Source of the DNA: Candidatus Peribacteraceae bacterium
Lineage (GTDB): Bacteria > Patescibacteriota > Gracilibacteria > Peribacterales > Peribacteraceae
DNA: 36,979 bases
Assembly: GCA_028703835.1 (NCBI GenBank)
Contig: JAQVMB010000015.1
Coordinates: 1 to 36,979 of the forward strand
Direction of reading: 5' to 3'
Both the position numbers and the translations under genes were made by a program. How positions within the stretch are numbered: position 1 is the first letter of the stretch; every line of letters starts with the position of its first letter. Positions 1 to 36,979 of this stretch are shown piece after piece. The notes beneath the pieces are model-generated. The model worked only from the letters and a program-made list of their open reading frames with translations, ran no database searches and had not been told where the DNA came from.

Positions 1-420
1 CTCGTCTGGTACAACTACCACAAGATCCACCTCGGCATGGGCATGCAGAAAAAGACCCCCGCTCAGGTGGTCTGCGAAGCCCTTCTTCCCGAATCCTCTT
101 GTGTAAGGTCAATGCTGCAACCTAACATTTCTTGTATTCCTGGAATCTTGCATTCTTGCATTCTTTCTCACGCATTCGTCCACGCTTTGGCCTGGTACTC
201 CTCAACACAACGTTGCGCATTGAACGTGCCCATGAGGCCGACGGCGCGCTTCATGCGGCGGATCCAGCGCTCGCGCTTGGGGTACCCGTACTCCGGGATC
301 ACCTCGTACTGCAGCTGCGTGTACAGGTCCTCCGCGTCGGTCTTGCGCGTATCCTCGTCCGTCGGAAGCGCCTCCGCCAGCGGCCCGATGCGCCAACCGG
401 CCTCCGGGTCCATCTCGTAG
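1..420 (+). pseudogene. C-terminal remnant of an integrase-core transposase
   Basis: The frame is open from the first base and begins with a peptide containing WYNYHKIHLGM and KTPAQVV. This resembles the last part of rve/DDE integrase-core transposases (pattern WYN..RPH..L...TP). Only the first 80 or so bases look like transposase. The frame then runs on into low-complexity spacer and antisense over the 3' end of the glucan phosphorylase gene until a stop at 418-420, so the natural stop seems to have been lost. The 5' part lies outside the window. The family assignment rests on a short motif. Confidence 0.45.
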
Positions 421-1832
421 CCTTCCACCCACCAGCCGTCGAGCGTGGAGAGGTTGAGGACGCCGTTGAGGCACGCCTTCATGCCGGACGTGCCGGACGC
501 TTCCTGCAAACGAGTGGGCGTGTTCAGCCATACGTCGGCGCCGGAGACGAGGAGCTTGGCGAGGTCGGGGTTGTAGTTCGGGAGGTACGCGATGTTCACG
601 GCATCCTTCAGTTCGCCCGACCGCTCGATGATGTGACGGATGACACCCTGCGAAAAGGCATCGTGCGGATGCGCGTTGCCCGCGTGGATGATCTGCAACT
701 TTCCCTGCGCCACTTCGCGGAGCCGTTGCAGGTTCGTGTACAGAAGTTCGGGCCGCTTGTACGGCACGATGCGCCGCGCGGTGACGATTGTGAGACGGTC
801 CGGATCAAAGTGGACCTTCCCCTGCGCATTCACCGCATCAATCAGGCGCTTCTTGGCAGCCTGATGCGCTCCCCAGAGTTCGTCATCCGGCAGCTCACGG
901 CAGTGCTCATGGAGCAAATGCGGATGGCCGCGCCAGCCGGGAACGTAGCGGTCGAAGAGGCCGCGCATCTCCGGCGACGTCCACTCCAGGTGGTGCACGC
1001 CGTTCGTGATGTAGCCGACGCGGGGATTATTGAGCAGGCGCTGCGAGACCATGCCGTGCACGCGCGACACGCCGAACGTGTCGTGGCTCAGCGTCATGGC
1101 AAGCTGCGTCATGGAGAGGGTATCCTCGCCCGCGAGCTTCTTGATGTGCCAGGGCAATTGGTCTCCCGCGATCCTCCACGCGAGATCGTACGGGAAGATG
1201 TCATGGCCGGCTTTGATGGGCGTGTGCGTGGTGAAGGCGCAGGACGGCCGCACGTCCTCATCCTTGAATCCCCTTTCGCGCAGCAGTTCCAGCGTGAGAA
1301 AGGAACAGTGGCCTTCGTTGAGGTGGAAATTGTTGATCCGGTCGTAGCCGAGCGCCCGCAGCATCCGCACGCCGCCGATGCCCAGGACGATCTCCTGCTT
1401 GATCCGCATGCCGACGTCCCCGCCGTAGAGATTCTTCGTGATGTCCCGGTCTTCGGGATTGTTTTCCGGGATGTTCGTGTCCAGGAAGTAGATCGGCACC
1501 GAACGCTTCGCTCCCTGCAGGTCCAATTGCCAGCAGCCGACCGTCACGTCCCTCCCTTCGACTTTCACCGTCACGGTCTGCGGCAGCTTCTTCAATTTTT
1601 TCGAAGGATCCCAGGAAATTTCCTCGTAGTTCTGCGTCCCGTCCGGCCGGAGGTTCTGGTGCAGGTACCCGTACCGCCAGCATCCGGTGACGCAGGCCAC
1701 GTTCGTTCCGATGTCCGCGGCGCCCCGCATCATGTCCGCCGCCAACACGCCGAGACCGCCCGCGAAGGTGGGGATTTCGCTGGAGAGCCCTATTTCCATC
1801 GTGAAGTATGCGACGTCGAGCTTCTGGGGCAT
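168..1832 (-). CDS. glgP: Alpha-glucan (glycogen/maltodextrin) phosphorylase, short GT35 type
   Basis: Predicted cytosolic enzyme that releases glucose-1-phosphate from alpha-1,4-glucans using phosphate and pyridoxal phosphate. The protein has 554 residues, which matches the short archaeal/thermophile-type phosphorylases rather than the 800+ residue long form. Visible landmarks are the N-terminal glycine-rich segment FAGGLGVLA (23-31), RRIVPYKR (353-360) and the cofactor segment EASGTSGMKACLNG, in which K452 is the expected PLP lysine. The product could feed the phosphomannomutase/phosphoglucomutase at 2917. The start is the first ATG in the frame. A perfect TATAAT (1853-1858) lies 20 nt upstream of it, so the leader is short, and no Shine-Dalgarno is visible. 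Confidence 0.92.
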   Translation of the reverse strand: MPQKLDVAYFTMEIGLSSEIPTFAGGLGVLAADMMRGAADIGTNVACVTGCWRYGYLHQNLRPDGTQNYEEISWDPSKKLKKLPQTVTVKVEGRDVTVGCWQLDLQGAKRSVPIYFLDTNIPENNPEDRDITKNLYGGDVGMRIKQEIVLGIGGVRMLRALGYDRINNFHLNEGHCSFLTLELLRERGFKDEDVRPSCAFTTHTPIKAGHDIFPYDLAWRIAGDQLPWHIKKLAGEDTLSMTQLAMTLSHDTFGVSRVHGMVSQRLLNNPRVGYITNGVHHLEWTSPEMRGLFDRYVPGWRGHPHLLHEHCRELPDDELWGAHQAAKKRLIDAVNAQGKVHFDPDRLTIVTARRIVPYKRPELLYTNLQRLREVAQGKLQIIHAGNAHPHDAFSQGVIRHIIERSGELKDAVNIAYLPNYNPDLAKLLVSGADVWLNTPTRLQEASGTSGMKACLNGVLNLSTLDGWWVEGYEMDPEAGWRIGPLAEALPTDEDTRKTDAEDLYTQLQYEVIPEYGYPKRERWIRRMKRAVGLMGTFNAQRCVEEYQAKAWTNA

Positions 1833-1852
1833 GGATGTGGGTATTTACGTAT

Positions 1853-1881
1853 ATTATAGCGGAAAACATGGATTTTTCCCA
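1853..1881 (-). promoter_or_regulatory. Putative promoter of glgP
   Basis: On the minus strand a consensus TATAAT -10 (1853-1858) has a weak TGGGAA -35-like hexamer 17 nt upstream (1876-1881). Transcription would begin about 13-14 nt before the glgP ATG. Confidence 0.45.
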
Positions 1882-2020
1882 GGCGTCCTTTCCTCAGTAA
1901 TCTTGGGCATAATTCGGGTTTCCCCTCTCCCTCAATCCCCGGAACAATCGTTCAATAACCGGACGGTTGTCCGTGAAACGCAGCGGAACACTGTATGCCC
2001 ACACAGAATATCTGGGAACA

Positions 2021-2047
2021 GGGAAAACCCGGTCACGAGGACCGGGT
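2021..2047 (-). terminator. Intrinsic terminator after the 2088-2696 gene
   Basis: A perfect 8-bp stem (ACCCGGTC, 2027-2034, with GACCGGGT, 2040-2047) closes a 5-nt loop. On the minus strand it is followed by TTTT. It lies 41 nt beyond the stop of the unknown gene and before glgP, which has its own promoter. Confidence 0.55.
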
Positions 2048-2087
2048 AGAGATGTTCCGAGGCGGCAAGGCTCATCGGAATGAAACA

Positions 2088-2696
2088 TTACGACGTAGCC
2101 CGTGGGTCACAGCGCACAAGTTTTCCTCCTGCCGCCGCTCCGACGATCGTGCGACAACCGGAGATAGGTGCATTTTGGGCGGGGCAGCGTCCGTTGTTGT
2201 ACTGCCCAGCATTGAAATGCAACTTGTCGTCATTCCAGTACCATCCGCAGAGTTTCCCATCCGGCCAAGTATCCTTGGCACAGATCGTTACATCAGGAGG
2301 GAATGGATCTTGACCGGTTTGAAGACGAATTGCGACGCCTGCCGAGGCGATCAGAACGTTCGGCGCCACATCCTCGCCATCGAGGAGCGACAGACGCTGC
2401 TGCTCACGGGATTTGTAGCCGCTATCCAGATCCGGAACCGGCAATCGCAATGCATAGTAACCTGAGGGATAGTAATCGGTGATCCAGGGGTTACCCCGCG
2501 GGTTGTACCACTGCTCCTTTCCCATAAATGGAGCAGTAACGCAATTCCAAAACAGTTCCAGGAAGGTCCAACCGCCGTAATGCAGTACCACCGTGCCGTC
2601 TTCCGTACACGATGGCGACTGACAAATCAGGGGACTGAACTGAAACAAACGCGGCGCATCCAGCCAAAGACTGGCAGTCGAGGGAGCGGTGCTCAT
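2088..2696 (-). CDS. Hypothetical protein, 202 aa
   Basis: I do not recognise this family. The protein has no obvious signal peptide or membrane segment, is rich in Trp, Tyr, Pro and Gly, and has cysteines scattered through it. A loose region containing PRGNPWITDYYPSGYYALRL is followed by a C-terminal half with several CxxW/C-type positions. The start at 2696 is chosen because AGGAG lies 5 nt upstream, and a TATCAT -10-like hexamer stands further upstream. This makes it one of the few leadered genes with a Shine-Dalgarno in the window. An alternative GTG lies two codons upstream but overlaps the Shine-Dalgarno. It is a single-gene unit ending at the terminator at 2021-2047. Confidence 0.6.
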   Translation of the reverse strand: MSTAPSTASLWLDAPRLFQFSPLICQSPSCTEDGTVVLHYGGWTFLELFWNCVTAPFMGKEQWYNPRGNPWITDYYPSGYYALRLPVPDLDSGYKSREQQRLSLLDGEDVAPNVLIASAGVAIRLQTGQDPFPPDVTICAKDTWPDGKLCGWYWNDDKLHFNAGQYNNGRCPAQNAPISGCRTIVGAAAGGKLVRCDPRATS

Positions 2697-2755
2697 GGGC
2701 ACTCCTTTCCACAGAGAATGATATCACCCGGACTACGGGCGTCTTGCGTATATAA

Positions 2756-2795
2756 GGCAAGCATCCTGCAGACAAACATCCACACAATGCTTGCC
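2756..2795. promoter_or_regulatory. Inverted repeat in the divergent 2696/2917 intergenic region
   Basis: GGCAAGCAT (2756-2764) and ATGCTTGCC (2787-2795) form perfect 9-bp arms separated by 22 nt. They lie between two divergent genes. The repeat could be an operator or an RNA hairpin; nothing in the sequence decides between these. Confidence 0.3.
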
Positions 2796-2916
2796 TCACC
2801 GCAAAAACCTTGCCGATGCTCTGAAGGAACATCCAATAGATTATACAATTATTTCGTCCATCGTCTATTTCGAACAATCAGCTTCAAGAAGCCGTTTCCT
2901 CTATTATCTATCCACA

Positions 2917-4323
2917 ATGACTTCGATCAACCCCCATATTTTCCGCGCCTACGATATCCGCGGCAAAGTCGGCAGCGACATCACGGAGGACGTGTGCCGC
3001 CAGGTGGGGCAGGGCTTCGGCACCGTGCTGCGGCAACGATATCGGAAGGACCATCCGGACGTGGTGGTGGGATGGGACGCGCGGACGCACAGCCCCGGCT
3101 TCGCGGCGGCGGCCATCGAAGGATTGAAAGCCGCGGGTTGCCGCGTGCTCGTGATGGGCATGACGCCGAGCCCCGTGAACTACTTCATCACCTGCGCGAA
3201 GGAACTGGACGGCGGATTGCAGATCACGGCGAGCCACAATCCGAAGGAAGACAACGGGATCAAGTTGCAGGTGCGCAATGCCGAGGCATACAGCGGCGAA
3301 GACTTGCAGGACCTGCGCCGGCTCTTGGAAACCGGAGCGTTGATGACCGGCAAGGGAACGACGGAGGACTTGGATGCCGTGACGCCATACCTCAAACATT
3401 TGAACAAATTATTTGATCAATCAGCAACAGGTCTGAAAGTGGTTGTGGATGCGGGCAACGGCGTGGCCGGACCCGTCTACGCGGCGGCAATGCGCAACGC
3501 GGGCGCCGACGTGCTCGGCCTCTACCTGGAACCGGACGGGACGTTTCCCAACCATCCCGCCGATCCCAGCCAGCACCCGACGCTCCGGGAACTCCAGACG
3601 ACCGTGCGCGAAACGGATGCCGGTCTGGGCCTCGCCTTCGACGGGGACGGCGACCGGATGGGCGTGGTGGACGAGAACGGCGTCATCCGGACGCCCGACG
3701 AAGTGCTGCTGCTGCTTGCACAAGATCTCCTGTCGCGGCATGCCGGTTCACCCGTGGTCTTCACCGTCAGCAATTCCGGCATTCTGGAGAGCGAGATCGA
3801 GCGGCTCGGCGGCAAACCCGTGATGTGCAAGGTGGGCCACTCGCACGTGGAATACGCGATGCGCAAGGAACAGGCTCTGCTCGGCGGCGAGCAGTCCGGC
3901 CACTTCTTCTGCGCGGAGGGCTACTTCGGCTTCGATGACGCGCTCGTCGCCGCCCTGCGTTTCCTGCAGATCGTGCGGCAGGAAGGAAAACCGCTCTCGA
4001 AGGTCCTCGCCGCATTCCCCGCCGTCTACCAGGCTCCCGAGCGCCGGCCCCATTGCCCCGATGACAAGAAGGCGGACGTGATCCGCCGCGCCACCGCGCA
4101 CTTCGCGAAGACGTACCCCGTGAACACGCTCGACGGCGCGCGCATCGACTTCGGCGACGGGGCGTGGGCGGGGCTGCGCCAGAGCAACACGAGCCCGAAG
4201 CTGTCCGTCTGCATCGAAGCACGCTCTCCGGAAAAATTGCAGGAAGTCGAGGACATCGTGCTCGGGCATTTGAAGACGTATCCGGAGATCGGTTGGAACG
4301 AAGGAGTAGGTGGTAAGTGGTAG
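2917..4323 (+). CDS. Phosphomannomutase/phosphoglucomutase (alpha-D-phosphohexomutase family)
   Basis: Interconverts hexose-1- and hexose-6-phosphates (mannose and/or glucose) for sugar-nucleotide synthesis and glycogen turnover. The protein has 468 residues, typical of ManB/AlgC-type enzymes. All four signature sites are visible: catalytic serine S106 in TASHNP, the Mg-binding loop DGDGDR (242-247), the sugar-binding GGEQSG around E325, and the phosphate-binding RQSNTSP (421-427). The start at 2917 gives the standard N-terminus (IFRAYDIRG); the upstream in-frame extension is AT-rich spacer. A TATCTA/TTATCT hexamer ends 6-7 nt before the ATG and there is no Shine-Dalgarno. The final codons (GVGGKW and the stop) lie inside a 14-bp tandem repeat, so the C-terminus seems to have been extended by spacer DNA. 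Confidence 0.92.
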   Translation: MTSINPHIFRAYDIRGKVGSDITEDVCRQVGQGFGTVLRQRYRKDHPDVVVGWDARTHSPGFAAAAIEGLKAAGCRVLVMGMTPSPVNYFITCAKELDGGLQITASHNPKEDNGIKLQVRNAEAYSGEDLQDLRRLLETGALMTGKGTTEDLDAVTPYLKHLNKLFDQSATGLKVVVDAGNGVAGPVYAAAMRNAGADVLGLYLEPDGTFPNHPADPSQHPTLRELQTTVRETDAGLGLAFDGDGDRMGVVDENGVIRTPDEVLLLLAQDLLSRHAGSPVVFTVSNSGILESEIERLGGKPVMCKVGHSHVEYAMRKEQALLGGEQSGHFFCAEGYFGFDDALVAALRFLQIVRQEGKPLSKVLAAFPAVYQAPERRPHCPDDKKADVIRRATAHFAKTYPVNTLDGARIDFGDGAWAGLRQSNTSPKLSVCIEARSPEKLQEVEDIVLGHLKTYPEIGWNEGVGGKW

Positions 4324-4413
4324 GTGGTAAGTGGTAGGTTGTAGGTGGTAGGTTGTAGGGAAGAGGGAGGGGAAAAGTACATTTCTGCAATCTACAAGCT
4401 ACTCCCTACAACC
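4306..4413. repeat. 14-bp tandem repeat with inverted partner
   Basis: The unit GTAGGTGGTAAGTG occurs exactly at 4306-4319 and 4320-4333, followed by two degenerate units to 4360. GGTTGTAGGG (4351-4360) is matched by the inverted CCCTACAACC (4404-4413), giving a possible 10-bp stem. The array begins inside the phosphomannomutase reading frame and contains its stop codon. Confidence 0.8.
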
Positions 4414-4473
4414 TCTCCGAAATCCCGAGAAACCTCTCAAAGGTTCGTCCCAAGATGTGCTACCATATCTTCG

Positions 4474-4647
4474 ATGTGGCCCTTCAGCAGCAGCCGCGAG
4501 AAGAAAAAAAAATCGCATTTGGCGAAGAAGATCGTCGTGGGTTTGGTCATCGGCGGCGCCATCACGTCGATCATCGGGAAGAAGCTGATGGAGAAGGCGC
4601 ATGAAGACGACGAAGACGATGGAGAAGATGAGAATGGAAAGAAGTGA
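4474..4647 (+). CDS. Small single-span membrane protein, 57 aa, hypothetical
   Basis: A basic N-terminus (about 20 residues with KKKKSH and AKK) is followed by one hydrophobic helix (IVVGLVIGGAITSIIG) and a highly acidic Asp/Glu tail. This would give an inner-membrane protein with a charged tail; no function can be named. The start is placed at 4474 because TACCAT (4461-4466) ends 7 nt before this ATG, matching the leaderless pattern of the window. The longer in-frame extension from 4345 runs through repeats. Confidence 0.6.
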   Translation: MWPFSSSREKKKKSHLAKKIVVGLVIGGAITSIIGKKLMEKAHEDDEDDGEDENGKK

Positions 4648-4656
4648 TTGCGTGAT

Positions 4657-4787
4657 GGAATACGGGAGTACGGGAATATTGGAATACGGGGACACCTCGC
4701 TGCACTTCCGCCAAACCTTTCCCCGTACTCCTGTACTCCTGTACTCCCGTATTCCTGTACTCCCGTATTCCTGTACTCCTGTATTCC
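4657..4787. repeat. GTACTCC/GTATTCC short-repeat array, inverted halves
   Basis: The left half (4657-4691) carries GGAATACGGGAGTACGGG-type units. The right half (4721-4787) carries the reverse complement, alternating GTACTCCTGTACTCC and CCCGTATTCCT. The two halves can fold on each other. They fill the space between two convergent genes and stop at the asparaginase stop codon. Confidence 0.8.
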
Positions 4788-5780
4788 TCACTCGTCGAGC
4801 TCCCCCACCAAACTCCGCTCCATCAGATCCCGCAAACGCGCCGGGGTCTTCGCCTGCGTCAGCGCCCACATGAGTTTGACCGTGGCGCACTCGAAACTCA
4901 TGTTCTTGCCGGAGATGACGCCGAGGCGTTCCAGCGTGAGCTGCTTGCGGTAGCGGTGCAGGTCGATGGCGCCGCGCAGCGACTGCGTGACGATGACCAC
5001 GGGAACCTTCAGCTCCTCCGCGCGCCGCAGCCAGGAAAAGAGCCGTTCGGGCAGCATGCCGGGGCCGTACGCACGGAGGACGATCCCGTGCGGCTTCAAG
5101 TCCAGCACCGATCGGAGGAACGCATCGGGAATGCCGGGCGTAAGCGTGACCATCACGACGTTCGCATCGAAGGAAGGACGGCAGAGCAATGACCGCTTGC
5201 GCCGCACCGTCCGCCACGGGTGCAGCCGCACGTCGATGCTGAAATCCGCGAGCGGCGGGAAACGTGGGCTGTCGAATGTCTGCAGCAGCGATTCCTCCAC
5301 CTTCTTCGCGCGGGAACCGCGCAGCACTTTCGGCCCCAGAACCACGCACACCTCCGCGACGTCCATCTGCGCGGCGCGGATGGCGTAGATCAGGTTCATG
5401 CGACCGTCGCCCGTGAGCTCGTTGAGCGGCAGGAGCGCGCCGGTGAGGACCACGGGCTTCGACAGGTTCTGGAGCGCGAAGGACAGCGCCGCCGCCGTGT
5501 AGCTCATGGTGTTCGTGCCGTGCACCACCACGAAGCCGTCGAAGCGATCGTAGAGCGCACGGATTTTCTCCGCGACTACTACCCACAGCTCCGGCGTCAC
5601 TTCCGAGGAGCCCACGTTGGCAAGCGTGAAAAATTCCAGCGCCACCTCGCGTTGCATCTCGGGGATGGCGCGGTGGATTTCCGCCAGCGATTCCACGGGC
5701 TCGATGCGCCCCGTGCGCCTGTTCACCACCATCCCGATGGATCCGCCGACGTAGAGAAGGGCGATCTTGGCTCTTGGCAC
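4788..5780 (-). CDS. L-asparaginase-family protein with altered catalytic motifs
   Basis: Predicted cytosolic amidohydrolase (asparagine to aspartate plus ammonia) of the type I/AnsA-like family, 330 residues. Family features seen are YVGGSIGM near the N-terminus, NVGSSEVTPELW, VVVHGTNTMSYTAA and LRGSRAKK. Two normally conserved active-site positions differ: the nucleophilic Thr of GGTI is Ser, and HGTDTM reads HGTNTM, replacing the conserved Asp with Asn. Activity or substrate may therefore differ. The start is a GTG at 5778-5780: TACAAT (5787-5792 on the other strand) ends exactly 6 nt before it. The 86-residue upstream extension would translate a palindromic repeat and is rejected. Confidence 0.82.
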   Translation of the reverse strand: MPRAKIALLYVGGSIGMVVNRRTGRIEPVESLAEIHRAIPEMQREVALEFFTLANVGSSEVTPELWVVVAEKIRALYDRFDGFVVVHGTNTMSYTAAALSFALQNLSKPVVLTGALLPLNELTGDGRMNLIYAIRAAQMDVAEVCVVLGPKVLRGSRAKKVEESLLQTFDSPRFPPLADFSIDVRLHPWRTVRRKRSLLCRPSFDANVVMVTLTPGIPDAFLRSVLDLKPHGIVLRAYGPGMLPERLFSWLRRAEELKVPVVIVTQSLRGAIDLHRYRKQLTLERLGVISGKNMSFECATVKLMWALTQAKTPARLRDLMERSLVGELDE

Positions 5781-5818
5781 ACCGGAATTGTAGTGCATGG
5801 AGGAGCGGCTGGGGAAGG

Positions 5819-6035
5819 AATCCGAAGAGTCCGAGGAAGCTGTTGTTGTTTGTTGTTGCCTCTCCCCTAACCCCTCTCCGCCACCGCCACCCTTTCTCCC
5901 ACCCGGAGAGGGGGATGTTTGTGTTCTATGGTTGTGTGTGGTTCTTGAAGCAAGAACAACAACAGAACAGCACACACACTCCCCTCCCCTAGCAGGCGAA
6001 ACGGAGGGCTGGGAGGGGAGGGGCTGGGGGAGAGG
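5819..6035. repeat. Four-armed CT-rich palindromic element, copy 1
   Basis: The outer arms CCTCTCCCCTAACCCCTCTC (from 5859) and GGGGCTGGGGGAGAGG (ending 6035) are inverted. An inner pair, GGAGAGGGGGATGT and ACACTCCCCTCCCC, is inverted between them. It is preceded by GGAATCCGAAGAGTCCGAGG-type repeats at 5819-5839. The architecture is the same as at 10298-10546 and 19074-19311 although the sequence is diverged. Confidence 0.65.
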
Positions 6036-6055
6036 CAAACAGGAACAGTCAACAA

Positions 6056-6085
6056 CAAAAAACCCCGGGCGAAGCCCGGGGTTTT
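6056..6085 (-). terminator. Strong intrinsic terminator of the non-coding RNA
   Basis: CCCCGGGC (6063-6070) and GCCCGGGG (6074-6081) form an 8-bp all-GC stem with a 3-nt loop. On the minus strand it is followed by six T and then GTTGTTG. On the plus strand only four T follow, so the minus direction is favoured. Confidence 0.8.
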
Positions 6086-6499
6086 GCTTACCGCGAGGGG
6101 TAAGCAGAGTGCAGTGCGACTGTCACTGCATTCTCCCTACCCTTCGCACATTTGTTGGAGTTGTGCGTCTCGTGTGTATGTGTGTGGTAACCCGAGTGCT
6201 CGGGCATCGGCATCCCGTTTTGTGCCTGGGATCGGGCGTTTGTGTGTTTGTATACTCTCCTCTTGTCCGTGTTCGGCGCGCGCATCCGGCTCTGTGAGCC
6301 GTGCGATTGCGTCGGGCGGTTGGGGGAGGGTGAGTCGGATCCCTCCGTGGGAGGGAGCCTCTCGGCGCGGTAGTCGTGGTGCCGCAGGGGGAGGCAGGGA
6401 GAGAGGAAGAGACGCGGGAATCCCCTTCTCTCTCCCTGCCATGCCACGGTCGTTCACGAACGACGTGGCGGAGGGTGGGAGATTTTTCAAAGAGCAAAT
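6056..6499 (-). ncRNA. Structured non-coding RNA of unknown family, about 440 nt
   Basis: A near-consensus promoter at 6506-6534 and a strong terminator at 6056-6085 delimit a minus-strand transcript with no convincing ORF. It contains many local hairpins: 6444-6468 (CCACG...CGTGG with an inner TCGTTC/GAACGA), a 13-bp stem between 6393-6405 and 6428-6440, CCCTCC/GGAGGG, CGGCTC/GAGCCG, CCCGAG/CTCGGG, a 7-bp TGCAGTG stem (6110-6130) and GCTTACC/GGTAAGC with a six-base CCTCGC loop (6086-6105) just before the terminator. I looked for RNase P (GAGGAAAGUC, ACAGAA), tmRNA (GGTTCGA T-arm, tag) and SRP RNA motifs and found none. The size would suit a ribozyme-class RNA, but its identity is unknown. 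Confidence 0.65.
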
Positions 6500-6505
6500 C
6501 CCATC

Positions 6506-6534
6506 AGTATAGCAAATATTCTTTACATTATCAA
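6506..6534 (-). promoter_or_regulatory. Promoter of the non-coding RNA
   Basis: On the minus strand TTGATA (6529-6534) is separated by exactly 17 nt from TATACT (6506-6511), which also has a TGC extension. It is one of the best promoters in the window and faces away from gmk. Confidence 0.7.
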
Positions 6535-6588
6535 TGCTCTTCCCGGTCGGTTTTGCCCATTCCCCGCCTCTTCCGCTAGCATCCTTCC

Positions 6589-7185
6589 ATGACTGCAACC
6601 GCGCCGAACAAAGGAAAATTGGTACTCGTCATCGGCCCGAGCGGCGTGGGCAAGAGCGTGATCCTGCAAGAGCTCCGTAAACGGCATCCCGAACTCGTGT
6701 TTCCCCGCTCCGCCACCACGCGCGCGCGTCGGCAGGGCGAAGGCGATGATCTCTACCGCTTCCTCAACGAGAAGGAATTCGACGCACTGCTGGAGAAGAA
6801 GGAAGTACTGGAGTGGGCCGTCGTCCACGGCGGCGCACGGTACGGCACATTGAAGGAGGAAATCCTCCCGGCCATCGAAGCCGGAAAAACCGTGGTGCGC
6901 GAAGTGGACGTGCAAGGCTTCGAGAGCATCAGCGCCGATCCCCTCTTCTCCGGCGACGCCGCCCCGTACCGCCTCGTCTCCGTCTTCATCCTGCCGGAGA
7001 GCAGGCATCAATTGACCGAACGCATCACGAAGCGCGCGCCCATCAGCGAAGACGAACTGGAGCGGCGACTGCGCAGCATGGACCGGGAACTCTCCGTGGC
7101 TCCCCGCTGTGATGTGCAAGTCCTGAATAAGGAAGGACGACTCGAGGAGACGTTGAAGGAGGTGGAGGAGGTATTGTTGAAGTAA
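6589..7185 (+). CDS. gmk: Guanylate kinase
   Basis: Phosphorylates GMP to GDP with ATP in nucleotide metabolism. The protein has 198 residues. The P-loop GPSGVGKS is at 16-23, the GMP-binding region has the FPRSATTRARRQGEGD pattern typical of guanylate kinases, and a basic C-terminal lid (SEDELERRLRSMDREL) follows. The usual E.AEVHGN.YGT segment appears as LEWAVVHGGARYGT. The promoter is TTGCCC (6553-6558), 18 nt, TAGCAT (6577-6582), then 6 nt to the ATG, so the mRNA is probably leaderless. It is transcribed divergently from the non-coding RNA. Confidence 0.93.
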   Translation: MTATAPNKGKLVLVIGPSGVGKSVILQELRKRHPELVFPRSATTRARRQGEGDDLYRFLNEKEFDALLEKKEVLEWAVVHGGARYGTLKEEILPAIEAGKTVVREVDVQGFESISADPLFSGDAAPYRLVSVFILPESRHQLTERITKRAPISEDELERRLRSMDRELSVAPRCDVQVLNKEGRLEETLKEVEEVLLK

Positions 7186-7261
7186 TTATGGTGGAAAGGC
7201 TTCTGAAAAAGGTGGAACCATTATTCGAGGCTATACGTATATGGTCAGATCTCCTTTCCTC

Positions 7262-7549
7262 TCATTCGATACCAAGTACACGCCTGTGATCTCCGGTACG
7301 GATTAAAAGGAGCACGAAAGCGCTGTCATCCCTTGCATAGAGCAATAACCAATCGGGAGCGATGTGGCATTCCCGCGTACCCGCCAGAGAGCCATGCAAT
7401 GCATGATCATGGCAACGATCGGGTAAGGGTGCATCCGAAGACAATCGATCAATGATCGCCTCAATCTTGCGCCGATCCGCACCGGCCTTCAGGAGACGCT
7501 TGAAATCCTTCTTGTATTGCTTCGTTGAGATTACCGTGAATCGTCTCAT
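7262..7549 (-). CDS. YafQ/RelE-family mRNA interferase toxin
   Basis: Toxin half of a type II toxin-antitoxin pair, 95 residues; YafQ-type toxins cleave mRNA in the ribosomal A site. The active-site pattern known from YafQ is present: H49 (HDHALHG), H62 and D66-W67 in RECHIAPDWLLLY, and H88 near the C-terminus. The start ATG overlaps the antitoxin stop by 4 nt (ATGA), giving translational coupling in the order antitoxin then toxin. Confidence 0.88.
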   Translation of the reverse strand: MRRFTVISTKQYKKDFKRLLKAGADRRKIEAIIDRLSSDAPLPDRCHDHALHGSLAGTRECHIAPDWLLLYARDDSAFVLLLIRTGDHRRVLGIE

Positions 7550-7815
7550 TCCTTGAGTATATCATCATGCAATGCCTTTGCAGATGTGTACCTCTTTCCA
7601 TGCTTTTTCGCCCAAGCCATCTCCTTCAAGATTTTTTGTTCCTCGGCAGGCGTGAAGCCGTTCTCTGTTACAATCTCAAAAGGAATTCCCTTCTTTTCAA
7701 TGATTTGAACAAGGTAAATGTTAATAGCTGTGCTCAAATCCAAACCCAATTTACCCAGGATCAACTGAGCAGCCTTTTTTGTTTTATCCTCTGTTCTCAC
7801 TTGAATGGTGGTCAT
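7546..7815 (-). CDS. RelB/DinJ-family antitoxin
   Basis: Antitoxin of the downstream YafQ-like toxin, 89 residues. The N-terminal half (IQVRTEDKTKKAAQLILGKLGLDLSTAINIYL, shown only in part: TTIQVRTEDKTKKAAQ) has the ribbon-helix-helix pattern of RelB/DinJ; the C-terminal half would wrap the toxin. The start at 7815 is fixed by a consensus promoter whose -10 ends 6 nt before this ATG. The longer frame runs into tRNA-Ala and is rejected. The pair is less GC-rich than its neighbours, which fits a mobile module. Confidence 0.88.
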   Translation of the reverse strand: MTTIQVRTEDKTKKAAQLILGKLGLDLSTAINIYLVQIIEKKGIPFEIVTENGFTPAEEQKILKEMAWAKKHGKRYTSAKALHDDILKE

Positions 7816-7821
7816 GTAACT

Positions 7822-7854
7822 ATGGTACACATCTGTATTGACAATGTCAATACA
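7822..7854 (-). promoter_or_regulatory. relB-yafQ promoter with overlapping 21-bp palindromic operator
   Basis: On the minus strand TTGACA (7845-7850), a 17-nt spacer and TACCAT (7822-7827) stand 6 nt before the antitoxin ATG. A perfect palindrome (7834-7854; arms TGTATTGACA and TGTCAATACA around one base) covers the -35 and half the spacer. It is the natural binding site for the RelB dimer, so RelB binding there would block RNA polymerase (autorepression). Confidence 0.75.
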
Positions 7855-7860
7855 TTGTAA

Positions 7861-7937
<77 letters not shown>

Positions 7938-8033
7938 TCACCAGATTCTCGCTTCGCTCGTATCGGTTCGGGGCAAGCCCCACCCGATGCTCACGGTGGC
8001 TTGCCATGAGCGAGGAACGAAGTGATGAGTGAA

Positions 8034-8111
8034 TGGTGCGCCCGGCAGGATTTGAACCTACGACTTCCAGATCCGCAATCTGGCGTTCTATCCAGGCTGA
8101 ACTACGGGCGC
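8034..8111 (-). tRNA. tRNA-Arg (GCG)
   Basis: The minus-strand cloverleaf has acceptor GCGCCCG paired with CGGGCGC, discriminator A and an encoded CCA. The anticodon arm is CCAGA-TTGCGGA-TCTGG, giving anticodon GCG, which reads CGC and CGU. Most bacteria read these codons with an A34 (inosine) ACG tRNA, so G34 is unusual. Confidence 0.93.
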
Positions 8112-8261
8112 ACGGTACAGGAGAAAAAGAGCGGCGTTCGCTGACAGCAGCGTACCATCGCGTCTTTCTTGAAACAATGAGGAAATGGAAAGGGATTGGC
8201 TGTCTGAATCGCCTTTTCACCCCGCATTCCTCATCAGAAATCATTCCGCTACACTACAACC

Positions 8262-8348
8262 ATGCACGCCCTACGACAGGCTTCCTCCTTCGCTCAAGCT
8301 ACGGAGGACAAGCAGGGTGACAATCCCCCTTCAGACGTATGCATGTAA
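8262..8348 (+). CDS. 28-codon leader ORF overlapping the purE start
   Basis: The ATG at 8262 stands exactly 6 nt after a TACACT -10 hexamer (8250-8255), the same geometry as the other leaderless starts in the window. The ORF ends with ATG TAA at 8343-8348, overlapping the first ten bases of purE. Its product has no recognised domain. It probably serves to bring ribosomes to purE on an mRNA with no Shine-Dalgarno, or to regulate it. Confidence 0.5.
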   Translation: MHALRQASSFAQATEDKQGDNPPSDVCM

Positions 8349-8788
8349 CATTACTTCTCGGTTCTACATCAGACATGGACACCGCGGACAAGATCGCCGC
8401 GGCGCTGCAAGAATACGGCGTCCCCTCCGACGTCGTCGTGGCCTCCGCGCATAAGGTGCCGGAGAAGGTGGCGGACATCATCAAGGAACTGAATGCCGAT
8501 CCGACCCCCCGCGTCATCATCACCGTCGTCGGCATGAGCAACGGGCTCGGCGGCGTGGCGGCGGCGAGCTCCGTGCATCCCGTCCTCAACTGCCCTCCGT
8601 TCAAGAGCCTGGAAGAGTACATGGTGGACCTGCACTCCAGCCTGCGCATGCCCTCCGACGTCCCCCTGCTGACGGTGCTGAACCCGAAGAATGCGGCACT
8701 GGCGGCGGTGAAGATTTTTGCACTCTCCGACGAGGGCTTGCGGGAGAAAGTGCGGGAACGCATCACGAAAGTGAAGGCGGAGTATTGA
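8339..8788 (+). CDS. purE: Phosphoribosylaminoimidazole carboxylase, class II PurE type
   Basis: Carboxylation of AIR to CAIR in purine synthesis, 149 residues. The N-terminal GSTSDMDT and SAHKVPE loops bind the nucleotide. The central segment MSNGLGG, SVHPVLNCPPF and LHSSLRMPS, then LNPKNAALAA, follow the pattern of class II PurE enzymes (animal PAICS, Treponema). These use CO2 directly and need no PurK; the class I pattern AAHLPGM is absent. No purK is visible in the window, and purM lies 12 kb away. The start at 8339 gives the canonical N-terminus. Translation is probably coupled to the overlapping leader ORF. Confidence 0.9.
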   Translation: MHVTLLLGSTSDMDTADKIAAALQEYGVPSDVVVASAHKVPEKVADIIKELNADPTPRVIITVVGMSNGLGGVAAASSVHPVLNCPPFKSLEEYMVDLHSSLRMPSDVPLLTVLNPKNAALAAVKIFALSDEGLREKVRERITKVKAEY

Positions 8789-8790
8789 AA

Positions 8791-8824
8791 GAATACGGGA
8801 GTACGGGAGTACGGGAATACGGGG
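8791..8824. repeat. GAATACGGGAGTACGGG repeat, left flank of the four-helix gene
   Basis: Starts 3 nt after the purE stop and consists of alternating GAATACGGG and AGTACGGG units. It is inverted relative to the array at 9241-9293, so the next gene is bracketed by inverted repeats. Confidence 0.75.
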
Positions 8825-8867
8825 AGCCTCTTTTGAATTTTTGACGCCAAAGAGGCACAATGGTTGC

Positions 8868-9236
8868 ATGAAGAAGTTCACGGATTTGGAGGTATGGAAT
8901 GTCTGCATCGCGCTCCTGAAGGAAACATATGCTTTGACAAAAAGACTGCCGAAAGAGGAATTGTTCGGTCTCACCGCCCAGATGCGACGATGTACCGTCA
9001 GCATTCTCGGCAACATCGCGGAAGGCTTCGGTCGGTATACGTTTCCCGATAAAGCCAACAGGTACACGATCGCCCGTGGAGAATGCAATGAGCTGGAAGC
9101 ATATTTCTACGCCATCGTTGCCTTGGACTTCGTGAAGGAACAGGACATACAACCTGCGCTCGCTCTCGTCAGCCGCGGAGAAAAAATGTTGTCAGGCCTC
9201 ATCTCCGCCTGTCGCAAACAGGCCGGGAACATGTAA
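8868..9236 (+). CDS. Four-helix-bundle protein (23S rRNA intervening-sequence protein family)
   Basis: The 122-residue protein shows the family pattern: FTDLEVWNVCIALLKETYAL at the N-terminus, LTAQMRRCTVSILGNIAEGF in the centre, and helices with NELEAYFYAIVALDF. The molecular role of the family is not established; it is common in CPR and Bacteroidetes genomes. The start at 8868 is supported by TTGAAT (8833-8838), 17 nt, CACAAT (8856-8861), then 6 nt to the ATG. The gene has its own promoter and lies between inverted short-repeat arrays, like a cassette. Confidence 0.88.
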   Translation: MKKFTDLEVWNVCIALLKETYALTKRLPKEELFGLTAQMRRCTVSILGNIAEGFGRYTFPDKANRYTIARGECNELEAYFYAIVALDFVKEQDIQPALALVSRGEKMLSGLISACRKQAGNM

Positions 9237-9240
9237 CCTT

Positions 9241-9293
9241 TCCCCGTACTCCCGCCCCCGTATTCCTGTATTCCCGTACTCTCGTACTCCTCC
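9241..9293. repeat. GTACTCCCGTATTCC repeat, right flank of the four-helix gene
   Basis: Units such as CCCGTACTCCCG, CCCGTATTCC and TGTATTCC fill the whole 57-nt space between the four-helix gene and the uracil-DNA glycosylase ATG. They are the reverse complement of the 8791-8824 array. Confidence 0.75.
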
Positions 9294-9887
9294 ATGAAAG
9301 AACCGATAACATTAGAAACGCTGCGGGAGAAGCTGAAGGACTGGAAAGGCTGCGCGCTGCACAAGACGGCCAATCCCGTGCTGGGCGAAGGCAATCCGCA
9401 TGCCACCGTCATGTTCATCGGCGAGGCGCCGGGACAGAAGGAAGACGAGCTGGGCCGCCCGTTCGTGGGCGCCGCCGGACAATTCCTGGACGAACTCCTC
9501 GGCACCATCGGCATCGAACGGAAGGACGTGTACATCTCGAACGTGGTCAAGTACCGCCCGCCCGCCAACCGCGATCCCACGCCCGAGGAGAAGGAACAAT
9601 GCATGCCGTGGCTCATGCTGGAGATGGCGCTCATCAAGCCGCGGGTCATCGTGCCGCTGGGCCGCCATGCGCTCGGGCACTTCTTCGCGAAACTGAGCAT
9701 CACGGACGGGCATGGGAAGCCGCAAGCCCTCCGGCCGGCGGAAGGCGACAAGGAATCCGTCTGGGCCTTTCCCATCTACCACCCGGCCGCCGCGCTCCAC
9801 AACGGCAATCTCCGCCAAGCCCTCTTCGACGACTTCAAGGCGCTGAAAACCTTCCTCGATGAACAGGGCATCAAGCCCAAACCATGA
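9294..9887 (+). CDS. Uracil-DNA glycosylase, family 4, with incomplete Fe-S ligand set
   Basis: Removes uracil from DNA in base-excision repair, 197 residues. Motif 1 GEAPGQKEDELGRPFVGAAG (44-62) and motif 3 YHPAAALHNGNLR are clear. Family-4 enzymes bind a 4Fe-4S cluster through four cysteines (C17, C20, C86 and C102 in Thermus). Here the corresponding positions are W17, C20, Y87 and C103, so only two ligands remain and the cluster is probably absent or altered. The start follows repeat DNA directly. The stop overlaps the next ATG by 4 nt, so the two genes form a transcription unit. Confidence 0.9.
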   Translation: MKEPITLETLREKLKDWKGCALHKTANPVLGEGNPHATVMFIGEAPGQKEDELGRPFVGAAGQFLDELLGTIGIERKDVYISNVVKYRPPANRDPTPEEKEQCMPWLMLEMALIKPRVIVPLGRHALGHFFAKLSITDGHGKPQALRPAEGDKESVWAFPIYHPAAALHNGNLRQALFDDFKALKTFLDEQGIKPKP

Positions 9888-10246
9888 ACTCCCTCCTCTT
9901 CAGCATCACGCTGTCGGCGCTCCTCTCCACCACGTCGCTCCTCGTCGTCCTCTTCCGCGTCAGCCCGCTCACGGCTCCCGCGCAGGCCATCCCCGCCTTC
10001 TTCTTCTCGCTCTTCCTCTCCGTCAGCTCGGTGGGGGCGCTCGCCTTCTTCCTCCTCTGGCGTTTCCTCCCCTTCCACACGTGGGACATGGGGAAAGTCA
10101 TCGGCATTTCGCTGCGACAGGGGCTCTTCCTCGGCTGCGCCGTCCTCATCACCCTCGTGTTCCAGCTGCTCGGCCTCCTCGCGTGGTGGATCCTGCCGCT
10201 CATCATCCTGATGTTCGTGCTGGTGGAGCTGGCGTTGGATTCGTGA
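9884..10246 (+). CDS. Small integral membrane protein, 120 aa, hypothetical
   Basis: Hydrophobic throughout, with about four predicted helices (around residues 5-25, 37-60, 80-100 and 100-118) separated by short loops such as RFLPFHTWDMGK. No domain is recognised. It is translationally coupled to the uracil-DNA glycosylase by an ATGA overlap, but nothing suggests a repair role. Confidence 0.75.
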   Translation: MNSLLFSITLSALLSTTSLLVVLFRVSPLTAPAQAIPAFFFSLFLSVSSVGALAFFLLWRFLPFHTWDMGKVIGISLRQGLFLGCAVLITLVFQLLGLLAWWILPLIILMFVLVELALDS

Positions 10247-10297
10247 CGGATATTTCTCCTGCCTTCTTCGGTTTGTTTTGTTTGGTTGTTTATTCCA

Positions 10298-10546
10298 CCT
10301 CATCCCCTACCCCCTTCTCCTGCCACGCCTTTTCTCGAAAGCAGCATTGCTTTTTGCTTCTCTGGGCATCGAAGAGAAGGAGAAGGGGAATGTATATTTT
10401 TTGTGGATAGGTGTCCCTCATGATCGGCTCCTCCATTCAAACACCAACAAACCAACATCCCCTTCTCCCTGCTCCGTTTGAATGACAACAGGAAATCACT
10501 ATGGTCGCGGGGGGACCGAAGTGGGAGAAGGGGCGAGGGGATGAGG
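10298..10546. repeat. Four-armed CT-rich palindromic element, copy 2
   Basis: The left arm (10298-10320) begins CCTCATCCCCTACCCC and ends CCTTCTCC; the right arm (10523-10546) is its near-complete reverse complement. Inside, GGAGAAGGGG (10379-10388) and CCCCTTCTCC (10459-10468) form a second inverted pair, so four alternating arms are present. The left arm is identical over 23 nt to that at 19074-19096. The rest of the 10247-10607 gap is CA/GT-rich spacer plus the pheS promoter. Confidence 0.8.
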
Positions 10547-10607
10547 TAAAACATAGACAACCCACAACAACCTCCACACCTTCCTGCCGACGATGTATGC
10601 TCCCCCC

Positions 10608-11627
10608 ATGCCCACCGTTTCCCTCGACGACCTCCGATCCGCCATCGCCGCCGCGACGACCGCCGCGGAACTCGATGACCTGGAGCAGCAACTGTTCTCC
10701 CGCAAGCACGGGCTCCTGACACTGGCCATGAAGGAGCTGCAGGAAGCGACGCCCGAGGAGAAGGCGAAGAAAGGGCGGGAATTGAACGAGACGAAGCAAT
10801 CGTTCACGAAGCTGCTGGCCGACAAGCGCGGCGCATTGCAGCGGGCATCGCTGGGGTCGCTGGCGGAGACGGAAAAGCTCGACGTGACCCTGGAGCTGCC
10901 GGCGAAGGAGCGCGGCCACCTGCACCTCATCCCGGAATTCATCCGCAGCGTGGAAGAGCTCTTCGGCCGCATGGGCTTCGAGGTGGCGGAAGGGCCCGAA
11001 GTGGAGACGGAAGAGAACAACTTCAACCAACTGAATATCCCCGCCGCACATCCCGCCCGCGACATGCAGGACACGTTCTGGCTGGAGCAAGACGGTTTGC
11101 CGCCCGGCGGCCCGTACGTGATGCGGACGCAGACGTCCCCCGTGCAGATCCGCTATATGCAGACGCACAAACCGCCCCTGCGCATCATCGCGCCGGGCAA
11201 GGTGTACCGCAAAGACGCCGACGCGACGCACTCGCCCATGTTCCACCAGTTCGAAGGCCTGATGATCGGCGAAGACGTGAGCCTGGCGAACATGAAGGCC
11301 GTGATGATCACCGCCATCCGCGAGTTGATCTCGCCGAAGGCCGAATTCCGCTTCCGCACGGGCTTCTTCCCCTTCGTCGAACCGGGGCTGGAAGTGGACA
11401 TGCGCTGGCAGGGCGATGACAAAGAGAGCCGCGAGGGCAAGTGGCTGGAGATCGTCGGCTGCGGCATGGTGCATCCGAACGTCCTGAAGAACGTCGGCAT
11501 CGATCCCAAAAAGTTCCGCGGCTTCGCCTTCGGCTTCGGCGTGGAGCGGATGATCATGATCAAGCACCAAATCCCAGATTTGCGGTCGTTCTTTGTCGGT
11601 GATCTCCGATTCCTGAAACAATTCTGA
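10608..11627 (+). CDS. pheS: Phenylalanyl-tRNA synthetase alpha subunit
   Basis: Catalytic subunit of the (alpha-beta)2 enzyme that charges tRNA-Phe, 339 residues. The N-terminal coiled-coil tRNA-binding region covers about 1-85. Class II motif 2 is seen in GKVYRKDADATHSPMFHQFE and motif 3 in GFAFGFGVERMIM near the C-terminus; the Phe pocket has FFPFVEPGLEVDM. The start at 10608 is preferred over 10593 because TATGCT (10596-10601) is the -10 element, ending 6 nt before this ATG. The partner pheT is not in the window. It is convergent with the next gene with no gap between stop codons. Confidence 0.93.
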   Translation: MPTVSLDDLRSAIAAATTAAELDDLEQQLFSRKHGLLTLAMKELQEATPEEKAKKGRELNETKQSFTKLLADKRGALQRASLGSLAETEKLDVTLELPAKERGHLHLIPEFIRSVEELFGRMGFEVAEGPEVETEENNFNQLNIPAAHPARDMQDTFWLEQDGLPPGGPYVMRTQTSPVQIRYMQTHKPPLRIIAPGKVYRKDADATHSPMFHQFEGLMIGEDVSLANMKAVMITAIRELISPKAEFRFRTGFFPFVEPGLEVDMRWQGDDKESREGKWLEIVGCGMVHPNVLKNVGIDPKKFRGFAFGFGVERMIMIKHQIPDLRSFFVGDLRFLKQF

Positions 11628-11843
11628 TCACTTCTTGCCGCCTTGCCCTCGCTGTTGCCGCTCCCAGTCCCGCAACAGCATCCAATTCCCCGGTCCGACG
11701 TTCACGTACTGCGCCGCGTTGCCGCTCAACACTTGTCGGAGCAATCCCCGTGTCTCCGCCTGCTCCCGCGTCACATACTCGAAACTGTCGAGCCCCCCTT
11801 CTTTCTGAATGCGTACTTTGTAGAATATCTCTGGGTTACTCAT
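11628..11843 (-). CDS. Hypothetical protein, 71 aa
   Basis: Hydrophilic, charged small protein with a Gly-rich, basic C-terminus (RQQRGQGGKK) and no recognised domain. Its amino-acid composition looks like a real protein. It converges on pheS with adjacent stop codons. No Shine-Dalgarno and no well-placed -10 hexamer precede the ATG, so start and expression are uncertain. Confidence 0.5.
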   Translation of the reverse strand: MSNPEIFYKVRIQKEGGLDSFEYVTREQAETRGLLRQVLSGNAAQYVNVGPGNWMLLRDWERQQRGQGGKK

Positions 11844-11910
11844 GGCTAGCAGGTGAAGAAAATATTGATCAAATTATTGTATCACAAATCCAATCTTTCC
11901 GAAAGATACA

Positions 11911-11995
11911 AAGAAAAACCCCAGGACGAACGGCGACCTGGGGTTGAAGTGCTGCCTCCCGAAGGAGACAGCTACTGCCCGCGAGGGGGCAGAAG
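11911..11995 (-). terminator. Structured 3' end of the surface-protein mRNA
   Basis: On the minus strand, after the stop at 12014, three hairpins follow: CTGCCC/GGGCAG with a six-base CCTCGC loop, a 9-bp stem closed by a UUCG tetraloop (GCTGTCTCC-TTCG-GGAGGCAGC), and an intrinsic terminator AACCCCAGG/CCTGGGGTT (11917-11945) followed by TTTTTCTTTG. The CCTCGC-loop hairpin before an AACCCC-type terminator also ends the non-coding RNA at 6056. Confidence 0.75.
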
Positions 11996-12013
11996 TTGAT
12001 CATTGGCCGGCTT

Positions 12014-14863
12014 TCAGTTCGTGCGACGAGTGGAATTGACGACACCCTTGAGGCCGGACCCGAGCATGGTCAGGGACGTATCCAAGTCCCAATCCGTCCA
12101 CAAGAATCCGTTCTCCAGATCGAGCGACGCCTCCAAGACGCTGTCAACGGCGGCGTTGATGTTGGCATCCGCCACGACGCCGCGGAGAGCGAACGTCATG
12201 GCCTCACCCGAGTGCAGCTCGGATTCGATCCCCCACGAGATGTCATGGAACCAGAGACGGAAGTCACCGGTAAGGACCTCGCTCGTGATGAGGTTGCCGT
12301 CCATGTCGAGAACATCGAACGTCGAAACGCTCATGTTCGCATTCGCCATGTTGTACAGCGTCAGGCTCGATCGGGTGATCGAGGCATTCGCCATGTGCAC
12401 CCAGATGGTGCCTGCATCCCACTCCCACGTATCCACGCCCATACGGGTATTGACGTTGGTCATGGCGGTAAACGTCCACCGCCCGACCTCCGTCACTCCC
12501 GCCGTGAGCACGTCCTCCGCCGGCCCCGCATTGACCACGTTGGCCAACTTGCTCATCACCAGCAGGTTTTCGGCACTCACGATCTCCTGATTGGGACCCG
12601 AATCGGTCCGGCCAAGGATGACCGTGCCGACGCCGGGCGTCGCCGTGCCGTCGTTACCGGCCAAGGTATTGGACGAATCCAATCCCCTGGCATGGATGGC
12701 ACCCCGCCCCGTCATCGTGCTGATGACGGCATCCGGCAAGATGCGCGGCTGGATGAGGGAATTCGGCCAAGCGCCGTTGTCCTCGCTCTTCGGCCGGACG
12801 CGGACGATGACCGTCTGGTCGCCGCCCTCCGGAACGATGAGCTGCTGGGACTGCATCTTCGCCGTGAACGCGGTGTACCCCGCGGGGACATAGTCCATCC
12901 CCGTGTTCGCCATGGTGGCGACCGCGAAGTACGTGGCAGCGCCGGGCTTGGCCAATTCAAAGCGATCAATCGCTCCTTCCTGTCCGCTGAGGACGTAGAG
13001 GGTAAACTTGGTCACATCGGACGCCTCCTCCGTGGCTGTCATCTTCACGCGCAGGACGTCAACCGATTGACCGCCCGCCAGTACCTGTTGGGCATCGAGC
13101 AGGAGGACATCCTGACTGACGTACAGCGATCCGCACTCCACAAAGGAGAGCAGTGTCTGGGGGACGCTGGTCAGGGTGATCTGATCCTGACCTAACGCCG
13201 TCCCGCGATCCACCGTTTCCGCGGCGATGTAGCTGATGGACACCTGGAGCCGGGGATCCGGCATCAGGCTTCCGGCGACATCAGCGCGAATTTCGTACAA
13301 AACGGTTTCTTCCTTGACGTTGACGATCCCTCCATTGACGAACTCGAACCGCACCAACGGGTTGTTGAAGTAGTAGCCGGTTCCGCAAATGGTATCGACG
13401 GAACCGTTCCCGTCCGTGTCGAACCACACCTTCCAGTTCGTGGTATTCCGCAAGTCTCCCTGCGAAGCCACGATGTGCACATCCGTGAGCAGCACATTCT
13501 TAACCTCCGCCCTCACCTCGAACCGTCCGAGCAGGACGTTCTTCTCGTTCGCGACAGCCGTACCGGCCGCCGGTCCCGAGAGTTCCTGGACGGAGAGATG
13601 CGGAGCCGCGACCGCGTGCAAATTCCCCGCGAGCGCGCCGGCCTCGAGGTCGGTCTCCACGACCTTCCCCGAGTCCCACTCCACCGCCTGCAAATCGTAC
13701 TTGGCGGTGGCGGGCAGGATGCCGCAGGTCGATTGCGCCGTCGTTGCGACGTTGACCCACGCGCGGAATTGCGTGCCGTCGGGGATGGCGGAGCCACCCA
13801 CGAAGTCACACCGCACCTGCCACGTCTCCGTGCCGCCTTTCATCAGGATATCGTCGAAACGATACACCTGATAGGTGGACACGGTGTTGCCATCCGGCAT
13901 CACGGTTCCTTTGTCGCCGAGACCCGTGAGACGGACTCCATAAACGGTGCGGCCGGTAACGGGATTCCACAGCTCCACACCTTTCATCGCCGAGGCGATG
14001 CCGCCCGCAAGAGCCTCACCTGTCGGCGTCTTCGCCTCCACCAGAACGTACTGGTGCTTCAACAGCTCCGCCTCGCTGGCCGCATACGTGACGTTGGCCA
14101 GTACGGCATCCTGCTGATCGGTCGCGTAGACCTGGCTGGCCGGGCCGTTGACGACGATGCCCAAGGTCGCATGCTCCTCCACCAGCAGGTGCATCGTCGG
14201 ATCGGAGTCGGTGAAGTAGATGCCCTCGTCCGGGACCTGCTGGCCCCGCACGGTGTACGCGTCGACCGCGACCAACTCGACACCCAGCATGCCGCCGGGC
14301 AGCGAGTCGTTCATGTCGGCCACGACCTGCGTTCGAACCGGGCGGGAGCTCCGCAACCAGTACTCCCCGGCCGTCTCGATGTGCACGAGTCCCGTGATGG
14401 GATCGGGCACGCCGGTGCCAAGGAGCGTCTCGCACCCATTCCACGACTTCCCGTCCATGTCGCCCATGAAGGACAACGTGGACACGCTCAGCGCGAGAGA
14501 CGCGCTCCCCTCGGCGGGGATGATGTACACCCCCGCGAGATTGAGGGGCTTGGTCTGCCGGGCCTGGAGCAAATACTCACCCAACACCACGTCCGTATCG
14601 CCATCGTGCAGATCGAGCGAGTGAACAGGCTGTCCCCGCACCAGGAGACTGACGGGAGCCTGTGCGGCAACCGGGTCAGCCATAAAGGCCTTCGCCTCCC
14701 TCGAAGCCGCCATCAAGTCCGATGCCGAAGCCATCGGTGCCACCGACATCAGCCGACGGTCTTCCAACGTCTCCACCCCCAACCGGCGGTCGCGCCGCGT
14801 GTTGCTCTTGCGAGCGGAACGGGACGAGCGACCACCACGAGCGAAACGATTGAACCAACTCAT
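12014..14863 (-). CDS. Large surface protein with planctomycete-type LEDRRLMS N-terminal motif
   Basis: Predicted cell-surface protein of 949 residues. A basic N-terminus rich in Arg and Ser (1-27) leads into LGVETLEDRRLMSVAP (28-43). This matches the LEPR/LEDR-type motif at the N-terminus of many planctomycete surface proteins, taken there as an export or anchoring signal. The remainder is beta-rich (T, V, N, D, G) with repeated units such as RFEVRAEVKNVLLTDVHI and WTFTAMTNVNTRMGVDTWEW, plus a Ca-site-like DTDGNGSVD. Few cysteines are present. The start at 14863 is fixed by GGAGGTGAG (14868-14876), the strongest Shine-Dalgarno in the window. A consensus promoter about 100 nt upstream and a structured 3' end suggest high, stable expression. 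An S-layer-like role is inferred. Confidence 0.75.
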   Translation of the reverse strand: MSWFNRFARGGRSSRSARKSNTRRDRRLGVETLEDRRLMSVAPMASASDLMAASREAKAFMADPVAAQAPVSLLVRGQPVHSLDLHDGDTDVVLGEYLLQARQTKPLNLAGVYIIPAEGSASLALSVSTLSFMGDMDGKSWNGCETLLGTGVPDPITGLVHIETAGEYWLRSSRPVRTQVVADMNDSLPGGMLGVELVAVDAYTVRGQQVPDEGIYFTDSDPTMHLLVEEHATLGIVVNGPASQVYATDQQDAVLANVTYAASEAELLKHQYVLVEAKTPTGEALAGGIASAMKGVELWNPVTGRTVYGVRLTGLGDKGTVMPDGNTVSTYQVYRFDDILMKGGTETWQVRCDFVGGSAIPDGTQFRAWVNVATTAQSTCGILPATAKYDLQAVEWDSGKVVETDLEAGALAGNLHAVAAPHLSVQELSGPAAGTAVANEKNVLLGRFEVRAEVKNVLLTDVHIVASQGDLRNTTNWKVWFDTDGNGSVDTICGTGYYFNNPLVRFEFVNGGIVNVKEETVLYEIRADVAGSLMPDPRLQVSISYIAAETVDRGTALGQDQITLTSVPQTLLSFVECGSLYVSQDVLLLDAQQVLAGGQSVDVLRVKMTATEEASDVTKFTLYVLSGQEGAIDRFELAKPGAATYFAVATMANTGMDYVPAGYTAFTAKMQSQQLIVPEGGDQTVIVRVRPKSEDNGAWPNSLIQPRILPDAVISTMTGRGAIHARGLDSSNTLAGNDGTATPGVGTVILGRTDSGPNQEIVSAENLLVMSKLANVVNAGPAEDVLTAGVTEVGRWTFTAMTNVNTRMGVDTWEWDAGTIWVHMANASITRSSLTLYNMANANMSVSTFDVLDMDGNLITSEVLTGDFRLWFHDISWGIESELHSGEAMTFALRGVVADANINAAVDSVLEASLDLENGFLWTDWDLDTSLTMLGSGLKGVVNSTRRTN

Positions 14864-14969
14864 CGAACTCACCTCCATGGAATAGGAAACAAAAACTGAA
14901 AGCCGTTCATGACAATGACCAGTGCGCGCGCACCGATAATCACTGTCGAACGGCGCGATCGCTTGTGTT

Positions 14970-14997
14970 ATTGTATAATTATGTTGATTTTTGTCAA
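14970..14997 (-). promoter_or_regulatory. Promoter of the surface-protein gene
   Basis: On the minus strand consensus TTGACA (14992-14997), a 16-nt spacer and TACAAT (14970-14975) lie in AT-rich DNA. The predicted 5' leader is about 100 nt, ending in a perfect Shine-Dalgarno. This is the clearest leadered gene in a window of mostly leaderless ones. Confidence 0.7.
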
Positions 14998-15069
14998 TAT
15001 TACTATTCGTAAGTACCAATTACTAATATAGCCCTTATTTAGGCCAATATTCTTGTACAAATATATTGT

Positions 15070-15705
15070 TCAATGCTTCCCCCACTCGTCTGGCTCTTCG
15101 GTGAAGCGGCGGACCATTTCGGCCTCCTCTTCCGTGATCCTGGCCTCCGCAACGGCCACATCGAGCAAAATGGAGATGGTGGCGAGCGGGTGGAATTTGA
15201 TCCTGTTGCACACGGCATTCTCCTGTGCGGCGGAAAACTCGTAGGTGAAGATGGATACCACGTCCGTCACGGTCGCTTTTCCCTCTTCCCGCAGCGCCTC
15301 GACCGTGGAAATGGAACTGCCCCCCGTGGAAATGAGGTCTTCGATGACCACCACGTCCTTCTCCGGCTTCAGGTCCCCTTCGATGCGCTTCTTCGCCCCG
15401 TGCTCCTTCGCCTTCGAACGGACGTAGACGAACGGGAGCTTCATGCGGTCGGCCACGAGCGCGGCCCAGCCGATGGCGGCGGTGGCGGTCCCCGCGATGA
15501 CGTCCGGCGGCACGTGCAATGCCTTCACACGCGCAATCAGCGCGTTGACGATGTAATCGCGCGCGTCCGGATGGCTGTAGATCATCCGGTTGTCGCAGTA
15601 GATGGGACTCTTGATCCCGCTGGCCCACGTGAACGGGGCATTCGGGGAAAGGCGGACCGCTCCGATGGAGAGGAGGAATTCCGCGATACGGTCACCGTGG
15701 GGCAT
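15070..15705 (-). CDS. pyrE: Orotate phosphoribosyltransferase
   Basis: Transfers ribose-5-phosphate from PRPP to orotate in pyrimidine synthesis, 211 residues. The N-terminus LLSIGAV, FTWASGIKSPIYCDNR and the PRPP loop VVVIEDLISTGGSS are characteristic. The start at 15705 gives the usual N-terminus and has TACCAT (15712-15717 on the other strand) ending 6 nt before it. An ATG at 15756 overlaps the upstream stop by 4 nt and would add 17 atypical residues, so both an internal promoter and readthrough from the upstream gene are possible. The 50 nt after the stop are AT-rich and lead into the surface-protein promoter. Confidence 0.92.
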   Translation of the reverse strand: MPHGDRIAEFLLSIGAVRLSPNAPFTWASGIKSPIYCDNRMIYSHPDARDYIVNALIARVKALHVPPDVIAGTATAAIGWAALVADRMKLPFVYVRSKAKEHGAKKRIEGDLKPEKDVVVIEDLISTGGSSISTVEALREEGKATVTDVVSIFTYEFSAAQENAVCNRIKFHPLATISILLDVAVAEARITEEEAEMVRRFTEEPDEWGKH

Positions 15706-15752
15706 GGCCCGATGGTAGCGACCCGGAAAGCGGGTGGCAATTATGTCACCGG

Positions 15753-16181
15753 TCATCGCGGGAATCCCAGTTCCTGCTCACTGAATTGTTGTGCTCCGAT
15801 CATCTCGCAGACACGATGAAGAGCCGTCCGTAACTCGACCGTGACGGGAGAATCCGGCGGTAAATACCGCACTGATCCGGCCAGAGGCAAAAACCCGTTG
15901 CGCAATTTGTGGCCGTTCTCCCGGAGCATATTCACGCAGGGGCCGAAGTGGGGGCTTTGGCCGTAGGCATCGAGCGCGAACCCAAGCAGGCCGAGATGCT
16001 CGTCGAACTCCGACACGCCCATCACGATTCCCAGCACTTCCGCCTGCCGCGGCGCCCCGCTGTTGCGTCCCTCCAGGAGGCAACGAATCCGCTCCGCGAA
16101 TGAACGACCCAACTCCACGTACGCCGGGTTCGTCGTGATGGCGCAGTACCGGGAGAGCTGGCCGAATTCCGGATTCTCCAT
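15753..16181 (-). CDS. Hypothetical protein upstream of pyrE, 142 aa
   Basis: No family is recognised. The protein looks soluble and mixed alpha/beta, with three cysteines; regions such as FDEHLGLLGFALDAYG and a basic central part are visible. The start at 16181 is chosen because TACAAT stands 8 nt upstream and the protein-like composition begins there; the frame further upstream runs through the ilvA leader region. The gene end abuts pyrE, so they probably form one unit. Confidence 0.6.
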   Translation of the reverse strand: MENPEFGQLSRYCAITTNPAYVELGRSFAERIRCLLEGRNSGAPRQAEVLGIVMGVSEFDEHLGLLGFALDAYGQSPHFGPCVNMLRENGHKLRNGFLPLAGSVRYLPPDSPVTVELRTALHRVCEMIGAQQFSEQELGFPR

Positions 16182-16246
16182 AGCGGTTGATTGTACCCGT
16201 TTTCCCCTTGGGCGAAAGGAAAGGGAGCCGTCGGCGTCATCGATGG

Positions 16247-16279
16247 TTGACAGCAATCCCCTTCCGCCTACGATACACG
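16247..16279 (+). promoter_or_regulatory. Promoter of the ilvA leader transcript
   Basis: Consensus TTGACA (16247-16252) is followed after 16 nt by TACGAT (16269-16274); a TACACG hexamer (16274-16279) ends 7 nt before the leader ATG. Either -10 would start transcription at or within a few nucleotides of the leader-peptide start codon. Confidence 0.6.
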
Positions 16280-16286
16280 CGTCCCC

Positions 16287-16340
16287 ATGAGCCGCCTGAA
16301 CATCATCCGCAGCATTATTATCCCCGACGCCCTGGCGTAG
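16287..16340 (+). CDS. Isoleucine-rich leader peptide of the ilvA attenuator
   Basis: The 17-residue peptide is MSRLNIIRSIIIPDALA. Five of the first twelve codons are Ile (ATC ATC, then ATT ATT ATC). It lies directly after a consensus promoter and 34 nt before an intrinsic terminator, upstream of threonine dehydratase, the first enzyme of isoleucine synthesis. This is the layout of a ribosome-stalling leader: Ile starvation would hold the ribosome on the Ile codons and change the downstream fold. Confidence 0.7.
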   Translation: MSRLNIIRSIIIPDALA

Positions 16341-16373
16341 GAGAAAGCTGCTGATCCGCACCCGCTTCCCTCT

Positions 16374-16395
16374 CCCGCGCCGCAGCGGGTTTTTT
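16374..16395 (+). terminator. Attenuator terminator 1
   Basis: CCCGC-GCCGCA-GCGGG is followed by six T. An extra CCCGCT at 16361-16366 could form a competing or longer stem with AGCGGG. The T-run ends 21 nt before the GTG at 16417. A 36-nt stretch (16365-16400) is repeated exactly at 16903-16938. Confidence 0.65.
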
Positions 16396-16416
16396 GTATC
16401 TTTCCTCCCTTCTCCC

Positions 16417-16881
16417 GTGAGCAACGTTCCCACGCCGGACCTCAACCCCATCCGCACGACCCTGCAAAGGCTCGCAGAGCTCTCGAGGCCGGGCATGCAT
16501 GCGCACCGGACACGCGTGCTCGATACGATTCACGATGCATGCGATGCCGTGCAACGGGCCCTGCGTCAGTGCGGCAAATCGCAGGAAGCGGCGACCATCG
16601 TCTACGCCGCATCCGACAGTCTCGACAGGCTGGCTGCGGAAGCCCTCGCACGCAGCGCCGACGAGCATTTGACCGCCATCGAACAGGCAAAGGGCAACGC
16701 ATCGACGGCCGACGACATCGAAGATGTGAGACGGACGATCGGCACGCTGGACCGTTACAACCTGCCCGGGATCAACGGTGTGCATGTCGATGCATTACGC
16801 GCGAGATATCACGCGCTGCTCGCCGCACGCGACAACGGCTCCGGGAACGGCACCATTATTCCCGCTTCTTCCACGGCGTAG
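16417..16881 (+). CDS. Hypothetical helical protein between two ilvA attenuators, 154 aa
   Basis: I recognise no family. The protein is probably all-helical, with an amphipathic Arg/Ala/Asp-rich pattern (LQRLAELSRPG, VQRALRQCGKSQEAATIVY, VHVDALRARYHALL). It starts with GTG 21 nt after terminator 1, behind a pyrimidine-rich tract and no Shine-Dalgarno. Its last codons, encoding GTIIPASSTA and the stop, correspond to the end of the short leader peptide (SIIIPDALA and stop), and the DNA after both stops is duplicated. Its tail may therefore serve as a second Ile-sensing leader. It lies in the same direction as ilvA and is probably cotranscribed. Confidence 0.6.
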   Translation: MSNVPTPDLNPIRTTLQRLAELSRPGMHAHRTRVLDTIHDACDAVQRALRQCGKSQEAATIVYAASDSLDRLAAEALARSADEHLTAIEQAKGNASTADDIEDVRRTIGTLDRYNLPGINGVHVDALRARYHALLAARDNGSGNGTIIPASSTA

Positions 16882-16911
16882 GAGACTTCTGATCCGCACT
16901 CACTTCCCTCT

Positions 16912-16933
16912 CCCGCGCCGCAGCGGGTTTTTT
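16912..16933 (+). terminator. Attenuator terminator 2, before ilvA
   Basis: The same CCCGC-GCCGCA-GCGGG stem and six T as at 16374, part of an exact 36-nt duplication (16903-16938). The T-run ends 22 nt before the ilvA ATG, so termination here would silence ilvA while leaving the upstream ORF transcribed. Confidence 0.65.
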
Positions 16934-16955
16934 GTATCCCTTTCTTCCCTTCCCC

Positions 16956-18242
16956 ATGCATTCCACCGCAGAACAACGGCCCACGACGGACGAGATGCGC
17001 GCGACGCGCCGTTCCTTTCCCCCGTCCCTCGTCGTGACGACGCCGCTCGAATGCCATGAACGGTTGTCGCAGGAACACGGCGTCCCCGTCTTCCTCAAAG
17101 GCGAAGACCGGCAGACGGTCCGTTCCTACAAAGTGCGGGGCGCCGCCGCGAAGATGCTCTCGCTCACCGAGGAAGAGCTGAGACGCGGCATCGTCTGCGC
17201 CAGCGCCGGCAACCACGCGCAGGGCGTGGCGGCGTGCTGCAATATGCTGGAACGGCCGGGGACGGTCTTCATGCCGCGCACGACGCCGCTGCAGAAGATC
17301 GAAGCGACGCAACGGCGCGGCAACGGCCATGTGGACATACGGCTGGAAGGCGACGCTTTCGACGAAACGGCGCAAAACGCCCTGTCCTTCGCCGGAGAAC
17401 ATGCGGCGACGTACATCCATCCCTTCGACGATTGGAAAGTGATCGAAGGACAGGGAAGCGTCGCGCTGGAAATAGCCGAACAGGTCGAACGGCAACGCCT
17501 GAAGCTGGCCGCGGTGATCGTCCCCGTCGGCGGCGGGGGCCTGATGGCCGGGACCGTCCTCGCGCTGCGCGAGACGCATCCCGATACGCTCATCGTCGGC
17601 GTCGAACCGGCGGGGGCGGCATGCATGGCGGCCGCCGTTGCGGAAGGACATCCCGTCACGCTGCCCGCGGTGGATGCGTTCGTGGACGGGGCGGCGGTGG
17701 CCCGGGCGGGCGAACGCCCGTTCGCCGTGGTCGCCGAAGCGATCCGCGCAGGAAGGGCGCGCCTCCTCACCGTCTCCAACAACCGTCTCTCCGCGAGCAT
17801 GGCCGACCTGCTCCAGATGGACGGCCGGGTCACGGAACCCGCGGTAGCATTGTCGGTCGCGGCCCTCGATGCGGTGGCGTCCCGAACGCGGGACGGCGTC
17901 GTGACATGCGTCGTCTCCGGCGGCAACTTGGACATGCGACGCATGCCGAAGATCCTGCAACATGCGGAGCTGCACCGCCGCACCACAGTCTTCCTGCAGG
18001 TGACGCTGCCGGACAGGCCGGGAGCGCTGCAGGAAATGCTCGCGACGGCTGCGGACGTCCTGCCGCGCGTCAACATCTGCTACATGCGATTCGACGATGA
18101 CGAGGGAAATGGAGGCTCCCCGCCGCTTACGGTCGGCTTCCAATCAAAGGAAGGAAAGCCGGAAGACATCACCCTGCTGGTGGACACACTGAAGAACGCC
18201 CGCTTCCACATCCGGGAACTCAGCTGCAAACCGGCGGGATAG
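16956..18242 (+). CDS. ilvA: Threonine dehydratase (threonine ammonia-lyase), short form with regulatory domain
   Basis: PLP enzyme converting threonine to 2-oxobutanoate, the entry to isoleucine synthesis, 428 residues. K59 in RSYKVRGAAAK is the PLP lysine, SAGNHAQG (83-90) binds substrate and GGGGLMAG (192-199) binds the cofactor phosphate. Residues from about 335 on (RRTTVFLQVTLPDRPGAL onward) form an ACT-like regulatory domain of the short, Corynebacterium-type enzyme, where isoleucine would inhibit. The start is the ATG 22 nt after terminator 2; an upstream TTG would overlap the T-run. Regulation by the Ile leader peptide agrees with this function. No other ilv genes are in the window. 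Confidence 0.93.
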   Translation: MHSTAEQRPTTDEMRATRRSFPPSLVVTTPLECHERLSQEHGVPVFLKGEDRQTVRSYKVRGAAAKMLSLTEEELRRGIVCASAGNHAQGVAACCNMLERPGTVFMPRTTPLQKIEATQRRGNGHVDIRLEGDAFDETAQNALSFAGEHAATYIHPFDDWKVIEGQGSVALEIAEQVERQRLKLAAVIVPVGGGGLMAGTVLALRETHPDTLIVGVEPAGAACMAAAVAEGHPVTLPAVDAFVDGAAVARAGERPFAVVAEAIRAGRARLLTVSNNRLSASMADLLQMDGRVTEPAVALSVAALDAVASRTRDGVVTCVVSGGNLDMRRMPKILQHAELHRRTTVFLQVTLPDRPGALQEMLATAADVLPRVNICYMRFDDDEGNGGSPPLTVGFQSKEGKPEDITLLVDTLKNARFHIRELSCKPAG

Positions 18243-18289
18243 GACCCGGAAAGCGGGAATTGCGGCCGCGCAACAGGTATCATGCCCCC

Positions 18290-19015
18290 GTGACCGATCC
18301 CGCTCTCGAACCGCGTCTCCGGCAACTCCTCACGGTCTTCCTGGAGGAGAACAAGAAGTTGAACCTGTCCGCGTTCCGGACGGAGGAACAATGCTGGATC
18401 GGAAATATCCTCGACTCACTGGCGGCATTGGAGTTGCCGTTCCTCTCGCGGCTTCTCCCCCACCCCCCTTCCCCCTCCCCCAATGGGGGAGGGGGAGCAG
18501 AGGGGGTGAGGGAACTACTGGACCTGGGCACCGGCGGCGGCTTCCCGCTCCTGCCGCTGGCGATCGCCCTGCCGGACGTACGCTTCACAGGACTCGACTC
18601 GGTGCAGAAGAAAGTGGACGCCGTGAACCGGATGATCGGGACGCTCGCGCTCCCGAACGCGCGATGCGTGTGCGGACGAGCGGAAGAATTGGGACGGTCG
18701 GACGCGTACCGTGAACGCTTCGACGTGGTGACGTCGCGCGCGGTGTCCGACGTGAACGTGCTCCTGGAGTACGCCAGCCCCTTCGTGAAGCCGGGCGGGC
18801 GCGTGGTGCTCTGGAAGAGCGTGACCATCGATCAGGAATTGCATGATTCCCTCCTCGCCCGCGCCGAGCTCTCCTGCCATCTCATCCATCAGCATGTCTA
18901 CGAGCTGCCGGGCGACTGGGGCAAGCGCCAGCTCCTCGTCTTCGAGAAGTCCTCGCCGTTGTCGGGGAAGTATCCGCGCGACATCGGCGTTCCCAAGAAA
19001 GATCCCTTGAAGTGA
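18290..19015 (+). CDS. rsmG: 16S rRNA (guanine-N7) methyltransferase with in-frame palindromic insertion
   Basis: SAM-dependent methyltransferase acting on G527 of 16S rRNA, 241 residues. LDLGTGGGFPLLPLAIALP (77-95) is the SAM-binding motif I, and the fold continues with GLDSVQKKVDAVN and VTSRAVSDVNVLLEY. Between ILDS (40-43) and motif I there are about 33 residues instead of about 15. The extra part, LLPHPPSPSPNGGGGAEGV (about 55-73), is encoded by a GC-rich palindrome also found at 20961. The start is a GTG at 18290 because TATCAT (18278-18283) ends 6 nt before it. Confidence 0.9.
   Translation: MTDPALEPRLRQLLTVFLEENKKLNLSAFRTEEQCWIGNILDSLAALELPFLSRLLPHPPSPSPNGGGGAEGVRELLDLGTGGGFPLLPLAIALPDVRFTGLDSVQKKVDAVNRMIGTLALPNARCVCGRAEELGRSDAYRERFDVVTSRAVSDVNVLLEYASPFVKPGGRVVLWKSVTIDQELHDSLLARAELSCHLIHQHVYELPGDWGKRQLLVFEKSSPLSGKYPRDIGVPKKDPLK
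18453..18513. repeat. Palindromic repeat inserted in the rsmG coding sequence
   Basis: Arms CCCCCTCCCCCA and TGGGGGAGGGGG (about 18471-18494) are flanked by further inverted C-rich and G-rich blocks ending GGGTGAGGGA. It matches the intergenic element at 20961-21006. Its length keeps the rsmG frame open, and it codes for a Pro/Ser/Gly-rich loop. Confidence 0.8.
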
Positions 19016-19375
19016 GGAGACCGAAGAGACCGGGGAAACCAAGGAATCCGAAGAATGTTTATTGTTTTTTTTACCTCATCCCCTACCCCCTTCTCCTTCC
19101 CCGCAATGCTCGCGGGAACACACTGTTCTCTTCTTTCCAGGCATCGAAGGAAAGGAGAAGGGGCATGTGTGCTGTTCTGTTGTTGTCTTCCTTCGCATGA
19201 GACAAATACAAACAACCAACATTCCCCTTCTCCCTGATCCGTACCAAGAACAAGGCGAAAAAAGGGGGCATTGCAGCTGAACGAGGCGGGAGAAGGGGGT
19301 AGGGGATGAGGTGAAACAAAAATACAACTTCCTTGGCTTCTTCGGATTCCTCGGATTCTTCGGTATCCTCTTCCC
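19014..19375. repeat. Nested repeat region with four-armed element, copy 3
   Basis: The whole rsmG-rlmE spacer. The outermost layer is GAGACCGAAGAGACC and GGAATCCGAAGAATG units (19014-19054) with the inverse CTTCGGATTCCTCGGATTC at 19339-19363. Inside is the element 19074-19311: left arm and right arm are perfect 23-nt inverses, and inner arms GGAGAAGGGG (19154-19163) and CCCCTTCTCC (19224-19233) form a second pair. The rlmE promoter lies at its right edge. Confidence 0.8.
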
Positions 19376-19978
19376 ATGCCCAAGCCCTACGTCCCCAATG
19401 ACCACTGGAGCCGGCGCGCCGCGGAGGAAGGTTATCGCGCGCGGTCGGTGTACAAGCTGCAGGAGCTGGATGAACGGTTCAAGCTGCTGCAACCGGGCAT
19501 GACGGTGCTGGACCTGGGAGCGGCCCCGGGCAGCTGGCTGCAGTATGTCTCGCAACAGATAGGAGAAGCGGGGAAAGCGATCGGATTCGATTTGCAGGCG
19601 ATCCATGAAGTGGCGCCGAACGTCTCCGTGCACCGTCTGGACATCACGGATGCGGTGGCGATGGAGCGCGCGCTGGATGAGGAGGAGGTGGGCTTCGTGG
19701 ACTTGGTCCTCTCGGACGCGGCCCCGAACACGAGCGGCGTGCGGGACGTGGACCAGTGGCGGTCGGTGGAACTGGCGCAGGCGGTGCTCGCCGTCGCTGC
19801 GCGCTTCCTGAAGAAGGACGGCCGCTGCGCGCTGAAGGTCTTCCGCGGCGGGGATTTCGACGAGCTCGTGCGCGACATCAAAACCCGAGGCGTCTGGCGC
19901 GACGTGCGCATCACGAAGGTGCAGGCGAGCCGGGACCGGAGCCGGGAGGTCTATCTGGTTTTGACCAAGCGGGTGTAG
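19376..19978 (+). CDS. rlmE: 23S rRNA 2'-O-ribose methyltransferase (FtsJ/RrmJ)
   Basis: Methylates the 2'-O of U2552 in 23S rRNA during late 50S assembly, 200 residues. SAM motif LDLGAAPGSW (45-54) and the complete catalytic tetrad are visible: K27 (SVYKLQE), D114 (LSDAAPN), K154 (ALKVFRG) and E191 (REVYLV). The start at 19376 has TATCCT (19364-19369) ending 6 nt upstream, so the mRNA is probably leaderless even though the promoter lies at the edge of a repeat element. Confidence 0.93.
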   Translation: MPKPYVPNDHWSRRAAEEGYRARSVYKLQELDERFKLLQPGMTVLDLGAAPGSWLQYVSQQIGEAGKAIGFDLQAIHEVAPNVSVHRLDITDAVAMERALDEEEVGFVDLVLSDAAPNTSGVRDVDQWRSVELAQAVLAVAARFLKKDGRCALKVFRGGDFDELVRDIKTRGVWRDVRITKVQASRDRSREVYLVLTKRV

Positions 19979-19984
19979 AAGTGC

Positions 19985-20100
19985 ATCGAAGACAGGATTC
20001 CAAGGAGTCCAAGGGAACCAAAGAAACCAAAGAGCGTCTGAAAGACGGCCCTCGGTTTCGTCGGCTTCCTCGGTTTCTTCGGTTTCCTCTCTCCGATTCC
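19985..20100. repeat. CCAAAGAAACC/GGTTTCTTCGG inverted short repeats
   Basis: Units such as ATTCCAAGGAGTCCAAGG and AACCAAAGAAACC (19998-20030) are followed by inverse units CTCGGTTTCTTCGGTTTCC (20071-20089). They fill most of the rlmE-ftsE gap of 167 nt; the ftsE promoter follows. Confidence 0.7.
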
Positions 20101-20145
20101 CCTTCGATTTGGTTCCCGTGGCCCCCGGGGTCTATACTCACAGCC

Positions 20146-20955
20146 ATGCTCGTCCTGAAGCATGTGACGAAGAAGTTCGCGGGAGCCTCCGTGCTCTCGG
20201 ATGTGTCTTTCCGCGTGGACCCGAAGGAGTTCGTATGCCTCACGGGACCGAGCGGCGCGGGAAAATCCACCCTGATCCATCTGCTGGTGGGCGCGGAGCA
20301 GGCGACGTCGGGGACCGTCGAAGTGGACGGCGTGGACCTGCGACGCGTGCCGCCGGGGGCGATGCAGCTGTACCGCCGCAGGGTCGGCGTGGTCTTCCAG
20401 GACTGCAAGCTGATCGACAACCGCACGGTGGAGGAGAACGTGGCGTTCCCGCTGGAAGTGTGCGGGTATTCTTCGGCGCTCATCCGCAAGCGCGTGCCGC
20501 TGCTCCTGGATTACATGGGCCTCCTGCCCAAGCGCCGCACGCTCCCCCGCGAGCTCTCCGGCGGCGAGAAGGCGCGCACGGCCATCGCCCGCGCGGTCGT
20601 CCACAAGCCGATGATCCTCCTGGCCGACGAACCGACCGGCAACCTGGATCCGGCGCAGTCCCGCCTCATCCTGGATCTCCTGAAAGAGATCAACGACGCC
20701 GGCACCACCGTCATCCTCGCCACGCACGACGCGGGGCTGGTGGACCGCGTGCAGGCGCGGGTCATCCGCCTGGAGAACGGCAGGATCGTGCGGGACGGCA
20801 CGGGCGGCTACGAAGCGGACGAAACGAAAGCAGCCGCGCCGGCCGCGGCGCAGGAGCGGACGGAAGCGCCTCCGGCCGAGCCGCAACTGGTCTTCAAGAA
20901 AGCGGCGGCCGAGGCCGCGAAAAAAGTGAGGATCACGTCGATCGGGAGTGTGTGA
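20146..20955 (+). CDS. ftsE: FtsE-like ABC transporter ATPase
   Basis: ATPase partner of FtsX in the divisome complex that activates cell-wall hydrolases, 269 residues. The N-terminal ATPase domain (about 1-220) has Walker A GPSGAGKST (34-42), Q-loop VFQDCKLIDNRTVEENVAFP (the FtsE-type sequence), signature LSGGEKARTAIARA, Walker B ILLADEPTGNLDP and switch His in ATHD. An Ala/Pro/Glu-rich linker and a basic tail (about 225-269) extend it beyond the usual 220 residues. No ftsX follows; purM is next, after a palindromic element. TATACT (20133-20138) ends 7 nt before the ATG. Confidence 0.87.
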   Translation: MLVLKHVTKKFAGASVLSDVSFRVDPKEFVCLTGPSGAGKSTLIHLLVGAEQATSGTVEVDGVDLRRVPPGAMQLYRRRVGVVFQDCKLIDNRTVEENVAFPLEVCGYSSALIRKRVPLLLDYMGLLPKRRTLPRELSGGEKARTAIARAVVHKPMILLADEPTGNLDPAQSRLILDLLKEINDAGTTVILATHDAGLVDRVQARVIRLENGRIVRDGTGGYEADETKAAAPAAAQERTEAPPAEPQLVFKKAAAEAAKKVRITSIGSV

Positions 20956-20960
20956 TGTTT

Positions 20961-21081
20961 TCCCTCACCCCCCGACCCCCTCCCCCATGGGGGAGGGGGA
21001 GGAGCTGACATTACAATTCGATACTACGTATTGCCCGTCCCTCCTTCCCCCGTGGGGGAAGGAGGACAGGAGGATGAGGGA
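20961..21081. repeat. Four-armed palindromic element between ftsE and purM
   Basis: Outer arms TCCCTCACCCC and GATGAGGGA are inverted. Left inner palindrome: CCCCCTCCCCCATGGGGGAG. Right inner palindrome: CCTCCTTCCCCC-GT-GGGGGAAGGAGG. The left half is nearly the sequence inserted in rsmG. Confidence 0.8.
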
Positions 21082-21101
21082 ACATATGCTACACTCCCCC
21101 C

Positions 21102-22151
21102 ATGACAAAGAAGCAGCAAAACGGCCTCTCCTACAAGACGAGCGGCGTGGACATCGACGCGGCGAACGCGACCAAGAAGAAGATGCGGGAGAACATGAAA
21201 ACGACCGATCCCCGCGTCCTCAATGCGGTCGGCGCGTTCGCGTCCCTCTTCGAGGCGTCCTTCCCCGGCTACAAACATCCCGTCCTCGTGCAGAAGACGG
21301 AGGAACCGGGCAGCAAGCAACTCCTGTCGATCAAGCATGGCCGCGTGCGCGCCATCTGCGAGGACATGCTCCACCACCTCTTCAATGACATCGCGGTGAT
21401 GGGCGCCGTCCCGCTGACGGTCCAGGACGCGATCATCTGCGGGAAGATGGAAGCCGACGTCGTCTCGGAAATGGTGAAGTCCATGGCGGACATCTGTCGC
21501 ATCCACGGCTGCACGCTCACGGGCGGCGAGACGTCCGAGCAGCCGGGTACGCTGGCCGCGGGCACGTACGTCCTCACCTCGAGCGTGGTCGGCATCGTTG
21601 ACAAGCCGAAGATCATCGACGGGTCGCGCATCAGGAAAGGCGACACGGTGATCGCCGTCGCTTCGAACGGCCTGCACACGAACGGCTACTCGCTCGTGCG
21701 CAAGCTGATGGAGAAGCGGCCGGACATCCTGGATGACAAAGTGAACGGCGAAACCTTCCTCGACGCCGTCCTCCGCCCGCACACCAGTTACCTCAAAGGG
21801 CTGCGCGGCCTCTTCGACCTGCCGGAACTCCATGGCATGGCGCACATCACGGGCGGCGGCATCGCCGAGAACCTGGACCGCGTCCTCCCGGCGGACCTGG
21901 ATGCGCGCATCGACCTCTCCACCCTGCCCGTCCTCCCGATTTTCAACGTGATCCGCGACGCGGGCGACGTGTCCGACGCCGACATGCTCCGCACGTTCAA
22001 CATGGGCGCGGGGCTCGTCATCGTGGCGGACGCGACGGGCGCGGACGTCATCCGCAACCACCTCGCGACGGAAGGATACGAAACCGCCGTCATCGGGGAA
22101 ATCGTTCCCGGCGCCAAGGCGGTGGGCTTTACGGGGAACCTCCGCCGATGA
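21102..22151 (+). CDS. purM: Phosphoribosylformylglycinamidine cyclo-ligase (AIR synthetase)
   Basis: Makes AIR, the substrate of PurE, from FGAM with ATP, 349 residues. Typical parts are NDIAVMGAVPL, TLTGGETSEQPG, IAVASNGLHTNGYSLVRKL, HITGGGIAENLDRVLP and FNMGAGLVIV. The first nucleotide loop is unusual: the common DGVGTK reads EEPGSK (residues about 67-72), so ATP or substrate contacts may differ. TACACT (21090-21095) ends 6 nt before the ATG, the same hexamer and spacing as before the purE leader ORF. Confidence 0.9.
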   Translation: MTKKQQNGLSYKTSGVDIDAANATKKKMRENMKTTDPRVLNAVGAFASLFEASFPGYKHPVLVQKTEEPGSKQLLSIKHGRVRAICEDMLHHLFNDIAVMGAVPLTVQDAIICGKMEADVVSEMVKSMADICRIHGCTLTGGETSEQPGTLAAGTYVLTSSVVGIVDKPKIIDGSRIRKGDTVIAVASNGLHTNGYSLVRKLMEKRPDILDDKVNGETFLDAVLRPHTSYLKGLRGLFDLPELHGMAHITGGGIAENLDRVLPADLDARIDLSTLPVLPIFNVIRDAGDVSDADMLRTFNMGAGLVIVADATGADVIRNHLATEGYETAVIGEIVPGAKAVGFTGNLRR

Positions 22152-22172
22152 TCGACTTTTGCGCAGTCGTAC

Positions 22173-22202
22173 TTGACTTTTTGGCCTGATGCAACATACT
22201 TT
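22173..22202 (+). promoter_or_regulatory. Promoter of the leader ORF before the ACT-domain gene
   Basis: TTGACT (22173-22178), an 18-nt spacer and TACTTT (22197-22202). The -10 ends 7 nt before an ATG at 22210. Confidence 0.5.
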
Positions 22203-22209
22203 CACTGAC

Positions 22210-22281
22210 ATGACCGTCCGCCGCATTTCCATGAAGGCCTCCTTTCTCTCCATCCTTACGATGGAAGGGCGGCGCGCGTGA
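22210..22281 (+). CDS. 23-residue leader ORF before the ACT-domain gene
   Basis: A short ORF placed in the leaderless position behind its own promoter, 73 nt before the next start codon. The peptide begins MTVRRISMKASF and has two Ile, two Leu and four Arg codons with no strong run of one amino acid. It could be a regulatory leader or only a landing ORF. No T-tailed terminator is seen after it. Confidence 0.35.
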   Translation: MTVRRISMKASFLSILTMEGRRA

Positions 22282-22354
22282 CGAACGGAACAAAACGCGA
22301 GAGCCTCCCTTCCCCCGGAGACTCCCCTTTCCCAAACCTCTTCCTCCCGTTCCC

Positions 22355-22774
22355 ATGACCAGCACCGTCCAGCTCAACATCACGGTCCCGAACACGCCGG
22401 GGAACCTGGCCACTCTCACCGACAAGCTGCGCTCCGCGGAGGTGAACATCAACGCCATCACGTGCTCGGAAGGGCCGAACAAGACCGTCGTGCACCTCAT
22501 CGTGGACGATCCGGAAACGGCCAAGTTCGCGTTGCAGGCACAGTACGGCGTGTCGCTGTCGGACGTGCTGGTGTTCAAGATGAAGAACAAGCCCGGCGCC
22601 ATCGCCGGCATCTCGCGCGCCTGCGCGGCCGCGGGCATCAACATCCGCAACATCTACGCGACGACGGCGGGCAAGGGTAAAGAGGCGACGGTGTACGTGC
22701 TGGTGGACGACATCGCGAAGGCGGAAGAGAAGATGAAGACTTGGCAGAAGCAGTTCGGGGCGCTGTTGGCCTGA
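22355..22774 (+). CDS. Tandem ACT-domain protein
   Basis: The 139-residue protein is made of two ACT domains: about 1-68 (VQLNITVPNTPGNLATLTDK, with an NINAIT strand) and about 69-139 (VLVFKMKNKPGAIAGISRA, with INIRNIYATT). Stand-alone ACT pairs usually bind amino acids and act as sensors or regulatory subunits. No enzyme domain is attached, so the partner is unknown. Start codon by position after the pyrimidine-rich CCTCTTCCTCCCGTTCCC; no Shine-Dalgarno. A leader ORF lies upstream. Confidence 0.8.
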   Translation: MTSTVQLNITVPNTPGNLATLTDKLRSAEVNINAITCSEGPNKTVVHLIVDDPETAKFALQAQYGVSLSDVLVFKMKNKPGAIAGISRACAAAGINIRNIYATTAGKGKEATVYVLVDDIAKAEEKMKTWQKQFGALLA

Positions 22775-22831
22775 GTGAGCCGGAGAAAAGCGGGAACTGT
22801 TGCCAAAGAGATCACCCCACCGTGCGGCACT

Positions 22832-23368
22832 CCTCTTTTCTTTGTCAGGGCGACTGACCCCCATTTCTTTTTTCTGCCGCACGCGGCTGTTTCTCATTAT
22901 TCCTCTTCTCCCTCTTTTCTTTGTCAGGGCGACAAAGAAAAGAGGAAAAAAGAAAGCGCTCGCGCGCCAACTCTCCTCCTCCCGGTCCTGCGCCTCCTCG
23001 CCGGCAGCTCCAAGGTTTCGCTGCCTTCTCGTCGGCTTTGTGCCGCTTCGCGGCACAGGACCTTCCCCTTCACCCCCCGCCTGCCCGTCCGTAGCTCGGA
23101 AGGAGCGAAGGAGGGTGGCGCGCGTCCCCGCCGTAGGTTGTGTGTTGTTTTGTAAAAACAGACAAAAAAATAAAACCAACATGGTGGGGTCCACGCGCCC
23201 GAAGTGGAGGTGAGAAGAGTAAACAGGCAGAGGAAACGGGCTACCACCTTTTTCTGCCTCTACCAAGGCATCAGATCAAGGGTTGAGAACCAGATCCGCG
23301 GGCTTCCGTTGGCGCGTGGTGGGTTTTTCTTTTCCCCTTTCTTTTTTGCGGCAGAAAAAAGAAAGGGG
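22832..23368. repeat. Repeat-rich spacer with long-distance inverted repeats
   Basis: This 600-nt gap between convergent genes holds no convincing gene. A 23-nt sequence starting CCTCTTTTCTTTGTCAGGG is directly repeated at 22832-22854 and 22911-22933; the second copy forms a 15-bp palindrome with 22931-22945. TTTCTTTTTTCTGCCGCA (22864-22881) has a perfect 18-bp inverse at 23347-23364. The right end is itself a hairpin with 14-bp arms (23334-23347 and 23355-23368) that may terminate rlmN and/or the ACT gene. Confidence 0.7.
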
Positions 23369-23377
23369 TATATGAAA

Positions 23378-24418
23378 TCACTTTGTCTCCAATGCCAATT
23401 GTCCGCATGCCGCCGCGATGTCTTCGCCCATGGACCGCCGCTGCGTGATGTCCAGGCCGAATGACGAAACGATGTCCTTGAAGCGGTCGACGCGCCGCTG
23501 CGCGGCCGCCGTGAACGGCTTGCCCGGCACGGGATTGAGCGGAATGACGTTGATCTTCGCCGCGCCCGTCTTCCGGATGTACGACGCGAGCTCCTTCGCG
23601 TGCTCCTCCGAATCGTTCACGCCGTTGATGAGCGTGTACTCGTACGTCACGTGATGGCGGCGGTTGCCCTGCCGGTCCCCGTACCGCCGCGCCCAGTCCG
23701 CGAGATGCGTGAGGAAGTCCGGCGTGGTGCTGGGGATGATTTCCTCGCGCCGCTTCTGGTTGGCGCTGTGGAGGGAGATGGCGATGCGCACGGGCGGCCA
23801 ATCTTTATCTTCGAGCAGCTTATCCAGCTGCCACAGCACGCCGACCGTGGAAACGGTGATGCGGACGGGTCCGAGGTCCGTGTGCTTCAGCCATGTGCGG
23901 ATGGCCGCCTTCACATTCTCGTAGTTCGCCATCGGCTCGCCCATTCCCATGAAGACGACATTGCTGATGCGTCCCGGCAGCACCTTCTCGACGAGGTATG
24001 TCTTCCAGAACCGGTACTGGTCGACGATCTCGTCGGACGTGAGGCTGCGCGTGAGCCCCATCGCGCCCGTGGCGCAGAACGTGCAACGCATCGCGCAACC
24101 GACTTGGGAAGAAACACAAATGGTCCACTGCCCGCGCTTGTTCTTCATGAGAACGGTCTCGAACCGCAAACCATCGGCCGTTCGCAACACGGCCTTGTGC
24201 GTGTCCCCGGCACGATTGGTCACGACCCGATCCGAGACGACGGACATCCACGGCAATTCCTTCGTCAGCGTTTCGCGCATCGAGGACGAGAACGTCGTGA
24301 TGTCCGCCCACCCATTCTTTCCCTCCTGAAACAGCGCCTGCTCCGCCTGCGTCCAACGAAAGGCCGGCTCGCCGGGGAAGAGCGCCGGAAACCGTTCGCG
24401 TCGCACGGGAGGCTGCAT
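23378..24418 (-). CDS. rlmN: Dual-specificity 23S rRNA A2503 / tRNA A37 C2-methyltransferase
   Basis: Radical-SAM enzyme that methylates adenine C2 in 23S rRNA (and in tRNA in some bacteria), 346 residues. The cluster motif is C108-x3-C112-x2-C115 (CAMRCTFC), followed by GAMGLTR; GMGEPMANYENV binds SAM. The C-terminal catalytic cysteine is C338 in AAACGQL, and NVIPLNPVPGKPF is typical. TACCCT ends 7 nt before the ATG on the minus strand, so the mRNA is probably leaderless. Confidence 0.95.
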   Translation of the reverse strand: MQPPVRRERFPALFPGEPAFRWTQAEQALFQEGKNGWADITTFSSSMRETLTKELPWMSVVSDRVVTNRAGDTHKAVLRTADGLRFETVLMKNKRGQWTICVSSQVGCAMRCTFCATGAMGLTRSLTSDEIVDQYRFWKTYLVEKVLPGRISNVVFMGMGEPMANYENVKAAIRTWLKHTDLGPVRITVSTVGVLWQLDKLLEDKDWPPVRIAISLHSANQKRREEIIPSTTPDFLTHLADWARRYGDRQGNRRHHVTYEYTLINGVNDSEEHAKELASYIRKTGAAKINVIPLNPVPGKPFTAAAQRRVDRFKDIVSSFGLDITQRRSMGEDIAAACGQLALETK

Positions 24419-24541
24419 GAACGTCAGGGTAGCACAGGGAGGGAATTTCCCGAATGTTGATCTACTTTTTTATTCTCAATTTTCCTTTTAATTAAGGGCT
24501 CTTTCGGTAAAAAGACTGTCCCAAGAACGTCACAGAATACG

Positions 24542-24838
24542 ATGACCAAGAAGCGCCGCATCTCCGGCAATAACGAATCATGGTCCATGGATGATCCTCG
24601 CATCCGAAGGCAAGACAAGGCGGGAACGGGAGATCCCGATGCCGGGCTCCATACGGTCGACCGGGAGACCGCCGCCACCGAACGCCCTGCGGATGCCGAC
24701 GAGGACGAAACGCTGGATACGACGCAAGTACGGGATGCCCTGAGCAGCGCCCCCGAAGAAGGCGGCGCCGTCACGCAGGACGTCCGCGTTTTCCATGCAG
24801 CGACAAGCGGCGGCGACAGGAACGACAAGAAGAAATGA
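24542..24838 (+). CDS. Hydrophilic, probably disordered protein, 98 aa, hypothetical
   Basis: Rich in Asp, Glu, Thr, Arg and Lys with almost no hydrophobic core; the centre (ATERPADADEDETLDTTQ) is strongly acidic and the ends are basic (MTKKRR, DRNDKKK). No domain, signal or membrane segment is visible. Upstream is a 120-nt AT-rich stretch that may hold its promoter; no clear -10 at the usual distance. It is open in a GC-rich region, so it could be a chance ORF, but the composition is protein-like. Confidence 0.45.
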   Translation: MTKKRRISGNNESWSMDDPRIRRQDKAGTGDPDAGLHTVDRETAATERPADADEDETLDTTQVRDALSSAPEEGGAVTQDVRVFHAATSGGDRNDKKK

Positions 24839-24841
24839 ACC

Positions 24842-24867
24842 GGCGTTCCACGGGATGATGGAACGCC
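24842..24867 (+). terminator. Hairpin after the 24542-24838 gene
   Basis: A perfect 9-bp stem, GGCGTTCCA (24842-24850) with TGGAACGCC (24859-24867), starts 3 nt after the stop. No T-run follows directly, so it may be a factor-dependent or RNA-stabilising hairpin. Confidence 0.4.
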
Positions 24868-24962
24868 CGCACGGGCTTGGCGATGCGGAGAAGATGCTCA
24901 TGATGCTTTTTCTTTGCCGGTGAGACCCTCGCCCGACCGGGATTGTGGCGTACCGTCATTCC

Positions 24963-25388
24963 ATGCAAGGAACGAACCGCCACGGGCTGCCCGCACCGCT
25001 CGCCCGGCACCTGCGCCGTTCCTTCCGCCGCATCTTCGCCGAAGGCGACGGCGCCCCCACCGTCACGGCGGCCATCAAGGCCTTGCAGGCCGAGCCACCC
25101 ATCCCGCTCCGGCCGCTCCTCGCCCCGCTCCCCTCCCTCTTCCTGCCCTTCCACGCGGGCGCGGGCGGCATCGCCAAGGCCATTGAACAGAAAGACATGC
25201 ATCCCGATCTCGCCGAGTTCTGCTGCCTCTCGGCCGCGCTCGTGACGTTGCTGCAGCGCATGCAGGAAACAGCGAAAGAACCGACGGACGAAGACCGTGA
25301 TACGCTCCTCGCCCTCCTCCTGCACGCGCTCCTCATCCTGCCGGACGAAGAGCGGTTTTCAGCATGGGTGAGTCATGTCGCCGATTGA
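24963..25388 (+). CDS. Hypothetical helical protein, 141 aa
   Basis: Mostly Leu/Ala-rich helices with a basic N-terminus (PLARHLRRSFRRIF). Stretches such as LLALLLHALLILP are hydrophobic but short and mixed with charged residues, so a soluble helical protein is more likely than a membrane one. The family is not recognised. The start at 24963 has TACCGT (24951-24956) ending 6 nt upstream. It converges with the DoxX-like gene, 20 nt away. Confidence 0.6.
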   Translation: MQGTNRHGLPAPLARHLRRSFRRIFAEGDGAPTVTAAIKALQAEPPIPLRPLLAPLPSLFLPFHAGAGGIAKAIEQKDMHPDLAEFCCLSAALVTLLQRMQETAKEPTDEDRDTLLALLLHALLILPDEERFSAWVSHVAD

Positions 25389-25408
25389 TTCCGGTATTGC
25401 CGAAATCC

Positions 25409-25786
25409 TCAGACGCCGATGCGCAGCGCGCGCCGCACGGCCGCCGGAGCGGACTGCACGAACACCGCGAGAGAGGAGAAGAACAAGCCGACCATGGCGA
25501 CCGTGGCGTCCGTCACGCCCGTCATGACGAGCAGCAGGAGAAGTTTCAAGGACACGAGGAGCGCCGGGACCCACGTCCACAGGTTCAGGAGGAAGCTTGC
25601 GCCGGCGATAAGGTCGATGACACCCGCGGCAGTGATGAGGGGACGCAGCGGCACGCCGAGGCCGATGCGGGCCCACGGCTGGATGACATTGGCCCAGACG
25701 CTCGGGTGCAGCAGGACGAGGGCGCCCATCCAGAGGAACGTGATGCCGAGACCGACGCGCAGGACGAGAAACGCATGTTTCTGCAT
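25409..25786 (-). CDS. DoxX-like integral membrane protein
   Basis: The 125-residue protein has four hydrophobic segments (about 6-22, 44-66, 66-90 and 92-112). The N-terminal pattern LRVGLGITFLWMGALVLLHP resembles DoxX/DoxD-type membrane proteins. The role is unknown; some relatives take part in quinone or thiosulfate metabolism, but nothing here supports that. The start at 25786 is the ATG before the first membrane helix. A perfect TATAAT (25809-25814) stands 22 nt upstream, the same distance as for glgP. Confidence 0.65.
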   Translation of the reverse strand: MQKHAFLVLRVGLGITFLWMGALVLLHPSVWANVIQPWARIGLGVPLRPLITAAGVIDLIAGASFLLNLWTWVPALLVSLKLLLLLVMTGVTDATVAMVGLFFSSLAVFVQSAPAAVRRALRIGV

Positions 25787-25946
25787 GGAGTGATGGGGAA
25801 GACGCCTGATTATAGGCATCCCTGCGTCCGCGTCGAGGCCGTTCGTCCTTTTCGCAGCGGCAAGGGCGAAATAGGCGGCCATCTTGGAAAGAACGGTCCA
25901 CGCGGACGGTCAGTACATATGCATCCTTTTGCATCCTCACCCCTCC

Positions 25947-27068
25947 ATGACATCCGGCGACCTCGCACTCCTGACGCAACCCGCTTTCCCCAGCATTTCC
26001 GTGTATCTCCCCCGGCACCGCACCGGCGCGGAGGTGCACGGAGACCGGTTGCGCCTGAAGAACGCCCTCGCGTACGTCGAGGAGGAATTGGCCGCCCAGG
26101 GCGTCTCCCCGCGGGAACGATCCGATCTCCTCGCGCGGCCGCGCAGCCTGCTGCATGACGAACTCTTCTGGCGTCCGGCGCAGGGACTCGCGATGTTCCT
26201 CTCCCCCGCGCTCTTCCGGGCGTACCGGCTGCCGGAGGACTTCGACGAACTGGTCGTCGTGCGCGACCGCTTCCACCTCTCGCCGCTCATCCCCCTGCTC
26301 CAGGCGCGGCGGGAGTTCTTCATCCTCGCGGTGAGCAAGCGGAAAGTGCGCTTCCTCCGCGCCTCCGAATCGGGCGTGCACGGTGAAATCATCGAAACGT
26401 TCCCGGGCGGGACGCTGGAAGCGTTGGGGGACGAGCGCCAGGAACCGCAGATCCAGTCCCATTCGCTCCCCGGCGGCGGCGCCCTCTTCCACGGGCAAGG
26501 CGCACTGAAAGAGTACGAGAAAATCCGCCTGACGGAATACCTGCGCCTCATCGCGTCGCACATCCGCCCCACCCTCGTCGCGGAACCGCTGCCGCTGGTG
26601 TTCGCGGGCGCCGACCCTCTCTTCGGCCACTTCCGCGAGATCGCGGACTTCCCCGGCCTCCTCCCGCAAGCGGTGCGCGGCAACCCCGACACCCTGCATG
26701 ACGCCGAGCTGCACCGGCAGGCATGGGCCCTCCTGGCACCGTCCCTGCGCGAAGCCGAAGAGCAGGCGCTGGCGCGTTACAGCGCCCTGCAGTCCGTCGC
26801 ACGGGCAAGCGACCGCTCCGCAGACATCGAACGGAGCGCCTACGAAGGGAAAGTCGACACGCTCTTCCTCTCCTCCGCCTACGCGCATCCGGGTTCCTTC
26901 GACCCCGTGAGCCGCTCCATCGAACTCTTCGAAGGGCTGGAGGGCGAGGAGACGGACCGGGTGAACGCGGTGGCCGTGCAGACGATTCTCCACGACGGGC
27001 GGCTGTGCATGGTCTCCCGGGAACGGATGCCCACCACCGCGCCGATGGCAGCCATTTTTCGGTACTGA
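25947..27068 (+). CDS. Bacterial archaeo-eukaryotic release factor family protein (baeRF3-like)
   Basis: Member of a family related to archaeal/eukaryotic peptide release factor 1, proposed to act on ribosomes (rescue or hibernation); no catalytic role has been proved. The protein has 373 residues. The N-terminal region has ISVYLPRHRTGAEVHGDRLR followed by LAYVEEEL. FWRPAQGLAMFLSP and VVVRDRFHLSPLIPLLQ mark the central domain, and FILAVSKRKVRFLRA the next. The C-terminal part has VAVQTILHDGRLCMV. The start at 25947 matches the family N-terminus; a TACATAT sequence lies about 30 nt upstream and no Shine-Dalgarno is present. Confidence 0.78.
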   Translation: MTSGDLALLTQPAFPSISVYLPRHRTGAEVHGDRLRLKNALAYVEEELAAQGVSPRERSDLLARPRSLLHDELFWRPAQGLAMFLSPALFRAYRLPEDFDELVVVRDRFHLSPLIPLLQARREFFILAVSKRKVRFLRASESGVHGEIIETFPGGTLEALGDERQEPQIQSHSLPGGGALFHGQGALKEYEKIRLTEYLRLIASHIRPTLVAEPLPLVFAGADPLFGHFREIADFPGLLPQAVRGNPDTLHDAELHRQAWALLAPSLREAEEQALARYSALQSVARASDRSADIERSAYEGKVDTLFLSSAYAHPGSFDPVSRSIELFEGLEGEETDRVNAVAVQTILHDGRLCMVSRERMPTTAPMAAIFRY

Positions 27069-27117
27069 ACAAACTCGTTTTTTTCGTAAGTGCAAGCCCC
27101 TGACATCGTCACTGTAT

Positions 27118-27177
27118 ACGCACCTACCCTCTGAGGCCCCTGTACCGAAAGGTACACACCTCATGAGGATAGGCGCA
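27118..27177. other. Long imperfect hairpin with GAAA tetraloop
   Basis: The core is TGTACC-GAAA-GGTACA. TGAGG/CCTCA, CCTC/GAGG and CCTA/TAGG extend it outwards with small bulges, giving roughly 20 base pairs. There is no T-run on either side. It lies between two convergent genes and may be a processing or transcription-end signal, or a structured RNA. Confidence 0.5.
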
Positions 27178-27202
27178 AAGTTCATATCCCATCAGACATA
27201 CT

Positions 27203-27676
27203 TTATTGCCAATATTGAGCTGCAAATTGCAAAGAACGAAGCAACGGGTATTCCTCAGGAATAGCGGATAATTGAATCTTTCGCTTCTTTAAATCTTCAT
27301 TGATTATTCTCATAAACTCTCTGACGAACATTACTTTTCCGCCTGCAAATTCTTTCCGATTTCCTCCCCCATAAACAAACAGGGCAACTTGTTCCAAGGT
27401 TTCCGGTAGATACAGCCCTTTGAAAAGATGAGGAATATATCGTCTTCCAGCTTCAAACTTCTTCCGATATCTCTCTTCTCTCTTTTTCCAACTATGACAA
27501 TCCAGCGAAGGTTCGATATGAATGAGGTGTTTATGTTGAGGATGAAAACAGACCAAATCCAACTCACATTCGTATCCTCCCAGCCTGCGCTTGCCGACTT
27601 GAACATTCCGTCGAACAAAATATCCCTGCAGTTGATACCATTCTGCAACCAATTGCTCCAAATGATTTGCTGGCAT
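27203..27676 (-). CDS. PD-(D/E)XK-nuclease-like hypothetical protein, 157 aa
   Basis: The N-terminus HLEQLVAEWYQLQGYFVRRN is the opening helix-strand pattern often seen in Mrr-like or restriction-like folds. GGYECELDLVCFHP followed by HLIHIEPSLDCHSW gives E/D...E positions of a possible PD-(D/E)XK core, although the usual final Lys is replaced (IEPS rather than ExK). The gene is clearly more AT-rich than its neighbours, which suggests transfer. The start at 27676 has TATCAT ending 6 nt upstream; longer starts exist up to 27712. Fold assignment is tentative. Confidence 0.55.
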   Translation of the reverse strand: MPANHLEQLVAEWYQLQGYFVRRNVQVGKRRLGGYECELDLVCFHPQHKHLIHIEPSLDCHSWKKREERYRKKFEAGRRYIPHLFKGLYLPETLEQVALFVYGGGNRKEFAGGKVMFVREFMRIINEDLKKRKIQLSAIPEEYPLLRSLQFAAQYWQ

Positions 27677-27772
27677 GCCGTAATGATATCCTCGAAACAT
27701 ATAAACGCACATAGACCCTGATGCAGAGCACTATTCATGATGGCTGTGCCCCCCCCTCTTTCACCACTGCCG

Positions 27773-27817
27773 TTGACAGCGCCTTCGAGCGGGACTAATA
27801 TTTAGACATTCTTCTAA
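27773..27817 (+). promoter_or_regulatory. sdpR-sdpI promoter and possible operator
   Basis: Consensus TTGACA (27773-27778), a 17-nt spacer and TAATAT (27796-27801). Just after the -10 lies the inverted repeat TTAGA-6 nt-TCTAA (27802-27817), a fitting site for an autorepressor of the ArsR/SdpR type. The 5' leader is about 20 nt. Confidence 0.6.
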
Positions 27818-27827
27818 TTATCGAAAT

Positions 27828-28085
27828 ATGGATTCCGTCTTCAAGGCCCTCTCGGATCCCCACCGGCGCGATATCCTCAAGATCCTGAAGAAGGGCGACC
27901 TGAGCGTGGGCGAGATCGCGACGCACTTCGACTTCACCGGCGCCACGCTCTCCCACCACCTCGACATCCTCAAGCGCGCCAACCTGGTGGTCACCGAACG
28001 GCGCGGCCAGTTCATCTTCTATTCCCTCAACACGTCCGTCCTCGAGGACGTGCTCCTCTCCTTCTCTTCCTTCTTCTCCCAATAA
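27828..28085 (+). CDS. ArsR/SdpR-family transcriptional repressor
   Basis: A compact winged-helix repressor of 85 residues. FKALSDPHRRDILKILKKGDLS is the ArsR family N-terminus, IATHFDFTGATLSHHLDILK the recognition helix region, and RRGQFIFYSLNTS the wing. No metal-binding Cys pair (ELCVC) is present, as in SdpR autorepressors. It ends 2 nt before the SdpI-like gene, so this is a two-gene operon like Bacillus sdpRI, where SdpI holds SdpR at the membrane when toxin is bound. It probably binds the inverted repeat at its own promoter. Confidence 0.88.
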   Translation: MDSVFKALSDPHRRDILKILKKGDLSVGEIATHFDFTGATLSHHLDILKRANLVVTERRGQFIFYSLNTSVLEDVLLSFSSFFSQ

Positions 28086-28087
28086 TC

Positions 28088-28936
28088 ATGGAAACGCCGC
28101 TCCCCTCCCGGATCGTCACGCCGCTCGCCGCGCTCAAAGTCCTCATCGTCGCGGGCATGTTCGCCGCCGGCGCGCTGCTGTACAGCCGTCTCCCCGAACA
28201 GATTCCCTCGCACTGGAACTTTGCGGGACAGGTGGATGATTTCACCGCCAAACCCTGGGGCGTGTGGATGCTGCCCTTGGTGGCGCTTGCGATGGCAGTC
28301 CTCTTCCCACTCTTCCGCCGCATCGATCCCCGGCGCGAGAACTACGAAATGTTCCGTCATTCCTGGGACATGCTGCAACTCTGCTTCGTCGCATTCATGG
28401 CCTACATCTACGGGATGCAACTGTACCTCTCGCTGCAGCCGCTTCCCTCTCCGGACTTCGTCGGACGCTTCGTCACGTTCGGCATCGGCATGCTCTTCGT
28501 GGTCATCGGCAACTACATGGGAAAGATCCGGCAGAATTTCTTCGTGGGGATGCGCACGCCGTGGACCCTCTCGGACCCGGAAGTGTGGAGAAAGAGCCAG
28601 CGCTTCGGCGGCTGGGCGTTCGTGCTCGGCGGCCTCGCGGTGATCGCGGAATCCGTCATCTGGTGGCGGCCGGAGTTCATCTTCTTCGGCATCGTCCTGA
28701 TCGTCGCCTTCCTGCCCATGTTCTACTCGTTCGTCATCTATCCCCGCAACAAAACGGCAACGGGCAAAGGGATGAGATCTTTCCTGCTGCTGGCCCTCGT
28801 CACGTTCCTCGTCGGCGCGGCGGTGGCCGTGGGCATCCGCCTCACCTCCAGCGAGGACACGTGGCTCTGCGACAAAGGCCAGTGGGTGAAGCATGGAAGT
28901 CCGAGCGCACCGATGCCGACGGAACCCTGTATATAG
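28088..28936 (+). CDS. SdpI/DUF1648-type membrane protein
   Basis: The 282-residue membrane protein has about seven hydrophobic segments. The N-terminal part has the DUF1648 pattern LYSRLPEQIPSHWNFAGQVD and the C-terminal part the SdpI pattern GNYMGKIRQNFFVGMRTPWT with W..S.R..G. Homologues give immunity to the killing factor SdpC and signal to SdpR. No toxin gene is visible nearby, so it may instead protect against another antimicrobial or have a different transport role. The last residues (from about WVKHGSPSAPMP) lie in a 43-bp direct repeat. Confidence 0.87.
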   Translation: METPLPSRIVTPLAALKVLIVAGMFAAGALLYSRLPEQIPSHWNFAGQVDDFTAKPWGVWMLPLVALAMAVLFPLFRRIDPRRENYEMFRHSWDMLQLCFVAFMAYIYGMQLYLSLQPLPSPDFVGRFVTFGIGMLFVVIGNYMGKIRQNFFVGMRTPWTLSDPEVWRKSQRFGGWAFVLGGLAVIAESVIWWRPEFIFFGIVLIVAFLPMFYSFVIYPRNKTATGKGMRSFLLLALVTFLVGAAVAVGIRLTSSEDTWLCDKGQWVKHGSPSAPMPTEPCI

Positions 28937-29040
28937 CGAAGAAGACCATCTGTTGAAATCCTCTGCGGAACCACGGCATAGCCCGAAGGGCGGAGCCGGG
29001 TGAAGCATGGAAGTCCGAGCGCACCGATGCCGACGGAACC
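28884..29040. repeat. 43-bp exact direct repeat
   Basis: The sequence beginning GGGTGAAGCATGGAAGTCC and ending GATGCCGACGGAACC occurs at 28884-28926 (3' end of the SdpI-like gene) and again at 28998-29040, 71 nt apart. It looks like a local duplication of the gene end. Confidence 0.9.
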
Positions 29041-29069
29041 GTACCTGTGAACAAGTTCTGAAAATCATC

Positions 29070-29097
29070 TTGCGCCCTTGAAACGGGAGTGTATTCT
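29070..29097 (+). promoter_or_regulatory. Putative promoter of the trpB leader
   Basis: TATTCT (29092-29097) ends 7 nt before an ATG at 29105. A TTGCGC hexamer (29070-29075) lies 16 nt upstream; a second candidate TTGAAA is too close. Confidence 0.4.
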
Positions 29098-29104
29098 TGT
29101 ACCG

Positions 29105-29176
29105 ATGCAACAGTACATTCTCCCCCTGCACGCAGGCTGGCGGCTCACGGCGTTCCAAGCGCTGTACAGCCGGTGA
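29105..29176 (+). CDS. 23-residue leader ORF before trpB
   Basis: The ORF is in leaderless position behind a -10 hexamer. The peptide begins [12 protein letters not shown] and contains a single Trp codon (position 12). It ends 24 nt before an intrinsic terminator that itself ends 22 nt before trpB. It may be a Trp-sensing leader, but a single Trp codon is weaker evidence than the Ile run of the ilvA leader. Confidence 0.4.
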
Positions 29177-29200
29177 CAGATTGAACCTTTGCGAATCTCA

Positions 29201-29224
29201 CCCCGCTGCGCAGCGGGGTTTTTT
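29201..29224 (+). terminator. Terminator or attenuator directly upstream of trpB
   Basis: A perfect palindrome, CCCCGCTG-CG-CAGCGGGG, is followed by six T. The T-run ends 22 nt before the trpB ATG, the same spacing as the two ilvA-region terminators. CGCTG in the leader ORF could pair with CAGCG of the stem as an alternative fold. Confidence 0.7.
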
Positions 29225-29246
29225 ATTCGTATTCCTTCCCTTTCCC

Positions 29247-30437
29247 ATGAAACGCTACGACCTCTCCCCCGCCGACGGCCTCTTCGGCCCCTTCGGCGGC
29301 CAGTACATCCCGGATGCCGTCAAACCCGTCTTCGACGACATCGACGCGACGTACCGGCAACTCAAAGACTCCCCGGCCTTCCGCGCGGAATTGCACCGCT
29401 TCCGGCGGGACTACATCGGCAGGCCGTCCCCCGTGTACCACGCCCGCGCCCTCAGCAAACGCTACGGCGCGGACATCTACCTGAAACGCGAGGATCTGAA
29501 CCACACCGGCGCGCACAAGATCAACCACTGCATCGGCGAAGTGCTCCTGGCCAAGCACATGGGCAAGAAGAAAGTGCTCGCCGAGACGGGCGCCGGGCAG
29601 CACGGCGTCGCCCTGGCCACGGCCGCGGCCGTCCTGGGCATGCCCTGCGACATCTACATGGGCACGGTGGACATCGCGAAGCAGGCGCCCAACGTCCTGC
29701 GCATGAAGATGCTCGGCGCGCGCGTGGTTCCCGTCGAACAGGGCGCGCGCACCCTCAAAGAAGCGGTCGACGCGGCGCTGGACGCCTACATGCAGGATCC
29801 GCAGAACCTCTTCTTCGCCATCGGCTCCGTCGTCGGGCCGCATCCCTTCCCCAGCATCGTGCGCGACTTCCAGCGGATCGTGGGGGAAGAGGCGCGCGAA
29901 CAGATCGTGGGACAGGCCGGACGCCTGCCCGACAGCCTCGTGGCCTGCGTGGGCGGCGGCAGCAACGCCATCGGCCTGTTCTCCGCGTTCCTGGAAGACG
30001 AGCACATCGCCCTCTACGGCGTGGAGCCCGGCGGCAGAGGGACAGGCGTCGGCGAGCACGCAGCCACGCTCCGCTACGGTTCGCCGGGCGTCATCCACGG
30101 CATGTTCACGTACCTGCTGCAGGACAAGAAAGGCGAGCCCGCCCCCGTCCACTCCATCGCCTCCGGCCTGGACTACCCCGGCGTGGGCCCGCAGCACAGC
30201 TTCCTCCACGACGCCAAGCGCCTGCGCTGCGCAACGATCACCGACGCCGAATGCATCGACGCATTCCACGAACTCTCCCGCGTCGAAGGCATCATCCCGG
30301 CGCTGGAGAGCGCGCATGCCGTCGCCTTCTGCAAGACGCTCGCGGAGCGGGAACCCGGCTCCGTCATCCTCGCGAACCTCTCGGGCAGGGGCGACAAGGA
30401 CATCGACTACGTGCAGGAGCACCATCCCCGGGCGTAA
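29247..30437 (+). CDS. trpB: Tryptophan synthase beta chain
   Basis: PLP enzyme that joins indole and serine to make tryptophan, 396 residues. K91 in [10 protein letters not shown] is the PLP lysine, E113 lies in [20 protein letters not shown] binds the cofactor phosphate and SGRGDKD ends the fold. The close match to the TrpB1 type normally means partnership with TrpA, but no other trp gene is in the window, so it may salvage indole. The start at 29247 gives the family N-terminus; it lies behind a pyrimidine tract with no Shine-Dalgarno. Confidence 0.95.
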
Positions 30438-30449
30438 CGCGCCGACCCG

Positions 30450-31100
30450 TCAGAGTTCGGTCAGGAAGTTCTCTTCCACCGGCATGTCGCCCCGCACCAG
30501 GCGGATATTCCGCTGGAAACAGGCGTTGCGGTCTTCCTCCGCGTCGAAGGCCTCCGAGCACAGGTCCCAGACCTGGCGGGATCGCTGCATGAGCGTCCGT
30601 TCGACCGCCGTTTCCATCACCGTCCCGCCGGTGCCGGTGCCCTGCAGCTGCCGCTCTTCGTACAGCAGCAGCTGGCGCCGCGCCTCGGCGATGAGGGCGC
30701 GCAGCGCGTCGGGATCATTCACCTCGACCTGCCCCGCCACGACGGGATACAGCTCCCCCTGCAGCAGGATGTCGCGCAGGGAGCGCGTCGTGCCGAAGAG
30801 GAGCTCGCACTCATCCCGCGCTTCCTCCGTCCGCGGGTCGAAGCAGGGACTGAGGAGATACTCGCGCAGGTCGATCTGCGCCGTCGCCAGCGAGCTGTTG
30901 TCGTAGACGCCGGTGTCCGCGCCCGGCCGGACGAAGCGGCTCACGATGCGCTGCTGCGCGTCGGGCGAAAGCGTGGTGATCATCATCGGGACGCCGTCGT
31001 CCGTCACATCCAGGGGATCGTCGACAGTCTGCGCCGCAACGAGCGGTACGGCGGCCGAAGCGAGGAGCGCGGCCATGGCGCCCAAACGGGGGAGAAGCAT
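30450..31100 (-). CDS. Secreted hypothetical protein with four cysteines, 216 aa
   Basis: A cleavable signal peptide is visible (MLLPRLGAMAALLASAAVPL followed by VAAQT; cleavage probably near residue 24). The mature part is hydrophilic and helical with four Cys in two pairs of contexts (SPCFD, DECELL, DLCSEA, NACFQ), compatible with two disulfides outside the membrane. No family is recognised. The start at 31100 is the ATG beginning the signal peptide; the upstream frame is not protein-like. It converges with trpB, 12 nt away. Confidence 0.65.
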   Translation of the reverse strand: MLLPRLGAMAALLASAAVPLVAAQTVDDPLDVTDDGVPMMITTLSPDAQQRIVSRFVRPGADTGVYDNSSLATAQIDLREYLLSPCFDPRTEEARDECELLFGTTRSLRDILLQGELYPVVAGQVEVNDPDALRALIAEARRQLLLYEERQLQGTGTGGTVMETAVERTLMQRSRQVWDLCSEAFDAEEDRNACFQRNIRLVRGDMPVEENFLTEL

Positions 31101-31298
31101 GTGCAAAGGGGGGAAATACCTGTTCCATGACAGGAAACCGCCGCCCGTCTTGCAAAAATCGGGGAGTTTTCGGCCTCCTTGCATCCTGCTGCACGCCCGG
31201 TTTCATGCTGGTATGATGCGCCGTGCCCCGATAGAATGGGCATCCCGCTGGGGAGTAGCCCCGCCTCCGCTCCTCCGGAGCTACGGTGGGCGGGAGCA

Positions 31299-31326
31299 TT
31301 GTTTCCATCCATTGATCTGATACGCT
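31299..31326 (+). promoter_or_regulatory. tRNA-Gln promoter
   Basis: TTGTTT (31299-31304), a 16-nt spacer and TACGCT (31321-31326), 11 nt before the mature tRNA. Upstream, at 31249-31260, a 12-nt copy of the tRNA start (TGGGGAGTAGCC) is followed by a GC hairpin. Confidence 0.4.
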
Positions 31327-31337
31327 TTCTGACGCGT

Positions 31338-31412
31338 TGGGGAGTAGCCAAGCGGTAAGGCACCTGCCTCTGGAGCAGGCACGCGGGGGTTCGAATCCCT
31401 CCTCCCCAGCCA
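31338..31412 (+). tRNA. tRNA-Gln (CTG)
   Basis: The full cloverleaf has acceptor TGGGGAG paired with CTCCCCA (weak U1:A72 as in bacterial tRNA-Gln), discriminator G and an encoded CCA. The anticodon arm is CCTGC-CTCTGGA-GCAGG with anticodon CTG, and the T-arm has GGTTCGAATCC. It sits at the edge of the AT-rich defence region, a common integration position. Confidence 0.97.
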
Positions 31413-31496
31413 GCATGAGCACGCGACCGTGGTGCCTATACACTACAAATTTTTCATTCTATCTAGGTCCGATTCCCCCATTGGTTTTGTGGAAAT

Positions 31497-32858
31497 TTAT
31501 AGTGTGATGTACTTGGCTATTCCAGCCTGTGCTTTTTTGATTCCTGCTGCCCACTCATCTTCATTGTTTGGAAGGTCGTCAAAGAGCTTTCTCATTGCCT
31601 TCTCAAACAAAGGGTTAACGCGGAACTCGATTATTCTGCTAAACGTAGTTTCGGGCCATTTACCGTTGGATGGAGCAGGTGTGGTTTCTTCGGTTACTTT
31701 ACCCAGCAACTTATGTAATTCTTCGGGGCTGAAGGTCAGATCAGCAATATTCACTCCGTTTTCATCAATAACCTGAATGTGTGTCACTGGGATTTCTTGT
31801 GGCTCCAAATGGGTTACGAGTATGTCTAATGCGTACAGAATTGTTCGTTTGTACTTCGAGTGGATTTCCTTTTGGATGATAACGAACTTCTGTCCATTAC
31901 TGAGATACATTTCCTTACGCTCGGCCATAAAAGCGCGCTTCACTCTCTCTAAAACAATGGTGGCAGTCTTGGCTTGTCTATTAAATACAAAATCCTTCAC
32001 TCTAATCCATCTTTCGCTGACGAGCGCATCCAATTTCATACGAATCTCATTTGCCTTCAGTTTTCTCGTTCCTTGAACTTTCTCGAAAAAGGAGGGGTTA
32101 TTGACCAGGAATACATTGAGTCCCATTTCCAAAATCCAAACAGCCTTCTCGCAATCTTTGAAGTACCGCCTGAATTCCTCCTCTGTGAATGTCCTCTCGC
32201 CGTCACGCTTTCCGCTATAGGGATCCGTGAAGTGCATTTGCATCCGTTCGTCTTCCAATATCTCCCAGGAATCATGCCCACCACCTGCATTTCTTACTCT
32301 CACATCAATTGCCCCAAGGAGGTTGGGTAAATGGCCGTGGGTTAGTGCTATGGATACCTTCTTGATGGCGTAGTACTTCGTACTGGCACTGACATGCACA
32401 TAACTCTCAGGTGTCTCAGCCTTCGACTTGGATTTTATGACTTTGGCCACAAAGAAATATGGAATTGTAGCCCATAACCTGAACTCGCTCTCAAAAAGTG
32501 TTTTGTGCCGATCGAGCATACCCGCAAATCGTTCTTCAGCGTTGTCGCTCTCTCTGTTTGAAGCAGCAATCTCTGACGCAGCACTCATGCGTATATGTGA
32601 GTCATAAGAAGCAGTTACCAGTTCCCCAAGCATGGTAATGAACTCGGATTCGCAACTCTTCATCAGTTCTCCACATAGCTTCTCAACGAATTGGACGTTT
32701 GCCATGTCCTGCGAAGTTGCTCCAAGCCTCCAGCCGTTATATCCCTGGTTTAGAAATGCACCGAACTGCTCATCTTCCAATTGTTGCTTAATCAGAGGCT
32801 TCAGCAGTCTGTCGTAATGCACATGCTTCATTGGCATACAAACTTCGTCCATATGCAT
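31497..32858 (-). CDS. Unknown protein next to restriction-modification gene; possible HEPN-type motif
   Basis: The 453-residue soluble protein matches no family I can name. The first half is helical (GYNGWRLGATSQDMANVQFVE onward, partly quoted: FVEKLCGELMKSCESEF). Around 189-195 VRVRNAGGGHDSW gives an R-N-x4-H arrangement resembling the Rx4-6H site of HEPN ribonucleases. The C-terminal half is mixed, with RRYFKDCEKAVWILEMGLNVF. The gene is AT-richer than the chromosome upstream and divergent from the ISP-type enzyme, with a 69-nt shared promoter region. AGGAG stands 7 nt before the ATG at 32858; alternatively TATAAT (32859-32864) would make the ATG at 32852 leaderless. A defence role is inferred from position. 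Confidence 0.65.
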   Translation of the reverse strand: MHMDEVCMPMKHVHYDRLLKPLIKQQLEDEQFGAFLNQGYNGWRLGATSQDMANVQFVEKLCGELMKSCESEFITMLGELVTASYDSHIRMSAASEIAASNRESDNAEERFAGMLDRHKTLFESEFRLWATIPYFFVAKVIKSKSKAETPESYVHVSASTKYYAIKKVSIALTHGHLPNLLGAIDVRVRNAGGGHDSWEILEDERMQMHFTDPYSGKRDGERTFTEEEFRRYFKDCEKAVWILEMGLNVFLVNNPSFFEKVQGTRKLKANEIRMKLDALVSERWIRVKDFVFNRQAKTATIVLERVKRAFMAERKEMYLSNGQKFVIIQKEIHSKYKRTILYALDILVTHLEPQEIPVTHIQVIDENGVNIADLTFSPEELHKLLGKVTEETTPAPSNGKWPETTFSRIIEFRVNPLFEKAMRKLFDDLPNNEDEWAAGIKKAQAGIAKYITL

Positions 32859-32927
32859 ATTATAGCTCCTATTCTTCTAGCGTGATTTTCGAAACAGCTC
32901 GCTGTCTGATAGCATCCATAGCAATCT

Positions 32928-35900
32928 ATGAAGGAGAAATCTCCAGTGGCAGAGTATTTCCACAATCTCGACAGGGAGTTTGGCACTGGCCGCGCCCGTG
33001 AACACAGCTACCGCCCCGCGCTCAAGGCGCTCCTCGAAGCGATCAATCCCGGCATCATTGCCACCAATGAACCGAGCCGCGAGAAGTGTGGCGCACCAGA
33101 CTTCATTCTTTTGCAAAAGGATCTGCCTATCGGCTACGGTGAAGTGAAGGACATTGGCGTGAATTTGGATGAGACGGAGAAATCGGAACAGATGGAGCGA
33201 TATTTCGTCCTCAATAACCTTTTCCTCAGCGATTACCTCGAATTTCGTTTCTTCCTCGACGGAAAGAAATACGAAACCGTCCGCATTGGAACCGTAACAA
33301 ATGGCAAGCTTGTGGCGCAGGAAGATCAATTTGAGAAGCTCGCGCTCCTACTCAAAGACTTTGCGCTCAATCCTGCGATCACGATCACCTCTGCCTCGCA
33401 ACTTGCGAAGATGATGGCGGATAAGGCGAAGCTCATGAAAGAGATCATCCTCAACGCGCTCAGCGACACAGAACACCCCGAAAGTACTCTCCATGAGCAA
33501 ATGGAAGCGTTCAAGAAAATCCTCATTCATGATATTACGGAAAGCAGCTTTGCGGATGTGTACGCACAGACTATTGCCTACGGTCTCTTCGTCGCACGGT
33601 TCCACGATGATACGCCGGAGACGTTCACACGCAGAGAAGCGCAGGAGCTGGTGCCACAGAGCAACCCCTTCCTACGCAAACTCTTCCATCATATCGCGGG
33701 ACCGGACTTGGACAGCCGCATTGTATGGATCGTGGACGCCCTCGCGGACGTGTTTGCCCACACGGATGTGACGAAGATCCTTGCAAACTTCGGAACAGCA
33801 ACCAAACGAGAAGATCCGATCATCCACTTCTACGAAACTTTCCTCGCATCTTACGATTCTAAGCTCCGCAAGAGTCGGGGTGTCTACTACACGCCAGAGC
33901 CAGTGGTGTCTTTCATCGTGCGTTCCGTAGATGCGCTCCTCAAGTCCGAGTTCGGGCTCTCCCAGGGGCTCGCGGATACAAGCAAGACAACGATCAAAGT
34001 TATGCGGCAGGGCAAAACAAAGAAAGAGCAGGAGCAGAAGATTGATGTTCACCGCGTGCAGATCCTCGATCCCGCAGCCGGGACGGGGACATTCCTCAAT
34101 GAAGTGATTAAGACGCTCTACAAGCGTTTTGAGGGCCAGCAGGGCGTGTGGGGCAGTTACGTGGACAGTCATCTCCTCCCGCGTCTCCACGGCTTCGAGC
34201 TGATGATGGCACCATACACAATGTGCCACCTCAAGCTAGGCCTCACGCTCAAGCAGACGGGCTATAAGGAAGGCAAACAGCGTCTTGGCGTGTACCTCAC
34301 CAATAGCCTTGAGGAAGCGCACGAGGACTACGAAACACTTTTTGCATCGTGGCTTTCTCAGGAAGCGAACGAAGCGAGCCGCATCAAGAAGGAAATGCCG
34401 ATCATGGTTGTTATCGGTAATCCTCCATACAGCATAAGTTCCGCGAATAAGGGTGTGTGGATTCAGAATCTCATTAAAGATTATAAGAAGGATTTGAATG
34501 AGCGGAATATCAATTCTCTTTCGGATGATTACATTAAGTTCATTCGATTCGCTCAGTACAACATCGAAAAAACAGGACAAGGCATCGTGGCAATGATCAC
34601 TAATAATTCCTTTATAGATGGAATTACGCACCGACAAATGCGAAAGAAGCTGCTTGAAACGTTTGATAAGATTTTTGTGTACGATCTCCATGGAAGTTCA
34701 ACGAAAAAGGAAACTGCACCGGATGGTAGCAAGGACGAAAACGTCTTTGACATACAGCAAGGTGTTTCAATTAATATTTTTGTGAAGACAACCGATTCCA
34801 AGAAACTCGCACGTTTGTACCACTGTGAAAGCTATGGAAAGCGGGAAGAGAAATATGAAAAGTTATGGAATGAAGATGTGAAAAGCGCGAAGTGGACGGA
34901 TTTGAAGCCAGTGGAGCCGAACTTCTTTTTCGTACAGAAAGACTTTCATCTGATGGATGAATATCACTGTGGACTATCGATAACAGAGATTTGTCCGGAA
35001 TATATATCGGGAATCCAAACAAAACGAGATGACTTGTTCATTGATTTCGACTCCGAATCACTAAAACAAAGAATTTCTCATTTACTAGGCGGTAACCTTG
35101 ATCAGACTTTTGTCTCAAAATTTAACATACATAATTCTTCCAGCTATACACTAATCGAAAGGATAGAAAAATCACGATACGATGAAAACTATATTCGGTC
35201 GGTGCTATACAGACCTTTTGATGTGAGATCGATTTACTATGATGCCTCACTACTCGGAAGAGCTTTTTATCGAGTAATGAAGCACATGATTGCGGGAAAG
35301 AACATTGGGCTTGTGACTCTAAGAATAAATGGAGAAAAGGAAGAGTTTGTCAGTCTTGTGTCAGCCAATCTTGTTGAAAAAGGTTCTTTGCCTCGCGGGA
35401 ATTATTCTCTCTTCCCTCTTTATCTTTACCCCGACGAATCTCAAGCAGGCATGTTTGGAGCCGAACGAAAGCCTAACTTGAATATGAAATTGGTTTCAGA
35501 AATTGCGAAGAAGCTAAATATTGAATTCAAGGAGGACGGGACAGGAGACGGCAAAAAGATGTTTGGACCGGAAGATCTTTTCGATTACATCTACGCCATC
35601 CTCCACAGTCCTACCTATAGAGAACGATACAAGGAATTCCTCAAAATCAACTTCCCGCGTGTGCCATTCACGAGCGATGCGAAGCTTTTTTGGAAACTGG
35701 TCGCGCTCGGTCGTGAACTTCGTTTACTACACCTTCTCGAATCTCCGAAGCTGGACAAGCTCATCACGCGCTATCCGGTAGATGGAAGTAACACCGTAGA
35801 GCGTGTACACTTTGAAGGGAAGGAGAAGGGCAGAGTCTGGATCAATGAGACGCAATACTTCGATGACGTACCGCGCATGGCGTGTGAGTTCTTCATCGGT

Positions 35901-36065
35901 GGCTACCAGCCGGCGCAGAAGTGGCTCAAGGACAGGAAAGGCCGCACATTTACCGTGGATGACATCATGCACTACCAACGCATGATTGTGGCGCTTACGG
36001 AGACGGATAAACTCATGAAAGATATTGACGAAACAATTTCAAAGCATAGTGGATGGCCTATTTAG
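32928..36065 (+). CDS. ISP-type restriction-modification enzyme (nuclease plus N6-adenine methyltransferase, no helicase)
   Basis: Single-chain restriction-modification protein of 1045 residues. The N-terminal nuclease has PD-(D/E)XK residues D58 (GAPDFILLQ) and E72-V-K74 (GYGEVKD). A helical linker is followed by the methyltransferase: RGVYYTPEPVVSF, motif I ILDPAAGTGTFL (about 378-389) and motif IV N498-P-P-Y. The C-terminal third (DYIYAILHSPTYRERY, FPRVPFTSDAKLFWKLVALG) is the target-recognition domain of type ISP enzymes. The SF2 helicase found between nuclease and methylase in LlaGI-like ISP enzymes is absent, so the protein works more like a type IIG/IIL enzyme. Codon and base use differ from upstream genes, suggesting transfer. 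The start is the first ATG; no Shine-Dalgarno. Confidence 0.87.
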   Translation: MKEKSPVAEYFHNLDREFGTGRAREHSYRPALKALLEAINPGIIATNEPSREKCGAPDFILLQKDLPIGYGEVKDIGVNLDETEKSEQMERYFVLNNLFLSDYLEFRFFLDGKKYETVRIGTVTNGKLVAQEDQFEKLALLLKDFALNPAITITSASQLAKMMADKAKLMKEIILNALSDTEHPESTLHEQMEAFKKILIHDITESSFADVYAQTIAYGLFVARFHDDTPETFTRREAQELVPQSNPFLRKLFHHIAGPDLDSRIVWIVDALADVFAHTDVTKILANFGTATKREDPIIHFYETFLASYDSKLRKSRGVYYTPEPVVSFIVRSVDALLKSEFGLSQGLADTSKTTIKVMRQGKTKKEQEQKIDVHRVQILDPAAGTGTFLNEVIKTLYKRFEGQQGVWGSYVDSHLLPRLHGFELMMAPYTMCHLKLGLTLKQTGYKEGKQRLGVYLTNSLEEAHEDYETLFASWLSQEANEASRIKKEMPIMVVIGNPPYSISSANKGVWIQNLIKDYKKDLNERNINSLSDDYIKFIRFAQYNIEKTGQGIVAMITNNSFIDGITHRQMRKKLLETFDKIFVYDLHGSSTKKETAPDGSKDENVFDIQQGVSINIFVKTTDSKKLARLYHCESYGKREEKYEKLWNEDVKSAKWTDLKPVEPNFFFVQKDFHLMDEYHCGLSITEICPEYISGIQTKRDDLFIDFDSESLKQRISHLLGGNLDQTFVSKFNIHNSSSYTLIERIEKSRYDENYIRSVLYRPFDVRSIYYDASLLGRAFYRVMKHMIAGKNIGLVTLRINGEKEEFVSLVSANLVEKGSLPRGNYSLFPLYLYPDESQAGMFGAERKPNLNMKLVSEIAKKLNIEFKEDGTGDGKKMFGPEDLFDYIYAILHSPTYRERYKEFLKINFPRVPFTSDAKLFWKLVALGRELRLLHLLESPKLDKLITRYPVDGSNTVERVHFEGKEKGRVWINETQYFDDVPRMACEFFIGGYQPAQKWLKDRKGRTFTVDDIMHYQRMIVALTETDKLMKDIDETISKHSGWPI

Positions 36066-36153
36066 GTGCTTCAAAATCCAGACACTGCTCCATGGCGCAC
36101 GCGTTTCGAGTCGTTCTGCTGCATTTCTCTTGCGTTTTATGCCCAATCCATCC

Positions 36154-36849
36154 TCAGAGTCGCTGAAGGATGTCGAGAGCGTTGTTGCCATTCTTTTTGT
36201 GAGTGTTTGCCCTTAAACATTCTCCGAATGCTCGTTTTGCTCTCGCCGTATATAGCCGCGCCTCGGCTATGGCGTCAGCGAATTTCGGTCCTCGGAAAAT
36301 GTCGAATTCTTCTCCTTCCTGCCAGTCAGTGTTGTGGAGGTACCCGTACGCATGAAGCAGTACCTCTTCACTTTGTGGAATCCTAGTATTAATGAGCTCG
36401 CGCATGGCATCTCGGTATTCCAGCACCTGAACACTCGGATGTTGTTTAGTGTGCCATTTGTTTCCCCAGAATGCCTGCAACATACCGTTCCCCTTTGATA
36501 GGCGATATTTAATGCCGCCCCATTGCTTCAATTCAACCAGACTCAAGCTCGGATATTCTCCCGGCTGTTGCTTTGAGTAGGGCTTCATTTTTCCGCACAG
36601 CACAGCGTCTACACGACCCTTCGTTCTCAGGCAGTATTCCAGCACGATAATTCTTCCCTTTGTTGCATATCCCAAAGCGAGAACTTCCGCGAGAGCCGGG
36701 AGGGAGTTTTGCCAAGACCTATACAAAGAATCTTCGGCGTCTTTTCCATTAATTTCTTTGTGCGTTTTCGAGAGCTGATCTGCAAGTGTTTTTCCTTCAT
36801 CCTGCTGAGCTGTCGAGATGAATTCGTTAACTGTAGCCGAGTAGTAATA
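36154..36849 (-). CDS. N-terminal nuclease-like part of a DUF2075-type protein, truncated
   Basis: The frame reads LYYYSATVNEFIS, then SWQNSLPALAEVL, IIVLEYCLRTKGRVDAVLCG, SLSLVELKQWGG and a C-terminal stretch with VLLHAYGYLHNTDW. This follows the N-terminal region of DUF2075 ATPase/nuclease proteins, including D in RVD and ELK as PD-(D/E)XK residues. Full-length relatives continue into a large ATPase domain; here the frame stops just where it should begin, so the gene is a remnant or a domain-only version. No ATG is available at the expected N-terminus: a CTG at 36847-36849 corresponds to the usual Met, and a TTG at 36726 is the next option. It is convergent with the ISP-type gene. Confidence 0.6.
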   Translation of the reverse strand, partial: YYYSATVNEFISTAQQDEGKTLADQLSKTHKEINGKDAEDSLYRSWQNSLPALAEVLALGYATKGRIIVLEYCLRTKGRVDAVLCGKMKPYSKQQPGEYPSLSLVELKQWGGIKYRLSKGNGMLQAFWGNKWHTKQHPSVQVLEYRDAMRELINTRIPQSEEVLLHAYGYLHNTDWQEGEEFDIFRGPKFADAIAEARLYTARAKRAFGECLRANTHKKNGNNALDILQRL

Positions 36850-36892
36850 CAGGTGTTCTTATTGCAGCAATTAACCTTACACATCCTGGGTT

Positions 36893-36979
36893 TACCGTGG
36901 CGGCATGAAATCCCACCACGCTTACCGTCTCGCAGCCATGAAAGCCGCGCTCGTTGAACGTATTCTCGAAGGCAAGATT
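36893..36979 (+). CDS. Start of a transposase-like gene (partial, with promoter)
   Basis: ATG at 36905 opens a frame to the window end: MKSHHAYRLAAMKAALVERI and five more residues. This resembles the helix-turn-helix N-terminus of integrase-type transposases of the kind whose tail lies at base 1. TTAACC (36871-36876), 16 nt, TACCGT (36893-36898) and 6 nt to the ATG fit the leaderless promoter pattern. The rest is outside the window, so the family is uncertain. Confidence 0.45.

Follow-up and report, generated by a model that had tools for sequence, protein, structure and literature searches.

The window, by which we mean the whole stretch of DNA that was analysed, is 36,979 nucleotides long and constitutes an entire contig (C18) of a 1.34-Mb genome (G000). 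The host is an uncultured member of the Peribacteraceae, in the Candidate Phyla Radiation. On the plus strand we observed, in this order, a promoter, a first leader peptide, a first terminator, an open reading frame for 154 residues (ORF154), a second terminator, ilvA and rsmG. The ilvA gene (16956..18242) encodes a threonine ammonia-lyase of 428 aa (PF00291, E = 2.4e-61), whose best NCBIfam model, NF006390, scored 395 bits, below the cut-off of 421. The rsmG (GidB) gene (18260..19015) is kept 3' of ilvA in G001 and G002, and 3' of a cimA-like gene in G003.

The consensus promoter claimed in the initial annotation was found as TTGACA (16247-16252) and TACGAT (16269-16274), separated by 16 nt. 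It is the only promoter-like site on the plus strand of the region 15700-17100, for which the chance expectation is ∼0.2 over both strands. The ATG of the leader peptide lies 12 nt past the −10 box, and in the relatives, where the promoter was measured, this distance was 8–12 nt. The ATG itself, or a position a few bases 5' of it, is therefore the expected transcription start, and the earlier description of the peptide as probably leaderless holds. The peptide itself (MSRLNIIRSIIIPDALA, 16287..16340 from ATG to TAG) has the 17 residues and the five Ile codons reported earlier, the latter at 16302-16307 and 16314-16322. Five Ile residues out of 17 have a probability of ∼0.002, given 5.5% Ile.

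Downstream of the Ile codons, the RNA can form three competing helices. A small protector (1:2) hairpin, ACGC-CCTG-GCGT (16327..16338), lies over the end of the leader. It is followed by a long antiterminator (2:3), GGCGUGAGGAAGUAG / CUACUCUCCCGCGCC, in which GGCGTAGGAGA... pairs with ...TCTCCCGCGCC (16333..16382; −22.2 kcal/mol, z = −2.6). The terminator (3:4), CCCGCGCCGCAGCGGG with a T6 tail (16374..16395), is made of CCCGC / GCGGG and the T-run. Both intrinsic terminators of the initial annotation are present, the second one at 16912-16933, and the mutually exclusive folds that it had proposed to look for were found in copy 1 as well as in copy 2. In the equilibrium fold of the isolated element the antiterminator is favoured over the terminator, so that the off state would depend on coupling to translation. 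None of the Rfam covariance models, including those of T-boxes and riboswitches, matched the element above its gathering score. On comparative grounds, presented below, we identify the first block (16247-16395) as a transcription attenuator that is ribosome-mediated and reads Ile codons.

Of the 74 genomes of the family, 10 have this ilvA. The Ile-rich leader and a terminator precede ilvA in all ten, at the position for which the initial annotation had proposed the comparison. In the first nine ilvA genomes inspected, the leaders have 16–18 residues and 3–6 Ile codons, the last of which lies 11–17 nt before the GGCG that opens the antiterminator; the tenth, G100, has the same layout of leader and element. 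A hairpin comparable to the protector, with the GGCG as its 3' arm, occurs in nearly all the Ile elements, mostly with 3–5 bp. Over 21 elements, 91% of the cells of the antiterminator are paired, compared with 31–60% when the partners are slid. This alignment was fitted to the structure, which favours the antiterminator helix, but the helix also emerged, at 90%, from the initial MAFFT alignment. There are 13 double-change cells in the 21 elements, and 0/500 shuffles were as good in covariation score; the covariation was weak on the first ten sequences and became clear on 21. RNAalifold returned the terminator only from the first alignment, because the two exclusive folds compete with each other. 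A covariance model of the element, run against 353 genomes from the class, gave matches at E ≤ 1e-4 in 23, all of them within the Peribacteraceae, and a looser search confined to the family added more.

Small orphan ORFs between the attenuator and ilvA were also seen in G009 (119 aa), G094 (107 aa) and G100 (105 aa). The one in G094 has a stop codon that overlaps the ATG of ilvA, and those of G009 and G094 are homologous to each other (48%). ORF154 has no similarity to these 107–119 aa ORFs of G094 and G009, and was rejected as their homolog. In another family of the class, a relative of ilvA (G060:C1) has 12 in-frame TGA codons, which fits with TGA being read as an amino acid.

The same leader also stands in front of other genes. 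The Ile element lies before citramalate-/isopropylmalate-synthase-like (HMGL-type) genes in 14 genomes that do not have this ilvA, namely nine genomes and five weaker-scoring ones. The HMGL-type gene of G015 scores above the cut-off of NCBIfam for citramalate synthase (460 versus 450). For others of this type citramalate synthase is the best NCBIfam model, with scores below the cut-off, and the G095 and G084 genes resemble 2-isopropylmalate synthase more closely. In G003, which belongs to the genus of G000, a citramalate-synthase-like gene occupies the ilvA locus, and rsmG, an rlmE-like gene and an ABC gene are downstream in both genomes. In G044 (G044:C12:23000-26500), an Ile-rich leader with a GTG start precedes a 124-aa orphan ORF and ABC transporter genes. 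The ABC ATPase there is of the LivG/Urt type, and the sole NCBIfam match of the binding protein is a branched-chain amino acid family, below the cut-off; the probable target is thus a branched-chain amino acid ABC transporter. Of the entries into isoleucine synthesis, the two known best are those catalysed by threonine dehydratase and by citramalate synthase. The presence of one leader over both of these entry enzymes, which are unrelated and have been swapped under it, is strong evidence from the compared genomes that the element senses isoleucine and exerts isoleucine control.

These observations bear on two other explanations of the first block. The conserved peptides might act as arrest peptides or as trans-acting small proteins and not through their Ile codons, and in line with this, one part of their pattern, II-S-III, is seen again from genus to genus. 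However, what the peptides have in common is mainly the Ile codons and the RNA-pairing 3' end, while the other residues vary, and the targets are Ile-linked genes from unrelated families; we consider such a peptide function very unlikely. Even less probable is that the terminators are ordinary ones that happen to follow short spurious ORFs, ilvA having an unrecognised promoter of its own. To our knowledge, no promoter has been experimentally established in this phylum, which leaves some room for it, but neither the preservation across many genera of the leader, the spacing and the alternative helices nor the target swaps would be expected from such an arrangement. The Ile-codon attenuator is the reading that we retain for the first block.

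The region in front of ilvA contains a second copy of this block. The 36 identical nucleotides reported in the initial annotation (16365-16400 and 16903-16938) were confirmed exactly, and they are part of a duplicate core of 53 nt with 94% identity (16348-16400 / 16886-16938). The homologous block extends further, over 16334-16419 / 16875-16958. In both copies it begins with the GGCG at the stop codon of the leader, spans the terminator and the untranslated region, and reaches the next start codon. The second terminator (16912-16933, with a T6 tail) is identical to the first one and ends 22 nt before the ilvA ATG at 16956, as had been stated. A search of the G000 genome with the terminator, allowing ≤3 mismatches, returned the two copies and one weaker match at 29202, and the block was therefore rejected as a genome-wide repeat.

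Between the two terminators lies the 154-aa ORF of the initial annotation, which runs from GTG to TAG (16417..16881) and starts 21 nt past terminator 1. Its frame is open and has the best coding score of the six frames (0.14 versus −0.19 or lower), so it is probably coding. ORF154 is an orphan: no protein family was found for it, and its only relative in genome_contigs, viral_contigs and 79 related genomes was a marginal match (32%, E = 2.8e-5) with a stop inside. An AF2 model from the single sequence gave a helical bundle (mean pLDDT 77), which had no match in the PDB at E ≤ 0.001. Residues 143–154 are unstructured in this model, which is what one would predict if this tail had a role in RNA control.

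It is this tail that connects ORF154 to the second copy. The protein ends in GTIIPASSTA, and its residues 147–148 are encoded by ATT ATT (16855..16860), the last of which lies 17 nt before the GGCG, a spacing that also occurs in several of the relatives' leaders. The two codons are followed by a protector hairpin, CGCT-8nt-GGCG (16863..16878), which is weaker (−3.5 kcal/mol) than that of copy 1, and by an antiterminator (16874..16920; −17.8 kcal/mol, z = −2.8) that folds as in copy 1. Thus, the control codons, antiterminator and terminator of a second leader are all present before ilvA, within 16855-16933. The initial annotation had matched the end of ORF154 to that of leader 1. This likeness rests on the ATT ATT pair and the reading frame; it does not extend to overall identity, since 5' of the GGCG the two copies have no significant DNA similarity (p = 0.13). 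Descent of the ORF154 tail from a leader peptide is therefore no more than plausible.

We considered whether only the first block works. According to this explanation, the second block arose as a by-product when recombination brought in ORF154; the duplicated terminator would merely end the ORF154 message, and ilvA would be served by partial read-through. The duplication is seen in G000 only, which would agree with this, as would the dissimilar DNA upstream of the GGCG and the weaker protector hairpin of copy 2. Such a by-product, however, would not be expected to carry two rare Ile codons in frame at a functional spacing. ATT accounts for 7/144 Ile codons (5%) in six genes of G000, and the naive chance of ATT ATT in one of three usable slots is ∼1.5e-5 (0.006 for any II). 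Moreover, the antiterminator of copy 2 has remained intact despite three changed positions in its loop region, and no promoter for ilvA was found downstream of copy 2. We regard the by-product as unlikely, though it is the most serious of the alternatives. The proposal that ORF154 acts as a second leader is supported by the in-frame codons, their spacing, the antiterminator and the terminator. The arrangement is confined to this genome: two matches at one locus were found in G000 only, the relatives have no second gate, and no close relative was found. Judged by its anatomy, the second block (16855-16933) is probably a second gate in series. There is no promoter-like site on the plus strand between the two gates, so transcription of ilvA should require the passage of both. 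We therefore favour, with reasonable though not high confidence, a serial model in which the Ile-codon attenuator 1 and then an attenuator in the tail of ORF154 both control ilvA.

The comparison of sequences shows the leader, the conserved alternative folds and the target swaps, whereas the ribosome positions, the default state in the absence of translation and the working of the second gate are what we infer. The serial model would operate as follows. RNA synthesis would start at the leader ATG or just 5' of it. When Ile-tRNA is ample, the ribosome would finish the 17-aa peptide and, at the stop codon, cover GGCGUAG, the 5' arm of the antiterminator, upon which the CCCGC/GCGGG terminator would fold and the RNA would end at ∼16395. 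When Ile-tRNA is scarce, the ribosome would stall on the Ile codons 11–17 nt upstream and cover the 5' arm of the protector hairpin. The GGCGUAG, now free, would pair with UCUCCCGCGCC, which would destroy the terminator and allow the polymerase to read on. In G000, this read-through would lead to transcription of ORF154, the translation of which ends inside the second copy of the switch. Ribosomes that move past ATT ATT to the TAG would cause termination at ∼16933, and ribosomes stalled at ATT ATT would let the polymerase enter ilvA. Two gates in series responding to one signal should make the induction of ilvA steeper, ORF154 being behind one gate only.

Several known systems resemble this arrangement. 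In enterobacteria, ilvGMEDA and ilvBN are subject to ribosome-mediated attenuation by branched-chain codons, and ilvA is among the targets in E. coli. They share this principle with the Peribacteraceae element. Their peptides and leaders, however, are longer, their control is multivalent (Ile/Val/Leu), their starts are of the Shine-Dalgarno type, and a full ilv operon lies downstream. The attenuator of ilvBNC in Corynebacterium glutamicum has been described by a three-hairpin model in which the mRNA is treated as leaderless (PMC11857589). It is similar to the present element in its leader peptide with control codons, its anti-antiterminator, antiterminator and terminator hairpins, and the freeing of the antiterminator by stalling. 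The codons there are Leu/Val, whereas here they are Ile, and a single gate precedes a branched-chain operon; no homology is known between the two RNAs. A transcript whose 5' end coincides with the ATG of its leader ORF is known for trpL of Sinorhizobium meliloti (PMC7298713), an alphaproteobacterial leaderless leader peptide with Trp codons and a single gate. Tandem attenuators before one operon have been reported for Salmonella mgtCBR (PMC3641672), which is like G000 in having two attenuators in series. There, however, two short leader ORFs respond to two signals (ATP and Pro), whereas in G000 one signal would be read twice and the second leader would be the tail of an ORF of 154 codons. In the open-licence literature we found no report of leader-peptide attenuation in Patescibacteria or the Candidate Phyla Radiation. 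Relative to these systems, the new features are the bacterial lineage, the way in which one leader has had unrelated targets exchanged under it, and the use of a gene tail as the second leader.

A related element, also with a leader peptide and a terminator, was seen upstream of uvrD-type helicase genes in ∼14 genomes. Its peptides are rich in Val/Leu (e.g. MQQHQIVVSLVLVVVPQG), and small ORFs of no known kind usually lie between the leader and the helicase gene. In G000 this element is at G000:C12:38343-38395 (locus L125, G000:C12:36500-43978), behind an rmuC-like gene. The others are in G014:C8, G003:C2, G007:C6, G090:C39, G009:C91, G093:C37, G015:C3, G095:C42, G096:C16, G094:C14, G030:C1:809480, G018:C29 and G023:C47. 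Some of these leaders (loci L125, L160 and L164) have an in-frame insertion of a CCTGAGCTCGTCGAAGGG-like repeat, encoding the peptide PELVEG.

The fate of the IlvA product is puzzling. Unexpectedly, neither ilvC nor ilvD was found in G000 or in the other 47 family genomes searched (0/48); in other families of the class these genes are present in 10/31 genomes, and all controls (14/14) have them. The aconitase family, to which LeuC would belong, is missing in G000, G015 and G018; it occurs in G003. Many family genomes without ilvC and ilvD nevertheless keep ilvA or a citramalate-synthase-like gene under the Ile leader. In the absence of ilvC and ilvD, the regulated first step has no recognised continuation to isoleucine. 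As the rest of the pathway is absent, it is doubtful that the IlvA product goes to isoleucine in G000, and isoleucine feedback on this product is a mere hypothesis for the family. The product may have another use, may be exported to a partner cell, or may be processed by unrecognised enzymes. Peribacteria have been described as lacking the biosynthesis of most amino acids and as probably symbiotic (PMC4736985).

A broader proposal, which we hold to be as readily wrong as right, joins all of this. The last codons of ORF154 would be the leader peptide of the next gene and form the second of two serial Ile gates. The lineage would keep an isoleucine regulon (ilvA, cimA/leuA-like genes and a branched-chain-type transporter) without the downstream pathway, and would have Val/Leu leaders before its uvrD operons. 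Leader-peptide attenuation would then be a general gauge of amino acids in Patescibacteria.

The tandem gate suggests a route by which a second gate can originate, namely through the end of a gene receiving a copy of an attenuator. At the same locus, one RNA switch has been retained and its target enzyme exchanged for an unrelated one. This raises the question of why a reduced genome without ilvC and ilvD senses isoleucine in order to make 2-oxobutyrate or citramalate, and whether the pathway is finished by a partner cell. Very little is known about how genes are regulated in the Candidate Phyla Radiation, and here the comparison of sequences by itself yields a regulon with a named signal.
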